Below, one piece after another: positions 1 to 64,000 of a DNA stretch of 64,000 nucleotides (the stretch's first letter is position 1; the number at the start of each line of letters is the position of its first letter). This stretch comes from Tautonia plasticadhaerens (lineage in GTDB: Bacteria > Planctomycetota > Planctomycetia > Isosphaerales > Isosphaeraceae): the NCBI RefSeq assembly GCF_007752535.1, contig NZ_CP036426.1:434001-498000 (forward strand), read 5' to 3'. A program made the translations under genes and the position numbers. The notes under the pieces are model-generated. The model was not told the DNA's origin. It was given only the letters and a program-made list of their open reading frames with translations, and ran no database searches.

Positions 1-1
1 C

Positions 2-151
2 ACCCGCCTGGCCACCTTGATCGCCGTCTCCGGCAGCACCTCGCCGGACCAGCAGGCCCAGGCCGAGAAGGCCGGCTTCGACCTCTTCCTGACCAAGCCG
101 GTCGACCTGGGGGACCTCCCATCTCTCCTCTCCCGGGCCTACCGGGGTTGA
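2..151 (+). CDS. Response regulator receiver domain, C-terminal end (partial)
   Basis: Only the last 49 codons are inside the window; the reading frame is open from base 2 to the TGA at 149-151. The peptide reads as the end of a CheY-like receiver domain. A beta strand ending in a Ser (IAVSG) is followed by a helix with an A/E-rich stretch, then AGFDLFLTKPVD with the conserved Lys-Pro pair, and a last helix (LPSLLSRAY). The protein stops directly after the receiver fold, so the receiver domain is C-terminal; hybrid histidine kinases commonly end this way. The upstream part cannot be seen, so whether it is a stand-alone regulator or a hybrid kinase is open. Confidence 0.8.
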   Translation, partial: TRLATLIAVSGSTSPDQQAQAEKAGFDLFLTKPVDLGDLPSLLSRAYRG

Positions 152-165
152 CCCGAGCCCTCGGG
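152..165 (+). terminator. Weak hairpin after the response regulator
   Basis: CCCGA (152-156) and TCGGG (161-165) can pair around a GCCC loop, one base after the stop codon and followed by ATTATGTTGG. The stem is only 5 bp, so this is a weak candidate terminator. Confidence 0.3.
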
Positions 166-460
166 ATTATGTTGGTCGTTCGCCCATGTGCTGAGACGAA
201 CCCGAATGCGTGCCCTCCAGCCCTGTCCGGGCCCGATGCGTCGAGGGGAAACCGACCGGGCCCGGTCGAGTCCCGAATGGTCCGGGAGAAGGACGGCTGG
301 ACGCCCGAACGACTCGTCGACGCCATCACGTGGCACGCCTCGGGGCGGCAACGTGCCGTGGCGGCCGATCGGGCACGGGCCGGACCACGCCGCCCCCCGG
401 TCCGACCGCCTCGGCGCCGAGCCTCCGGCACCACGGCGGTGCGAACCCGTGCCCCGACGA
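166..460. other. Intergenic space between convergent genes
   Basis: These 295 bases separate the converging response regulator and small secreted protein genes. Open frames exist on both strands, but they are Arg/Pro-rich, typical of random frames in high-GC DNA. No recognisable gene, repeat or RNA was seen. Confidence 0.5.
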
Positions 461-1090
461 TCAGGGCCGGATGAGCTCGCGATAGCCGTTCTTGACGTCG
501 CCGAGCTCGCCGTAGCAGAACAGACCGGACGTGTCGATCGACATGCCATCGAGGACGATGCTCGCGTCCACCTCGGCCTGGCGGAACCGCCCGTGGAAAT
601 CGGAGCGATACTTGTAAACGCCGTCGTCGAACGAGTAGCTGGACCTGGTGCGGATGACATTGCCGATCCCCGTCAGCACGGCGCTCACATCGGCGGTCGC
701 CTCGCGGGCCGTGTCTTCGAGGTAGTTGTAGCAGAAGACGGTGAATCCCTCGGCGCCGAGTTCGGCCGAGCTCAGCCGGTCGATGGAGCACTCCGAGATG
801 GGGCCGGAGCCGTAGCACTCCTCCTGAGTTTCGAAATCGTAGTAATAGAGGGAGACGTACCCGGACTCGCCTTCCTGCGCCGGTTCCCCTGGAAGCTTGA
901 TCTTCCCGCGATCGCAGTAGGCATACAGGGAGAGGTAGCCGGTGTCGGTGAAGCCGTCGCAGAAGAGATAGTCCGTGTCGCCCTGGAAGCGGTAGCTGTA
1001 CGTCGTGGCCTGGGCATCGGCCGTCTCGGCCGGGACGACATTGATCAGGATCACGGCGAGTGCAGAAGCAGAGAGGTGACGCAGCGTCAT
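461..1090 (-). CDS. Small secreted protein of unknown function
   Basis: 209 residues with a signal peptide: MTLRHLSASALAVILINV, then an AxA-like cleavage region (TADAQA). I recognise no family. The mature part is rich in Tyr, Ser and acidic residues and has a few cysteines that could form disulfides (around FCDGF, YCDRG, ECYGSGPISEC, FCYNY and FCYGE), as expected of an exported protein. The start at 1090 is chosen because AGGAGA lies just upstream on the coding strand and the signal peptide follows at once; the frame is open further upstream but reads as Arg-rich non-coding sequence. It stands alone, with about 630 bases to ftsK. Function is unknown. Confidence 0.7.
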   Translation of the reverse strand: MTLRHLSASALAVILINVVPAETADAQATTYSYRFQGDTDYLFCDGFTDTGYLSLYAYCDRGKIKLPGEPAQEGESGYVSLYYYDFETQEECYGSGPISECSIDRLSSAELGAEGFTVFCYNYLEDTAREATADVSAVLTGIGNVIRTRSSYSFDDGVYKYRSDFHGRFRQAEVDASIVLDGMSIDTSGLFCYGELGDVKNGYRELIRP

Positions 1091-1723
1091 TGGAGTCTCC
1101 TCTGGAGAAGCGGCGGGGCCGCTGGCCCCGCGGCAGGCAGAGAATCGCACAGACTCGTCCGTGATGGGAATTCCTGACGACGATCCCGGGCCGGATTGGC
1201 CCGTTGACCCACGACGGGGACGGACCACGATCGCCGCGATCGACGATCGCGTGACCTCGCGGATCTCCGCGCTCCGAAGCACCCGGAGACGGCTCCATCC
1301 GCCCCCCATCACTCACCGGGGTCCTAAGTACGCATCGACCCGCCCCGGTGCCTGACGAAGGGCTGTGACATCGTTTCGTCAGATCGTCAATTGCGAGACT
1401 ATGACAAGGCAGAGGTCCCATTTCAAGAGGATACTTATAATTTTATTTTGCTTATTATGGGGCGATCATTTTCCTTCTTATGCCTGACTCGGTGGCCATG
1501 GTCCGTACGACGGTGGGGCGTGCACAAAAGTATGTGGGTGTCAATCTTGGCGTTGCTTCCGGGGGGCCGTCGGCGACTCGGGCGAGGGAGCTCGAGACGA
1601 CCAGCTCCCCCGGCGATCCTGGCGGGTTTGGGGCCAATCGCCGCTTCTCGCAAAGGTGGGTCGATCGCGTTCTCGACTCCGATCCGGCCCTCGGGTCGGA
1701 TGAGATGAGGGCGCCTGGCCCGG
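1091..1723. other. Intergenic region with an AT-rich patch
   Basis: This gap lies upstream of the small secreted protein gene and downstream of ftsK. Most of it has normal high GC, but about 1375-1500 is strikingly AT-rich for this genome (for example ATACTTATAATTTTATTTTG at 1431-1450). On the minus strand, TTGAAA (1426-1421) and ATAGTC (1402-1397) are 18 bases apart and could be a weak sigma-70 promoter for the gene starting at 1090, which would leave a long leader of about 300 bases. No coding region was recognised. Confidence 0.4.
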
Positions 1724-4000
1724 TCAGGCCGCGGCCTCTCCCATGCCCTCGGGAGGGTCCTCGCCGCTCTTGAGGGCCTCCCACTCCTCCAGGGAGTAGA
1801 GCACCTCCCGGGCTGCGCCGGACTTGTACTCGCCGACGATGCCGTCCTCGGCCATGAAGTCGATGAGCCGGGCGGCCCGGCCGTAGCCGATGCCCAGGGC
1901 CCGCTGCAACAGCGAGCAGCTGCCCCGCTGCTCGCGGACGATCACGTCGATGGCCGCCTCGTACAGCTCGTCGCGGTCCTTCAGGTCGGAGCCGTCCTTG
2001 CCCGCGCCGCCGCCGCTGCGGAGCTTCATCAGCTCCTTGCTGAACTCCTGGGGATACTGGCTGAGGTGGCCGCAGATGCGCTCGACCTCGGCGTCCGACA
2101 CGTACGTGCCCTGAGCCCGGACCAGGTGCGAGGTGCCGGGGATGAGGAAGAGCATGTCGCCGTTGCCGAGCAGCTTCTCGGCCCCCATCTCGTCGAGCAC
2201 CACGCGGCTGTCGCCCCGGCTGGAGACCTGGAAGGCGATCCGGGCGGGGAGGTTCCCCTTGATCAGGCCGGTGATGACGTCGACCGTGGGCTTCTGGGTG
2301 GCGACGATCAGGTGCATGCCCACCGCCCGGGCCTTCTGGGCGAGGCGGACGATGTGGGCCTCGACCTCCTTGGCGGCGGTCATCATCATGTCGCTCATCT
2401 CGTCGACGACGATGACGATGTGGGGCATGTAGGTGGGGATCCGCTGGAGTTCCTCCTCGTCTTCGGGCTGGAGGCGGGCGTAGATCTCGTCCTCGCCGAG
2501 CTGGTTGTAGATGTGCAGGCTCCGCACGCCGGCCCGGGCGAGGTAGGTGTAGCGCTCGTCCATCTTCTCGCAGGCCCAGGCGAGGAGGGACTCGGCCTTC
2601 TTCATGTCGGTGACGACCGGGTGCATCAGGTGGGGCACTTGCTTGTACTGGGACAGCTCCACCATCTTCGGGTCGATGAGGATCAGCTTGCACTCCTCGG
2701 GCCTGCGGGTCATGAGGATCGAGGTGATCATCGCGTTCAGGCAGACCGACTTGCCGGTGCCCGTCCGGCCGGCGATGAGCAGGTGCGGCATCTCGGCCAG
2801 GTCGAATGCCAGGGGGACGCCCTTGACGTCCTTGCCGAGGAACAGCGGGATGTGGGCCTTGGCCAGGCTCCGGCCGGCGCCGACGCCCTCGATCACCTCG
2901 CGCAGGCGGACCATCGACCGCCGCTCGTTGGGCACCTCGATGCCCACGGTCGTCTTGCCCGGGATCGGGGCGACGATCCGGACGCTCGGCACGGCCAGGG
3001 CGATCGCCAGGTCGTTGGCCAGGCCGACGATCTTGGAGACCCGCAGGCCCGCCTCCAGCTCGATCTCGAACTGGGTGATCACCGGGCCGGTGTCGATCTG
3101 GACGACCCGGACCTGGCAGCCGTGCTCCAGCAGGGTCTTCTCCAGCATCATGGCGCGGGCCTGGATCGACGCCTCGCGCTCGTGGACCGGGATGGCGGAG
3201 GTCGGCTCCAGCAACTCCATCGGCGGCGAGTGGTAGCCGGAGAGGGACCGGGACGGGGCGATCGAGGGCCGGACGGCGGGGGTGTTCGGCGTGGGGACGA
3301 CGGCGTTCGCCTCCCCCCGGGTCGGGGGGGGGGCGAACGCCGTCGGGCCGGATGCGGCGGCCCCGGCCGAGGCCGTCGGGGGCAGGTCGGCTCCTCGGGG
3401 CCGGGCCATCGCCGGCACCGAGGCGCCGGGCCGGGGGACGACCCCGGCGGCCGACTGCCCCGGGGAGGCCGGACGCCGTCGTGGGGTCCAGATCAGGTCG
3501 TGGCAGAGCGTCAGCCCGATCATCCCCGCCGAGCCGAGCAGCAGGACCATGCCGATCGGCCCGAACTGGCCCCGCAGCCCCCCCGCGATCAGGGCCCCGG
3601 CATAGCCCCCCGAGCCGACCGGCGGCGACCCGGGGAGGTCCGGCCGCACCGCCTGGGCCGTCGCCGAGCAGACCCCGATCAGCAAGGCCAGCCCGACCAG
3701 CCGGGCCGCCGGGTCGGCGATCGGCCGGGACCGCAGGGCCCGGGCCGTGACGATCAGCCAGGCGGCGAGGATCAGGCAGGCGCCCCAGCCGAACCCGCTG
3801 AAGAGGACGTGGGCGAGCCAGGCGCCGGACGGGCCGCAGGGGTTGGAGAGGGTCTCCCCCCGGTTCGGCGGCCAGGCGGCCGAGCCGGGGGCATCCGCCG
3901 GGTCGTAGCCCAGCAGGCTCAGCGCCAGGAACAGGCCGCCGACGAGCAGGGCGAGGCCCCGTCCGTTGCGCCACAGCCGCTGACGATCCAGCATCGACAT
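1724..4000 (-). CDS. ftsK: DNA translocase FtsK/SpoIIIE
   Basis: 758 residues. FtsK anchors in the division septum and pumps chromosomal DNA so that replicated chromosomes can be separated. The N-terminus has about four hydrophobic segments (roughly residues 17-32, 67-88, 100-118 and 134-166), then a Pro/Ala-rich linker. The motor domain carries Walker A GRTGTGKS (about residue 410) and Walker B-type VIVVDEMSD, with the typical IATQKP-like stretch (VATQKPTVDVITG). The end is the winged-helix gamma domain (about residues 677-745, SLLQRALGIGYGRAARLID), which reads polar DNA motifs. Length is usual for the SpoIIIE/SftA size class. It follows rpoZ on the same strand, but a strong hairpin lies between them. 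Confidence 0.97.
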   Translation of the reverse strand: MSMLDRQRLWRNGRGLALLVGGLFLALSLLGYDPADAPGSAAWPPNRGETLSNPCGPSGAWLAHVLFSGFGWGACLILAAWLIVTARALRSRPIADPAARLVGLALLIGVCSATAQAVRPDLPGSPPVGSGGYAGALIAGGLRGQFGPIGMVLLLGSAGMIGLTLCHDLIWTPRRRPASPGQSAAGVVPRPGASVPAMARPRGADLPPTASAGAAASGPTAFAPPPTRGEANAVVPTPNTPAVRPSIAPSRSLSGYHSPPMELLEPTSAIPVHEREASIQARAMMLEKTLLEHGCQVRVVQIDTGPVITQFEIELEAGLRVSKIVGLANDLAIALAVPSVRIVAPIPGKTTVGIEVPNERRSMVRLREVIEGVGAGRSLAKAHIPLFLGKDVKGVPLAFDLAEMPHLLIAGRTGTGKSVCLNAMITSILMTRRPEECKLILIDPKMVELSQYKQVPHLMHPVVTDMKKAESLLAWACEKMDERYTYLARAGVRSLHIYNQLGEDEIYARLQPEDEEELQRIPTYMPHIVIVVDEMSDMMMTAAKEVEAHIVRLAQKARAVGMHLIVATQKPTVDVITGLIKGNLPARIAFQVSSRGDSRVVLDEMGAEKLLGNGDMLFLIPGTSHLVRAQGTYVSDAEVERICGHLSQYPQEFSKELMKLRSGGGAGKDGSDLKDRDELYEAAIDVIVREQRGSCSLLQRALGIGYGRAARLIDFMAEDGIVGEYKSGAAREVLYSLEEWEALKSGEDPPEGMGEAAA

Positions 4001-4047
4001 CCCCCGGGCCCGCCGACGATTCGGCCCGGGATCATCCGTCCAGCAGG

Positions 4048-4083
4048 CTCGCCGGCCCCGCCCCTCGCGGGCGGGCCGGCGAG
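4048..4083 (-). terminator. Hairpin between rpoZ and ftsK
   Basis: CTCGCCGGCCCCGCCC (4048-4063) pairs with GGGCGGGCCGGCGAG (4069-4083), leaving one bulged C and a short loop. It lies about 100 bases after the rpoZ stop and before the ftsK start, so it probably ends the yicC-gmk-rpoZ transcript. There is no T-run. Confidence 0.6.
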
Positions 4084-4180
4084 CCCGGGGAGCGATCCCG
4101 GGCCCGATCCGTTAGGCGATCATCGGCAGGACCGGCCGCGGGTCTTTGGCCCTCGGCGAGCCCCCCGGGGGAGGGGGGGC

Positions 4181-4459
4181 CTAGTCTTCCGGCTGGGTAA
4201 GATCGACGGTGTCGCCGTCCATCGGGCCGCCCATGTCCTCGGCCTCCTCGCGGGTCCGGACGTTCCCGGCCAGGTCGAGGAAGATCTTGTCCTGCATGAT
4301 CTCCTGGATCACGATCGCCATCTTGTCCGGCGAACGCATGTCCACCAGCGGGCGGGCCCCCTGGTTCAGGGCGATCATCCGCTTCTGGATGAGCGTCGAG
4401 AGCTTGAAGCGGCCGCCGACCCGGTTAACGATCTCTTCTTCCTTCAGTTCCTCATGCAT
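4181..4459 (-). CDS. rpoZ: DNA-directed RNA polymerase omega subunit
   Basis: 92 residues. Omega helps assemble RNA polymerase by holding the beta-prime subunit. The conserved core is visible: IVNRVGGRFKLSTLIQKRM at residues 10-28, then ALNQGARPLVD and the helix IVIQEIMQDKI. The C-terminus is acidic (TREEAEDMGG...DLTQPED). The gene starts inside the end of gmk (its ATG at 4459-4457 overlaps the gmk stop), and the yicC-gmk-rpoZ order is the classic bacterial arrangement. That supports the call for this short protein. Confidence 0.93.
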   Translation of the reverse strand: MHEELKEEEIVNRVGGRFKLSTLIQKRMIALNQGARPLVDMRSPDKMAIVIQEIMQDKIFLDLAGNVRTREEAEDMGGPMDGDTVDLTQPED

Positions 4460-5054
4460 CGCGATCGGCCCCCTTGCAGCCGGCCCCGACCAGCAGCGCG
4501 ACCATCTCGGAGACGGCGCGGTCGAGGTCGTCGTTGACGATGGTGTGGGTATACAGGTGGATCGATTCCAGCTCGCGACGGGCGTTGTCCAGCCGGCGTC
4601 GGACGACGGCCTCGGGCTCGGTGCCCCGGCCCCGGAGGCGGGCCTCCAGCACGTCGAGGCTGGGGACGGTGACGAAGATGGTGTCGGCCGTCGGCACGGC
4701 CCGGGTCACCTGCGCGGCCCCCTGCACGTCGATCTCCAGGACGACGCACTCGCCCGCCTCGAGCGACCGGATCACCGGGGCGATCGGCGTCCCGTAGAGG
4801 TTGCCGTGCACCTCGGCCCATTCCAGGAATTGGCCGCGATCCCGGGCGGCCTCGAACTGGCCTCGGCTGACGAACTCGTAGTGGAGCCCTCCCTCCTCCC
4901 CCTGGCGTGGGGGCCGGCTGGTCGCCGAGACGGAGAGGCGGGCCGAGACCGTCGGGTCGTCCAGGGCCCGGCGCAGGATCGTGCTCTTGCCGCATCCGGA
5001 CGGGCCGGAGACGACGACGAGGCGGCCGGGCAGTCGGGTCCAGTCGTGGGTCAT
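4452..5054 (-). CDS. gmk: Guanylate kinase
   Basis: 200 residues. It phosphorylates GMP to GDP with ATP in purine nucleotide metabolism. The P-loop GPSGCGKS is at residues 17-24, followed by the GMP-binding region (SVSATSRPPRQGEEGGLHYEFVS) and the R-rich lid (RLRGRGTEPEAVVRRRL). The start at 5054 gives the usual family length, but no clear ribosome site precedes it. A second in-frame ATG at 5123 overlaps the yicC stop as ATGA and would add 23 residues; translational coupling from yicC makes it a real alternative. Confidence 0.95.
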   Translation of the reverse strand: MTHDWTRLPGRLVVVSGPSGCGKSTILRRALDDPTVSARLSVSATSRPPRQGEEGGLHYEFVSRGQFEAARDRGQFLEWAEVHGNLYGTPIAPVIRSLEAGECVVLEIDVQGAAQVTRAVPTADTIFVTVPSLDVLEARLRGRGTEPEAVVRRRLDNARRELESIHLYTHTIVNDDLDRAVSEMVALLVGAGCKGADRDA

Positions 5055-5119
5055 GGTGGGAGGGCGGTGGGCGGGGAGATGGCGGGGGCGGGATCGCGGG
5101 AGACGGGCGGGCGGGATGC

Positions 5120-6001
5120 TCATTCGACGTTCTGGATCAGCTCCCGGATCTTCTCGAGGGCCCCCTTCATCTCGACGACGGCCCGGCTGATCTCGACGTC
5201 GTTGGCCTTCGAGCCGATGGTGTTGGTCTCCCGGCCCATCTCCTGGACGACGAACTCCAGCTTGCGGCCGGGGGCGTCGTCGGAGGTGACGACGGCGTCG
5301 AATTGCTGGAGGTGGGCCCGAAGCCGGGTGATCTCCTCGGCGATGTCGGAGCGCTCGGCGAAGATGGCCACCTCCCGGATCAGGTGCTCCGGCTCGATGG
5401 CGATGCCCCGCTCCTGCACCAGGGCCGAGACGCGATCGGCCAGACGGTCCCGGTAGGAGGAGACGACGTTCGGGACCCGGGCGGCGACCCGCTCCAGGTG
5501 CCCGGCGATCTCCGAGGCCAACGACCTGAGCTCCTGCTCCATCGCCCGGCCCTCCTCCTGCCGGCTCCGCTGGAGCTGGTCCAACGCCTCGACCACGATC
5601 GGCTCGATCGCCGGCCATTCGGCGTGGGGGTCGTCCAGGGTGGCCCGGGTCGACTCGACGACGCCGGGCAGCGAGAGTAGGGCCGAGAGGAAGTCGGGCG
5701 GCTCCTGGGCGTGGCCGATGAAGGCGAGCAGCTGGGCGCGGTATCCCTCCAGGGCGGCGAGGTTGAGCCGGTAGTCCTCGGGGCGACGCAGCGCCTCGAC
5801 CCGGAGGCTGAGCTGGACGGTGCCCCGCTTGAGCCGGTGCCGCACCAGCCGCTCGATCTCCGGCTCTAGGGCCCCGAACGGGTCGCTGACCCGGGTCGAG
5901 AGCTTCAGGTGGCGGCCGTTGACGCTCCGGGCCTCGACGACGACCGTACGCGCCTCGTCCTGCCGTCGGGCCTCGCCGAAACCGGTCATGCTGAGCAGCA
6001 C
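5120..6001 (-). CDS. yicC: YicC/YloC family endoribonuclease
   Basis: 293 residues, the normal length for the family. YicC-type proteins are endoribonucleases involved in RNA turnover. Seen here are the diagnostic N-terminus MLLSMTGFGEARR, the RSVNGRHLKL segment, and the conserved C-terminal DUF1732 part ending QEMGRETNTIGSKAND and KGALEKIRELIQNVE. It is directly upstream of gmk and rpoZ, the association known from many bacteria, and about 67 bases downstream of secG. Its TGA overlaps a possible gmk start. Confidence 0.95.
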   Translation of the reverse strand: MLLSMTGFGEARRQDEARTVVVEARSVNGRHLKLSTRVSDPFGALEPEIERLVRHRLKRGTVQLSLRVEALRRPEDYRLNLAALEGYRAQLLAFIGHAQEPPDFLSALLSLPGVVESTRATLDDPHAEWPAIEPIVVEALDQLQRSRQEEGRAMEQELRSLASEIAGHLERVAARVPNVVSSYRDRLADRVSALVQERGIAIEPEHLIREVAIFAERSDIAEEITRLRAHLQQFDAVVTSDDAPGRKLEFVVQEMGRETNTIGSKANDVEISRAVVEMKGALEKIRELIQNVE

Positions 6002-6068
6002 GGCGAGCCCTCCAGGGGCGGGGGGACGAGGGGATCCAGTGGCGGTCGGTCGCGGGGGGGGCCGGGGA

Positions 6069-6644
6069 TCATTCGGGGGCCGGCTCCGGGGCCGGCACTT
6101 CTACGTTCAGGTCGGCGTCGTCGGCGTTGGGGGGCTGGCCGCCGTCCAGGGCCGGGGGCAGGTCGGCGGGGGCCTCGGGGGAGTCGAGGTCGGACCCGGC
6201 GTCCTCGCCGCCCAGGTCGGGGGGCACGCCGAGTCGACCGGCCCCGAGACCGGAGTCGGAGTCGGGGGCGGTCGCGTCTCCGGCCCCGCCGATCCCCTCG
6301 GGCAGGAACTCGCCGCCGACGGGCCCCTGCTGGGCGTCCCGGGCCCGGGTGTTGGCGTTGACGACCAGCCCCATGTTCAGGGCGATCCAGACCGAGGCGG
6401 TGACGATGGTGATCCGGGTGAACACGTCGCCGGCCCGGGTGCCGAAGGCGCTGGAGCCCCCCACGCCGCCGAAGGCGCCGGCCAGGCCGCCTCCCCTCCC
6501 CCGCTGGATCAGCACCAGGCAGATCATGAAGGCCGACACCAGGCCGACCAGGATGTAGGTGATCGCCGGCGGCAGGACGTAGCCGAGGATCGTGCAGACG
6601 ACCAGCGCGATCAGGCTGCTGATCACATAGGGCATGATTTCCAC
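6069..6644 (-). CDS. secG: Preprotein translocase subunit SecG
   Basis: About 191 residues. SecG is the small inner-membrane partner of SecYE in protein export. Two hydrophobic helices are visible near the N-terminus ([16 protein letters not shown] plus [20 protein letters not shown]), followed by the signature [14 protein letters not shown] and [15 protein letters not shown], then a third helix ([13 protein letters not shown]). The GTG at 6644 is preferred because GAGAGG lies 9 bases upstream; an ATG at 6635 is the alternative. The last ~90 residues form an acidic, Pro/Gly-rich tail not found in typical short SecG proteins. It follows tpiA, a common pairing. Confidence 0.9.
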
Positions 6645-6723
6645 GGTCGGGAACCTCTCGGGCGATTGGGGGACACGAGGTGCGGGCAGTCGGGCGGGCG
6701 GCGGCCGGCCGGTCGAGCCGGGC

Positions 6724-7506
6724 TCAGCCCTTGCCGGCCCGGGTGACGGCCCGGGCGGCCTCGATGATGCCGAGGAAGCCGGGGGCCTTGAGGCTGGCAC
6801 CGCCGACCAGGGCGCCGTCGATGTCGGGCCGGGCCAGCAGATCGGCGGCGTTGTCGGCCTTGACGCTCCCCCCGTACTGGATGACGACCCGGGCGGCGAT
6901 CGCTTCCGAGAATTTCTCGGCCAGGCGGCCCCGGATGAAGGCGTGGACCTCCTGGGCCTGCTCGGGGGTGGCGGTCCGGCCGGTGCCAATGGCCCAGACG
7001 GGCTCATACGCCAGGACGACGCCGGCCATCGGCTCGGCCTCCAGGCCGTCGAGCGAGCCGTCGAGCTGGGAGGCGACGACGGCCTCGGTGCGGCCCTGCT
7101 CGCGTTCCTCCAGGGTCTCGCCGATGCAGAGGATCGGGATGAGCCCGGCCTTCAGCGCGGCGTGCAGCTTCCGGTTGATGAACGCGTCGGTCTCCCCCAG
7201 GCCGTGTCGCCGCTCGCTGTGGCCGAGGATGACGTGGGTGCAGCCGACGTCGACGAGCATCGCGGCCGACAACTCGCCGGTGTAGGCCCCCGAGGGCTCC
7301 GGGTGCATGTTCTGGGCGCCGACGCCGATCGGGGAGTTCGAGAGTGCAGAGTCGAGCCGGTGCAAGTACACCGAGGGCGGGCAGAGGGCCACCCGGACGG
7401 CGTGGTCCTGGCCGACCCCGGCCTTGACGGCCTCGGCCAGCGCGACGGCGTCGGCCTCGGTGTTCGGGTTCATCTTCCAGTTGCCGGCGATGAACAGCGG
7501 TCGCAT
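6724..7506 (-). CDS. tpiA: Triosephosphate isomerase
   Basis: 260 residues, full length. It interconverts dihydroxyacetone phosphate and glyceraldehyde 3-phosphate in glycolysis. Active-site residues are all present: N9 and K11 in GNWKMN, His96 in ILGHSERR, and Glu168 in [11 protein letters not shown]. The phosphate-binding end is [11 protein letters not shown] plus [10 protein letters not shown]. The start at 7506 places the GNWKMN motif where it belongs; a longer frame upstream adds only six residues. It is followed 79 bases later by secG on the same strand. Confidence 0.97.
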
Positions 7507-7773
7507 CAGGCGGGTCCCGGGCAAGCAGGGTGATCGGGTCGGGTTCGGGGCAGTGTCGGTTCGTCGATCGGGGTCGCTTCAATCCGCCTCGGCGAGGGAC
7601 AGAGGTTGGATGCCGGATGAGGGATCTGGATGCCGGGCGAGGAGGAGCGGGGTCGACGGCCGATCGGGAGAAGCCCCGGGGGACGGCGGTGTTCCTGGCC
7701 CGGCCCCGATTCCGTCATCCGCCGGAGCCGGGCATCCCCGGTCCGTCCTCCGGCCTCGAACGTCCGCGAGCCG
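7507..7773. other. Intergenic region between aroF and tpiA
   Basis: Together with the hairpin at 7774-7801, this separates the aroF stop from the tpiA start. No gene is recognised. A tpiA promoter is expected here, but no convincing -35/-10 pair was seen. Confidence 0.4.
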
Positions 7774-7801
7774 CCGCCGGGGGCCGATCGGCGCCCGGCG
7801 G
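7774..7801 (-). terminator. Hairpin downstream of aroF
   Basis: CCGCCGGG (7774-7781) pairs with CCCGGCGG (7794-7801) around a loop that itself contains the palindrome GCCGATCGGC. It starts about 40 bases after the aroF stop on the minus strand. Confidence 0.4.
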
Positions 7802-7842
7802 GGTGGGGCCGGGCTGGGCCGAAGGGCCCCGGGCCGGTCGGT

Positions 7843-8880
7843 TCAGACGGCGACCCCTTCGCAGGAGTCGATCGTGCGGCCGAGCACCTCGGCGAGCCGC
7901 CGGAGGTCGTCGACGAGGGCGGCGAAGGGCTCGGGCAGCAGGGCCTGGGGGCCGTCGGAGAGGGCCTGCTCGGGACAGGTGTGCACCTCGACGTGGACCC
8001 CGTCGGCCCCGGCGGCGATCGAGGCCCGGGCCATCGCCGGGATCAGGTCCGGCCGTCCGGTCGCGTGACTCGGGTCGGCGATGATCGGCAGGTGGCTCTG
8101 CCCCTGGGCGTTCGGGATCGCCGAGAGGTCCATCATGTTGCGGGTCGAGTCCTCGAAGCTGCGGACCCCCCGCTCGCAGAGGATGACCTTGTGGTTGCCC
8201 TGGGAGAGGATGTACTCGGCCGACATGAGCAGGTCCTTGACCGTGGCACTCATGCCCCGCTTCAACATGACGAGCTTGTCGGTGCGGCCGATCTCCTTGA
8301 GAAGGTCGAAGTTCTGCATGTTGCGGGCGCCGATCTGGAGGATGTCGGCGTACCGGCAGACCAGGTCGATCTGGCGAGGATCCATGACCTCGGTGACCGT
8401 GGGCATGGCGAAGCGGTCGCCGGCGGCCTTGAGGATCTTCAAGCCCTCCTCGCCGAGCCCCTGGAAGCTGTAGGGGCTGGTCCGGGGCTTGAAGGCGCCT
8501 CCCCGGAGGACGTTGGCCCCGGCGGCCCGGACGGCCTCGGCGATCTCGAAGAAGATCTCCTCCCCCTCGATCGCGCAGGGGCCGGCGATCACGGCCAGGT
8601 GGCCGCCGCCGATGCGGATCCCCTTGACCTCGAAGACCGAGGGGTCGGGCCGGAATTCCTTGCTGGCGAGCTTGAACGGCTTGAGCACGGGGATGACCTG
8701 CTCGACGCCGCTGATGGCTTGCAACGGGGTCGCCTGCAGCTTCCGCTCGTCGCCGATCACCCCGATGATCGTCCGGGAGACCCCCTGGCTCAGGTGGGGG
8801 GTGAAGCCCAGCTCCTCGATCCGCTCCAGGACGTGCTGGATCTGCTCCGGGGACGGCTGCGGCTTCAGGACGATGATCAT
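7843..8880 (-). CDS. aroF: 3-deoxy-7-phosphoheptulonate synthase (DAHP synthase)
   Basis: 345 residues. It condenses phosphoenolpyruvate with erythrose 4-phosphate, the first step to chorismate. An N-terminal ferredoxin-like regulatory domain (about residues 1-70, [20 protein letters not shown]) precedes the barrel (about 85-335). Visible motifs are [46 protein letters not shown] and the metal site IADPSHATG. This is the Bacillus/Thermotoga-type class fused to an ACT-like domain. It supplies chorismate to pathways that include the pheA product encoded 8 kb away. A TACACTGTG motif upstream (9021-9029) may belong to its promoter. Confidence 0.95.
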
Positions 8881-9797
8881 CGGCCTCGGATCTCCGGCTC
8901 GGTCGACGTCGGTGCGGGGTCGTGTCGGCGGTCGAGGGCGGGGGCCGGGACTGAGGATTGGATTGTCGTCGGATCGCGTCGCGTCTCGGCGCACCGTCCC
9001 CGGGCCTGGCGTGCAAACCGCACAGTGTAGCGGACGGGGCCCCGAGGCGGAAGGGGAATCCCGGTTGCGACGACCGTGCGGCCGGTGCGGGCGCGGCTCG
9101 GTGCGCCGCTGGTGCGCCCTTCGGTTCGGCCGATTTCTGTTCCGGGAGCAAGGGTTGCGTCGATCGGAATGGCTTCGCTCCGCGCACCGTCGCGCCCGAC
9201 GCTCGGTCTGCCCCTCCCCTCGTCCGGTCGGGGTGCCCTCGCCGTTCCCACCCGTCTCGTGCGCGACCGATTGCGGCCGATCGGCGCTCCGAGGGCTTCC
9301 CGGATCGTTGCGGCCTTGGAGACGAGGGATGCGGAGGGGGCGGCCGGTCGGACTCGGGGCGAACGCCGGGCGGTGCGCCAATCCCGATCAAGCTTGTCGC
9401 TGGATAAATCCCTCTGGTGATTTGAGTTGCGTCGTGAGTGCTCGGCTCGTTTCGGGAAACTGGGGGGTGGCGAGGGAGGGGACAGTGGCTGGGTCCGGCG
9501 TCTCGGTGGTGATGCCGGGACGGCCCTCGCTTCGAACGCGATGTGCGCGACCGGACGACCGATGATTTGCCGGGCGGTGCGCCGGATCGGGGCAACGTCG
9601 ATCGTGGAGAAGAGATGAAGGGACATGGGGTTGCGTCGAGGGGGCCGCGTCCGTTTCGGGAGCGAGGTCGGGCCCGGGGAGTTTCCCGATTCGGGGCGTC
9701 GGGCCGGCCGGGCGAGGACGGCGCGCAAAGGCCGCCGACTCCGAGAGTATCGGGGTTTGGGGCGATTTTGGTCACACGAAATCGGCGTCGAGTCGGA
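8881..9797. other. Long intergenic region upstream of aroF
   Basis: These 917 bases hold no recognisable gene. Frames on both strands are Arg/Gly/Pro-rich and have no familiar motif. The only signals noted are the TACACTGTG element near the aroF end and a small GTTTCGGGAAAC palindrome at about 9448-9459. It is the largest empty stretch in the window and lies next to the accessory methyltransferase patch, so it may be a remnant of lost DNA. Confidence 0.4.
9021..9029 (-). promoter_or_regulatory. Candidate -10 element upstream of aroF
   Basis: On the minus strand this reads TACACTGTG, with TACACT resembling a sigma-70 -10 box. It lies about 140 bases before the aroF start. No good -35 is seen at the usual distance. 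The same nine bases occur upstream of the alpha-2-macroglobulin gene at 39020-39028. Confidence 0.3.
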
Positions 9798-10676
9798 TCA
9801 GCGGTCGGGCTTCCGGGCGACCAGCCAGAGGTTGCTGGCGATCAGCTTCAGCGGCCAGAGCCGTTCGAGCGCGGCGTTGAGGCGGTGGAGGGGGCGGTCG
9901 AGTCGGCGGAAGGCCCGCTGCACCGGGGGGGGGAAGCCGTAGAGCATGGTCGGCAGGACGAAGGAGTGGCCGGCGTCGACGACCTCGAAGCCGGGCGGGC
10001 GGAGCAATTCGGCGGCGGATCGGAGGGAATAGAGGCGGTCGTGGGCGTTGTGGCCGAGCAGGCGCTGGAGGGCCTCGGTGTAGCTCAGGCGGTTGGGCAG
10101 GCAGGTGAGGATGAAGGTGCCGCCGGGTCGGAGGATCCGGGAGATCTCGTAGAGGGAGGTGGCGTCGTCGTCGACGTGTTCGAGGACGCCGTTGGAGGTG
10201 ATGACGTCGAAGTGGCCGTCGGGATAGGGCATGAAGACGGGGTGGTCGAGCGGCTTGTAGTAGAGGCCGCTGAACTCGTGGAAGACGTGGAAGGGCCCGG
10301 GCTCGTAGAGGTCGGCGCCGTGGAGTTCCAGGGCGTCACCGAACCGCATCCGGTAGACGCAGGAGTCGAGGGCGTGCTGGCAGCCCCATTCGAAGACCCG
10401 GCCCCGGGGGGGCAGCAGGGCGGCGACCTGGTCGAGCACCCGGAGGCGGCGGCGGAGGGCGACGTCGTTCTCGATGTGGGCGGCGGCGTAGTCGAGGTCG
10501 GCCCCGTGGACGAGGGCGGCGGAGCCCTCGCGCTTCTGGCGTCCCCAGAGGGCCCGGATGGTCCGGATCTCGGCGTCGTGGTCCCACCCCGGGCGGGGGC
10601 GATCGTCGGGCGTCTCGGTCGGGCGGACGGGACGCGCGGGGCGAGGCGGTCGGATCGAGGCCGAGACGTGAGCCAT
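9798..10676 (-). CDS. Class I SAM-dependent methyltransferase
   Basis: 292 residues. The fold is a Rossmann methyltransferase: motif I is degenerate (RVFEWGCQHALDS), followed by LHGADLYEPG, then the post-I motif FDVITSNGVLEHVDDD and LRPGGTFILTCLPN. The EHVDD motif is typical of methyltransferase domain 11 proteins acting on small molecules or glycans. The N-terminal ~45 residues are Pro/Arg-rich. The start at 10676 is supported by GAAGGA about 10 bases upstream; the frame is also open from 10733. The substrate is unknown. It is the last gene of a minus-strand patch with another methyltransferase and a sulfatase-like protein. Confidence 0.85.
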   Translation of the reverse strand: MAHVSASIRPPRPARPVRPTETPDDRPRPGWDHDAEIRTIRALWGRQKREGSAALVHGADLDYAAAHIENDVALRRRLRVLDQVAALLPPRGRVFEWGCQHALDSCVYRMRFGDALELHGADLYEPGPFHVFHEFSGLYYKPLDHPVFMPYPDGHFDVITSNGVLEHVDDDATSLYEISRILRPGGTFILTCLPNRLSYTEALQRLLGHNAHDRLYSLRSAAELLRPPGFEVVDAGHSFVLPTMLYGFPPPVQRAFRRLDRPLHRLNAALERLWPLKLIASNLWLVARKPDR

Positions 10677-10767
10677 GGTGGCGGGTTCCTTCCCGGGGGG
10701 CCACGGGTCAGGCGCGGTCGGATCGATCGCCATGCGATCGCGGCCGTCCCCCCTGCTCTGTCCCCTT

Positions 10768-11013
10768 CTATCGCCGATCGCGGCCCGGTTGTCTAGCGAG
10801 GTCGAACCGCTCCGGCCGGCCCGGGGCGGCCGGGATCGCCTCGATCACCTCGCCGACGGGTTGCTTGCTCGCCTCGTCGAGGCAGACCAGGGGACACTTC
10901 TCGTGGTAGGTCCGGGGGTCGACGTCCAGGACATCCTCCATCTCCGCCACGAACTCGGCGTTCGCCTCCGGCGGGACTGGCTCGTCCGGGGACGCCGCAC
11001 CAATCCCCATCAT
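10768..11013 (-). pseudogene. IS630-family transposase remnant
   Basis: An 81-codon frame holds a short piece of an IS630-type DDE transposase. PPEANAEFVAEMEDVLDV is followed by PLVCLDEASKQPVGEV and IPAAPGRPERFD, which matches the region around the second catalytic Asp in that family. The usual continuation (a YEYERNGT-like stretch and the third catalytic residue) is absent; the frame runs into unrelated Arg-rich residues and a stop. Both ends of the element are missing and no terminal repeats were found. It abuts the end of the sulfatase-like gene (overlap at 11010-11013), so that gene's last residues may also be affected. Confidence 0.75.
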
Positions 11014-12626
11014 CCTCGCGTCGGCTGTCGCGTCGGGTCGGGCGGACGATGGGGCGGGGCCTTGGCCGCCGGAATGCCGGACCCAGGAGGGGCGTCCCGG
11101 ACAAGCTCGAGGACGGCCTCGGGACTCGCGTCCCCGCGGAGTGCCCGCTCGATGATCGGTCTGATCCGGTAGTTCGCCATCGGCTCGTCGATCATATGGG
11201 AGGAGCCCTGGCCGGGCAGCTTGATGATCAGGGGGACATGCCGATCGTCCGTATCCTGGACGCCAAGGAAGTGCGCCCCGTGATCGGCCGTGATGACGAT
11301 TGTCGCGTCATCGAAGCGGTCCGCATCGCGGAGGCGCTGGGTGAGTTGTCCGACGATCTGATCGACATAGAGCAGACTTCGCTCATATCCCTCCGGCTGG
11401 CTCGGTCCCAAGGTGTCGTACCCCGCATCGGCGTGGCCGAAATACGTGCCATCCGGCTTGAAGACGTAGGGCCTGTGGGGGATCGGGAAGTGGGAGAGCA
11501 GCAGGGTGTTGGACGGAGCCTGATCGAGGACCCCCAGGGTCTCGTCGAGCACGTCTTGATTCACGTCGTACCAGTGCCGGCTATTGATCGGCCGTATGAG
11601 CTTATAGTAGAGCCGCGGGCTGATCGGGTCGGTCCCGTACTGGAGGTTGCGGACGCAAACGAGGGCCATCTTCTCGATGAGCCGATCCCCCTTGCGCAGG
11701 ACCGGCTGCGACACGCAATAGTCCAGCGCGTCGCCCAGGAGCTTCCGGTAGGGCAGATAATACCCGACCAGGGCCGTCTGGTAGTCCTGGTGGCGGGCCA
11801 GCTCGAAGAGGCTCGGGGACGAGGCGGCACGGGTCCAGGGCGCGGTGGGATGGTGACGGCCCTCCTGGCGATCCTGGGAGAACGTCCGCCCCGTTTCCTC
11901 CTGATGGATAATGCCGGCCATTGAGAAGAGGGTCGTGGACGCCGGAGACTCGGCCCGCCGGAAGACGAGCGAGCGGCTTGCCAGGTCGCGCAGGTTGCCG
12001 AACTCGGGCCGGATCTCGCCGTCCTGGGTCATCCGCTCGTACGACAAGCCGTCGAAGACGAAGACGAAGATCGGCTGGGCCGACCGTCCTGCCTCCCGGA
12101 AGCGAGGCCTGGGCTCCCAGGACGGGCCCCAGGATGGGAGCGTGAGGAGCTGGAGGCTGAGGATCGCGAACACGGGCGAGATGCAGAGACAGGCGTTCTT
12201 CGCATAGCGTGTCAGGCGAGACCCGGGGTGCCCGAGCGAGAAGCCGATGATCGCGGCCACGACGATCCAGGCGAGCTGGAACAAGACCGAGTTGGTATGC
12301 CTGAGGGGATCGTTGAAGGGCTCCGGGTTGTGCAACAGGAGCGGCTGGATGATCGAGAGCAGGCCGCTCGCAAGCAGCAAGAGGAGGAGGTGGTCGTAGA
12401 TCCTCAGCCCTCGTGTCCACCGGAGGGCGGCCAGCAGCTCGGCGACGGCAGCCAGGACGCCTGCCACGAGGATGATGGTCAGGACGACGGCGGCGCCATC
12501 CGCTCGTTCCCAGTGCATGAAGAAGGTGCTGTTCCTGGTGAGATGGGATCCGATCTGACGGGAGAACAGGAGCGTCATCACGGAGAGGGCGACCAGGAAT
12601 GCGGAGCCGAATCGTCGCAGGGCCAT
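11010..12626 (-). CDS. Membrane-bound sulfatase/phosphoethanolamine-transferase-like protein
   Basis: 538 residues. Several hydrophobic segments occupy the first ~170 residues (for example FLVALSVMTLLF, VVLTIILVAGVLAAVAELLA, LLLLLLASGLLSIIQPLLL). They are followed by an alkaline-phosphatase-superfamily domain with FVFVFDGLSYERM (metal site), SPASTTLFSMAGI (nucleophile region) and TIVITADHGAHF (second metal site). This layout resembles membrane sulfatase-like transferases that modify lipids or surface glycans; the donor and acceptor are unknown. It starts 3 bases after the upstream methyltransferase stop, so the two are probably co-transcribed. The Pro-rich C-terminus meets a transposase fragment. 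Confidence 0.85.
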   Translation of the reverse strand: MALRRFGSAFLVALSVMTLLFSRQIGSHLTRNSTFFMHWERADGAAVVLTIILVAGVLAAVAELLAALRWTRGLRIYDHLLLLLLASGLLSIIQPLLLHNPEPFNDPLRHTNSVLFQLAWIVVAAIIGFSLGHPGSRLTRYAKNACLCISPVFAILSLQLLTLPSWGPSWEPRPRFREAGRSAQPIFVFVFDGLSYERMTQDGEIRPEFGNLRDLASRSLVFRRAESPASTTLFSMAGIIHQEETGRTFSQDRQEGRHHPTAPWTRAASSPSLFELARHQDYQTALVGYYLPYRKLLGDALDYCVSQPVLRKGDRLIEKMALVCVRNLQYGTDPISPRLYYKLIRPINSRHWYDVNQDVLDETLGVLDQAPSNTLLLSHFPIPHRPYVFKPDGTYFGHADAGYDTLGPSQPEGYERSLLYVDQIVGQLTQRLRDADRFDDATIVITADHGAHFLGVQDTDDRHVPLIIKLPGQGSSHMIDEPMANYRIRPIIERALRGDASPEAVLELVRDAPPGSGIPAAKAPPHRPPDPTRQPTRG

Positions 12627-12629
12627 CGT

Positions 12630-14054
12630 TCAGGCCTTCTTGGTGAGGAGCATCAGCGTCCGGGGCGAGTCGGGGATCGGCTGCTCGTCGACGACCTCGA
12701 AGGCGGTGGCGAAGGCGTCTCGGCAGGCCTCGATGGTGAAGTCGTCGTGGCGGGTGCTGCGGAAGGTCATCAGGCGCCGGAACATCGGGTCGTGCGGCGG
12801 CACGAACTCGAGGATCACGTGCCGCCGCGTGAGCGCCGCGAACAGGTCGCGGATCGCCGGCAGCGGGAGGTTGCCGCTGACGTGCAGGTGATGGATCAGG
12901 GCCAGGGCCAGGACGCAGTCGGCGCCGACCCGGTCCAGGAAGCTGGGCCGCTCGCGGTTCAGGTAGCCGATCGCCGGGCTCGGGCTGCTCAGGTCGAGCA
13001 CCATCGGCGTGATCGCGGCCGATTCGTTCCGGAGGCGTCGATGGAGCAGCTCCACGGCGTCGTGGTCGGCGTCGGCCGCCACGACCCGCGCGCCGCACCG
13101 GGCCGCGATCCGGCTGTAGTCGCCGGTATTACAGCCGATGTCCAGGACCGTGGCCGGGCCGATCGATCGCAGGTACCGTTCGACGGCCGCCTTCTTGGCC
13201 GCCTCGGACTGGTCGGCGTAGCTGCAGGTGGAGGTGTAATCGGACCAGGTGCTGCGGGGCCGGTAGCCGTGGGCCAGGGCCCGGACCTTGGTGCGGAGGC
13301 GTCGCAGGTTCATCAACTGCGCACGCGGGTCCGGGTTCTCCCGCTCCAGGCGGGACCGGCCGTCATTCGTCATCCGGGAGGCCCGGCGATGGAACAGCAG
13401 GGGCAGGGTCACGTCGAGCAAGTTGCGAGGGCGCCACCGCCCCAGCCGGCCGAGGCTGCGGGAAACCTGCTCGAGATCCCGGCCGCCGAGGCTGCCGACG
13501 AAATACGAGCGGAGGTCCCAGCCGTGGTGGCGGTGCAGGAGCAGCGGGAAGGTGAACATCTGCCCGAACTGGCCCAGGGCGATCCAGACGTCGAGCCGTG
13601 CCGGCCGCTCGATGGACGAGACGTCGATGAAGACCGGCCGGCCCCCCATGAACTGGACGTTGTAGGGCGTGGCGTCCTTCAGCGAGTGGCCCGCCTCGAG
13701 CAGGCGCTCCTGGAGGTCGAGCGTCAGCAGCGCGGCATCGGCGAGCATCGAGGCCGACCACTCGTAGGGATAGGTGATCGGCTCGATCAGGTCGTGTTCG
13801 ACGAAGTGCTCGTAGCCCGGGTGCTCGTGGCGAAGGGTCGACAGCAGTTCGGGATCATCGACGGGACGCGTGCCGACGAGGAGTCGCTGCTCGATCAGCC
13901 GGCCGAGCACTCCCCCGTCGATTAACTCGCCGAGGATGCGATGGCAGTCCCGATCGATCGCCCGGAAGATGCGACCATCTCGGCGGAAGACATAACCGGA
14001 GGGATCGCGAAACGACGCGGCATCGCGCTGGCTGCGGCTCTCATCCATCATCAT
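12630..14054 (-). CDS. Class I SAM-dependent methyltransferase with N-terminal extension
   Basis: 474 residues. The N-terminal ~260 residues contain a kinase-fold-like stretch (HSLKDATPYNVQFMGGRPVFIDVSSIE), as in proteins annotated as nodulation-type methyltransferases. The C-terminal half has SAM motif I TVLDIGCNTGDYS (near residue 300), VVAADADHDAVELL and LALALIHHLHVSGN. The start is taken as the first ATG of an ATG-ATG-ATG run at 14054; a TTG at 14081 is also in frame, and neither has a clear ribosome site. It is followed after 3 bases by the sulfatase-like gene, which suggests a joint role in decorating a surface molecule. The substrate is unknown. Confidence 0.82.
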   Translation of the reverse strand: MMMDESRSQRDAASFRDPSGYVFRRDGRIFRAIDRDCHRILGELIDGGVLGRLIEQRLLVGTRPVDDPELLSTLRHEHPGYEHFVEHDLIEPITYPYEWSASMLADAALLTLDLQERLLEAGHSLKDATPYNVQFMGGRPVFIDVSSIERPARLDVWIALGQFGQMFTFPLLLHRHHGWDLRSYFVGSLGGRDLEQVSRSLGRLGRWRPRNLLDVTLPLLFHRRASRMTNDGRSRLERENPDPRAQLMNLRRLRTKVRALAHGYRPRSTWSDYTSTCSYADQSEAAKKAAVERYLRSIGPATVLDIGCNTGDYSRIAARCGARVVAADADHDAVELLHRRLRNESAAITPMVLDLSSPSPAIGYLNRERPSFLDRVGADCVLALALIHHLHVSGNLPLPAIRDLFAALTRRHVILEFVPPHDPMFRRLMTFRSTRHDDFTIEACRDAFATAFEVVDEQPIPDSPRTLMLLTKKA

Positions 14055-14251
14055 CGCCCGGGGATTATCGGGGTGGCGCAAGGGCGGTGGGGCGGGGCCG
14101 GGACTCGATCGGCTCGGGCCCGCGGTTGGGGGCGGGCCGTCGGAGAATGGCGATCGAAGGGAGCAATCGCTTCCCCGGGATCGCTCGCCCCTGGGCCCTC
14201 GATTTGATCGATGGAGACCTCGACCGGCCCCGCACCGGTTCCCATCAGCCC
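14055..14251. other. Intergenic region
   Basis: This is the upstream region of the methyltransferase/sulfatase pair. No gene or convincing promoter was seen. Confidence 0.35.
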
Positions 14252-14275
14252 GGCCGGCCTGCGGGCGGGCCGGCC
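14252..14275 (-). terminator. Hairpin downstream of the 54-residue membrane protein gene
   Basis: GGCCGGCC at 14252-14259 and again at 14268-14275 (self-complementary) can form an 8-bp stem around an 8-base loop. It lies about 100 bases after the small gene's stop on the minus strand. Confidence 0.35.
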
Positions 14276-14368
14276 ATGGTTAAGAAGCTGATCGCGGGAT
14301 CGAGTTCCGGGGGAGGACCCCCGTGGTCGGCCGGACGATCTCCGGGAGCGGCCGATTCGCCGGGAGTC

Positions 14369-14533
14369 TCACGACTGCCTGGGGAGCTGATCGGACGTGC
14401 GATGCCCCACCACCCTGCCGAGGAGCTTCCGCGCCGAATTGCGGAAGAACGCGATTCCCCCGATGATACCACCGATGAGTAGCTGAAGGAGGATCGTCCC
14501 GGAGATGGGGTCGATGTACGCGAGAATGTGCAT
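14369..14533 (-). CDS. Small membrane protein, 54 residues
   Basis: The peptide starts MHILAYIDPISGT, followed by a glycine-zipper-like hydrophobic helix (LLQLLIGGIIGGIAFF) and a basic tail (RNSARKLLGRVVGHR). Small proteins beginning AYIDPGTGS plus one or two glycine-rich helices are widespread and are often found next to membrane sulfatases and glycan genes; that family memory is the basis of the call. A strong ribosome site (AGGGAG, 8 bases upstream) supports the start at 14533. The function is unknown. Its position just upstream of the methyltransferase/sulfatase pair on the same strand fits such an association. Confidence 0.75.
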   Translation of the reverse strand: MHILAYIDPISGTILLQLLIGGIIGGIAFFRNSARKLLGRVVGHRTSDQLPRQS

Positions 14534-14786
14534 CCTGGCAGCTCCCTTCCGTTCCACTGGGGCGATGTGCCGCCCCAATGAGTAGGAGAATCAAACTAGT
14601 TCGGTTACGGAGCGGTCTTGCCTCCTGGGATCGTAGGGCAGCCCGGGGTGCGATGGTCCGGCCATCCAACAGCCATGGAATCTTCACACTATGGACACAA
14701 ATGTCCGCTCCTGCAAGGGGCTGGCCAGGAGGATTGCAAAGTCGCTGATCCAAGGCATCATTGAACCGCAAGGCTTTCCGGAGCTC

Positions 14787-15057
14787 TCACCTCGACTGAT
14801 CGCCCCGAGCCCGGATCGGGAGGTCCTCGGGCACCCCGGGCAGCAGCCGCAAGGCCGTCGGGCCAGTGTCCCGCAGCATCGCCACCCGCTCCGCCAGACC
14901 GGGGCGCGTACGCCGCCGACGATCCTCGTCCCACCAGCGATCATTGATAAAATGCAGCCCGTTCTCGACCGACGAATGGCCCCGGACCAAGTCCATCAAC
15001 CGACCCGGACTCACCGCCTCGAGTGAGAGGCTGGTGACCGGGCTTTGGCCGGGCGAA
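14787..15057 (-). pseudogene. ISAs1-like transposase C-terminal remnant
   Basis: The frame reads PVTSLSLEAVSPGRLMDLVRGH, then SVENGLHFINDRWWDEDR, RTRPGLAERVAMLRD and ALRLLPGVP (quoted in pieces). This is the C-terminal signature of ISAs1/IS4-type transposases: an RGHW-SVEN-LH segment followed by a D-EDR motif. The conserved Trp after RGH is a Ser here. There is no start codon suited to a full transposase and the rest of the gene is missing; its upstream edge runs directly into the end of the DUF4058 gene. No terminal inverted repeats were found. Confidence 0.72.
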
Positions 15058-15060
15058 CCG

Positions 15061-15864
15061 CTAGCCTAGCGAGCGCGTCCCCCGGCCCCGGAGCAGGCCG
15101 TCGGCCCAGGCGGCGTCCTCGCGCGAGAGCGGCGGGGCCGCCTCGGCCTTGTAGTCGATCCGGCCGTATCGGCCGTTCTCGTAGGCCAGGTCGATCAGTT
15201 CCTGGAGGTCGAGCGGCACGTCGGCGTCCCCATCACGGAGGGGGATGGGGATGATCGGCAGGCGATCCCGGAGCGGGACGCGGAACACCTCGTACCGATC
15301 GCGTCGGCTGGCCCTCCAGGAGCAGATCTGGTAGGTCGTCCGGGCCCGGGCCGGGATGTGCTCGGGGCGCGATAGCAGGCCCCGCTCGCCGTCTCGGAGC
15401 AGGTCGATCTCGACGAGGTTGACGCCTCTGTCCTTGAGCTCATCCTGCGTGCGGAGGTGCAGCTCCCGGCCGGGCCCGGGCAGCTTGTTCGAGAGGCTGA
15501 GGAACTCGATCGACGTGACGAGCCGGCCCCCCGATCGGAGGTCGACGACCTGGATCGATCGGAGGTGCCGCTCCATCTCGTGGAGGTGGATCAGCACCGG
15601 TTCGGCCACGGCGAGCCCCGATTGCCCGGCGACGACCGGGGCCGTCGTCGACCGTCTCGCCTCCTCGATGATCGCGATGTCCGGCGCGACCCGGCGGTCG
15701 AAGCCGGAGGGATCTTCGATGTAGAGCCGCTCCTCGACCCGGGCCCGGAGGTCGCGGGGCAGCCGGCGCTGGAGCGCGTCTCGGGTGTATGCCGTCAAGC
15801 TGACGTGGACGTCGGTCCAGAATTGCTCGAGATACGGGTCCATGCCCGGGAAGGGGCTTTTCAT
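15061..15864 (-). CDS. DUF4058 family protein
   Basis: 267 residues, the normal length. The N-terminus KSPFPGMDPYLEQFWTDVH is diagnostic of DUF4058, a family common in cyanobacteria and planctomycetes. Other conserved parts are RRVAPDIAIIE, IEFLSLSNKLPGPGRE, LVEIDLLRDGER and the C-terminal DLQELIDLAYENGRYGRIDY. Family members have a nuclease-like alpha/beta core, but no activity is established. The C-terminus directly borders a transposase remnant, yet the length and last residues (SREDAAWADGLLRGRG) look intact. Confidence 0.88.
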   Translation of the reverse strand: MKSPFPGMDPYLEQFWTDVHVSLTAYTRDALQRRLPRDLRARVEERLYIEDPSGFDRRVAPDIAIIEEARRSTTAPVVAGQSGLAVAEPVLIHLHEMERHLRSIQVVDLRSGGRLVTSIEFLSLSNKLPGPGRELHLRTQDELKDRGVNLVEIDLLRDGERGLLSRPEHIPARARTTYQICSWRASRRDRYEVFRVPLRDRLPIIPIPLRDGDADVPLDLQELIDLAYENGRYGRIDYKAEAAPPLSREDAAWADGLLRGRGTRSLG

Positions 15865-15964
15865 CGTCGGATGGCTCCCGAAGCGAGGAGGGCCCCGCCT
15901 CGGCCATCATCTTAGCAATCGGACGACCCCCGGAGGAAGTTTGGGGCGGGACTGGCCGGGCCGG

Positions 15965-17137
15965 TCAGCTCTCGACGCACTCGCCCCGGGGGTAGGAGCC
16001 GAGGACTTCGAGGCGCTCGCAGCGCTTGCGGACGAGTTCGAGCGCCTTGGAGACGGGGGGATCCTCGGCGTGGCCCTCGACGTCGAGGAAGAAGAGGTAG
16101 GACGGGTCCCGGCCTGGGAGGTTCTCGGCGGAGGAGGGGAAGGACTCGATCATGGTCAAGTTCAGTCCGCCCTTCTCGAAGGGGGCGAGCACCTTGGAGA
16201 GGGCGCCGGCCTGGTTGGAGATCCGGAGCAGGAGCGTGGACTTGTCGCGCCCGGTGCGGGCCTCGGACTGCTCGGCGATGACGGCGAACCGGGTGACGTT
16301 GTAGGGCTGGTCCTCGATGTTCTCGGCGAGGATGTCGAGGCCGTAGGCGTCCCCGGCGGTCCGGCTGGCGATGGCGGCGGCGAAGGGTTCCCGCTGGGCG
16401 ATCTCGGCGGCGTGGGCGGTGGAGACGACCTCGTGCAGCGTGGCCTGGGGCAGGTTCTTGCTCAGCCAGTGGCGGCACTGGGAGAGGGCCTGGGCCTTGG
16501 AGAAGACCCTGCGGACGTCGGCCCAGGGGGTCTTGCCGAGCAGGCAGTGGTGGATCCGGAGCTTCACCTCGGCCCGGATCTTCAGGCCGGAATGCCGGGT
16601 GAACATCTCCAGGGTGTCGGAGATCCGCCCGTCGGTGGAGTTCTCCAGGGGGACCAGGCCGAACTGGACGTGCCGGCGGTTGACCTCCTCGAAGACCGCG
16701 GCGATCGAGCCGACGGGGACGTGCTCCACGGCGTTGCCGAACTTGGCGATCGAGGCGAGGTGACTGTAGCTATATTTGGGCCCCAGGCAGGCGACCCGCA
16801 ACGTGCGCTGGATCGACCGGGAGCCGCTCATCAGCTCCCGGAAGATGAGGCGGACGGTCTGCTCGGGGAGCGGCCCCTGGCTCTGCGAGAGGGCCCGGGC
16901 GATGACCTCCTCCTCGCGGGCGGGGGACCAGACCTCCAGGCCGTCGCGCTCCTTGACCTGGCCGATCTGGGAGGCGACCTCGGCGCGGCGGTTGAGCAAG
17001 ACGACGAGTTCCTTGTCGATGCGGTCGATCTCGGCGCGGAGTCCGGCGAGGGTGGGGGCCCGTCGGGCGTCGGCACGGCCCCGGCCCGGTCGGCTCGATC
17101 CGTCGGGGCGCGGGCTGCCGGGGGGCTTCGTCGGCAT
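15965..17137 (-). CDS. pheA: Bifunctional chorismate mutase/prephenate dehydratase
   Basis: 390 residues. It converts chorismate to prephenate and then phenylpyruvate for phenylalanine synthesis. Domains in order are an Arg/Pro-rich leader (1-27); an AroQ-type mutase helix domain (about 28-105, LRAEIDRIDKELVVLLNRRA); a dehydratase domain (about 113-300, with CLGPKYSYSHLA, PLENSTDG and YNVTRFAVIA); and an ACT domain (about 308-380, ISNQAGALSKVLAPFEKGGL). The phenylalanine-binding ESRP motif of the ACT domain reads ESFP here, so feedback control may differ. A TTGACA promoter lies upstream at 17213-17241. Confidence 0.95.
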   Translation of the reverse strand: MPTKPPGSPRPDGSSRPGRGRADARRAPTLAGLRAEIDRIDKELVVLLNRRAEVASQIGQVKERDGLEVWSPAREEEVIARALSQSQGPLPEQTVRLIFRELMSGSRSIQRTLRVACLGPKYSYSHLASIAKFGNAVEHVPVGSIAAVFEEVNRRHVQFGLVPLENSTDGRISDTLEMFTRHSGLKIRAEVKLRIHHCLLGKTPWADVRRVFSKAQALSQCRHWLSKNLPQATLHEVVSTAHAAEIAQREPFAAAIASRTAGDAYGLDILAENIEDQPYNVTRFAVIAEQSEARTGRDKSTLLLRISNQAGALSKVLAPFEKGGLNLTMIESFPSSAENLPGRDPSYLFFLDVEGHAEDPPVSKALELVRKRCERLEVLGSYPRGECVES

Positions 17138-17212
17138 CGGGGGTCTCGTCGAGGCGGGCCGTCGGCCCCGGCGGGGGGCGGGGGGGCGGGACTTAACTCA
17201 AGATGATTGAAG

Positions 17213-17241
17213 TGATTACAGTGATCGAGCCCGGTTGTCAA
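17213..17241 (-). promoter_or_regulatory. Candidate sigma-70 promoter of pheA
   Basis: On the minus strand a perfect TTGACA (17241-17236) is followed after exactly 17 bases by TAATCA (17218-17213). Transcription would start near 17206, about 70 bases before the pheA start. The -10 match is weak. Confidence 0.4.
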
Positions 17242-17634
17242 GCGAATTCGCCCCGGCCCTTCCGCCCCCGGCGGCCATCGAATACAATTCGAGTCCTGGG
17301 ACACCCCGTCCCGGCCGATCGAGGCTCCTGTCATTTCGGCAGACGCCCCGAAGGCGGGTCGAGACGGATTCTGCCATTTCGGCATTCGGCGCGGGCGGGC
17401 CGCCGACGGTCCATTCGGGGCGTTTTTCCGGAACAACTTCTCTGGCGTTGGGTTATGGCGTGGCGAATTGGGGTCGTCCGGGGAGTGGTACACCGCTTGC
17501 GGTCTGATTGAAACAACTTCGGCTCGGAGGCCATGCGCCCGCCCGACGGTCGGGAGGGGAGGCGGGCGGACGGGCGAGGCCCCGAGGTCCGGCAAGGACG
17601 ATCGCGGCGCGTGACGCCGGAAAGGAGCATCGAC
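17242..17634. other. Intergenic region upstream of dnaK
   Basis: This is the control region of dnaK, divergent from pheA. No CIRCE element (the HrcA operator with TTAGCACTC arms) was seen, and no good heat-shock promoter could be assigned. TACACC at about 17490 is a weak -10 candidate. Confidence 0.35.
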
Positions 17635-19564
<1,930 letters not shown>

Positions 19565-19566
<2 letters not shown>

Positions 19567-19615
19567 CCCGATTCGGCCGGCCCCCCTCGCCGTCGAGGGG
19601 GGCGGCCGTCGGGTC
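19565..19615 (+). terminator. Strong hairpin terminator of dnaK
   Basis: A long interrupted inverted repeat begins inside the stop codon. GACCCGA pairs with TCGGGTC, CGGCCG with CGGCCG, and CCCCCCTCG with CGAGGGGGG around a CCGT loop, giving about 22 paired bases with a small internal loop. There is no T-run. Confidence 0.7.
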
Positions 19616-19759
19616 GTCTCGCCGTCGGGGACCTGGGCGATGCCCGGCCCGGCGCGCCGACCGGGGCCTCCGTCCCGACGACGAACAATTGATCCGCCCG
19701 GCCCGAGCGACGAATCGCCCCGGGCCGGGCATTCGCCCCGGTCCCCGGGAGGATGGCCC

Positions 19760-20167
19760 ATGACCCTCGACGACGCCAGGCCGGTCTACCCCCTACTCGT
19801 CCGGATCGCCCGGGAACTGGCCGAGGACGCCAAGGCCGGCCGTCGCGGCACCTGGGTGACCTACGACGACCTCTGCCGCCGCTGCGGGGAGGAGCTGGGC
19901 ATCAAGGAGTCCCCGCGCACCGTCTTCGCCCGTCGGCTCCGGCCGATCCAGGCCGCCTGCGTCGAGCAGGAGAAGCCGGACCTCTCCAGCCTCATCATCC
20001 AGAAGCCCAAGCGGAGCGACTCCGGGGAGCTGCTCCGCCCCTCCGCCGTCTGGTGGGAGCTGTACGTCTCCCGGGGCGAGGCCGAATCCGAGGACGTCCG
20101 CTTCTGGTTCGACCGCTACAAGGTCGCCCGGGACCACGGGGACTGGCCCGACGAGCCGTTCTTCTGA
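19760..20167 (+). CDS. Unknown 135-residue protein, paralog of the protein at 20977
   Basis: The start at 19760 has GGAGG about 7 bases upstream. No named family is recognised. It shares a pattern with the 121-residue protein encoded at 20977: a GR-T-VTY--L--R segment, then L-RPI---C and [10 protein letters not shown]. The VTYDDL piece is followed by a likely helix and may be part of a winged-helix fold, but this is inference. The C-terminal third ([21 protein letters not shown]) has no counterpart in the paralog. It lies between dnaK and a Uma2 nuclease gene. Confidence 0.75.
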
Positions 20168-20223
20168 GGCGGGGCGGGGCCCGCCGGTGCTGGCTCGCCC
20201 TGACGGGCTCTGGAGGCGAGGTC

Positions 20224-20892
20224 ATGGCATCGTCGACCGAGGTCGCTTCGTCCCAGGCGCGGGCCCCCGAGGCTCCGTCGGGCCCCGATCGGGCGGCCGA
20301 CCCGCTGGCGATGGCCGATCAGGAACAATGGTACGATCGTTCATCGATCCGGCATGACGCCCTGGTCGCGATCGAGGACCAGACCCCCGAGGATTTCGAG
20401 CGCCTCGCCCCGGAGAACGCATTCTGCGATTATATTGATGGGGTTGTGTATATACCTTCTCCCGTCTCGGATCGGCACCAGCACCTCTCCGGGTTCTTCT
20501 ACCACCTGCTGGATGGCCTGAGCTGCGAGCGGCCCATCGGCGAGGTGCTCCGGGGGCCGGCAGTCCTCCGGGTCGGCGAACGCCGCAAGCTCGAGCCTGA
20601 CGTCTTCGTCAGGCCGGCAGGGCCGCCCCGGCCCGATCAGCCGCCCGCCATGCTGGTCATCGAGGTCCACTCCAGATCGACCAGGGACTTCGACCTCGGG
20701 AAGAAGCTCACCATCTACCGGGACGCGGGCATCCCCGAGATTTGGCTCGTCGACGAACTCGGTCGGGATCGCTCGGTCATCGTGGAGCGGAAAGTCGGCG
20801 AGGGATATCACCGCGAGGGCGATTCCGAAGGACGTCCCTCGTCGACGGCCATCCCGGGTTTCTGGATTGAGGTCTCCTGGCTCTGGGAGTAG
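20224..20892 (+). CDS. Uma2 family endonuclease (DUF820)
   Basis: 222 residues. Uma2 proteins carry a PD-(D/E)XK restriction-nuclease fold; their cellular role is unknown, and they are numerous in cyanobacteria and planctomycetes. Visible are YIDGVVYIPSPVSDRHQ (N-terminal conserved part), KLEPDVFV (catalytic Asp) and MLVIEVHSRSTRDFDLGKK (E-x-H/S...K catalytic part), then YRDAGIPEIWLVD. The first ~40 residues are Ala/Pro-rich and poorly conserved. The start at 20224 has GGAGG upstream; an internal ATG near residue 30 is possible. It lies 57 bases after the unknown 135-residue gene. Confidence 0.88.
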   Translation: MASSTEVASSQARAPEAPSGPDRAADPLAMADQEQWYDRSSIRHDALVAIEDQTPEDFERLAPENAFCDYIDGVVYIPSPVSDRHQHLSGFFYHLLDGLSCERPIGEVLRGPAVLRVGERRKLEPDVFVRPAGPPRPDQPPAMLVIEVHSRSTRDFDLGKKLTIYRDAGIPEIWLVDELGRDRSVIVERKVGEGYHREGDSEGRPSSTAIPGFWIEVSWLWE

Positions 20893-20976
20893 CCCCTACC
20901 GAGCCGTCGGGCCTGCCTCGGGCATATTCTCGCGGGAGAGGCGCCGGACGGGCCCGGCTGATCGGCGATCCCACCC

Positions 20977-21342
20977 ATGACCGACCTCGACACCCTCATC
21001 CGACGCGCCTGGCCCGTGCTCCGGGAGGCGATCCGCATGGGGCGGACCGTGACGTACACGGAACTCGCCGGGAGGGGGGGGCCGCCCCTGAACCGGAGGC
21101 ACCTGCACCGGCAATTGCTCATCCCGCTCTCGGCCCGATGCCGACGCGCCGGGCTGCCGGACCTGTCGAGCCTGGTCGTCCGCAAGGACACCGGGCAGCC
21201 CGGCGGCGGCTGGCACGCGATGGAGCCGGGCGCCGGCCCGGACCCGGACCGCGCCTGGGCCGAGGCGCTGGAGCGCTGCCTGGCGTTCGAATGGCCCCGG
21301 GAGGTCCCGCCCGCACTGCTCGGCGAAGGCGACGGCGATTGA
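20977..21342 (+). CDS. Unknown 121-residue protein, paralog of the protein at 19760
   Basis: The peptide contains GRTVTYTELAGR, LNRRHLHRQLLIPLSARC and GLPDLSSLVVRKDTGQPGGG, clearly similar in order and spacing to the protein encoded at 19760. No named family is recognised. The VTYTELA segment recalls the DNA-contacting part of alkyltransferase-like proteins, but the PCHR motif of those proteins is absent, so I do not assign that function. No strong ribosome site is visible. It lies between the Uma2 gene and clpB. Confidence 0.72.
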   Translation: MTDLDTLIRRAWPVLREAIRMGRTVTYTELAGRGGPPLNRRHLHRQLLIPLSARCRRAGLPDLSSLVVRKDTGQPGGGWHAMEPGAGPDPDRAWAEALERCLAFEWPREVPPALLGEGDGD

Positions 21343-21476
21343 CGGCGGATCGGGGCATTTTCGGGCGAACGGGCGGCCGAGATCCGTCGTATTGCATCGG
21401 ACAAGCGATTCCACAGGATTCCAAGTGAGGGGGGGCCGGGTCGACGCGGTCCCGGCCGGGAAGGGGGGATAAGATC

Positions 21477-24137
<2,661 letters not shown>

Positions 24138-24405
24138 GCCGGGCACCCGGGTGGATGAATTGAAGGCGGGGGGCGGATGGCGGAGGCGGGCCGTCGGGGG
24201 TGACCCGGGCGGCTCGACTCCGGCACCCGTCCCCCCGCCCTCTCGTGTTGCCGTGATGCCGACGGCCGGCAGGGGCCGGGGGAAGGCCGGATGATCGGCG
24301 GATTCCGCTTGACAGGAAGGATCGGTGCGGGGCACCATTGAGCACGACACCAATTCCCCGCCCCCACGAGGATCGTGGAATCCCGTCGGATCACCGCTCA
24401 ATCTC

Positions 24406-24765
24406 ATGAGTGACCGGCTCGCCCGACAGCGCTGGTGGATCACCTGCCTCTACGGCCTCGCGGTCGTGCTGGTGCAGGGATTCCACACCCATCACGCGCC
24501 CGTCGCGGTCGGCGATCCCTTCGCGGACGCAGGGGCCTGCGGGGACGAGCATCCCGAGGGGGACCCCGGACGAGGAGGCCCGGCCTTCTCGAACTGTGCC
24601 TCGGATTGCCCCTCCTGCGACTTTACCCTGACCCATCAGGCGTCGCTGGCCGATCGGGAAGTCTTGCCCGAGCCGGTCCGACTCACCCTCCCCCCCTGCT
24701 CGGCACCGACTGAGCCGGACACCGCTCCCGTCCGGCCCCGGAGTCGCGCCCCTCCCCTGGCCTGA
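24406..24765 (+). CDS. Small membrane-anchored Cys/His protein of unknown function
   Basis: 119 residues from the ATG at 24406. A GTG at 24325 is in frame and would add 27 residues. The N-terminus has a hydrophobic segment (WWITCLYGLAVVLVQGF), directly followed by HTHH and later a cysteine cluster (NCASDCPSCDFTLTHQ). Small planctomycete proteins with one helix, an H-x-H and a CPxC motif near the middle look like this, but I know no function. A metal-binding or redox role is only a guess. It precedes a DUF1559 gene on the same strand by about 500 bases. Confidence 0.5.
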   Translation: MSDRLARQRWWITCLYGLAVVLVQGFHTHHAPVAVGDPFADAGACGDEHPEGDPGRGGPAFSNCASDCPSCDFTLTHQASLADREVLPEPVRLTLPPCSAPTEPDTAPVRPRSRAPPLA

Positions 24766-25273
24766 CGGGGCGATCGAGCGAGCCTCGTGTCGGCGTCTCG
24801 TCCCCGAGGCCCGACCCGGCGTGATCGATCGGCCGGGCATCCGTGCGCCCGGAGGTCCTCGTCGAGAAGTCGAGGCCGGTCGCTTGGCATCAGCCCGACT
24901 GCCGATCGATCGGTCCGCCTGACCCGGCCGCGTCCGGGGCCTCGGGAGGCATCGACTCGCCTCGGAGCGCTCCCCCCAGGTGCCCGACCGATCGGGCCCG
25001 GGTGCGACCCATCTCGGTGTCGACCCGGGCCGTCCTGGGGCACGGGCGGTGGCGTCGAGGGGCCGAGCACGACGATCGAGATCGCCCCAGCCATCACGTA
25101 GCCGTGGCCTCCTGCCGCGGCCGACGGCCGACCCGGCGCGTACCGCCGGGGTTGCGGCAGGCCAGCCATCCCAGGGATGCCCGCCCCAGGGCCGTCCCGG
25201 AATCCGCCCCGAGTCGCCTCGTCCGGGGCGATGGCGCCTCATCTCGCGATCTCATCTCATTGGGAGCATTCGG
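24766..25273. other. Intergenic region upstream of the first DUF1559 gene
   Basis: No gene is recognised in these 508 bases; frames on both strands are Arg/Pro/Ser-rich. It presumably holds the DUF1559 promoter, but no clear -35/-10 pair was found. Confidence 0.35.
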
Positions 25274-26404
25274 ATGAAGACACGATCCCATTCGTCGGGC
25301 GGGGGCTCCCGCCCGGCGTTTACGCTGATCGAGTTGCTGGTGGTCATCGCGATCATCGGCGTGCTCATCGCCCTGCTGCTGCCCGCCGTGCAATCGGCGA
25401 GGGAGGCGGCCAGGCGGGCGCAATGCACCAACAACCTGAAGCAGATCGGCCTGGCCCTGCACAACTACGAGTCGACCCACCGCTGCTTCCCCATGAGCAC
25501 CACCGCCGCCCTGCCCGGCCCCGGCGGGGCCTGCCAGAACGGCCTGGTGAGCTGGCACGCCCGGATCCTGCCGTTCCTGGAACACCGGGCGATTTCCGGG
25601 GCGATCAACTTCGACGTGGGCATGGCCGACGACTGCTCCGGCCCCCTGCTCTACTACGCGGCGACGATCGGCGCGGGGCACCCGAACGCCACGGCCGCCT
25701 CGGCGGTGATCTCGACGTACCTCTGCCCGTCCGACCCGGTCGGGCCCAGCGACGCGATGGGGTCCGCCCGGCCGGCGCCCGAGAACTACGCGGGGAACGT
25801 CGGCTGGATGCCCAACACGACCGGCTTTACCGGGTCGGGGGGCGGGCGGTCGACGCACAACGGACTGATCGGGCTGGACCGGCCGGGGGCGCCGGTGTCC
25901 TGGCACGACCCGGCGGTGTCCATGGCCGAGGTGTCCGACGGCCTGAGCACGACGGCGGCCGTGGCCGAGCGGCTGATCACCGAGGCGGCCGACCCGAGCG
26001 ATTGGCGCGCCGTGGCTTCCGGCCCGATGGCGACCCAGTCGTTCTGCGGCGGCGGGACGGGGGACTCCAAGTCGCTGTCCCGTTGGCAGCGCTTCTGCAA
26101 CGCGGTGTCGCTGCCGGATCCCGGCTGGTCGATCTATCACGGCCGGGCCTGGATCTCGGGGTGGGGGCACACGGCGGGGACGTACATGCACGTGATGAAG
26201 ATCGGCGAGCGGAATTGCCACCTCTACGGCGGCGAGGACACCGGCGAGATCATCGTCACGCCCAGCAGCAACCACGTCGGCGGCCTGAACGTGCTGTTCG
26301 GCGACGGCAGCGTCCGGTTCGTCAAGCAGTCGGTGTCCGACCAGATCTGGTGGTCGATCGGCTCGAGGAACGGCGGCGAGGTGGTCGATGCGTCCGGCCT
26401 CTGA
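25274..26404 (+). CDS. DUF1559 pseudopilin-like protein (copy 1)
   Basis: 376 residues. DUF1559 proteins are an expanded planctomycete family with a type IV pilin/type II secretion leader. Here [20 protein letters not shown] starts at about residue 15, with the prepilin cleavage Phe and Glu+5 intact. It is followed by [33 protein letters not shown] and, near the C-terminus, the H-x-GG motif ([19 protein letters not shown]). The middle part is variable and Gly/Ser-rich. The protein probably sits in the cell envelope; its role is not established. It overlaps nothing but is followed 16 bases later by a lipoprotein gene. Confidence 0.93.
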
Positions 26405-26420
26405 TCCCTCCCTCCCACGG

Positions 26421-26879
26421 ATGACGAGGGCCACGGCCCGCCTCGTCGGCGTGCTCTGGCTCGCCGCCCTGCCGGGTTGCGGGGCGGGCTCGCCGGGACG
26501 GCCCGGGGGGGAGCCGTCCCGCGAGCTGCCCGCCGCCCTCGCGGCGCTGCTCCCCCGCGATGCGGAGGTGGCCCATTACGAATCGGCCGGGGAGCCGGTG
26601 CCGTACCGCCTCTGGCTGCTCGGGGGGCCCGGCGGCGAGCTGGTCGGCTTCCCCGACGGCCTGGCCGACCTCGAGCGGCACGTGCTGCCGGGGGCGGTGC
26701 TCTCCCGGCTCATCGACGCGAACGCCCCCCGGCTGGCGCCGGGGGAGCCGAGGGGCGGCACCTGCCGCTTCTCGCACTGGACGGACGGCGACGCCGAGTA
26801 CCGGCTCCGCGAGTTCGTCACGGACCGGGGCTGGTTCGCCAGCCTCGAGCAGTTCCGCAGCCCGGCAGGCCCGGGCTGA
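26421..26879 (+). CDS. Small lipoprotein of unknown function
   Basis: 152 residues. The start at 26421 gives a clean lipoprotein signal: a basic N-terminus (MTRATARL), a hydrophobic core (VGVLWLAAL) and the lipobox LPGC. An upstream in-frame ATG (26388) would overlap the DUF1559 gene and spoil the signal. The mature part is soluble and rich in Leu, Arg and acidic residues (YRLWLLGGPGGELVGFPDG, CRFSHWTDGDAEYRLREFV); I recognise no family. Its position 16 bases after a DUF1559 gene suggests co-transcription and a shared envelope role. Confidence 0.72.
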   Translation: MTRATARLVGVLWLAALPGCGAGSPGRPGGEPSRELPAALAALLPRDAEVAHYESAGEPVPYRLWLLGGPGGELVGFPDGLADLERHVLPGAVLSRLIDANAPRLAPGEPRGGTCRFSHWTDGDAEYRLREFVTDRGWFASLEQFRSPAGPG

Positions 26880-26908
26880 TGTCCCATCAACGACGGAGAA
26901 ACGTCCTC

Positions 26909-27709
26909 ATGATGATTCGATTCGGGAGCGGGATCCGGCTCGTCGGGGCGATCGCCCTGGCCACGGTCGGGGCCCTGGTCGCGTCGGCCCCGGTCCGGGC
27001 CGAATTTTCCAGCAATCTCTTCACGTCCGGCCACGCCGACATCGGCGTCGGCTTCGAGGACGACGCGCTGTTCCTGCACTACCACTTCGAGGGCGGGGTC
27101 GTCAACGGCGTGCCCCTGGCCGACGAGGAGATCGACCCGGGAGCGGTGACGACGGTCGTGCCCGAGTCGCTCCGAGTCTCGCTCGGGGCCGGCGAGGACC
27201 TGCCGTTCCTGGGACTCGGCGCCGGGGACGAGGTGTCGATCCTCCCGCAGGTGAACACGCCCGGCGTGCCGTTCCTGGGCCTGGCGACCGAGGAGCTGCT
27301 CGACTCGGACTGGGCCGGCGGGATCGGCTTCGAGCTGCTCGGCGTCTCTGGCCCCGGCGAGATGGCCGTCTGGCAGAGCGGCCTGTTCGGGGCGACCGTC
27401 CTGTTCGACACGCTCGACGGCATCGGCCCCGACGACGCCTTCACCTTCCCCATCGGCGTGCATGACCACGCCAACTACGGCTTCACCGAGGTCGGGATCT
27501 ACGACGTGACGATCCGGGTCACCGGCACCCACACCAGCCTCGGTGCGCTGGCCGACACGGCGACCTTCCGGTTCCGGGTCGAGCCGTTCTCCGCGGCGGT
27601 GGTGCCCGAGCCGGGGAGCCTGGCGATGGTCGGCCTGGGGGCGACCGCCGTCCTCGGCGCGGTGGGGTCGCGGCGTCCCCGGCCGGGTAAGGAGGTGGAG
27701 TCGGCGTAA
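26909..27709 (+). CDS. Choice-of-anchor-M domain protein with PEP-CTERM anchor
   Basis: 266 residues. A signal peptide ([19 protein letters not shown]) is followed by a single domain resembling the choice-of-anchor-M (TIGR03769-type) surface domain: [46 protein letters not shown], and the hallmark [20 protein letters not shown]. In actinobacteria such domains are found on surface proteins linked to metal ABC transporters. The C-terminus is a PEP-CTERM sorting signal: VVPEPGS, a hydrophobic helix ([16 protein letters not shown]) and a basic end. It lies between the lipoprotein gene and the second DUF1559 gene. Confidence 0.85.
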
Positions 27710-27749
27710 GGGCGAGGGAGGTGGCACTCGCACAACGCCCTTACGCCGA
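27701..27749 (+). terminator. Hairpin after the PEP-CTERM gene
   Basis: TCGGCGTAAGGGCG (27701-27714, containing the stop codon) pairs perfectly with CGCCCTTACGCCGA (27736-27749) over 14 bp with a 21-base loop. This is a likely end of the DUF1559-lipoprotein-PEP-CTERM transcript. Confidence 0.5.
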
Positions 27750-27888
27750 GGCCCGCGCACGAGCGTGGAGCATCGGTGACGCGAGGGCGGCGGGGCGGTC
27801 GGCAAACCGCCCCGTCGCCGGCACTATTCTACGGCCCCCCGGCCCCCAGGCCAGGGGGCGATCCCCCTCATCGCGTCCTCGGAGCATC

Positions 27889-28890
27889 ATGACCATGATC
27901 CCCCCTGCCCCTCGCCCCGGGAGGCGTCCCGGCTTCACCCTGATCGAATTACTCGTGGTCATCGCGATCATCGGCGTGCTGATCGCCCTGCTGCTGCCCG
28001 CCGTGCAGGCGGCGAGGGAGGCCGCGAGGAAGGCCCAGTGCATCAACAACCTGAAGCAGATCGGCCTGGGCCTGCACAATTACGAATCCAGCAACGGCAC
28101 CTTCCCCCCCGGCTGGACGGCCTACTTCGAGGAGGAGCACCACGACCACCACGACGACGACCACGGGTTCCGCTTCCAGGACGACGACGAGGCCCTGGCC
28201 GGCTGGCCGGGCTGGGCCTGGGGGAGCATGATCCTCGGCCAGGTGGAACAAGGTCCCCTCTATGACGCGATCAACTTCGACCTGTCGGTCGACTACCCGC
28301 AGAACCTGACCATCCGGACCAGCCGGGTGAAGTCGTACATCTGCCCGTCGGACGACGAGGTGCCTTTGGTCCCCGTCCGCGACGAGGGGGACGCGACGAC
28401 GATCACCGAGGTGAGCACGGGCAATTACATCGCCAGCAACGGGATCGGCGAGATCGGCCCGGAGGACGGCCAGGGGATTTTCTACATGAACAGCCGGACC
28501 CGGATCGCCGACATCCGGGACGGGACGAGCCAGACGCTCTGCGTGGGGGAGCGGAGCTTCAACCTCGCCCCGGTCACCTGGACCGCCCGCACCCCGCACG
28601 GCTGGAACTTCAAGACCCCCCCGAGCCGGGGGGGCGACGCGCGCTTCCAGTCGTTCCCGCACCCGGCCTTCAGCATGGTGATCGGGACGGTCGGCGTCGA
28701 GGACCCGCCCCGGACCCCCAACCACCCGAGGGCCCACCCGGAAGACTACTGGAGCCGGCACCCCGGCGGCGTGAATTTCCTGTTCGCCGACGGCTCGGTC
28801 CACTTCGTCCGCGACTCGATCGCGCAGGAGGTCTTCCTCGCCCTGGGGACCCGGAAGGGGCGTGAAGTCGTCTCGGCCGACCAGTATTGA
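27889..28890 (+). CDS. DUF1559 pseudopilin-like protein (copy 2)
   Basis: 333 residues with the prepilin leader [20 protein letters not shown] from about residue 14, then [20 protein letters not shown]. The C-terminal motif is present ([20 protein letters not shown]), ending in REVVSADQY. An unusual His/Asp-rich stretch ([14 protein letters not shown], about residues 83-96) could bind metal ions. The start at 27889 follows GGAG at short spacing. It is followed 100 bases later by a fused membrane/spermidine-synthase-like gene. Confidence 0.93.
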
Positions 28891-28990
28891 CCGGGAGGGC
28901 CGGGGTCGGGGATGCTCGATCGGCGTGAATCCGGTCGGGGCCCCGGCGTCGGCCCCCTTCGGGCGATGCGGTCGGGGGCGCGTGCGGGGG

Positions 28991-31405
28991 ATGAGCGATC
29001 CGGGACGGATCGTCCGGGCCGAGTCCACGGCGGGCAGCCGGGCGATCTCCGCGCTCTGCTTCGCCTCGGGGGCGGCGGCCCTGATCTACGAGGTGTCGTG
29101 GTCGAGGCAGATCGGCCTGGTCCTCGGCCAGACGGCGCAGTCGGGCGGGGTGGTGCTGGCCGGCTACTTCGCGGGGATGGCCTTCGGCTACGCCCTGGCC
29201 GGGAGGATGTCCCGGAGGATCCGGCCCCTGCTGGGCTACGGCATCGCCGAGCTGGTCGCGGCCGTTTGGGCGGTGCTGTTGCCCTCGACGCTCGACGCGC
29301 TGCGGGGCCCGATGGCCGGGGGCTGGCTCGACCCCGAGGCGGCGGGGCTCCGGGTCGCCGTCCGGGCGTCGGCCTGCTTCCTGCTGCTGTTGCCGGCGAC
29401 GGCGGCGCTGGGGGCCAGCCTGCCGTTCATCGCGGAGGCGCTCTCCCCGGCCCGGCGGGTGGCCGCCGGCCGGGTGGCCCGCGCCTACGCCTGGAACACC
29501 GCCGGGGCGCTGCTCGGCGTGCTGGCGGCGACGGCGGTGCTGCTGGTCGCCGTCGGGGTCCGGGGGAGCTCATACCTGGCGGCGGCGATCTCGGCGGCGT
29601 GCGGGATGGCGGCGATCGGCCTCTCGGCCGTCGGGGGGCCGGGGCCCGGGCGGGAGGAATCCGGGGCCGGCCACGTCGCCCGGGGGCGATGGCCGTGGTA
29701 CGTCCTGGCGGCCGGTTCGGGGTTCGCGACGCTCGGCGTGCAGGTCCTCCACACGAGGATGTTCGCGCTGACGTTCAATAATAGTACGCATACGTTCGGT
29801 CTCGTGGTGGCGGCCTGGCTCGGGGGGCTGTCGATCGGCTCGGCGCTGTATGCGAGGGCGAGGAGGCGTTGGGAGCCGGCGACGATCGCCCCGTTGGCCG
29901 GGCTGGCGGGGGCGTCGGGCGTGGCGGGGTCGGTGCTGGTCTTCGCCGGGGTCACGGGCCTGGGGTACTTCGAGTCGGGCCCCGGGTGGTGGGCGTATCT
30001 GCTGGGCGCCTCGGGGCTGGTCGCCCTGATCGTGCTGCCGCCGGCGTCGATCCTGGGGATGCTGCTGCCCTGCTGCTGGGACGCGGTCGGGTCCGGCCCC
30101 TCGGGCGGGGGGGGCGGCTCGGTCGTCGGCCGACTGACGGCGGCCAACGCGATGGCCGCCGCGGCCGGGGCGCTGGCCGCCGGCTTCGTGCTGCTGCCGG
30201 GGGTCGGCCTGTGGGCGTCGATCGGGGTGATGGCCGGATCGGTCTGCCTCGCGTCGATGCCCGTCCTGGTCCGATCCGGGAGGCGGGGATCGGCGATCGG
30301 GCTCGGGGTGCTGGTCGCCGGCCTGATCGCGGCGGCGGTGCGGATCCCCGGGGAGATCCGGACGCTGCCCCCCGGCCGCGACCTGTCCATCGCGGCGAGC
30401 TGGGAGGGGCCGTACGGGAGGATCGAGGTGGTGGACGTGGGCTCGGGGGTGCGGGTCCTGCGCCAGGATCTTCATTACGGGCTCGGTTCGAGCGGGCCGG
30501 CGAGGCTCCGGGAATACCGGCAGGGCCTCCTCCCGTTGCTGCTGCACCCGCGCCCGGAATCGGTCCTCTTCCTGGGCCTGGGGACCGGCCTGACGGCGGC
30601 CCCCGCGACGCTGCATCCCCGGGTCCGGCGCGTTGACGTGGTGGAATTGATCCCGGAGGTCGTCGAGGCCGCCCGACGGTTCGCCGACGAGAACTTCGGC
30701 GTGGTCGATCACCCGAGCGTCGACATCCGGGTCGACGACGCGAGGCACGACCTGCTGGCGGGTGCCCACGCGTATGACGTCATCGTCTCCGACCTGTTCA
30801 TCCCCTGGGAAAGCAAATCCGGATATCTGTACTCGGTGGATTTCTACGAACTCGCCCGGGGACGACTCGCCGAAGGCGGGCTGTTCTGCCAGTGGCTGCC
30901 GCTCTACCAGCTGGGACGCCCCGAGTTCGGGATGATCGCCGACGGATTCGCCCGGGTCTTCCCGCATTCGACGCTCTGGTGGGGAGGGCTGTCGGCCGAG
31001 AAGGGGATCGTGGCGCTGGTGGGGTCGGATCGGCCGCCGACGATCGACGACGCCCGGATCGAGGCCGTGCTCCCGAGGGTCCGGGGGACGCTGGACGACC
31101 CGGATCCCTTCCTCGGTTCTCCTGGGGCGTTGCGTCGGCTCCGGATCGGTGACTGGCCGGCCCCGCCGCCCGGGGCGGTCCTGAATACGGACGAGCACCC
31201 TCGGGTCGAGTTCCGGGCCCCGGCCCGGCAGCAGTCGGACCGCCTCCTGACGGGGGACCGCTTACTCTCGCTCTTCGACGAGGTCTTCCGGCGCCTCCCC
31301 GACGCCTCGACCCGGTCGGTCCCCCCGGACCGGGATCCGTCGCGATCGGCCTATCGGCGTCGGGTCTGGCAGCGGGGACGATTGATCGGTCCGGGTCGGG
31401 AGTGA
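28991..31405 (+). CDS. Fused membrane transporter-like/spermidine-synthase-like protein
   Basis: 804 residues. The N-terminal ~460 residues hold about 12 hydrophobic segments resembling MFS-type helices. The C-terminal ~300 residues are a spermidine-synthase-like Rossmann domain with SVLFLGLGTGLTA, RVDVVELIPEVVEAARRF and IRVDDARHDL. The usual catalytic DxSTDP loop reads YDVIVSDLFIPWESKSG, so aminopropyl transfer cannot be assumed. Such fusions are common in planctomycetes and have no proven substrate. The start at 28991 has a G-rich site just before it; the frame extends upstream into the preceding DUF1559 gene. Confidence 0.87.
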   Translation: MSDPGRIVRAESTAGSRAISALCFASGAAALIYEVSWSRQIGLVLGQTAQSGGVVLAGYFAGMAFGYALAGRMSRRIRPLLGYGIAELVAAVWAVLLPSTLDALRGPMAGGWLDPEAAGLRVAVRASACFLLLLPATAALGASLPFIAEALSPARRVAAGRVARAYAWNTAGALLGVLAATAVLLVAVGVRGSSYLAAAISAACGMAAIGLSAVGGPGPGREESGAGHVARGRWPWYVLAAGSGFATLGVQVLHTRMFALTFNNSTHTFGLVVAAWLGGLSIGSALYARARRRWEPATIAPLAGLAGASGVAGSVLVFAGVTGLGYFESGPGWWAYLLGASGLVALIVLPPASILGMLLPCCWDAVGSGPSGGGGGSVVGRLTAANAMAAAAGALAAGFVLLPGVGLWASIGVMAGSVCLASMPVLVRSGRRGSAIGLGVLVAGLIAAAVRIPGEIRTLPPGRDLSIAASWEGPYGRIEVVDVGSGVRVLRQDLHYGLGSSGPARLREYRQGLLPLLLHPRPESVLFLGLGTGLTAAPATLHPRVRRVDVVELIPEVVEAARRFADENFGVVDHPSVDIRVDDARHDLLAGAHAYDVIVSDLFIPWESKSGYLYSVDFYELARGRLAEGGLFCQWLPLYQLGRPEFGMIADGFARVFPHSTLWWGGLSAEKGIVALVGSDRPPTIDDARIEAVLPRVRGTLDDPDPFLGSPGALRRLRIGDWPAPPPGAVLNTDEHPRVEFRAPARQQSDRLLTGDRLLSLFDEVFRRLPDASTRSVPPDRDPSRSAYRRRVWQRGRLIGPGRE

Positions 31406-31813
31406 GCATCCGGGCGACGCGGTCGATCGGGCCGGGGTGCGGGGCCGATGGGGATCGGCCGGGGGGGCGGAGGCGAGGGGCGGGGGCGATCCGCCGGATC
31501 GGGGAGCGTCGTCCCCGGGTTCGCGGCATTTTTGCAAACAAAGGATTTGCGAGCGTGTCCCGGTCAAGTTATGCTAACCCCGCTCGGATAGGCCGCTCTT
31601 GCCTTCTCCCGCCGGCGTGATTCTCTCCCTCGACCGACGCCCGGCGCCCCGAGCCGTCCTGCCTCTCGGACGAATCGACCAACCCAGACTCCGAGCGACG
31701 GATTCGACCCCAATTCTTGCATGCGTTCTGCCGAGGGCGAGTGTCCGGTCGCCCGTGCGCATGCCGGTTCTGCTGGCGTCGTCGTACCCCTATCCCAGGA
31801 GAGAGTAAAGACC
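31406..31813. other. Intergenic region with promoter for DUF1559 copy 3
   Basis: This is GC-rich DNA with no gene recognised. A good sigma-70-like promoter is at 31547-31575, and a ribosome site (AGGAGAG) lies about 11 bases before the next start. Confidence 0.45.
31547..31575 (+). promoter_or_regulatory. Candidate sigma-70 promoter of DUF1559 copy 3
   Basis: TTGCGA (31547-31552) and TATGCT (31570-31575) are separated by exactly 17 bases, each matching four of six consensus positions, in an otherwise GC-rich region. The leader to the start codon would be about 230 bases. Confidence 0.4.
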
Positions 31814-32845
31814 ATGACATCTCGCATTCGCCGGGGCTTCACCCTGATCGAACTGCTCGTGGTCATCGCCATCATCGGCGTGCTGATCGCCCTGCTGCTG
31901 CCCGCCGTCCAGGCCGCCCGCGAGGCCGCCCGGCGCGCCCAGTGCACCAACAACCTGAAGCAACTCGGCCTGGCCGTGCACAACTACCACGACACCTGGG
32001 GCGGCTTCCCGATGGGCGAGATGCCCGGCGGGATGTCGCCCCACGTCGGGCTGCTGCCGTTCCTGGAGCAGACACAGATTTATGACTCGTTCAACATGAA
32101 CCTCGGCCAGCGCTGGATCTGGACCCAGCCGGCGACCCTGACCGTCGGCCGGACCAAGATCAGCGCCTACATCTGTCCGTCGGAAATCTACACCGAGTAC
32201 GCCAGCGACATCTACCAGTTCTACGCCTCCAACTACGCCTGGAACTCCGGGACGTGGTACCCGAGGACCGGGGCCTGGGACGGGCTGTTCGGCCGCTCGT
32301 ACGGGCCCAACAGCGTGCCCCCCGAGGCGACCATCGACGGCCTGCCGAACCGGCCCCTGAACAACATGACCTTCGCTTCGGCCAAGGACGGGACGAGCAA
32401 CACCCTGCTCTGCGCCGAGGTGGCCAACGGGCCGCTCGTCGCGGGCGTCACCCGGACCAAGGTCTCGGATTGCTTCGAGACCGGCGGCTTCAGCAACACG
32501 TCGACGGTGCAGGAGGCCGTGACGGCCTGCAACCAGGTCGACTGGACGACCGGCCCGATCCCCTGGGGCGGATCTTGGCGGTACAAGGGCTACTCCTGGG
32601 TCGAGGGGAGCGTCTGGCGGAACTGGTTCAACTCGATCCGGACGCCGAACCAGACCTGCTGCGTCAGCCTGCCGAACCAGTGGTGGTCGATCATGAAGCC
32701 GTCCTCGTCGTACCACCCCGGCGGCGCCAACGCCGTGATGGCCGACGGCAGCGTGAAGTTCTTCAAGGAGACGGTCGCGCTGAACACCTGGATGGCCCTG
32801 AGCACCCGGACCGGCGGCGAGGTCGTCAGCGCCGACCAGTACTGA
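31814..32845 (+). CDS. DUF1559 pseudopilin-like protein (copy 3)
   Basis: 343 residues with the shortest N-terminus of the three copies: MTSRIRR, then [19 protein letters not shown] and [20 protein letters not shown]. The body is richer in Tyr and Trp than copies 1 and 2 ([32 protein letters not shown]). The C-terminal motif is [20 protein letters not shown] and the end VVSADQY is identical to copy 2. It is led by its own promoter and followed by a 55-residue lipoprotein gene. Confidence 0.94.
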
Positions 32846-32958
32846 TCGATCGGCCGGGCCGGTCGATCCGCCATGGATCCCCCCCCGTCCCCGACCCGAG
32901 GGGCGGGGGCGGGGACTGACCGTTTCTGTCCCACATCAATCGAGGAATCCAGTCCGAC

Positions 32959-33126
32959 ATGAGCCACATCCGACGCAACTCGCTGGGCCTGATGCTGCTG
33001 GTGATGATGGGCGCCCTCCCGATCCTCCCCGGTTGTGGGGAGGAACCCCCGCCGCCGGTCGAGACCGAAGGGATCGACTTCGAGGCGGCCGAGCAGCAGG
33101 CGACCAAGGAATATGGCGGTCAGTGA
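32959..33126 (+). CDS. Very small lipoprotein, 55 residues
   Basis: The signal is clear: MSHIRRNSLGLMLLVMMGAL followed by the lipobox LPGC, giving a mature peptide of about 30 residues that starts CGEEPPPPVE and ends TKEYGGQ. Such tiny lipoproteins directly downstream of a DUF1559 gene are frequent in planctomycetes. No function is known. It starts 113 bases after DUF1559 copy 3, probably in the same transcript. Confidence 0.72.
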   Translation: MSHIRRNSLGLMLLVMMGALPILPGCGEEPPPPVETEGIDFEAAEQQATKEYGGQ

Positions 33127-33193
33127 GCCGCGCCGATGCCAACGAAGGCCCGGCGCCACGGGGGCGCCGGGCCGATCGCCGGGGGGATGCGGG

Positions 33194-35011
33194 ATGGTCC
33201 TGCCCGAGGGGGGATGGGATCCGGGACGCGGGCCATGCCGGGCGTCTCGGATGCTCCTGGCCCTGGTCGCCGGGTTGATGATCGCGGGCTGTCGGGGTGA
33301 GCCCGACGGTCCGGCCGCCGATCGGGCCGGTTCGGCCCCGGCGAACCCCCCGAGGCCCAGGCCGGACTCGGGTCCCTGGTTCGTCGACCGGGCCCCGGAG
33401 TTCGGGCTCGACGTCGTGCCCCGGAGCGGCGACCCGGAGAAGCGCTGCGTGCTCGACTCGCTGGGGGTGGGGGTCGCGGTGTTCGACTCCGACGGGGACG
33501 ACGACCTCGACCTCTACGTCGCGGGCGGTAGCGAGGTGCGAGGCGGTCAGGTCCTGGGCGCCGGCGGCCCCTGGCTGTTCCGCAACGACGGCCCCGGTCG
33601 CTGGGTCGACGTGACCGAGTCGTCCGGCCTGACCCACACCGGCTGGGCCCAGGGCCCGGCCGTGGCCGACTACGACGGCGACGGCGACCTCGACCTCTTC
33701 GTCGCCCAGCACGGCCCCGACACCCTCTGGCAGAACCGAGGGGACGGGACGTTCGCCGACGTGACCGCCCGGGCCGGGATCGACGACCCCGCCTGGGGCG
33801 TCTCGGCCACCTGGGGGGACGTCGACGGGGACGGTTGGGTCGACCTTTATGTGACGAACTACCTGGTCGTCGACCCGGTCTCTCCCCCTCCCATGAACGA
33901 CTACCTGGCGGGCCATCCCGTCTTCCAGGGCCCCGCCACCCTTCCCGGCCAGCCCGACCGCCTGTGGAAGAACCGAGGCGACGGCACCTTCGAGGACGCC
34001 ACGGCGACATCCGGCCTCTCACGGCCGCCCAACAAGGGGATGTCGTGCCTGCTGGCCGACCTGGACGACGACGGGAATGTCGACCTCTACGTGACCAACG
34101 ACACCCACGCCAACGAGCTGTTCCGGGGCCTCGGCGGCGGCCGGTTCGAGGAGATCGGCGAGGCGGCGGGTGTGGCATACAGCGCCTACGGGGTCGCCGA
34201 GGGGAGCATGGCCGTCGACCTGGCCGACCTCGACGGCGACCTGAGGCCCGACCTGGCGATCAGCAACTTCCGCCAGGAGGGGAGCCGGGTGTATGCGAAC
34301 CTCGGCGATCATACGTTTGCAGACGTGTCGGGGAATCTCTCCCTCTGGGGCCTGACGGCCGGGTTCGTCGGCTGGGGCCTGGTGCTGGGCGACCTCGACT
34401 CGGACGGCTGGCCCGACCTGTTCCAGGCCAACGGCCACGTCTATCCGAATGTGCCCGACTCCCGATATGACCAGCCCCCGGTCCTCCTGAGGAACGTCGG
34501 CGGCGCGGCCTTCGAGGAGGTGACGGGCCTGTGGGGGCCCGCGATGGAGTCCTGCCGGTCGGGCCGGGCCGTCGCGTCGGGGGACCTGGACGGCGACGGC
34601 GACCTCGACCTGGTGATGACGACCATCGACGGGCCCGTCCGCGTGCTGATCGACGAGGGGACGCGGTCGAGGGCGTCGGCGTCGATCCGGCTGGTCGGCC
34701 GGCGTCCGAACACCGAGGCGCTGGGGGCCCGGGTCGAGGTGGAGGCCGGGGGCCGGGGGCAGGTCGGCCTGGTCCGCCGGGGTGGGAGCATCCTGGCCGC
34801 CCCGGACGCCGGCCTTCACTTCGGGCTCGGCGCGGCGACGGCCATCGACGCGATCCGGGTCCGCTGGCCCGACGGCTCGCTCGACCGCTTCGAAGACTGC
34901 CCCATCGACTCGAGCCTGACGATCCGACAGGATGGACCCGAGCTGGAACACCGCCCGTTCCCCGATCGGACCGAGCGACCCGAACCAACGACCCGAGGGC
35001 TTTTGGAATGA
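33194..35011 (+). CDS. CRTAC1 family lipoprotein with FG-GAP/VCBS repeats and ASPIC/UnbV domain
   Basis: 605 residues. The signal ends in a lipobox (MLLALVAGLMIAGC). The body has several FG-GAP beta-propeller repeats with calcium-binding DxDxDGxxD loops (VFDSDGDDDLDLYV, DYDGDGDLDLFV, DVDGDGWVDLYV, DLDDDGNVDLYV, DLDSDGWPDLFQ, DLDGDGDLDLVM), then a C-terminal ASPIC/UnbV domain (AAPDAGLHFGLG, IRVRWPDGS). The start at 33194 supplies the basic N-region missing from an ATG at 33251. The role is probably extracellular binding. Its stop overlaps the start of the DUF3179 gene (ATGA), so the two are translationally coupled. Confidence 0.9.
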   Translation: MVLPEGGWDPGRGPCRASRMLLALVAGLMIAGCRGEPDGPAADRAGSAPANPPRPRPDSGPWFVDRAPEFGLDVVPRSGDPEKRCVLDSLGVGVAVFDSDGDDDLDLYVAGGSEVRGGQVLGAGGPWLFRNDGPGRWVDVTESSGLTHTGWAQGPAVADYDGDGDLDLFVAQHGPDTLWQNRGDGTFADVTARAGIDDPAWGVSATWGDVDGDGWVDLYVTNYLVVDPVSPPPMNDYLAGHPVFQGPATLPGQPDRLWKNRGDGTFEDATATSGLSRPPNKGMSCLLADLDDDGNVDLYVTNDTHANELFRGLGGGRFEEIGEAAGVAYSAYGVAEGSMAVDLADLDGDLRPDLAISNFRQEGSRVYANLGDHTFADVSGNLSLWGLTAGFVGWGLVLGDLDSDGWPDLFQANGHVYPNVPDSRYDQPPVLLRNVGGAAFEEVTGLWGPAMESCRSGRAVASGDLDGDGDLDLVMTTIDGPVRVLIDEGTRSRASASIRLVGRRPNTEALGARVEVEAGGRGQVGLVRRGGSILAAPDAGLHFGLGAATAIDAIRVRWPDGSLDRFEDCPIDSSLTIRQDGPELEHRPFPDRTERPEPTTRGLLE

Positions 35012-35901
35012 GCCAGGAACCGCACGACCCGAACGCGAAGGCGAGCGAGAATCCGTCCCCGAAGCCGCCGGAGAAGAAGTCTTCGACGGTCGTCCGAGTC
35101 GCGGTCACGGTGGGCGTGCTGGGCGTCGGCCTGCTGCTGCTCTGGACGCTGGTGGGCGAGGAGCTGTACGAGCAGGTGCAGGAGTACCGGGCGGCGGTCG
35201 TCGACCTGGACGAGTCGGCACCCGTCGGCTATCTCGGGCTGAACTACCGGAAGGAGTACAACGCCCGGCCGCCGCGGTTCCACTTCGAGGAAGACGGGAA
35301 GAAGCTGCTCTGGGCCTCGATCGGCGACGGCGAGACGCCGGACTATTACGACGTGACCGAGGCCGAATTCGATCCCCAGGTCCTCCAGGGCGGTTTCGGC
35401 AGGGACTCGATCCCGGGCGTCGACTACCCGATCCTCGAGCCGCCCGATGGAGAGGTCGCCTCCAATATCGGCCGCAAGAACGAGGTGGCCGGCGTCGAGC
35501 TGGACGAGGGACCCCGCGCCTACCCGATCGGGGCGATCCAGAAGGTCGAGGTCGTCAACGACCTCGACGGCGAGATCCCCATCGCCGTCGTCTATGCCCG
35601 GGGTCCGGACACCGTCCGCGTCTACCGCAGGGAGGTCGACGGCCAGCCCGTCACCCTGGGGACCTCCGGCTACGCGACCGGCGAGAAGGTGCCGATGCTG
35701 TACGACCGCAAGACCAAGAGCCTGTGGCTGCCCGAGGGCGACGGCGGCGCCTTGATCTGCGTCAACGGTGAGCATGTCGGCATCCGATTGGCCGAATACA
35801 TGGAGGCGGAGCGGCTGCCCTGGGGGGAATGGATCGGTCGCCACCCGGACTCGCTCGTGCTCGTGGGCAACGACCGGGACAGGCCGATCCCGGCGGAGTG
35901 A
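35008..35901 (+). CDS. Membrane-anchored DUF3179 domain protein
   Basis: 297 residues. A Lys/Pro-rich N-terminus is followed by one membrane helix (VAVTVGVLGVGLLLLWTLV, about residues 30-48). The C-terminal part matches DUF3179: PRAYPIGAIQKVEVVNDLDG, EIPIAVVYARG, and LYDRKTKSLWLP. The family often has a cysteine pair after the VxY segment (YCPLC-like); here it is replaced by YARGPDTV, so any redox or metal site there is lost. The ATG overlaps the CRTAC1 stop, implying coupled synthesis. Confidence 0.8.
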   Translation: MSQEPHDPNAKASENPSPKPPEKKSSTVVRVAVTVGVLGVGLLLLWTLVGEELYEQVQEYRAAVVDLDESAPVGYLGLNYRKEYNARPPRFHFEEDGKKLLWASIGDGETPDYYDVTEAEFDPQVLQGGFGRDSIPGVDYPILEPPDGEVASNIGRKNEVAGVELDEGPRAYPIGAIQKVEVVNDLDGEIPIAVVYARGPDTVRVYRREVDGQPVTLGTSGYATGEKVPMLYDRKTKSLWLPEGDGGALICVNGEHVGIRLAEYMEAERLPWGEWIGRHPDSLVLVGNDRDRPIPAE

Positions 35902-35973
35902 GGCCCCGGGGCGGGCCCGGACCAGCCCCCGGGGCCGCCTTCTCGCGCGGGGACGCGATCGCATCCCCGGACG

Positions 35974-35999
35974 CGCGGGCCGCCTTGCGGCGGCCCGCG
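35974..35999. terminator. Bidirectional hairpin terminator
   Basis: A perfect 11-bp inverted repeat, CGCGGGCCGCC / GGCGGCCCGCG with a TTGC loop, sits between the convergent DUF3179 and sigma-54 regulator genes. Confidence 0.65.
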
Positions 36000-36082
36000 T
36001 CTTGGAAGACCTGGTGACCTGGATTCGCCGGGACGGAGTGACGCGAGCCCGGCCCGGGCGGGGACGGACCCCCCGCTGGGGG

Positions 36083-37522
<1,440 letters not shown>

Positions 37523-37729
37523 GGCGCCTCACCCCGGTTGAGCAGGCGTCCGGGCCCCTCCTGTGCGGGCCCGGCCTCGCCGAAGGGGCACTCCGGCCGC
37601 CTCCTGGCGACGGGGGTCGGGCAGAGGCCCGTCCCCCGGCTGCGCTTCATGCGATGCGATTCCACGATGATGGGCCGTTACTCGCCCCCTGTCAAGCCGG
37701 TTCAGTTCGGTTGCATGGTTATGCGTTCA

Positions 37730-38776
37730 CTAGGTCGTCGTCGCCCTCCCCAGGTGCCGGTCGAGGAATCGGTAGGAGCGTTCCCGGACGTCGGGCGGGA
37801 AGTCGTGCTCGTCGTCGGGGTATTCGGCGACGAGGTGCTCGGGGGCCCCGAGCAGCTCGTACACCGGCCGGGCCGATCGGATGCAGGCCCGGACGCCCTC
37901 GACCTCGAAGTTGGCGTCCCGGAGCGGCGAGTTGGTGAAGAAGGGCCGGGGGGCGAGGGCGCCGATCAACTCGGGGAAGTCGAAGGGCATCCGACCGGGG
38001 TCGGTGCCGTACTTCGATCGGATCCGGGGCATGTAGCCGGCGTGGGACCAGCCGGCGAGGTTCCCCCCGTAATAGGAGGGGAAGCTGTTGAAGCCGCACG
38101 AGGAGACGACGGCCCGGATCCGGTCGTCGAAGACCGCCAGGAAGATCGAGTTGTGGCCGCCGAGCGAGTGGCCGATGGCGCCGACCCGGCCGGCGTCGAC
38201 CTCGGGCCGGCCGGCCAGCAGGTCGACGCCCCTCATGTGGTTCCAGACGCCCTTCATCGTGGCGCTGTCGTAGCCGAGGGCGTAGGGGTCGACGGCGTAT
38301 TCGCCGAAATTCGGGTAGTCGGGGGCCAGCACCACGTAGCCCCGTTCGGCCAGTTCCTTGGCGCTCGAGCGGTTCGGCCGGGCCTCGATGCCGACGACCT
38401 CGTCCTTGCCCACCCGGACGGTCTGGTGCAGGCAGATCATCGCCGGGAAGCCGCCGGGGGGCGGGTCCCCCTGGGGGATCAGCAGCCAGGCCGGCACGCG
38501 GTCCCCCGGCTCGGACGCCAAGGAGACGTGGATGCGGACGTAGTTCGACTCGGCGACCGGTCCGCCGTACTCCGGATCCAGCGGGACGCGACGCTCGCCG
38601 CCGGGCATCCGCCCCATGACCTCCTGGGCATTGGCGAGGACGTGGGCGCGCCGGACGTCCCAGTCGGCGGGAGACGCGACGGGATGGTGGCCCCCCTCGC
38701 CGTCGAGGACGACCATCAGGTCGGCGTGGTCCGGGTAGCTCGGCGGCTTCGGCGAGGGGGATTGCGGGGCGATCAT
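37730..38776 (-). CDS. Alpha/beta hydrolase (acetyl-xylan-esterase/dienelactone-hydrolase-like)
   Basis: 348 residues. The oxyanion region (FPAMICLHQTV), the nucleophile elbow GHSLGGH (Ser in IGHSLGG) and a C-terminal DDEHDFPPDVRE carrying the probable catalytic His are visible. The long N-terminal part (PGDRVPAWLLIPQG) is like planctomycete AXE/DLH-type hydrolases acting on esters, often of sugars. No signal peptide is seen at the chosen start (38776, weak GGAG 11 bases upstream); the frame extends further but is not convincing. It is transcribed toward the regulator gene, about 200 bases apart. Confidence 0.83.
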   Translation of the reverse strand: MIAPQSPSPKPPSYPDHADLMVVLDGEGGHHPVASPADWDVRRAHVLANAQEVMGRMPGGERRVPLDPEYGGPVAESNYVRIHVSLASEPGDRVPAWLLIPQGDPPPGGFPAMICLHQTVRVGKDEVVGIEARPNRSSAKELAERGYVVLAPDYPNFGEYAVDPYALGYDSATMKGVWNHMRGVDLLAGRPEVDAGRVGAIGHSLGGHNSIFLAVFDDRIRAVVSSCGFNSFPSYYGGNLAGWSHAGYMPRIRSKYGTDPGRMPFDFPELIGALAPRPFFTNSPLRDANFEVEGVRACIRSARPVYELLGAPEHLVAEYPDDEHDFPPDVRERSYRFLDRHLGRATTT

Positions 38777-39130
38777 CGGGTTCGTGGCTCCGTTCGCGCC
38801 GGGATCGGCTCGAGTCCCCGCCCCCTCGTCCCCGAGGCGGCGGAGGGTGTGAACCGACGGCCCGCACCGGTCCGAGGCCCGGCGACCGGGGCGCCGGGCG
38901 GCGTTTCGAGTGTTCCCGACGTTGTACGACGGCGGGATCATTCGGGCAACGGGGGGGCGATTCGGGGGCGGGCCCCTAAGAACCTCGGGGCCTCGGGCGT
39001 TCTCCGGGCAGGGGTGCGGTACACTGTGGGCCGCACCCCCCCACGTCGCCGGGCCGGACCGGACCCGAGGCGTCGGGAAGGATGGGTCGTCCTCACCTCT
39101 CCCGGTCGAGTCGGTCACGGAGCGTCCGCC
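38777..39130. other. Divergent intergenic region, hydrolase / macroglobulin
   Basis: This shared control region contains the TACACTGTG element at 39020-39028 and a GGAG site before the macroglobulin start. No gene was seen. Confidence 0.4.
39020..39028 (+). promoter_or_regulatory. Candidate -10 element of the macroglobulin gene
   Basis: TACACTGTG, about 105 bases before the start codon. It is identical to the element upstream of aroF, but no convincing -35 is present. Confidence 0.3.
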
Positions 39131-42100
39131 ATGAGGATCCGGCACGGTCGAGCCCGAGCAGTCGTCGCGTTGGCCCTGGTGGTGTCGGGGGCGCTCGCCG
39201 TCCTCGCCGGCCAGGGGGGGGAGGAGCGGGGGGGCGGGGCCGACCCGGGCCCGCCCCGGGTCCCGGAGGCGGGCCTGGCGGTCGAGCCGATCGCGCCGGA
39301 CCTGCCCGGCGGCGTCGTGGCGCGGCTCCAGGAGGGGAAGTACGCGGAGGCGGCCGAGGTGGTCGCCGCCTGGTCGCTCGAGGGGGAGGCCGACGGCGAT
39401 CGACGATCCTATGCCGCCCTGATCCGGGGGATCGCGCTGCGGCTGGACGGGAGGGCCGACCACGCCCGCGAGGCCCTTGCCTCCGCCCTAGACGCCGACC
39501 CCGAGGGGCGATGGTCCGCCAAGCTCCGCTCCGAGCTGGCCGCCACCGAGCTGCTCGCCGATCGCCCCGAGCAGGCCGAGGCGCTGGCGAGGGCCCAGGT
39601 GGAGACGCTGCTCGACCCGTCCCGCAAGGACGAGCTGGCCGGCGTCTATGTCGCCTTCGCCGACCGGCTGCTCGAGCCGGTCGGCCCGACCGCCCGGCCC
39701 GATCCCGAGGCCGCCCACGCGCTGCTGCAACAGGCGAGTGAGCTGGCGAAGGGGGACGAACTCCGGGCCCGGATCCGCCTCCGGATGGGACGGGCCAGCC
39801 GGGAGGCGGGCGACCCCGGCCGGGCGATCTCGGAGTTCCAGTCCTACCTCGACGAATTCCCCGGGGGGGCCGACCGCCCCCGCGCCCGCCTCCTCCTCGG
39901 CGAGGCCCAGCTCGAGGCCGGCCAGCCGTTACCGGCCCGGCTGACGTGGTCCGACCTGGCCCGGGACCTCGAGGCCGAACGGGACGGGCCGGCCGACATC
40001 CGGGCCGAGGCGTTGTTCCGGATCTCGGAGACGTACGGGTTCCCCCAGCCGGGGGACGACGCGAGCCTCGACCTGGGGATCGCCGCCCTGCGACGCTACC
40101 TGGACGCCTTCCCCGCCCACGAGGACGCCGTGCGGGCCTCCTACTGGATCGGCGCCGCGAGCCTGCACCGCGGGCAGAGCCAGCGGGCGCTGGAGGCGTT
40201 CCGCGCCTTCCTCGCCGAGGAGCCCTTCCGGGCCGAGTCCGAGGCGGCGAGGCGGGACCTGGCCGAGCTTCGGATGGACGTGGCCTTCCAGGTCGGCGTG
40301 GTGCTCCGCCAGCAGGGCCGATTCGCCGAGGCGATCGAGGCGTTCCGGGGCTACCTCGCCCAGTACCCCGACGGCCCCCAGTCGGCCGACGCCCAGCGCG
40401 AGATCCTGAACACGCAACTGGTCTCGGCCGGCGAACACCTCCGGAGGGAACGCCACGACGAGGCCCGGGACGCCTGGCGCCGGTTCGTCTCCGAGAACCC
40501 GCTCGACCCGAGGGTGCCGGAGCTGCTGTTCCAGGTCGGCGAGAGTTTCGCCTCCCAGGACCGGTTCGACGAGGCGATCGCGAGCTGGGAAACCCTGATC
40601 GGCAAGTTCCCCGGCACGGAGCCGGCCGGTCACGCCCAGTTCCGCATCGGCGAGGTGCTGGAAACGGAGCGGGACCAGCCGGGGCAGGCGATCGAGCGCT
40701 TCGAGCGAGTGGCCGTCGAGCCCTGGCAATCCCGGGCCCGGCAGCGGATCGCGGTGATGGAGTCGACCGAGCTGACCGTCATCTCCCCCCGGGCGTTCCG
40801 GACGGGCGAGGTCCCGAGGCTGGAGATCACGACCCGGAACGTCGAGACGCTCACCTTCCGCTCTTACAGGCTCGATCCCGAGTCCTACTTCCGGAAGAAG
40901 CAGCGGCTCGGCGGCGTGGAGTCGCTCGACGTCGGCCTGGTGGCCCCGGATGCCGAGTGGACGGTCGAGGTGGCCGGCTATGCGAAGTACGCGCCGATCG
41001 AGCGTGCGTATGAGCTGGACCGGGTGCCCGTGCCGGGGGTCCACGTGGTGAAGGTCAGCGACGAGGAGAAGCTCCAGGCGACCACCCTGGTGGTCGGCAG
41101 TGACCTGGACGCGATCGTGAAGACGTCCCGCGACCAGTTGCTCGTCTTCGCGCAGGACATGACCGACGGCTCGGGACGGTCGGGGACCCGGGTGCTGGCG
41201 TCGGGGGGCGATGGGATCCTCCTGGAGGGGCAGGGGGGGGAGGACGGCGTCCTCCTGGCGAGCTGGCCGGAGCCGATCGAGCCGGGTTCGGGGCTGTCGT
41301 ACCTGATCATCGACGGCGCCCACGTCGCCGGGACGGGGCTGGGGGTGCCGGATCGGGTGGCCCAGGGGCTCGAGGCCCGGGCGTACCTCTACACCGACCG
41401 GCCCGCCTACCGGCCGGGACAGGAGGTGGAGCTTCGAGGGGTCGTCCGGGAGGTGGTCGACGGGCGCTACGCGCACGCCCCGGGGGCGACCTACCGGCTG
41501 GAGGTGGTGGACAGCCGGGGCCGCCGGATCCTTGAGAAGTCGGTGACGCTCTCGGACTTCGGCACCTTCCATGACACCGTCCCGGTCGACTCGTCGGCCC
41601 CGGTCGGGACCTACCAGGTGCGGCTGTACCAGCCGGGCAAGGACGGCTTCTCCGGCTCGTTCGAGGTCCAGGCGTACCGGCTCCAGAAGGTGGACCTGGC
41701 CATCGACCTCCCCCGGTCCGTCTACTTCCGCGGGGAGACGGTGGAGGGGAAGGCCGTCGCCCGCTATCAGTACGGGGCGCCGCTGTCGGGGAGGCCGATC
41801 GTCGTCGACCTGCCGGACGGGCGGACGCTCTCGGGGGAGATGGACGAGGCCGGCGAATATGAATTCTCGTTCGAGACGACGGGGTTCGGCGAGGAGCAGC
41901 CGCTCCGGATCGTCGCCCAGCTCCCCCAGGAGGGCGTGGCCGCCGTCTCCTCGACGATGCTGGCCGTCCGGGCCTTCCGGGTCGACCTGTCGACCCCGAG
42001 GGACGTGTATCTCGACGGCGAGCCGTTCCGCCTGACCGCCCGGACGATCGACGCCCTCGGCGAGCCGACCGGCCAGCCGCTGGAGGTGGCGATCCTCAGG

Positions 42101-45100
42101 CGCGTCAGCCGACAGGGGACCATCGCGGAACTCGAGGTCGACTCGAAGGATCTGACGACCGACGGCCAGTCCGGCGAGGGGTCCGTGCCCGTCACCATCG
42201 ACGACGACGAGGGGGGGACCTATGTCCTGCGCGCCTCGGCGACCGACCGCTTCGGCAACCCGATCGTCGCCGAGCGGGTGCTGACCGTCTCCGGCTCGGA
42301 GGACGCCCAGAAGCTCCGAATCCTGGCCGATTCGCTGGCCTTCAAGGTGGGCGAGCAGGCGCAGGTGAACCTCCACAACCGCTCCGGGGGGGGCCCGGCC
42401 CTGCTGACCTGGGAGGCCGATCGGATCCTCTCCTACCGGATCGTCGCGCTGGAGGAGGGCGACAACCCGGTCCGATGGGAGGCCGACGACGCCCAGTTCC
42501 CGAACGTCACCCTGGCCGCCTCCCGGATGGCCGGGACGGACTTCCACCGGGCCCAGGTCGACCTCACCCTGACTCGGGATCTCCGGGTGACGGTCGAGCC
42601 CGCCCGGGAGTCCGTCGGCCCCGGCGAGGAGGTGGAGGTGGTGATCCGGGCCGCCGACCAGCTCGGCCGGCCGGCCCGGGCGGAGGTGTCGCTGGCGCTG
42701 GTCGACCGGGCGCTCCTGCGGCTCTACGGCGACGACCTCCCCCCTATCGGCCCGTTCTTCCACGGCCAGGCCCGCACCGGCGCCTTCGCCACCGAGGCGA
42801 CCAACACCTTCCGATACGCCCCGAGCACCGAGACGATCGCCGAGGCCCTGCTCGACGAGCGGGAGCGGCAGGTGCTCGCCGCGCTCACCGATGCCGACCA
42901 GGACGCCGTCCGGGAGCGGGCCGACGCCATCACGATCCCCCAGGACTTCGCGATGCCGGGCCAGGCCCAGGCGGGACAGCCCCAGGTCCCCCCCGCACCG
43001 GCAATGGCCGGGGCCATGATGGGAGAGATGGGGGGCATGGCCGGCGGCCGAGGGGGGATGGTCGAGGCGAACGAGGCCGTCCCCGCCCTCGAGGGGACCG
43101 AGTACGACGTCGGCCTCCATTTCTCCATGCCCGGTCGCGACCGGGCCGCGCTGGCCAACGATCGGCAGGAGCTGTACCGCCGCAAGGTTGCGGCGTACGA
43201 GGGGTTCGATGACGGGCCATCGGGCGCGGTGATGTTGGGCGTCGGTGCCACGGAATTCGGGGGCCTGGCGGGCGGCGCGGTCTCGGCCCCGGCGACCCGC
43301 GAGCAGTATGTCGAGACGGCCTACTGGAACCCGGCGATCGTGACGGGAGAGGACGGCACCGCCCGGGTCACGATCAAGGCCCCGACGGCCCTCTCGCGCT
43401 ATCGGTTCACGGCCCGGGGCGTCACCGGGGCCGACACGCTGGCGGGCCAGACGACGGCCGACCTGATGGTGTCGCAGGACTTCTTCGTCGAGCTTCGCAC
43501 GCCGAGCATGCTCACCGAGGGGGACAAGCCCCGGTTCCTCGCCCGGGTGCACCACACCGGCGTGAAGGGACGCATCGAGGTCCGCCTGGCCTCCTATGCG
43601 ACCGGCAACGAGCAGGCCGACCCGAAGGTGATCGAGGTCGATCGGGACGGCGTGACCGAGGTCCTGTTCGACCCGTTCGAGGTCCCGGACGCGACCGAGG
43701 TCGAGCTCACCCTGTCCGCCCGGGCCGGTGACCGGGCCGACGAGATCCGGGCGACCGTCCCCGTCCGCCCCTGGGGGGTTCGGGCGATCGCCTCGGGCTC
43801 GGGGGCCAGCAGCGACGACGCCACGGTTTTCGTCGAGCTGCCGGGGGGGCGACGGTACGAGTCCCCCGAGATGCTGATCACCCTCTCGCCGTCGACCCGT
43901 CGACTCCTGATCGAGCTGGCGCTGGGACAGCAGGCCTGGCCCGCGGCGGACCAGCCCGATGCCGGCACGATGTTCCGCGTCTGCTTCCCGCAGCCGAGCA
44001 CGGTGGCCGACCGGGCCTCGGACCTCCTCGCGGCGACGTCGGCGCTGGTCTATCTCCGCAGGGTGGGCGGAGCCGAGGCCCCGGAGGCCCCGCGGCTGAC
44101 GGGCCGGATCCGGGGGCTCGTGGCCGAACTCATCTCGATGCAGAACGACGACGGCGGCTGGCCCTGGGTGCCGAGCCGGCCGAAGTCGCCGCAACCGAGC
44201 GAGCGGTTGACCTCGTCCTACGCCCTCTGGGCCCTCGACTCGGCCGAGCCGCTGGGGCTGTTGAGCGACCCGTCCGTCGCCGACCGGGCCACGGGCTGGA
44301 TCGAACAGCAGTTCGCCCAGGTCGACCCCACCGACCGGGACACCCGGGCCGCCCTGCTCTTCGCGCTCAGCACCCGGGGGCGGGCCGGCTTCGAGCAGGC
44401 GAACCGGCTGAACCGGGACCGGCAGCAGCTCTCCAACCCGGCGCTCGCGTTCCTGGCGCTCACGTTCGCGAACCTCGATCGGTCGAGCCTGGCGGCCGAG
44501 GTCCTCGGCGTGCTCGGGCCGAGGTCGGAGGCCGGGGCCTCGGCCCCGGGCGGCCCGGTGCTCCGCCACTGGGAGGCCGACTCGCGTCATCCCTTCTTCC
44601 GGGGGACGGCCGAGGTCACCGCGCTGGCGAGCCTCGCCTACTCGGCGGGCCTCCCCGCCGCCCCCGAGCTGGGGCAGTCCGCCGAGTGGCTGCTGGCCCA
44701 CCGGATCGGCCTCGACTGGAGGCCCCACAAGGCGAAGGGGCCGGCCCTGGCGGCGCTGGGCCGATATTTCGGCGGGGCCGACGCGGCCGAGGACGATTAT
44801 CGGCTGGTCGTCACGGTGAACGACCAGGAGGTCCACCGCGCCGAGATCTCCGGCCGGTCCGAGGGGGAGGCGATCCGGGTCCCCCGCAAGGCGATCGACG
44901 GCACCGGGCGGAACCGGGTCCGGTTCGACATCGAGGGGAGGGGGACGTTCGGCTACTCGGTCACCCTCGCCGGATTCACCCGGGAGTTCGGGCCGGACCA
45001 GGACCGGCGGGACCGGTCGTTCTTCGTCGATCGGCGGGCCTACCTCGCCGCCGAGCCCGAGTTCGAGGGCCGACCGCTGCCGACGGGGTTCTCGGCGGCC

Positions 45101-47335
45101 GTGAACCCCCAGGCGTTCCGGAACGAGGTCTCCCAGGTCGCGCTCGGCGGCCGGGCCCGGGTGGAGGTCTCGGCCAGCCGGGTCCATCGGTCGGGCGAGC
45201 CGAGCTGGGAGCGGGACTTCCTCGTCCTGGAGGAGCCGTTGCCGGCCGGGGCCACGCTCGTCGAGGGCTCGGTGCAGACGTCCGCCTCGCACTTCGAGGT
45301 GCGGGACGGCGTCCTCACCCTGTACTTCGCCCCCGACCAGGACCCCGGCAGCTCCTCCTACGAGGTCTTCGGCCATCTGCCCGGCGACTACCGGGCCCTG
45401 CCCCCGATCCTGCGCAGCGCCTACGAGCCCGGCCGCGACCACCTGGGCATGCCGGCCGACCTGACCGTGCTCGAACCCGGCGAGGACTCCACGGACCCGT
45501 ATCGGCCCACGCCCGACGAGCTGTTCGCCCGGGGCTCCGCCCTGTTCGACCGGGGGCGGTTCGCCGAGGCGGCCGAGGTCCTCGGCTCGCTCTGGGAGGG
45601 CTATTCCCTCCGGGACGACGTGGCCCGGGACGCCGCCCGGATGCTCCTGAAGGCGCACATCGCGCTGGGCAACCCCCGGCCGGTCGTCCAGTTCTTCGAG
45701 ATCCTCCGGGAGCGGGCCCCAGACGAGGTGATCCCGTTCGGCGAGATCCTCGCCGTCGGCTCCTCCTACCGCGACATCGGCGAATCCGAGCGGGCCTACC
45801 TCGTCTGGAGGGCCACGGCGGAGGCGAGCTACCTGGAGGACGCCCGGGTCGGCGAGGTGCTCCGGCAACGCGGGATGCCCCTTGAGGCGGTGGCGTACCT
45901 GCTGGACCTCTGGCGCGAGTACCCCGACACCGCGTCGATCGAGAGCGACTTCTTCGGCCTCTCCCAGGTGCTCGCCGGGCTGGCCGTCGAGGCCCAGGGC
46001 GACCCGGGGATCCGGAGGACGCTGCTCGACGCCGACCTCTCGCCGCCCCGGTTGCTCCTGCAGTCGATCCGACTGATCCAGGTCTTCCTCGCGCGGTCGC
46101 CCGACAACCCGATCGCCGACGAGGCGAGCCTGGCGCTCGTCAATGCGTACCTGGATCTGGAGGACGACGAGACCGTCGTCTCGCTGGCCGAGCGGTTCGC
46201 CGGGCTCTACGGGTCGAGCGACTACCTCGACAGCTTCCGCTATTCGGAAGCCCTCGGCCGATTCCGCCTCGGGCAATACGACCGGGCGATCGCCGTGGCG
46301 GAGACGATCGCGGGCGCGACCTATCGCGACGACTCCGGCGCCGAAGTGCCCAGCCCGAACCGGTGGCAGGCCCTCTACATCCTGGGGCAGATCTACCACG
46401 CCCGACGGGACGCCCGGAAGGCCGTCTCGTACTACGAGCAGGTCGCCGACCGCTTCACCGACGCCGCCGGCGCCGTCCGGCAGCTCACCCGGGAGGAGCT
46501 GGCGCTGCCCGAGATTACCCTGATCCGCCCCTCCGACCTCCTTCGGCTCGCGGCCCACGGCGAGGAGCCGATCCTCGCCTCGCTCGGCGCCGACGCCGCC
46601 CGGCCCGCCGAGGGGCCGACCGTGCCGCTGGAGTCCCGCAACATCGAGGAGGCCGCCGTCACCGTCTACCCGGTCGACCTGATGCGTCTCTACCTCACAC
46701 GGCGCAACCTGGATGACATCGCCGGCATCGACCTGGCGGGCATCTCGCCGCTGGTCGAGACGGCCGTCTCGCTGGGGGACGGCTCCGACTTCGACGCGAA
46801 GGAGACGCCCGTCCCGCTGCCGATCGAATCGGAGGGCGCGTATCTCGTCATGGTCCGAGGGGATGGACGGTACGCCTCGGGGATCGCGCTGGTCAGCCCG
46901 CTGGAGCTGGACGTGCTGGAGGAGCCCGACGCCGGCCGGGTCCGGGTGACCGTCCGCCTCGCCGAGACCGGGGAGCTGGTGCCCGGCGTGCAGGTCCGGG
47001 TGATCGGCACGGAGGACGAGCGGTTCGTGAGCGGCGAGACCGACCTGAGGGGCGTCTTCGTGGCCGACGGCATCCGGGGCCAGGTCACCGCCGTCGCCCG
47101 GCGGGATGCCGACCAGTACGCCTTCTACCGGGGCACCGGCTACGTCGGGGCCCCGCCCGAGGCACCCCGGACGCCCGAGGCGTCCCAGGTGGCCCCGGCC
47201 GAGGGGCAGGTGGAGCAGTCCCTGGAGCAGAACCTGCGCGAATTGAACCGGGCGAACCAGCTCCGGCAGATCGATCGGCTGGAGCGTCGCTACCAGGAGG
47301 GCGGCAAGGGCGTGCAGGTGGACAAGGCCTACTGA
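39131..47335 (+). CDS. Giant alpha-2-macroglobulin family protein with TPR arrays at both ends
   Basis: 2734 residues, far longer than usual bacterial alpha-2-macroglobulins (about 1600). Layout: signal peptide (1-27); N-terminal tetratricopeptide region (about 60-537, repeats such as AISEFQSYLDEFPGG and AIEAFRGYLAQYPDGPQSAD); macroglobulin domains from about 547, including the MG2-type TDRPAYRPGQEVELRG (about 750); a Met/Gly/Pro-rich linker (about 1274-1313); the A2M region WNPAIVTGEDGTARVTI (about 1399); and a thioester-type toroid domain (about 1610-1930, QNDDGGWPWV). Then follow a second TPR array (about 2129-2457), a carboxypeptidase-regulatory-like fold (about 2604-2660) and a terminal coil. 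The thioester motif C-x-E-Q reads CFPQ (Cys1618, Gln1621). Family members trap proteases in the periplasm. S10 and M28 peptidase genes follow. Confidence 0.92.
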   Translation: MRIRHGRARAVVALALVVSGALAVLAGQGGEERGGGADPGPPRVPEAGLAVEPIAPDLPGGVVARLQEGKYAEAAEVVAAWSLEGEADGDRRSYAALIRGIALRLDGRADHAREALASALDADPEGRWSAKLRSELAATELLADRPEQAEALARAQVETLLDPSRKDELAGVYVAFADRLLEPVGPTARPDPEAAHALLQQASELAKGDELRARIRLRMGRASREAGDPGRAISEFQSYLDEFPGGADRPRARLLLGEAQLEAGQPLPARLTWSDLARDLEAERDGPADIRAEALFRISETYGFPQPGDDASLDLGIAALRRYLDAFPAHEDAVRASYWIGAASLHRGQSQRALEAFRAFLAEEPFRAESEAARRDLAELRMDVAFQVGVVLRQQGRFAEAIEAFRGYLAQYPDGPQSADAQREILNTQLVSAGEHLRRERHDEARDAWRRFVSENPLDPRVPELLFQVGESFASQDRFDEAIASWETLIGKFPGTEPAGHAQFRIGEVLETERDQPGQAIERFERVAVEPWQSRARQRIAVMESTELTVISPRAFRTGEVPRLEITTRNVETLTFRSYRLDPESYFRKKQRLGGVESLDVGLVAPDAEWTVEVAGYAKYAPIERAYELDRVPVPGVHVVKVSDEEKLQATTLVVGSDLDAIVKTSRDQLLVFAQDMTDGSGRSGTRVLASGGDGILLEGQGGEDGVLLASWPEPIEPGSGLSYLIIDGAHVAGTGLGVPDRVAQGLEARAYLYTDRPAYRPGQEVELRGVVREVVDGRYAHAPGATYRLEVVDSRGRRILEKSVTLSDFGTFHDTVPVDSSAPVGTYQVRLYQPGKDGFSGSFEVQAYRLQKVDLAIDLPRSVYFRGETVEGKAVARYQYGAPLSGRPIVVDLPDGRTLSGEMDEAGEYEFSFETTGFGEEQPLRIVAQLPQEGVAAVSSTMLAVRAFRVDLSTPRDVYLDGEPFRLTARTIDALGEPTGQPLEVAILRRVSRQGTIAELEVDSKDLTTDGQSGEGSVPVTIDDDEGGTYVLRASATDRFGNPIVAERVLTVSGSEDAQKLRILADSLAFKVGEQAQVNLHNRSGGGPALLTWEADRILSYRIVALEEGDNPVRWEADDAQFPNVTLAASRMAGTDFHRAQVDLTLTRDLRVTVEPARESVGPGEEVEVVIRAADQLGRPARAEVSLALVDRALLRLYGDDLPPIGPFFHGQARTGAFATEATNTFRYAPSTETIAEALLDERERQVLAALTDADQDAVRERADAITIPQDFAMPGQAQAGQPQVPPAPAMAGAMMGEMGGMAGGRGGMVEANEAVPALEGTEYDVGLHFSMPGRDRAALANDRQELYRRKVAAYEGFDDGPSGAVMLGVGATEFGGLAGGAVSAPATREQYVETAYWNPAIVTGEDGTARVTIKAPTALSRYRFTARGVTGADTLAGQTTADLMVSQDFFVELRTPSMLTEGDKPRFLARVHHTGVKGRIEVRLASYATGNEQADPKVIEVDRDGVTEVLFDPFEVPDATEVELTLSARAGDRADEIRATVPVRPWGVRAIASGSGASSDDATVFVELPGGRRYESPEMLITLSPSTRRLLIELALGQQAWPAADQPDAGTMFRVCFPQPSTVADRASDLLAATSALVYLRRVGGAEAPEAPRLTGRIRGLVAELISMQNDDGGWPWVPSRPKSPQPSERLTSSYALWALDSAEPLGLLSDPSVADRATGWIEQQFAQVDPTDRDTRAALLFALSTRGRAGFEQANRLNRDRQQLSNPALAFLALTFANLDRSSLAAEVLGVLGPRSEAGASAPGGPVLRHWEADSRHPFFRGTAEVTALASLAYSAGLPAAPELGQSAEWLLAHRIGLDWRPHKAKGPALAALGRYFGGADAAEDDYRLVVTVNDQEVHRAEISGRSEGEAIRVPRKAIDGTGRNRVRFDIEGRGTFGYSVTLAGFTREFGPDQDRRDRSFFVDRRAYLAAEPEFEGRPLPTGFSAAVNPQAFRNEVSQVALGGRARVEVSASRVHRSGEPSWERDFLVLEEPLPAGATLVEGSVQTSASHFEVRDGVLTLYFAPDQDPGSSSYEVFGHLPGDYRALPPILRSAYEPGRDHLGMPADLTVLEPGEDSTDPYRPTPDELFARGSALFDRGRFAEAAEVLGSLWEGYSLRDDVARDAARMLLKAHIALGNPRPVVQFFEILRERAPDEVIPFGEILAVGSSYRDIGESERAYLVWRATAEASYLEDARVGEVLRQRGMPLEAVAYLLDLWREYPDTASIESDFFGLSQVLAGLAVEAQGDPGIRRTLLDADLSPPRLLLQSIRLIQVFLARSPDNPIADEASLALVNAYLDLEDDETVVSLAERFAGLYGSSDYLDSFRYSEALGRFRLGQYDRAIAVAETIAGATYRDDSGAEVPSPNRWQALYILGQIYHARRDARKAVSYYEQVADRFTDAAGAVRQLTREELALPEITLIRPSDLLRLAAHGEEPILASLGADAARPAEGPTVPLESRNIEEAAVTVYPVDLMRLYLTRRNLDDIAGIDLAGISPLVETAVSLGDGSDFDAKETPVPLPIESEGAYLVMVRGDGRYASGIALVSPLELDVLEEPDAGRVRVTVRLAETGELVPGVQVRVIGTEDERFVSGETDLRGVFVADGIRGQVTAVARRDADQYAFYRGTGYVGAPPEAPRTPEASQVAPAEGQVEQSLEQNLRELNRANQLRQIDRLERRYQEGGKGVQVDKAY

Positions 47336-47344
47336 TCCGCCGAT

Positions 47345-47374
47345 CGGGCCGGCGTGCCTCGGCACGCCGGCCCG
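47345..47374 (+). terminator. Hairpin terminator after the macroglobulin gene
   Basis: A perfect 14-bp inverted repeat (CGGGCCGGCGTGCC and its complement) lies 10 bases after the stop codon. The loop is only 2 bases as written, so the apical pairs must open. No T-run follows. Confidence 0.65.
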
Positions 47375-47482
47375 GACTTGACCCGGTCGCATCGGCATGC
47401 CATCGTTGGTCCGACTGTCGGCCCCGCGCCCCGCGTCGGGCCTCCGACCGGGATTCCCTGCCGATTGCGCGAAGGGCTCGAC

Positions 47483-49057
47483 ATGCGGCGATTCCTCCTC
47501 CCCTGGATCGGCATCCTCCTCCTGCACCAGCCCCCTCCGGTGGCCTCCCAGGGATCCCCCGATCCGGCGAGCGGAGGAACCGTGGCCGAGGACGAGAAGA
47601 CGCCCGCCAGCGAGGGACCCGGGGCAGGCGAGGAGGAGGAGGAACCGGAAATCGAGCCGACCGTCACGCACCACACGCTCGAACTCGACGGGCGGACGCT
47701 CATCTATACGGCCACCGTCGGCACGCTGCCGATCAAGGACGAGCGGGGGGAGGAGACGGGGGAAGTCTTCTACGTGGCCTACACGCTCGACGGCGTGGAG
47801 GATCGGGAGTCCCGCCCGCTGATGTTCTCCTTCAACGGCGGCCCGGGCTCGTCGTCGGTCTGGCTGCACCTGGGGGCCCTCGGGCCGAAGCGGGTGCCGA
47901 TGCCCGACGACGCCACCATCCCGGCCCCGCCCTACCGGCTCGTCCCCAACGAGCAGACCTGGCTGACGGAGGCGGACCTCGTCTTCGTCGACCCGATCGG
48001 CACCGGCTTCAGCCGGGCGGCCGAGCCGGAGAAGGAGGGGGGATTCTTCAACCTCCGGGGCGACATCGCCTCGGTCGGCGAATTCATCCGGCTCTTCATC
48101 ACGCGCAATCGGCGGTGGACCTCGCCGCTATTCGTGGTCGGGGAGAGCTACGGGACGACCCGGGCGGCGGGGCTCTCGGAATACCTGGTCGACCGGGGGA
48201 TCGCCCTCAACGGCGTGATCCTCGTCTCCTCGGTCCTCAACTTCCAGACGGTCCGATTCGGGGACGGCAACGACCTGCCCTACATCCTGTTCCTGCCGAC
48301 CTACGCCGCGACCGCCCGGTTCCACGGGCGGTTGCCCGAGGCGTCGCAGGACCTGCCGCTGGCCGAGTTCCTCGACGAGGTCGAGGCCTGGGCCTCCGGC
48401 CCGTATGCGAGGGCCCTCCAGATGGGAGACCTCCTCTCGGACCGGGAGCGGGCCGACGTGCTCGATCGCCTCGCCGGCTACACCGGGCTCTCCCCGGAGT
48501 ACCTGGAGGACGCCGGCCTCCGGATCGAGATCCAGCGGTTCTGCAAGGAACTCCTGCGCGACCGGGGCCGGACCGTCGGCCGGCTCGACAGCCGGTTCAA
48601 GGGGATCGACGCCTCCCCCGCCGGCGACACCCCCTCCTTCGACCCGAGCATGGCCGCCATCCGTCCCCCATATACCAGCACACTGAACCAGTACCTGAAT
48701 GCCGATCTGGGATACGAGTCGGACGTGCCCTACTACATCCTTGGCGAGGGCGTCCGCGGCTGGGACTACGGCGTTTCCGGGGCCGGGGGCTACGCCGACA
48801 CCGCCTCGGCCTTGCGAGACGCGCTGGCGAAGAATCCCCACATGAAGATCCTGGTCGCATCCGGGTACTATGACCTGGCCACGCCCTACGCCGCCACGGA
48901 ATACACCCTGTCCCACATGGGCCTCGATCCGGAGCTGCGGGACAATTTCCGGGTCGAGGAGTACGAGTCCGGGCATATGATGTACATCCACGAGCCGTCG
49001 CTGGAGGCGTTGAAGGGGCACGTTTCGAGCTTCATCGGCGAGGCCGACGGGCTCTGA
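47483..49057 (+). CDS. S10 family serine carboxypeptidase
   Basis: 524 residues. S10 peptidases remove C-terminal amino acids, usually outside the cytoplasm. A signal peptide (MRRFLLPWIGILLLHQPPPV) is followed by an acidic linker. Family motifs are FSFNGGPGSSSVWLHLG (oxyanion region), FVDPIGTGFSRA and the nucleophile GESYGTTRA (Ser222); the Asp is in ASGYYDLATP and the His in ESGHMMYIHEP near the C-terminus. The triad is complete. GAAGGG lies 6 bases before the ATG. It follows the macroglobulin gene by 147 bases and precedes an M28 peptidase gene. Confidence 0.93.
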   Translation: MRRFLLPWIGILLLHQPPPVASQGSPDPASGGTVAEDEKTPASEGPGAGEEEEEPEIEPTVTHHTLELDGRTLIYTATVGTLPIKDERGEETGEVFYVAYTLDGVEDRESRPLMFSFNGGPGSSSVWLHLGALGPKRVPMPDDATIPAPPYRLVPNEQTWLTEADLVFVDPIGTGFSRAAEPEKEGGFFNLRGDIASVGEFIRLFITRNRRWTSPLFVVGESYGTTRAAGLSEYLVDRGIALNGVILVSSVLNFQTVRFGDGNDLPYILFLPTYAATARFHGRLPEASQDLPLAEFLDEVEAWASGPYARALQMGDLLSDRERADVLDRLAGYTGLSPEYLEDAGLRIEIQRFCKELLRDRGRTVGRLDSRFKGIDASPAGDTPSFDPSMAAIRPPYTSTLNQYLNADLGYESDVPYYILGEGVRGWDYGVSGAGGYADTASALRDALAKNPHMKILVASGYYDLATPYAATEYTLSHMGLDPELRDNFRVEEYESGHMMYIHEPSLEALKGHVSSFIGEADGL

Positions 49058-49093
49058 ACCGCCCACCACTCATCCAGGCCAGGCCCCACCGAC

Positions 49094-50287
49094 ATGATCG
49101 CCTTCGACACCGACCGGGCCGCTCGGCTCCTCCATCGACTCGCGTTCCCCAGGGCCGTCGGGTCGAGGGGCGAGGCGCTGGCCGCTCGGCTGGTCGGGCG
49201 CGCGATGGCGAGGGCGGGCCGGCCGGTGGTCCGCGAGCGGTTCCCGGTCGGGACGGCGGCGAGGCGATTCGGCGTCCTGCCGGCGTCGATCGGGGCGATG
49301 GCACTCGTGGGGATGGGCCTGGCGGCCCTACCCGGGTGGCCGGAGATCGCCACGGCCTGCTTCCTCGCGGCCGGGTACGCGGTCAACGCCCCCTGGATCG
49401 TGGCGAGGTCGCCGGCCGAGCCGAGGCGGTCTCGGGTCTGGTCGGAGAACCTCGTCTCCTGGCCGGTCGAGGATGCCGGGGGGCCGTCCCCATCTCGCGT
49501 CGTCTTCCTGGCCCACTACGATTCGAAGTCGCAGCGGCTGCCGACCGGGGCACGCGTGGCGCTGGTCGTGTTGGCGACGAGCGGGTGCCTGGTGCTCGCG
49601 CTGATCGGGGCGGTCGAGGCCGCGGTCCCGGGCCTGATCGGCGTGGTGCCGGCGGCGGGCGGGGCGGCACTCGTCGGCGTCGCCGTGGCGGCCTTGATGT
49701 TCAACACGTCGGGGAATCGCAGCCCCGGTGCCATCGACAACGCCTCGGGGCTGGCCGTGATGCTGGAACTGGCGCGATCGTGGCGGCCCCGGGACGGCGT
49801 CCCGGTCGAGGTCGCGTTCGTGGCGACGGGGGCCGAGGAGGTCGGGCTCGACGGCGCCCGGGCGTTCCTCCGGCGGCACGAGTGGTGGCTCCGGGAGCGT
49901 CCGACGCTGTTGATCAACCTGGAGAGCGTGGGGGCGGGGGCGCGGGTCTGGCTCGCGGGATCGAACCAGGCGGTCGCGATGGCCGGGCGGGTGGCCGACC
50001 TCCTCGGCATGCCGACCGGCCGGCTCCGCGTCCTCGGCGCCGGCATGGACCACGAGCCCTTCGCCGCCGCAGGCCTCGACGCGGTGAGCCTGCTGGGGGA
50101 TGTGGTTGCCAACTCGTTCGCCTTCCACACCCCCAACGACGGCGTCCGGCTGATCGATCGCGACGCCCTGGTCCGCGCCGGCTCGCTCGCCTCCCACCTG
50201 GCCCGGGCCTGGGCCGGACGCCATCGGCTCGACCCCTCGGGGGCCGACGAGGCCGGGCCCCTCGGGGTGACTCCGATCGGTGCATGA
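49094..50287 (+). CDS. Membrane-associated M28 family metallopeptidase
   Basis: 397 residues. M28 enzymes are zinc aminopeptidases. Metal ligands are recognisable: HYDSKSQ, the bridging Asp in GAIDNASGLAV, the Glu pair in ATGAEEVGLDGA, Glu in LINLESVG, and the last His in FHTPND. Unusually, hydrophobic helices lie before (IGAMALVGMGLAALPG, ATACFLAAGYAVN) and inside the catalytic domain (VALVVLATSGCLVLALIGAV and AALVGVAVAALMFN), between the first His and the bridging Asp. The catalytic domain is therefore interrupted by a membrane hairpin. It lies 36 bases after the S10 gene, so both are probably co-transcribed. Confidence 0.87.
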   Translation: MIAFDTDRAARLLHRLAFPRAVGSRGEALAARLVGRAMARAGRPVVRERFPVGTAARRFGVLPASIGAMALVGMGLAALPGWPEIATACFLAAGYAVNAPWIVARSPAEPRRSRVWSENLVSWPVEDAGGPSPSRVVFLAHYDSKSQRLPTGARVALVVLATSGCLVLALIGAVEAAVPGLIGVVPAAGGAALVGVAVAALMFNTSGNRSPGAIDNASGLAVMLELARSWRPRDGVPVEVAFVATGAEEVGLDGARAFLRRHEWWLRERPTLLINLESVGAGARVWLAGSNQAVAMAGRVADLLGMPTGRLRVLGAGMDHEPFAAAGLDAVSLLGDVVANSFAFHTPNDGVRLIDRDALVRAGSLASHLARAWAGRHRLDPSGADEAGPLGVTPIGA

Positions 50288-50363
50288 CGTAGTGGTTTGG
50301 TGAGCCTGAACCTGCCGGGGGCCACGCGCAGTCCCCGGCCAACCTTCAACGGGAGCGAACCTC

Positions 50364-51437
50364 ATGCGATCGAAACGATGGTCCCTGGCCGTGATCCTGG
50401 CGGCGATGGTCGCCGGCCCCGCATCGGCCCAGCTCTACCCCGGGCCGTTCATGAACATGGGCTGGGGAGGCTGGGGGAGCGGGGGCCGCGACCCCGGGGC
50501 CGATTACCTCCGCGGCGTCGGCTATTTCAACCGAGCCCAGGCCGACTACGACGTGAAGGAGGCCCAGGCGAGCGAACTCCGCGCCGAGGCCTTCGCCAAG
50601 TGGAACCAGGCCCTCGGCGAGGCCCGCAAGGCCAAGGAGATCCGGGACACCCAGCAGCGCGCCCGTGACGAGGTCGAGAATGCGATCCAGAATCGAGCCG
50701 CGCTGGTCGAGGCCGGCGTGCTGCTCAACCAGCGGCTCGATCACCTCGTCGAATTCCCGACCCCCGAGACCCACGACGCCCTGGCCGCGATCCCGATGAC
50801 CCCCGAGGTCCTCCGCGACATCCCCTTCGAGAACGCCTCGGAGCCCATCACCGCCTGCCTCGACATCCTGACCCAGGAGGACGCCTGGCCCCCGCTGCTC
50901 AAACAGACGCCCTTCGACCAAGGGCGTCAGGCGCTGGCCTCGGCCGTCGATTCCGCCCTCGGGGAGGACCTCAGCGGGGCTCTCTCCGACGCGACCCGCT
51001 CGAAGCTCGACGGCGCGCTGAACGCCCTCCGATCGGCGCTCGACGCGGAAGAATCCGGCTTCCCGCCCGCCGGGGCGAACGACGCCGACCAGTTCCTCCG
51101 GACGCTCGGCGGGATGATCCGGCTGCTCGAGGATCCCCAGGCCGGCGCGGTGATCCGCCAGATCGAGTCGTTCAAGGGCGGATCGATGGCCGACCTCGTC
51201 GGGTTCATGCACGCCTACAACCTCCGGTTCGGCCGGGCGAGGTCCGACCAGCAGCGGGCGATCTATCGCCAGCTCGACGGCCTGCTCGCCAAGGTCCCCG
51301 TCGCCCGGGAGGCCGCCGACTCCGACGCGACCGGGCCCCTCGTCGAGCACAGCAAGCTCGTCGGCGACGCCGCGAAACAGGTCTTCTCCAGCCTGAGCTG
51401 GAAGGACCTCGACGCCGCCTCCGCCGACGGCCCGTGA
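50364..51437 (+). CDS. Secreted protein of unknown function
   Basis: 357 residues with a clear signal peptide (SLAVILAAMVAGPASAQ) and a Gly/Trp/Met-rich start to the mature part (NMGWGGWGSGG). The rest is mainly helical and charged (KEAQASELRAEAFAKWNQAL, then VENAIQNRAALVEAGVLLN) and contains no enzyme motif I recognise. A GGGAG site is about 9 bases upstream of the ATG. It is the last gene of the plus-strand macroglobulin/peptidase run, 76 bases after the M28 gene. Confidence 0.8.
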   Translation: MRSKRWSLAVILAAMVAGPASAQLYPGPFMNMGWGGWGSGGRDPGADYLRGVGYFNRAQADYDVKEAQASELRAEAFAKWNQALGEARKAKEIRDTQQRARDEVENAIQNRAALVEAGVLLNQRLDHLVEFPTPETHDALAAIPMTPEVLRDIPFENASEPITACLDILTQEDAWPPLLKQTPFDQGRQALASAVDSALGEDLSGALSDATRSKLDGALNALRSALDAEESGFPPAGANDADQFLRTLGGMIRLLEDPQAGAVIRQIESFKGGSMADLVGFMHAYNLRFGRARSDQQRAIYRQLDGLLAKVPVAREAADSDATGPLVEHSKLVGDAAKQVFSSLSWKDLDAASADGP

Positions 51438-51507
51438 GCCAAGACCGGGATTGAGCGATCCCGCACGGCCATCCCGATGCCGGGTGGCCGGGGCGGGTTC
51501 CTTGCCC

Positions 51508-51536
51508 TGCGTCCCGGCGCATGCCGCCGGGACGCA
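51508..51536. terminator. Hairpin between convergent genes
   Basis: TGCGTCCCGGCG (51508-51519) and CGCCGGGACGCA (51525-51536) form a perfect 12-bp stem around CATGC. It lies between the unknown secreted protein gene and the histidine phosphatase gene and could serve both. Confidence 0.65.
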
Positions 51537-51620
51537 TCTGGAATCCCGTCATCCTGACCCGGGGAATCGCCCCCGTCGGCCGGGAATCCCCACCCCGGGG
51601 ACGGGGGACGGTCCCCGCCT

Positions 51621-52262
51621 TCAGCCGTCGAGCAGCGTCCCCGCGTCCCGATCGAGCGCCGCGACGGTCCAGCGACCGTCGCGGACGCGGAGGTCGTTGA
51701 CCGCGACGTATCGGATGGCGATCCGGTGGTAGTCGGCCGGCGAGAATCCGTCGACGAGCGCCGTGATGAGCACCCGGATCACCACCCCGTGCAGCACCGC
51801 CACCGCCGTGCCGCCGGGGTGCCGCCCCGCCAGGGCGACGAACGGCGGCACGACCCGATCGCGCAGCTCCCGGTAAGACTCGCCCCCCTCGTGGGAGGCG
51901 TCGAGATCCCCTTCCCCCCAGCGTCGGATGTGCAGGTCGACCCGCTCCCGGGTCTCGGCGATCGATGCGCCGGACAGGGGCCCCATGCGCCGTTCGTGCA
52001 GCTCAGGGATGACGATCGGCTCCAACCCGCAGGCCGAGGCGATCGGGCCGGCGGTCTCCCTCGCCCGCCTCATGCCCGAGCAGTACACCGCGACGGGCCC
52101 CAGGCCGCGGATCCCCCCGGCGGCCTGGAGGGCCTGGAGCTGACCCTCGGGGCCGAGCCCGATGTCCGACTCGGCGCCATGGAAGCGGTCGGGGGCGGCG
52201 GTCTGGGCGTGCCGGAGCAGCAGCACTCGGGTCGTCGGGGGGAGGGCGGGTCCGAGGGCCAT
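51621..52262 (-). CDS. Histidine phosphatase family protein
   Basis: 213 residues, phosphoglycerate-mutase-like fold. The catalytic His is in LLLRHAQTAAPDRF; the partner Arg in YCSGMRRARETAGPIA; the acid in PELHERRMG; and the second His in VAVLHGVVIRVL. Such proteins hydrolyse phosphomonoesters of sugars or nucleotides; the substrate is not evident. The start at 52262 has no strong ribosome site but places the RHA motif near residue 18, as usual. It is divergent from the kinase gene that starts at 52425. Confidence 0.9.
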   Translation of the reverse strand: MALGPALPPTTRVLLLRHAQTAAPDRFHGAESDIGLGPEGQLQALQAAGGIRGLGPVAVYCSGMRRARETAGPIASACGLEPIVIPELHERRMGPLSGASIAETRERVDLHIRRWGEGDLDASHEGGESYRELRDRVVPPFVALAGRHPGGTAVAVLHGVVIRVLITALVDGFSPADYHRIAIRYVAVNDLRVRDGRWTVAALDRDAGTLLDG

Positions 52263-52424
52263 GGCGGTTGGGTTTCCCGGTGGGATCGGATAGAATCGGC
52301 CCATCTCTACGGCGAGTCGGGAGGGGGCCGGTGTCGTCCCACCTCCGCATGGTCGCCCGGTATCGTACCCGGCTCCCCGTCCCTCGCCGATCCCCCCGCG
52401 TCTCGCGACGAGCGAGGTCTCTCG

Positions 52425-53114
52425 ATGGCCGCGATGCACAAGTTCCGGACGATCCTCCTCTTCGGCATGCCCGGCAGCGGCAAGGGGACGCAAGGCGCTG
52501 TGCTCGGCCATCTCCCCGGCGTGATCCACATCTCCAGCGGCGACCTGTTCCGCAAGCTCCCCAAGCACGGCGAACTCGGCCGGGAGGTGGTCGCCTTCAC
52601 CTCGAGGGGGCTGCTGGTCCCCGATGACCTGACCATCCGCATCTGGGAGCGATACGTCCAGATCCTCACCCTCCAGGAGGAGATCTACCCCGGCTGCACC
52701 ACCCTGGTGCTCGACGGTCTGCCCCGCAACCACACCCAGGCCGCGATGCTCGACGACATGCTGGACGTGATCCAGATCTTCCACCTCCGCATCAGCGACA
52801 TGGAACAGGCCCGGGATCGCCTGGCCGCCCGGGCCCTCCGCGAGAACCGGCTCGACGACATCAACGATGAGGTCGTCCGGCGCCGGCTCCAGGTCTACGA
52901 GCAGGAGACGGTCCAGACTCTGGAGTTCTACGACCCGTCGATCATCTTCGAGGTCAACGCCTCGCAGACCCCGCTGAAGGTGCACGCCGACATCGTGAAC
53001 CGCCTTAGCAAGATGGAGACCGACCGCGACTGCCTCTCCAACCCGCCCGACGTGGCCCTGGCCGCCCAGCAGGCCGCCGAGGCCGAGGCGCATCGGCTGG
53101 CCTCCTCGGAATGA
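52425..53114 (+). CDS. Adenylate-kinase-like nucleoside monophosphate kinase
   Basis: 229 residues. The P-loop is GMPGSGKGTQ, followed by ISSGDLFRKL and the NMP-binding segment LVLDGLPRNHTQA (typically DGFPR). The lid is short: RALRENRLDDINDEVVRRRL goes directly to VYEQET, without the ~30-residue insert of standard bacterial adenylate kinases. It therefore resembles the short-lid adenylate or UMP-CMP kinases, and the true substrate is uncertain. The C-terminus carries an Ala/Glu-rich extension. Probable start at 52425 (GAGG upstream); an ATG three codons later is possible. It is transcribed with the glycan cluster. Confidence 0.85.
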   Translation: MAAMHKFRTILLFGMPGSGKGTQGAVLGHLPGVIHISSGDLFRKLPKHGELGREVVAFTSRGLLVPDDLTIRIWERYVQILTLQEEIYPGCTTLVLDGLPRNHTQAAMLDDMLDVIQIFHLRISDMEQARDRLAARALRENRLDDINDEVVRRRLQVYEQETVQTLEFYDPSIIFEVNASQTPLKVHADIVNRLSKMETDRDCLSNPPDVALAAQQAAEAEAHRLASSE

Positions 53115-53252
53115 CGTCGAGCGGCCGGCCCGCACCGATCCGCCTTGACCGCCCCGTCGGGCCGGGTTAAAACCCTGTCGTCCGCCGGACCGATCCGGCG
53201 TCGGCGGACCATCCCAACCGACTCGATCCGCCGCGCCGAGGGACCGGACGCG

Positions 53253-54380
53253 ATGGCCGACGCGACACGGAAGGTCGCCTTCCTGACCCCGCTCTATTTC
53301 GACGAGGCCTCCTGCATCGGCGGAGGGGAGCGGTACGCGACAAACATGGCCACGGGCCTGGTCGAGGCCACGGGGGGCCGGTACGAGGTCGAGTTGATCT
53401 CCTACGGCGTCTCCCCGGCCCGGCGTGTGCTACGCCCCGGCGTCTCGCTCCGCGTGCTCCCCGTGGCCAGGAGGCCGAGCGACCCGCTCGACGCCGTCTC
53501 CTGGGAGCTGCCCTCGGCGATCGCCGACGCCGACCTCGTCCACGTGCACATGGCCTTCAGCCGGTCCGGGGAGTTCGGCCTGCTCGCCGCCCGGCAGCAG
53601 CGCAAGGTCGTCTGCGCCTCCGACCACGGCGGCCACTCCAGCTGGCTCGGCGCCTCGCTCGGCAGCCTGGAGCTGGCCGATCGGATCGTCGCCTACTCCT
53701 CCTTCGGCGAGTCGCTCTTCCGCACGCCCACGCCGGTGGTCGTCATCCGGGGGGGCGTCGACGCCGAACGATTCGCGCCGCCCGAGCCGAGGCCGAGGCG
53801 CGACCGGGTGCTCTACGTCGGTCGGTTGCTCGCGCACAAGGGCATCGATCGCCTGATCCGTGCCCTCCCCCAGGGGCTGCCCCTGACCGTCTGCGGCCGG
53901 CCCTACGACCCCGCCTACTTCGCCCTGCTCCGCGACCTCGCCACCGGGAAGGACGTGACGTTCGTCACCGACGCCGACGACGACGACGTCCGAGACCTCT
54001 ACGCCCGGGCCTGGTGCAACGTGCTCCCCTCCGTCCACGTCGACTGCTACGGCCGGCGCTACCGGGCACCCGAGCTGATGGGCCTGACCCTCCTGGAGGC
54101 CATGAGCTGCGAGACGGTGCCCATCGCCTCCCGGGTGGCCGCGATGCCCGAATTCATCCAGCCATACCAGAGCGGATATCTGTTCGACACCCCCGACGAG
54201 CTCACCGCCCTGCTCCTCCGGCTGGCGAACGAGCCGGAGACGGTTGAGCGGATCGGCCGGGAGGCCCGACGCCAGGTCCTCAGGGCCTTCGACCTGAAGG
54301 TTGCCGGCGCGAAGCTGGCCGGTCTCTACGACGAGCTGCTCTCCGCATCGACGCTGAGCCGGGGGACGATCGCATCATGA
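53253..54380 (+). CDS. GT4-type glycosyltransferase (gene 1 of glycan cluster)
   Basis: 375 residues with a GT-B fold. The N-terminal domain starts KVAFLTPLYFDE and contains a GGGERYATNMA loop; the C-terminal domain has VLYVGRLLAHKGIDRLIRAL (donor binding) and the E-x7-E motif within ELMGLTLLEAMSCETVP. It probably transfers a sugar from a nucleotide donor to a surface glycan; donor and acceptor are unknown. Its last four bases overlap the next glycosyltransferase gene (ATGA). Confidence 0.92.
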   Translation: MADATRKVAFLTPLYFDEASCIGGGERYATNMATGLVEATGGRYEVELISYGVSPARRVLRPGVSLRVLPVARRPSDPLDAVSWELPSAIADADLVHVHMAFSRSGEFGLLAARQQRKVVCASDHGGHSSWLGASLGSLELADRIVAYSSFGESLFRTPTPVVVIRGGVDAERFAPPEPRPRRDRVLYVGRLLAHKGIDRLIRALPQGLPLTVCGRPYDPAYFALLRDLATGKDVTFVTDADDDDVRDLYARAWCNVLPSVHVDCYGRRYRAPELMGLTLLEAMSCETVPIASRVAAMPEFIQPYQSGYLFDTPDELTALLLRLANEPETVERIGREARRQVLRAFDLKVAGAKLAGLYDELLSASTLSRGTIAS

Positions 54381-55651
54381 AGATCCTCGTCCTGAGCAAT
54401 TTCTATCCGCCCGAGGTGCTCGGGGGCTTCGAACTCGCCTGCGCCCAGGCCGTCGAGGCCCTCAGGCGTCGGGGGCACGAGGTGCTCGTGGTCACCGCCG
54501 CCGCCCGGGGATATTGCCCGCCCGAGCCTCACGTCCGCCGCGCGTTCTCGATCGCCGACATCTGGAACCTCGACGCGATGGCACGCCGCCCGGCGGTCGT
54601 CCAGCGGCTGATGGACGCGGAGTCTCGCCTGATCAGCTCCTTCAACGTCCGGGCGCTGGCCGAGGCGGTCGACGCGTTCCGGCCCGACGTGGCCTATGTC
54701 CACAACCTGACCGGCCTGGGCGGCCTCGGCCTGATGGCGGCGCTCGGGCACCTGGGCGTGCCCTGGGTGTGGCAACTCGGCGACTCGGTGCCCTCCTACT
54801 GCTGCTCGCTCTGGGGGGAGGTGATGCCGGCGCTGGCGGAGCGGTTCGGCGCCGAGATCCGAGGGACCTTCATCGCCGTCAGCTCCCGCCTCGTCGCGGA
54901 GATCGAGGGGCTCGGGGTCCCGTTGCGGGGCCGGGTCGAGCTGCTCCCGTACTGGATCGACGGCCGGCCGGGACCGGTTCCCCGGCGATCGGTCCGCAAC
55001 GGACCGCTTCGGGTCGTCTCGGCGGGACGGCTGACGCCGTACAAGGGGGTCGACGTTCTGATCGAAGCGGCAGGGCTGGTCCGCCGGTCGCGGTGGTCGG
55101 TGGAGATCGACTTCTACGGGGCCGTCTCCGACGTGGATCCGAACCATTATCCCGCCCTGCTGCAACAGCACGGTGTGGAGGACCGGGTCCGGTTCCTCGG
55201 CCCCCTCGACCACGCCTCGTTGATCGGCCGCTACGGCGATTACGAGGCGTTCGCGTTCCCCACCTGGGAGCGCGAGCCCTTCGGGATCGGCCCGATCGAG
55301 GCCGCGGCGCATGGCGGCTGCCTGCCGATCATCTCGAGGAGCTGCGGCCTGGCCGAGTGGCTGGTGCACGGCGTCCACTGCCTGAAGGTCGAGCCGACCG
55401 CCCAGGACCTCGCCCGGGCCTTCCTCGACCTGCTGGAATGGCGCATCGATCCCGGGCCGATCGCCGGGCGAGCCCGCTCCGCCACCTGGCGCGATTTCCA
55501 CGTCGACGCCCTCGCTCCCCGGATCGAGGCCCTGCTGGCCGACGCCGCCTCCTCGGCTTCGCCCTCGGCCTCCGGGTCCCCGGACGAGGTCGTCCGCCTC
55601 GCCCGCCTCGCCGAGGGGCTGGCCCAATCGATCATCGCGGAGGCCGCTTGA
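54377..55651 (+). CDS. GT4-type glycosyltransferase (gene 2)
   Basis: 424 residues with a GT-B fold. The N-terminus MKILVLSNFYPPEVLGGFE is typical. VSAGRLTPYKGVDVLIEA marks the donor domain, and EPFGIGPIEAAAHGG carries E-x7-E. Extra cysteines (SYCCSLWG) sit in the acceptor half. The C-terminal ~40 residues are Ser/Ala-rich and probably loose. It is translationally coupled to the preceding glycosyltransferase by an ATGA overlap. Confidence 0.92.
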   Translation: MKILVLSNFYPPEVLGGFELACAQAVEALRRRGHEVLVVTAAARGYCPPEPHVRRAFSIADIWNLDAMARRPAVVQRLMDAESRLISSFNVRALAEAVDAFRPDVAYVHNLTGLGGLGLMAALGHLGVPWVWQLGDSVPSYCCSLWGEVMPALAERFGAEIRGTFIAVSSRLVAEIEGLGVPLRGRVELLPYWIDGRPGPVPRRSVRNGPLRVVSAGRLTPYKGVDVLIEAAGLVRRSRWSVEIDFYGAVSDVDPNHYPALLQQHGVEDRVRFLGPLDHASLIGRYGDYEAFAFPTWEREPFGIGPIEAAAHGGCLPIISRSCGLAEWLVHGVHCLKVEPTAQDLARAFLDLLEWRIDPGPIAGRARSATWRDFHVDALAPRIEALLADAASSASPSASGSPDEVVRLARLAEGLAQSIIAEAA

Positions 55652-55725
55652 TCCGGCCCTTCGCCCGAAGAGGCGGTTGCTCCGTATCCTGTCATCCGGC
55701 ATCGGCCCGGGAGGACCGACCCACC

Positions 55726-56109
55726 GTGCACGACTTCGCCTTCTACAACGCCGGCATCGACGACGCGACGGGGCCGAGGCGGGTGCTCGGCCTCGCCCGT
55801 CGCGTACTCCGGCGGATCCTCCGGCCGATGTTCTTCCACCAGGAGGCGATCTACCGCGACCTCCAGGGGCAGATCGACCGGCTTTCCGCCCAGCTGCAGT
55901 CGCTCGCTTCCCGCCAGTCGGCGACCGAGGCCCTCGGGTGGGACTACGTCGCGATGGCGCGCCGCCTCGCCGCGATCGAGGACGCCCTCGCCGATCGACG
56001 ACCGGAGTACCCGATCCGGATTGGCCCCGACCATCGGATCGACCCCGGAACAGGTGAGGGAATCCCCGCTCCCAACCCTGCCGCTCGCGATGCGGCCCGG
56101 ATCGGGTGA
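55726..56109 (+). CDS. Small coiled-coil protein of the glycan cluster
   Basis: 127 residues from a GTG at 55726, with GGGAGG about 12 bases upstream. A basic segment, VLGLARRVLRRILRPMFFHQ, is followed by a coiled coil (EAIYRDLQGQIDRLSAQLQS) and EALGWDYVAMARRLAAIEDAL. Small planctomycete proteins of this kind occur in glycosyltransferase/methyltransferase clusters without known function. The LARR-LRR segment resembles the C-terminal module of two methyltransferases encoded downstream, so it may dock on the same partner. The GTG start makes the exact N-terminus uncertain. Confidence 0.65.
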   Translation: MHDFAFYNAGIDDATGPRRVLGLARRVLRRILRPMFFHQEAIYRDLQGQIDRLSAQLQSLASRQSATEALGWDYVAMARRLAAIEDALADRRPEYPIRIGPDHRIDPGTGEGIPAPNPAARDAARIG

Positions 56110-56299
56110 TCGAGTCGCGGCCTGGGCCCGTCGGTGCGTCCCCTCCGGACCGGGCCTCGACGACCTCCCGGACCCCATGGAAGACTGCGGATCGGACATG
56201 ACCATCGAGACGAGCCCGTCCCGCCGCGCCGCGCGGCCCCGATTCCCTTCGGGTCGACTCCCGGATCCGCACGACCGGTCGGGCGTCGGCGCGACTCGC

Positions 56300-56341
56300 G
56301 GGGAACGCACCGATCGCATGGGGGAACGCACCGATCGCATG
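56300..56341 (+). repeat. 21-bp perfect tandem duplication across a start codon
   Basis: The 21 bases at 56300-56320 are repeated exactly at 56321-56341. Each copy starts GGGGAACGCA and ends in ATG, so the duplication doubles both a G-rich ribosome-site-like segment and the start codon, in the same reading frame (7 codons). Confidence 0.95.
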
Positions 56342-57532
56342 AGGGTGCTCGTCGCGATCCCGACGACGAACCAGATGTATTCCGGTATCGGCCGGGCGAT
56401 CGTCGAACTGTCCCGCCGGCTGGGTCGTCGGGTGGAGTTCACCTTCGCCCTGGATGACCGCGACCCGAGGTCGCTCCGCCGGGTCTGGGAACTCGCCGAG
56501 CCGATGGGGGCGTCGATGCTCGTCGGGCCGCATCGGTTCGAGCCGGATTGCGTCGAACCCTCGAATACCCGACTGCCCGAGATCATCGAGGAGTCCCCCT
56601 GGGACGCGATCGAGCTGGTCGGGTTCGCCAACGCCGCGACGGGTCGGGCGGTGCTGCGGCACATCGACGATCGCACCGCCCTCTGCTACACGCCGCACGA
56701 CCAGCCGCTCTGGACCGTGCCGATGTCTCCCGAGCAGCGGGCCAACGTGGCCGAGGTCCACCGACGCGTGATCGAGCGCGCCGACGTCGTCCTGGCGGAC
56801 TCCGAGGCCGAACGCCGGTCGCTCCAGCGGCTCTCGCCGCACCGCCTGAACGGCGAGACGTTGCCGCTCGGCTGCGATTTCGAATCCTTCGACGCCGGCC
56901 CCCTCGATCGGCCCCCGCAATTACTCTTCGTGGGCGACCTGGCCGAGATCCGCAAGCGGTTCGACCGGGTGATCGACGTCTTCTCCCGGGTCCTGGAACG
57001 GCGGCCGGAGTACCGACTGGTCGTCATCGGCAACCGCAGCGCCGAGTCGGCCGACCTCATCCCCGAGGCCATCCGCACCGCGGTGGATTTGCGCGGTTAC
57101 GTGAGCGAGCCCGAGTTGCGACGGGCGTACGCGTCGAGCCGATCGCTCGTTCTGCTCTCGGACGTCGAGGCGTTCGGCCTGCCGATCCTCGAGTCGCTCG
57201 CATGCGGTACGCCGGTCCTGCTCGGGCGGTTGGACACGACGGAGAGCCTGTTCGACGGGTTCCCCGGCGTCCATTTCTGCCCGCTCGACGACCCGGAGGG
57301 GACCTTCGAGGTGGCGGACCTCCTGCTGGGCGACTGGCGATCGGCGGTCGCCTCGGCGTGCGCCGACCGGCGGAGGCTGTGCGCCGAGTTCGACTGGGGC
57401 CGGCTCGCCGATCGCAAGTGGCGGGCGCTCTCGGCCGCATGGGCCAGGCGGAATGCGTCGACCGCGCTCGGTCCCCGGGGCGGCCCACCGGGCCTCGACC
57501 GGGCGGATGCGGGGGGCCGGCCATGCCGATGA
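56339..57532 (+). CDS. GT4-type glycosyltransferase (gene 3)
   Basis: 397 residues with a GT-B fold. MRVLVAIPTTNQMYSGIGRA opens the acceptor domain; LLFVGDLAEIRKRFDRVIDV and EAFGLPILESLACGTPVLL (with E-x7-E) mark the donor domain. Two equivalent ATG codons, 21 bases apart, result from a tandem duplication; the second (56339) is chosen because the first adds only GERTDR-type residues. The frame is open further upstream but reads as non-coding. The 3' end overlaps the FkbM-type gene by 10 bases. Confidence 0.9.
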   Translation: MRVLVAIPTTNQMYSGIGRAIVELSRRLGRRVEFTFALDDRDPRSLRRVWELAEPMGASMLVGPHRFEPDCVEPSNTRLPEIIEESPWDAIELVGFANAATGRAVLRHIDDRTALCYTPHDQPLWTVPMSPEQRANVAEVHRRVIERADVVLADSEAERRSLQRLSPHRLNGETLPLGCDFESFDAGPLDRPPQLLFVGDLAEIRKRFDRVIDVFSRVLERRPEYRLVVIGNRSAESADLIPEAIRTAVDLRGYVSEPELRRAYASSRSLVLLSDVEAFGLPILESLACGTPVLLGRLDTTESLFDGFPGVHFCPLDDPEGTFEVADLLLGDWRSAVASACADRRRLCAEFDWGRLADRKWRALSAAWARRNASTALGPRGGPPGLDRADAGGRPCR

Positions 57533-58512
57533 TCTCGTATGCCCAGAACGCGGAAGACGTCCTGCTCCGGAGGCTCTTCCCCGAGGGGAGCGATGGGTTC
57601 TACATCGACGTCGGCGCCAGCGACCCGATCCACCACTCGGTCACCAAGCACTTCTACGACCGGGGCTGGCGGGGGGTCAACATCGAGCCGATCCCGCAGA
57701 TGCACCGGGCCCTCTGCGCGAATCGGCCGCGCGACGTGAACCTGAACCTCGCCGTCTCCGACCGCGACGGGGACCTGACGTTCTACCAGGCCCCCGGCGT
57801 CTTCAGCTGGTCCGCATCGAAGCAGCTGCTGGTCGAGGCCTTTCATGCCGATCCCGGCCAGGTGATCGCCTCGGAAATCCCCGTCGCCACCCTGGCGAGC
57901 CTCTGCGAACGCCATGTCGGCGGGACGAGGACGATCGACTTCCTCAAGATCGACGCGGAGGGTCATGAGGCCGAGGTCGTCCGGGGAGCCGACTGGGGCC
58001 GATGGAGGCCGAGGGCGGTCGTCATCGAGGGGGCCCATCGTCCCTGGGAGGCGACGCTGCTGGCGGGCCGATATCATCACGCGAAGTTCGACGGGATCAA
58101 TCATTATTACATCAGGGACGAGGACCGCGACCTGATCCCTCGGCTCGCGTCTCCCGCCAACGTCACCGACGATTTCCTCTACTACGAGCATCTCGACCGG
58201 GAAGTGACGCTTCGCCTCGATCGGGACGCGACCCGCACCCAGCTCGACGAGGTGCACGGCCTGCTCTACGAGAGTCGACAGGAGGCGGGGCGGCTGTCCC
58301 GGGAACTGGACGAGTCACGCCGGGAGTGTCACGCGCTTCGACTCCGCCTCGCCCGGTTCGACGACCTCGGCCCGACGGCCCTCGGGGTCGCCCGACGGCT
58401 CCGACGAATCTCGGCGCGTCATCGTGGCCTCGCCAGGCTGATGAGGCCCGTCCTCGTCGGGGCGGCCGAGGTCGACGGCGGGCATCGCATCCCCACCGGA
58501 AAAGGAACGTGA
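57523..58512 (+). CDS. FkbM-type methyltransferase with C-terminal coiled-coil module
   Basis: 329 residues. The FkbM domain (about 1-190) starts ISYAQNAEDVLLRRLF and contains FYIDVGASDP (SAM motif), GVNIEPIP, and IDFLKIDAEGHEAEVVRG. FkbM enzymes O-methylate sugars or polyketides. A coiled coil follows (about 235-280, ARTQLDEVHGLL-like heptads), and then a basic module GPTALGVARRLRRISARH that recurs in the methyltransferase encoded at 59313. It overlaps the upstream glycosyltransferase gene and is 2 bases from the next methyltransferase gene. Confidence 0.9.
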   Translation: MPMISYAQNAEDVLLRRLFPEGSDGFYIDVGASDPIHHSVTKHFYDRGWRGVNIEPIPQMHRALCANRPRDVNLNLAVSDRDGDLTFYQAPGVFSWSASKQLLVEAFHADPGQVIASEIPVATLASLCERHVGGTRTIDFLKIDAEGHEAEVVRGADWGRWRPRAVVIEGAHRPWEATLLAGRYHHAKFDGINHYYIRDEDRDLIPRLASPANVTDDFLYYEHLDREVTLRLDRDATRTQLDEVHGLLYESRQEAGRLSRELDESRRECHALRLRLARFDDLGPTALGVARRLRRISARHRGLARLMRPVLVGAAEVDGGHRIPTGKGT

Positions 58513-58514
58513 AC

Positions 58515-59261
58515 ATGGCCGAGGCCCAGGCGAGACGGATCGAGCTGTTCGGTCTCGAGATCACGGGAGACGACGTGGTCCTCGACATCGGATCCGGCAC
58601 GGGGGGCGACAGCCGCCTGGCGGGCTCCGTGGGCGCCGACGTGATCGCGGTCAACATCGACCCCGGCGAACTGGAGTCGCTCGGCGAGCAGATGAAGGAT
58701 GTCCCGGCCCGGTCCTTCCGCCCGGTCCTGCACGATTGCGACGCCGGGCCGATCCCCCTGCCCGATGGCGTCGCGTCGGTGATCATCGCCAAGGAGGTGA
58801 TGGAACACCTCGACGCGCCCGATCGATTCCTCGCCGACCTGGAACGGCTCGGCAGGCCCGGGGCCCGCTACCTCATCACCGTCCCCGACCCCGGCTCCGA
58901 GGCCCTGCTCAAGGAGGTCGCGCCGCAGCAATACTGGGAAAAGCCGTTGCATCAGCATGTCTTCGTCAGGGAACAACTCGACCGGATGCTCGGCGTCGCC
59001 GGCCTGGAGCTGGAACGCCGAGGATTCACCGGCGCCTACTGGTCGATGTTCTGGACGCTCCGGGAGCTGGTCGGCTCGCCGTACTTCCCGGGGCATCCGA
59101 CGCACTCGACGCCGCCGCCCGAGATCGCGGCCTGGGACCTGATCTGGGAGTCGATCCGGTCGTCCCCGAAGGCCGCCGGGGTGATCAATCGGCTCGACGA
59201 GCTGATCCCCAAGAGCCAGATCGTGCTGGCGAAGAAGCCCAAAGCCGCTGCGGCGGCGTGA
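58515..59261 (+). CDS. Class I SAM-dependent methyltransferase (glycan cluster)
   Basis: 248 residues. Motif I is VVLDIGSGTGGDSRLA, followed by VIAVNIDP, then VIIAKEVMEHLDAPDRFL and GARYLITVPDP. The EHLDAPD segment is typical of methyltransferase domain 11/25 proteins of glycan and lipopolysaccharide loci. AAGGA lies about 9 bases before the ATG, 2 bases after the FkbM gene stop, so the two are in one transcript. The C-terminus is Lys/Ala-rich. The substrate is unknown. Confidence 0.9.
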   Translation: MAEAQARRIELFGLEITGDDVVLDIGSGTGGDSRLAGSVGADVIAVNIDPGELESLGEQMKDVPARSFRPVLHDCDAGPIPLPDGVASVIIAKEVMEHLDAPDRFLADLERLGRPGARYLITVPDPGSEALLKEVAPQQYWEKPLHQHVFVREQLDRMLGVAGLELERRGFTGAYWSMFWTLRELVGSPYFPGHPTHSTPPPEIAAWDLIWESIRSSPKAAGVINRLDELIPKSQIVLAKKPKAAAAA

Positions 59262-59312
59262 CGCGGCCACCGCCGATCTGTCCCGGCCCCAGCCCATTCC
59301 CGGACCCCTGCC

Positions 59313-60314
59313 ATGCTGGAAGCCAATGTCCCGGCCGTCCTGTCCCGCATCGCGGCGGGCCACCGGGTGCTCGACGTCGGGGGATGGGCGCGGTGCTTCA
59401 ATCGGGCCGATTACGTCATCGACAAGTTCCCGTTCGAGACCCGGGGGACCCGCTACGCCGAGAAGCTCGGCCTGCCCGCGCAAGGGGGCGAGGTCGAATC
59501 CTTCTCGGCGGAGACGTGGGTCGCTCGGGATCTCTGCGACCGCGAACCCTGGCCCTTCCCGGACAAGTTCTTCGACTTCTGCACCTGTTCGCACACGCTC
59601 GAAGACATCCGAGATCCGCTCTGGGTCTGCTCCGAGATGCGTCGGGTCGCCCGGGCCGGCTACATCGAGACCCCGTCGATGGCCTTCGAGCTGACCCGGG
59701 GACGTGAGGCGGGCGTGCCGGTCGGCCTGTCGCACCATTTCTGGGTGGTCGAGGTCGACGGCCCGACGATCACCTTCCACCCGAAGCTGCATAGCCTGCA
59801 CGGTGACCCCCAACTCAGCCTTCCTCCGGTCGTGGGGGCAGCCTTGCCCCCCGAGACCCAGGTGAGCTGGCTGTTCTGGGAGGGAGACTTCGTCAGCCGG
59901 GAGGGCTGGCTGCACCGCGAGCTGGTCGAGCGATTCGTCTCCGGATTCGCCCTCCCGGAGGATCTCCCGCGGGCCGATGGGGCATCTCCCGGATCCGACG
60001 CTCGCGTCTTCGAACTGACCCGGGCGAACGACGACGCCAGGGCCTTGATCTGGCAGTTGCGTGCGAGGCTCGAGGAGGCGGAGCGGCAGTGGGACGCCTC
60101 CCGGGCCTCGATCGAGGTCCTCGAAGGGCAGGTCTCCCGCGTCCTGTCCGCGTTGCACGCCGTCGCGGCGGAACGCGACGAGGCGATCGGCCAACTGGAC
60201 CGGGTCGAGGGGATCGGCCCGTCGGCACTCGGGGTCGCCCGACGGCTTCACCGGATGGGGACGCGGCATCCGGGGCTTAAAGCCTTGCTGAAGCGCGTGG
60301 TCCGGGCGGCGTGA
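59313..60314 (+). CDS. SAM-dependent methyltransferase-like protein with C-terminal coiled-coil module
   Basis: 333 residues. The N-terminal ~120 residues have a degenerate SAM site (HRVLDVGGWARCFNRADYVID) and FDFCTCSHTLEDIRDPLWVC, followed by MRRVARAGYIETPS. The residues around 150-215 (HHFWVVEVDGPTITFHPKLH) are not typical methyltransferase sequence. The C-terminal part is a coiled coil (about 240-305) ending in GPSALGVARRLHRMGTRHPG, almost the same module as in the FkbM protein. It is the last gene of the glycan cluster. Confidence 0.82.
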   Translation: MLEANVPAVLSRIAAGHRVLDVGGWARCFNRADYVIDKFPFETRGTRYAEKLGLPAQGGEVESFSAETWVARDLCDREPWPFPDKFFDFCTCSHTLEDIRDPLWVCSEMRRVARAGYIETPSMAFELTRGREAGVPVGLSHHFWVVEVDGPTITFHPKLHSLHGDPQLSLPPVVGAALPPETQVSWLFWEGDFVSREGWLHRELVERFVSGFALPEDLPRADGASPGSDARVFELTRANDDARALIWQLRARLEEAERQWDASRASIEVLEGQVSRVLSALHAVAAERDEAIGQLDRVEGIGPSALGVARRLHRMGTRHPGLKALLKRVVRAA

Positions 60315-60317
60315 ATG

Positions 60318-60370
60318 CGGCCCGGCCCGGCGCGCCCCCACTCGGGTCGAGCGGGGACGGGCCCGGGCCG
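60318..60370. terminator. Possible hairpin between convergent genes
   Basis: CGGCCCGGCCCGG (60318-60330) and CGGGCCCGGGCCG (60358-60370) can pair with one offset base over a long loop that has its own CCCC/GGGG pairing. It sits just after the last glycan-cluster gene and before the end of the oppositely oriented oxidoreductase gene. Confidence 0.3.
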
Positions 60371-60401
60371 AGGTGGGTCGACCGATGGGACCGCAGGCCG
60401 A

Positions 60402-61745
60402 TCAGACCTGATCCGGCACGACGTAGGGGGCGCGGTAGTCGCGCCTGAGCATCGCATTGGCCTCGGAGTCGTCGACGAACGACTCGGTGGCCGGGTCGAT
60501 GTGCAGCTTGCGGCCCAGTCGGAGGGCGATGTTGCCGAGGTGGCAGAAGGCGCTGGAGAGGTGGCCCTGCTCGATCTCGGCGTTGAGGGTCGAGCGGTCC
60601 CGGGTGCGCACGGCTTCGATGAAGTTGGCGTAGTGGTCGCCGCCGCCGGATCCCTTCGGGCCCGGCTCCATCTTGTGGCCGAAGTAGGTCTGCCAATCGG
60701 TGTAGCTGGTGATGGTCAGGATGCCTTCGGTGCCGAAGAAGATGTCGCCGATCTTGATGCCCATCTCGTCGTTCGAGGGGAGGCCGCGGACCTCGAATTG
60801 GAGCAAGACGTCGTCATATTCGAAGTTCACGGTCTGGGTGTTGGCCGTCTCGCCGTCGTCCTCGTAGCCGTATCGGCCGCCGGCCGACTGGACGGCCTTC
60901 GGGAACTCGTCCTTGCCGATGCCCCAGCGGGCCAGGTCCATCTGGTGGATGCCCTGGTTGCCGAGGTCGCCGTTGCCGGTGTTCCAGACCCAGTGCCAGT
61001 TGTAGTGCAGGATGTTCGGGTTGTAGACCGAGGCGTCACCCGGCTTGTGGAACTCGGCCGGGCCGGTCCAGAGGTCGTAGTCGAGCCCCTCCGGCACGGG
61101 CTGGAGCTTGCCCTGGCCGATCGACCCCCGGGGCTTGTAGCAGAGCCCCTTGGCCATGTAGACCGTCCCGAGCTTCCCGGAGCGGAGGAACTCCATCGCG
61201 TCCTGGATGCCCTTGTGGCTGCGGCACTGGGTCCCGCACTGGACGATCCGGTCGTACTTGCGGGCGGCCTCGACGAGCTGCCGGCCCTCCCACACATTGT
61301 GACTGACCGGCTTCTCCACGTAGGCATCCTTGCCGGCCTGGCAGGCCCAGATGCCCATCAGGCTGTGCCAGTGGTTCGGCGTGGCGACGGAGATGATGTT
61401 GATCTCCGGGTCGTCGAGCAACTCTCGGACGTCCCGGACGAGCCGGGGTGCCGAGCCGTCGGCCGACTCGATCGCCTTCATCGCGTTGCCGACGACGTTC
61501 TCGTCCACGTCGCAGACGGCGGTGATCCGGACCCCCTGGTCCTTCTGGCCGAGGAAGCCCCGGACGTGGTCCATGCCCCGCCCCCGGACGCCGACCACCG
61601 CGACGTTCAGCGAGTCGTTGGCGCTGGTCACTTTCCTCGACGGCCGGGGCTCGGCGGCGGCCCGGGCGGCGGGGGAGGCGCTCAGCGCGGCCATGCTGGC
61701 GGCGGAGGCCCTGAGGAAGTCTCGGCGTTGGTACGGACGCATCAT
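60402..61745 (-). CDS. Tat-exported Gfo/Idh/MocA family oxidoreductase
   Basis: 447 residues. A twin-arginine signal (RRDFLRASAASMAAL) shows export in folded form. The NAD-binding half has VAVVGVRGRGMDH, ITAVCDVDENVVG, ISVATPNHWHSLMGIWA and the catalytic-type AYVEKPVSHNVWEG. The C-terminal half carries the conserved HYNWHWVWNTGNGDLGNQGI and HQMDLARWG. Family members oxidise or reduce sugars and similar compounds with NAD(P). The start is taken at 61745, where GGAG lies upstream; the ATG directly after it (61742) is equally possible. Confidence 0.93.
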   Translation of the reverse strand: MMRPYQRRDFLRASAASMAALSASPAARAAAEPRPSRKVTSANDSLNVAVVGVRGRGMDHVRGFLGQKDQGVRITAVCDVDENVVGNAMKAIESADGSAPRLVRDVRELLDDPEINIISVATPNHWHSLMGIWACQAGKDAYVEKPVSHNVWEGRQLVEAARKYDRIVQCGTQCRSHKGIQDAMEFLRSGKLGTVYMAKGLCYKPRGSIGQGKLQPVPEGLDYDLWTGPAEFHKPGDASVYNPNILHYNWHWVWNTGNGDLGNQGIHQMDLARWGIGKDEFPKAVQSAGGRYGYEDDGETANTQTVNFEYDDVLLQFEVRGLPSNDEMGIKIGDIFFGTEGILTITSYTDWQTYFGHKMEPGPKGSGGGDHYANFIEAVRTRDRSTLNAEIEQGHLSSAFCHLGNIALRLGRKLHIDPATESFVDDSEANAMLRRDYRAPYVVPDQV

Positions 61746-62004
61746 TCGGGACTCCGGTCGGTTCGTGGAGAGGGTGGAATTGCGCGATGCCTTCATCAGA
61801 ACGTTGGACTCCCGACGGGTCAAGCATCGAGCCCGGTCCGGTCGCTCCCCCTGACGGCTTGCGGGGCACCCCTGGAGTCCCTGGCCGCCACCATCCGGGC
61901 GACCCGGATCAGCGCGGGGCCCTTCGCGTCGTGCGATCGGCCGACCCGAACGGTGAGTCGATCCGGCCGACTTGCTGCGGCTCGGCCGACCGAATCGCGG
62001 CGGC

Positions 62005-63261
62005 TCAGCCCACCAGGATCGGCGGATCCGGGGCGTGCGGGTATTCGACCGGCGAATAGGCGATCGCCAGTTCGGGCGTCTCGACGCGGCGTCCCCCCCG
62101 GGACCGGGACGTGAGCATGCGGTCGAGGATGCCGGAGGTCAGGAGCGTGCGTTCGACCGGATAGGTGGGCGCCCCCGAGTGGATCATGCGCTCGATCGCC
62201 CGCAGCAGGAAGGCGAAGTGGGGGTAATGGGGCTCGTCGCGAAGCTCGATCTCGCAGGCGGTGGGTGACGAGTCTCCGGCGGCCTTGAAGGCGACGCTGA
62301 ACCCGGTGGCGAAGCCCGGGAGCATGAGGACCCCGGCCCGGAACCCGTCCTCGTATTCGAACCGGATGAGCGCGGACTCTCGGCGGCCGCTCTCCCGCCA
62401 ATCGGCCCCCGGTCGCGAGGGGGTGACCCGGAGTGCCGCCTCGATCAGGTCGGCCGGCACCTCGTGACCGTCGATGGCCTCCCAGAGGGCCTCACCCTCC
62501 AGGCACTCGACCCATCGGACGCCGACCTCGCCCCCCCGACGGCGTTCCACGAAGGCCTGGAGCGCCTCGATCGCGTGGTAGCCGTAGTCCTCGAGCGGCC
62601 CGTAGCCGATCGCCAGCGCCCCCTTCAGGTCGCTGCCCATCGGCACCGATACGTCGGGCTTCCGGTAGGTGACGGGCAGCGACGAGCCGGCCATCAGCGG
62701 GATGCCCCGATCCCTGGCGGTCTCGTACATGAAGAGCGCATCATCCCAGGCGGGGCCGAGGTGCTTGTCGTTGAAGACGGGGACGACCCGGCCGTGGGCC
62801 CGGAACGCATCGGCGACCTCCTCGAAGAATCGGCGACGCGGGTAGAGGCGCTGGCCCTTCGTGTTTAGGGGATAGTCGCCGTGCTCGCCGACGCAGAGGA
62901 CGCCGTCGATCGCGACGGATCCTGTCCCGAGGGTAATCGCCTCCTCGATCGTCCCTACGACCGGCACCCCGTGGCGGGCGGCCAGCTCGACGCCGAAGTC
63001 GCTGGCCTCGGGCTGATCGATGAAGAGGGAGCCGAGGCGGAGGTCGGGGCCCGGGCCGCCCTCGTGCCGCCAGCCTTCGAGGATCCGGCCGACGAGGACA
63101 TCGGCATGGCTGTTCGGCCGGTAGACGGTGACAACCGCCGCCACCGTCTTCGGCTCCCGGCCCGACCGGGCGGCGACTCCGAGTGTGCCCGCCCCCAGGA
63201 GCGGGATGCCGGCCATCCCGCCCAGCCAGGCCCGTCGCGAGAGCTGATCCGATCGACTCAT
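62005..63261 (-). CDS. Tat-exported protein of unknown function
   Basis: 418 residues. The N-terminus MSRSDQLSRRAWLGGMAGIP is a twin-arginine signal. The mature part begins TVAAVVTVYRPNSHADVLVG and contains VDGVLCVGEHGDYP-like (AIDGVLCVGEHGDYPL), PVFNDKHLGPAWDDALFMY and GIPLMAGSSLPVTYR; this is a conserved planctomycete secreted family without an assigned activity, as far as I know. AGAGGAAAG lies about 6 bases before the ATG at 63261. It is followed on the same strand by a Tat-exported oxidoreductase, and such pairs suggest a common carbohydrate-related role. Confidence 0.8.
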   Translation of the reverse strand: MSRSDQLSRRAWLGGMAGIPLLGAGTLGVAARSGREPKTVAAVVTVYRPNSHADVLVGRILEGWRHEGGPGPDLRLGSLFIDQPEASDFGVELAARHGVPVVGTIEEAITLGTGSVAIDGVLCVGEHGDYPLNTKGQRLYPRRRFFEEVADAFRAHGRVVPVFNDKHLGPAWDDALFMYETARDRGIPLMAGSSLPVTYRKPDVSVPMGSDLKGALAIGYGPLEDYGYHAIEALQAFVERRRGGEVGVRWVECLEGEALWEAIDGHEVPADLIEAALRVTPSRPGADWRESGRRESALIRFEYEDGFRAGVLMLPGFATGFSVAFKAAGDSSPTACEIELRDEPHYPHFAFLLRAIERMIHSGAPTYPVERTLLTSGILDRMLTSRSRGGRRVETPELAIAYSPVEYPHAPDPPILVG

Positions 63262-63310
63262 GAACTTTCCTCTCGACCCGGGCGCCATCGCGGGTGACCG
63301 GGAGCGGACC

Positions 63311-64000
63311 TCAGCGTCCCTCGCTCCCGATCGGGATCTCGATCGTCAGGTCCTTGCGGAGGAACAGGCAGGTGCCGCCGGCCTGCTCGCAGACGTTGTA
63401 GAGGGCGAAGGCGTCCAGGCGGGCCGTCCCCGAGGTTGAGGGGGGGATCCGCACCTCGAAGTCGAGGTGGCGGGTCTCGCTCGACTCGGCGCCGACCCCC
63501 GGCTCGGCCTCCATCAGCGGAGTGTCGACCGTCCATCCCTCGGGCGCCGATGTCCACAATTGCAGCGGGGTCGATTCGTTGTTCCAGTACGCCGATCGAG
63601 TCGAACTCGGCCGGAAATAGACATGGACGCGGGCGGCCTCGCCGGGACGGACCCGGGGGGGGATGACCACCACCTCGGCCTCGATGAGTCTGGTCGCGTC
63701 CCGGTTGATCCGGCCGTCTGGGTCCGGATTCACCGGGGGAGCACCCTCGACGATGACTTCGCGGACCGGGGCGGCGATCTCCGAGCCCGAGGGCTCCTCC
63801 GAGAGCGCGATCGGCGTCTCCCCCCGGGCCGAGATCTCCGCCCTGGCCTGCACGACCCAGTCGTAGAACGGATACGGCTTGGCGAGCCGGGGCCCGTACT
63901 GCTCGATCCGCCTCCGCCAGACGTATTGATTCGGGTCGATCGACAGGGCCCGGCTCCAGGAGTCGACCGCCGCCTGGAAGTCGCCGTCCCTCCGGCCGGG
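63311..64000 (-). CDS. TPR-containing protein, C-terminal part (cut by window edge)
   Basis: 229 codons are visible; the frame is open to the last base, so the N-terminus lies outside. The visible part starts with the end of a tetratricopeptide repeat (DFQAAVDSWSRALSIDPNQY), then WRRRIEQYGPRLAKPYPFYD. The C-terminal ~140 residues look like a beta-rich domain (AEVVVIPPRVRPGEAARVHV, RHLDFEVRIPPSTSGTARL) with two cysteines (YNVCEQAGGTCLFLR). In planctomycetes, WRRRIQQYGPR-type segments follow AhpC/TSA redoxin domains, so this may be the end of such a protein. That is inference, since the redoxin part is not visible. Confidence 0.75.
   Translation of the reverse strand, partial: PGRRDGDFQAAVDSWSRALSIDPNQYVWRRRIEQYGPRLAKPYPFYDWVVQARAEISARGETPIALSEEPSGSEIAAPVREVIVEGAPPVNPDPDGRINRDATRLIEAEVVVIPPRVRPGEAARVHVYFRPSSTRSAYWNNESTPLQLWTSAPEGWTVDTPLMEAEPGVGAESSETRHLDFEVRIPPSTSGTARLDAFALYNVCEQAGGTCLFLRKDLTIEIPIGSEGR

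What the first reader, a model, noticed from the sequence alone, without database searches (positions are those of the whole stretch)
39131..47335. Alpha-2-macroglobulin with TPR arrays at both ends and an altered thioester motif
Seen: 2734 residues, TPR-type repeats before and after the macroglobulin body, a Met/Gly/Pro-rich linker, and a toroid domain with QNDDGGWPW. Known: bacterial macroglobulins trap proteases, many through a Cys-x-Glu-Gln thioester. Here the position reads CFPQ (Cys1618, Gln1621), so the bond-forming Cys and Gln are kept but the Glu is Pro. Inference: either the thioester still forms in a novel context, or the protein has become a scaffold that uses its TPR arms to hold partners.
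Basis: partly seen in the sequence, partly recalled or inferred. Interest (0 to 1): 0.7.

Follow-up and report, generated by a model that had tools for sequence, protein, structure and literature searches.

The report
Thioester-less macroglobulin between TPR arms
A giant, probably secreted planctomycete protein of the family that traps protein-cutting enzymes has lost the usual chemical hook of that family, and the apparent altered hook is not conserved, although most relatives still keep one unexplained cysteine beside the old site.

Summary
Window 39131-47335 (+) encodes a 2734-residue alpha-2-macroglobulin (A2M) with TPR arms at both ends and CFPQ at 1618-1621. CFPQ is not an altered thioester. 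Of 103 distinct family loops 9 carry CxEQ, and only 3 of the other 94 carry C..Q; the same genus reads CFPQ, CFPT, CLPP, CLPP. Aligned with thioester-bearing relatives, CFPQ lies downstream of the thioester site. Nine deeper members of the same TPR-flanked family keep GCxEQ. A tree puts 69 thioester-less rows behind one branch (SH-aLRT 99), which fits one old loss; the MG8 motifs that shield a thioester are degenerate in this clade. New points: (1) the TPR+NIE-MG1 module is duplicated at the two ends (HHalign 99.75%); (2) the hypervariable Met/Gly-rich linker sits where A2Ms carry the bait region; (3) the Cys recurs without the Gln: 62 of 94 thioester-less loops, and 41 of 60 full rows against 2.0 expected. 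Preferred mechanism: a secreted, non-covalent, bait-triggered trap, as shown for MagD, with the TPR arms for assembly or docking. That function is inferred. Kinship with the CAGE megadalton shell is a speculative alternative that could not be tested.

The parts
39131..39211 (+). probable signal peptide (residues 1-27, AxA-type; not a lipoprotein, since the only Cys of the protein is 1618)
   Evidence: sequence; Cys count; judged by eye, no predictor run
39308..40765 (+). N-terminal TPR arm, residues 60-545
   Evidence: Pfam TPR families; NCBIfam tol_pal_ybgF over its cut-off; model m535ac583ed9a helical to residue 544; VIA-align to LGN TPR Z 17.8, 302 aligned, rmsd 9.5
40766..41365 (+). NIE-MG1-like beta pair, residues 546-745
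   Evidence: VIA-align to E. coli A2M NIE-MG1 (4zjh) Z 14.4, 190 aligned, rmsd 3.1, residues 539-738
41366..42835 (+). MG2 to first part of MG6, residues 746-1235
   Evidence: Pfam MG2 and A2M_BRD; VIA-align to the C3 beta chain (8cem_E) Z 18.1, 524 aligned, rmsd 5.7; single MG boundaries not determined
42842..43312 (+). hypervariable Met/Gly/Ala-rich linker in the bait-region position, residues 1238-1394 (mostly not modelled)
   Evidence: mean identity to relatives 18% over 1262-1385; length 96-366, median 187, in 60 rows; lies between A2M_BRD and the A2M (PF00207) domain
43313..43894 (+). rest of MG6, MG7 and first part of CUB, residues 1395-1588
   Evidence: Pfam A2M 1396-1475; VIA-align to human A2ML1 Z 29.0, 590 aligned, rmsd 3.5
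43895..44782 (+). alpha/alpha toroid (TED), residues 1589-1884
   Evidence: hhalign of the family region to thioester A2Ms: probability 100, E 1.7e-58; helices 1589-1880 in model ma1bbbee248ea
43940..44002 (+). variable loop that stands beside or in place of the thioester (1604-1624), pLDDT about 49-63
   Evidence: mean identity 16% against 39% and 48% in the flanks
43982..43993 (+). CFPQ, residues 1618-1621: Cys recurrent in relatives, Gln not
44783..45484 (+). rest of CUB and MG8 (CTMG), residues 1885-2118, with degenerate RDxR and MY thioester-shielding motifs
   Evidence: VIA-align rows span model residues 11-732
45512..46555 (+). C-terminal TPR-like arm, residues 2128-2475
   Evidence: model helices 745-1092; hhalign to N-terminal TPR arm 98.1%; TPR_8 match 2413-2438
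46610..47200 (+). second NIE-MG1-like beta pair, residues 2494-2690
   Evidence: hhalign to the N-terminal pair: 98.76%, E 1.3e-16; whole TPR+pair module 99.75%, E 3.3e-27; profile of either pair also hits the other copy in deep relatives; Pfam bMG3 2603-2665, E 1.1e-4, below the curated cut-off

Best explanation
It is a secreted (periplasmic/paryphoplasmic) alpha-2-macroglobulin whose lineage lost the thioester long ago. Most likely it works as a physical, non-covalent trap or clamp. The long linker inside MG6 is the cleavable trigger; cutting it lets the TED/CUB/MG8 arm and the MG ring close round the attacker and hold it without a covalent bond, as MagD holds its protease. The two duplicated TPR+NIE-MG1 arms then help as the covalent hook did before: they hold partners, the envelope or a second subunit so that the trapped enzyme cannot leave. 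Shown here: the A2M fold and domain order, the absence of a conserved thioester, decay of its shielding motifs in this clade, the duplicated end modules and the recurrent loop Cys. Inferred: secretion, disorder and bait function of the linker, trapping, and the role of the arms. The lone Cys is probably a free thiol or an inter-subunit disulfide rather than half of a thioester.
For: Fold and order: hhalign 100%, E 1.7e-58 to thioester A2Ms over MG7-CUB-TED; VIA Z 29.0, rmsd 3.5, 590 aligned to human A2ML1 and Z 28.5, rmsd 3.3, 587 aligned to C5, which is an exception without the thioester (passage of PMC9156758); C3 MG chain and NIE-MG1 matched. No thioester; tree (69 rows without CxEQ behind one branch, SH-aLRT 99; sister group 9 of 11 with CxEQ). 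Shielding motifs: Arg2058 17 of 19 classical, 9 of 9 CxEQ-bearing TPR members, 9 of 69 here; Met2097 18 of 19, 7 of 9, 0 of 69. Linker position and variability; in A2Ms the bait region is part of an insert in MG6 (passage of PMC9156758; MG8 in bacterial numbering, PMC4498604). Non-covalent trapping without CXEQ is shown for MagD (PMC5764988: abstract, introduction and one results section). The frame is open in the listed relatives, and the gene is the only PF00207 locus found in its genome.
Against: No protease, partner or assembly state is shown. The linker is far longer (median 187) than the 32-residue predicted bait region of A2ML1. Neighbouring genes are not conserved: no mag-like operon seen, and the downstream S10 peptidase gene is absent at the A2M locus of Tautonia sociabilis L067. 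TPR arms fit a scaffold or chaperone role equally well. Thioester loss could mean loss of trapping. Loss of CxEQ does not always bring loss of the shielding motifs: the classical row L052 lacks CxEQ yet keeps RDDR and MY.
Confidence: 0.45

Rival explanations
1. It has left protease trapping altogether and is an envelope scaffold or chaperone-like container: TPR arms and MG ring hold client proteins, and the linker is only a flexible hinge.
For: The N-terminal repeats resemble periplasmic YbgF/CpoB and BamD repeats; both end modules are duplicated and conserved, also in thioester-bearing members; thioester and shielding motifs gone; no conserved protease or operon neighbour found.
Against: A linker of at least 96 residues in the bait position is kept in all 60 rows examined, and the MG7-CUB-TED-MG8 part is kept with high structural similarity; a pure scaffold need not keep them.
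Confidence: 0.3
2. The thioester still forms between Cys1618 and Gln1621 in a new context.
For: Cys and Gln have the right spacing; loop Cys is strongly enriched; CFPQ recurs once more, in L042 of another genus of the same family-rank group.
Against: Gln is Thr or Pro in same-genus relatives; C..Q in 3 of 94 non-CxEQ loops; CFPQ falls in an insertion relative to GCxEQ, and hhalign also puts it downstream of the thioester; RDxR and MY shielding motifs lost in the clade; the loop is low confidence in the model, pLDDT about 49-63; Pro precedes the Gln.
Confidence: 0.03
3. The recurrent loop Cys is a working residue: an inter-subunit disulfide or thiol that replaces the thioester as the covalent element (can be true together with the trap or the scaffold reading).
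For: 41 of 60 rows against 2.0 expected; 6 of 8 single-Cys rows have it in the loop; spacing of 12-17 residues to the helix Asp in 41 of 42 rows, 9 in the other; kept although the loop is only 16% identical.
Against: Absent in 25 of 69 rows with 15 changes on the tree, so it is not essential; related rows are not independent; no co-varying partner residue in the output I could see.
Confidence: 0.25

Closest known systems
Type II bacterial A2M (MagD of Pseudomonas aeruginosa; E. coli YfaS recalled)
   Same: lacks CXEQ, keeps a linker in the bait position, Gram-negative envelope protein
   Different: TPR+NIE-MG1 arms at both ends, no mag operon seen; here the loss lies inside a TPR-flanked family that still has CxEQ members. 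MagD and YfaS sequences were not compared here.
Type I bacterial A2M (E. coli YfhM/ECAM, Salmonella A2M)
   Same: NIE-MG1, MG domains, BRD, MG7, CUB-TED, MG8 in the same order
   Different: no CxEQ, no lipobox Cys, extra TPR arms, second NIE-MG1 at the C-terminus, long linker
Complement C5
   Same: A2M fold without the thioester; among the best structural matches
   Different: no TPR arms; anaphylatoxin in place of the bait
Thioester-bearing TPR-flanked planctomycete A2Ms (L149-L155, L157, L159)
   Same: both TPR arms and both NIE-MG1 copies found in 8 of 9; the L149 locus holds only the C-terminal part
   Different: intact GCxEQ and mostly intact RDxR/MY motifs
CAGE complex (Tetrahymena, Dictyostelium; PMC12485934)
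   Same: long helical N-terminal part, six beta domains, two of them with A2M as top match, a beta domain split by a helical one, then beta, helical, beta; homologs most prevalent in Planctomycetota and Verrucomicrobiota, bacterial ones mostly with signal peptides
   Different: its authors found no Pfam domain and recognised no thioester domain; 2,216 aa; no sequence or coordinates could be compared here

Membership tests
alpha-2-macroglobulin superfamily | MG2, BRD and A2M (PF00207) domains in order | tested here: met
   Pfam over curated cut-offs
alpha-2-macroglobulin superfamily | alpha/alpha TED inserted in CUB, followed by MG8 | tested here: met
   hhalign 100%, E 1.7e-58; VIA Z 29.0, rmsd 3.5, 590 aligned
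alpha-2-macroglobulin superfamily | CxEQ thioester (with known exceptions such as C5) | tested here: not met
   0 of 60 core rows; 9 of 103 distinct loops, all in the sister group. As exceptions are known, superfamily membership stands.
Type I bacterial A2M (YfhM-like) | CXEQ motif | tested here: not met
Type I bacterial A2M (YfhM-like) | pbpC next to the gene (in a number of bacteria) | tested here: not met
   none of the 9 neighbouring proteins scanned is a penicillin-binding protein by Pfam
Type II bacterial A2M (MagD-like) | no CXEQ but a bait region | tested here: inconclusive
   no CxEQ; linker in the bait position but cleavage untested
Type II bacterial A2M (MagD-like) | encoded in the six-gene mag operon | tested here: inconclusive
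   neighbours are peptidases, kinase-like, glycosyltransferases and others; MagA/B/C/E/F were not searched for by sequence
Type II bacterial A2M (MagD-like) | non-covalent protease trapping | not testable with these tools
   needs purified protein
CAGE complex protein | sequence or fold homology to Tetrahymena CAGE1 / Dictyostelium AbpF | tested here: inconclusive
   CAGE not seen in the 60 of 152 rows shown, the 52 rows or the listed fold matches; its structures may not be in these copies
CAGE complex protein | hollow D2 homotetramer | not testable with these tools
   no multimer prediction offered

The most novel reading that the evidence does not exclude
The TPR-flanked, thioester-less planctomycete macroglobulins and the enigmatic CAGE shell are one family: CAGE would be a macroglobulin that lost its thioester and became a closed homotetrameric container, and the window protein would form such a cage in the planctomycete envelope, with the MG6 linker and the lone Cys at its interior or seams.
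Probability: 0.15. Interest if true: 0.85.

Novelty: new variant of a known kind. Interest (0 to 1): 0.5.

Why it matters
It documents a widespread planctomycete macroglobulin architecture (TPR+NIE-MG1 modules at both ends) that I did not find described in the held library. Within one family both thioester-bearing and thioester-less members exist, so the step from covalent to non-covalent capture can be studied in relatives of one design. The recurrent orphan cysteine is a concrete, testable puzzle. If the CAGE link holds, it would give that orphan megadalton complex an ancestry and a candidate function.

Tried and rejected
Rejected: an altered but working thioester (see rival 2). Rejected: conserved partner genes. 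Nine window neighbours were searched in the flanks of the 74 named loci: only L067 (Tautonia sociabilis) shows the same neighbourhood, there with the M28 gene next to the A2M gene and no S10 match; single neighbours matched in L072, L077, L084, L101 and L107 at other places. All-against-all of flank ORFs (ORFs of both strands, real or not; the 25 largest clusters listed) gave at most 14 of 74 loci per cluster, the largest made up mainly of Isosphaeraceae-type loci; a few clusters of five or six loci span wider groups, but at scattered distances. Rejected as artefacts: in-frame extension to 35768 and the antisense ORF 39929-47869.

Led nowhere: a scan for residues co-varying with the loop Cys; no phylogeny-corrected association reached significance in the part of the output shown, which was cut. 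Two counts of loop Cys in a larger set were wrong because the extracted segment often missed the TED; one search replaces them. Cys-Gln distance was not measured: no coordinate file was found and the loop is low confidence. CAGE was not seen among the PDB sequence or fold matches shown; this excludes nothing.

Limits: the 59 relatives aligned are those of the 74 loci whose ORF covers the middle and most of the C-terminal part; near-copies (for example L072/L077, L089/L090) were kept. The expectation of 2.0 assumes random, independent placement. The tree is a quick one; L147, L148, L143, L144 and L101 are long branches. In its labels L060 and L061 were marked as lacking CxEQ by too narrow a pattern; one search shows CSEQ in both, so I do not use its overall count of changes; the 69-row and 11-row groups are not affected. 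Most of the deep loci L140-L159 are cut at the N-terminus of the gene by the fetched region. hhalign E-values are for a single pair.

Full report
Observation. The ORF at 39131-47335 (+) gives 2734 residues with one cysteine, Cys1618, in CFPQ. The start is supported by codon-position GC and by the short open frame of same-genus L004. Pfam finds MG2, A2M_BRD, A2M and TPRs; NCBIfam scores the N-terminal repeats as YbgF-like over its cut-off. The genome (G000, 99.34% complete) shows a single PF00207 locus, this one.

Family. Of 59 genomes searched with the protein, 52 have a match at E <= 0.001, which includes classical A2Ms and TPR proteins. Within the same family-rank group 35 of 37 genomes including the own one have a match; G012 and G022 have none, and G009 shows only fragments of this gene plus a classical A2M. 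The scan of named genomes kept 74 loci of 218 confirmed stretches, mostly Planctomycetota (Tautonia, Singulisphaera, Aquisphaera, Paludisphaera, Rhodopirellula, Stieleria and MAGs), with a Verrucomicrobiota, two Poribacteria and a 'Deltaproteobacteria' MAG. Across 119 phylum genomes, 64 match the profile of 1384-2580 at E <= 1e-40; matches that stop before the C-terminal arm are probably classical A2Ms.

The motif. In the first alignment the same-genus rows read CFPQ, CFPT, CLPP and CLPP, and other rows have a Cys elsewhere or none. None of 60 rows has C.EQ; the loop is 16% identical on average against 39% and 48% in its flanks. In 103 distinct loops 9 have CxEQ; of the other 94, 62 contain a Cys and 3 have C..Q: the window, L042 (also CFPQ) and L105. 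Thioester-bearing rows align GCxEQ about ten residues before CFPQ, with CFPQ in a gap of theirs; hhalign uses a slightly different register but also puts CFPQ downstream. Loop alignment is uncertain, but neither reading gives a conserved Cys-Gln pair.

History. Nine deep members (L149-L155, L157, L159) carry GCxEQ. Separate profiles of the two arms and the two beta pairs hit both ends in 8 of these 9; the L149 locus holds only the C-terminal part, with its arm and pair. Pfam best stretches show the N-terminal TPRs in L153 and the C-terminal ones in L151. On a tree of 99 rows built without the loop columns, 69 thioester-less rows lie behind one branch (SH-aLRT 99); the 11-row sister group has 9 with CxEQ, and L156 and L158 show separate decay. 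With classical CxEQ proteins as outgroup this fits one old loss in the window's lineage (parsimony; one outgroup row, the long-branched L059, lay on the wrong side). The MG8 motifs that in Salmonella and E. coli A2M contact TED and bait (RDDR and EXMY; passages of PMC4498604) are mostly kept in CxEQ proteins and lost in this clade: Arg2058 17 of 19 classical rows, 9 of 9 CxEQ-bearing TPR members, 9 of 69 thioester-less; Met2097 18 of 19, 7 of 9, 0 of 69. Against a tight link: L052 and L053, classical rows without CxEQ, keep MY, and L052 also keeps RDDR.

Orphan cysteine. The loop has a Cys in 41 of 60 rows where random placement gives 2.0, 20 times the density elsewhere; of 8 rows with a single Cys, 6 have it here, and the loop windows rank first in a sliding count. 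It sits 12-17 residues before the helix Asp in 41 of 42 rows. On the tree 44 of 69 rows have it, with 15 changes; 200 shuffles averaged 20.4, minimum 16. So it is often kept but dispensable. Gln at +3 occurs in 2 of 42. No partner residue was found.

Architecture. Two AlphaFold2 models cover 36-1230 (pLDDT 90.0) and 1384-2580 (87.6); 1231-1383 and the last 154 residues were not modelled. The second matches A2ML1 with VIA Z 29.0, rmsd 3.5, 590 aligned, tied with TEP1 and C5. The first matches Salmonella A2M Z 21.4 with rmsd 16.0 over 622, a loose multi-domain fit, the C3 beta chain Z 18.1, rmsd 5.7, 524 aligned, and E. coli NIE-MG1 Z 14.4, rmsd 3.1, 190 aligned. The C-terminal TPR plus beta pair is a copy of the N-terminal one (hhalign 99.75%, E 3.3e-27, 362 columns; beta pairs alone 98.76%); in the deep relatives the N-terminal pair's profile also hits the C-terminal pair, down to E 8.8e-27. 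The linker 1238-1394 lies inside MG6, where A2Ms carry the bait region (passage of PMC9156758); it is 96-366 residues long, richer in Gly, Ala and Met, not in Pro, and poorer in Tyr, Trp, Ile and Cys than the whole. Its disorder is inferred.

Function. MagD traps a protease without CXEQ (PMC5764988: abstract, introduction and one results section read). That is the nearest tested precedent; no mag-like operon was seen here. I commit to a bait-triggered non-covalent trap with docking or assembly arms at 0.45, a scaffold or container at 0.30.

CAGE. PMC12485934 (abstract, results, discussion, one methods section and data availability read, other parts as passages) describes a hollow homotetramer with A2M-like beta domains and homologs most prevalent in Planctomycetota and Verrucomicrobiota. 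The resemblance in the order of helical and beta parts is my own reading and untested: no CAGE sequence or coordinates were at hand, and its authors' Pfam search of CAGE1 found nothing, unlike this protein.

Literature. Searches for macroglobulin with planctomycetes, tetratricopeptide, Isosphaera, Rhodopirellula and CAGE listed no paper, by title and abstract, on TPR-flanked macroglobulins; CAGE was the one relevant paper. The library lacks most subscription journals.

Noticed in passing
window 47354-49057: An S10 serine carboxypeptidase ORF starts 18 bases after the A2M stop; at the A2M locus of Tautonia sociabilis (L067) no S10 match was found and the M28 peptidase gene follows directly, so it looks like a local insertion.
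   Followed up: partly
L151:3354-10499 (-), residues 971-1001 of the translation: A TPR_2 match lies inside the linker region between A2M_BRD and A2M of a thioester-bearing relative, an odd content for a bait region.
   Followed up: no
L156 and L158: Members of the thioester-bearing sister group whose GCxEQ has decayed (GGGVAG and GGGLET in the alignment), apparently separate losses.
   Followed up: partly
L052 and L053: Classical A2Ms in which the thioester site reads HKTTD instead of GCTEQ while the MY motif of MG8 is kept: another thioester loss, outside this family.
   Followed up: partly
window 24980-26404, 27721-28890, 31721-32845: Three ORFs with a prepilin-like [25 protein letters not shown] stretch near the start, common in planctomycetes (recalled), lie upstream.
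   Followed up: no
L100, L122, L125: MAG records titled Candidatus Kuenenia stuttgartiensis carry members 40-42% identical in the best segment; titles may reflect binning.
   Followed up: no
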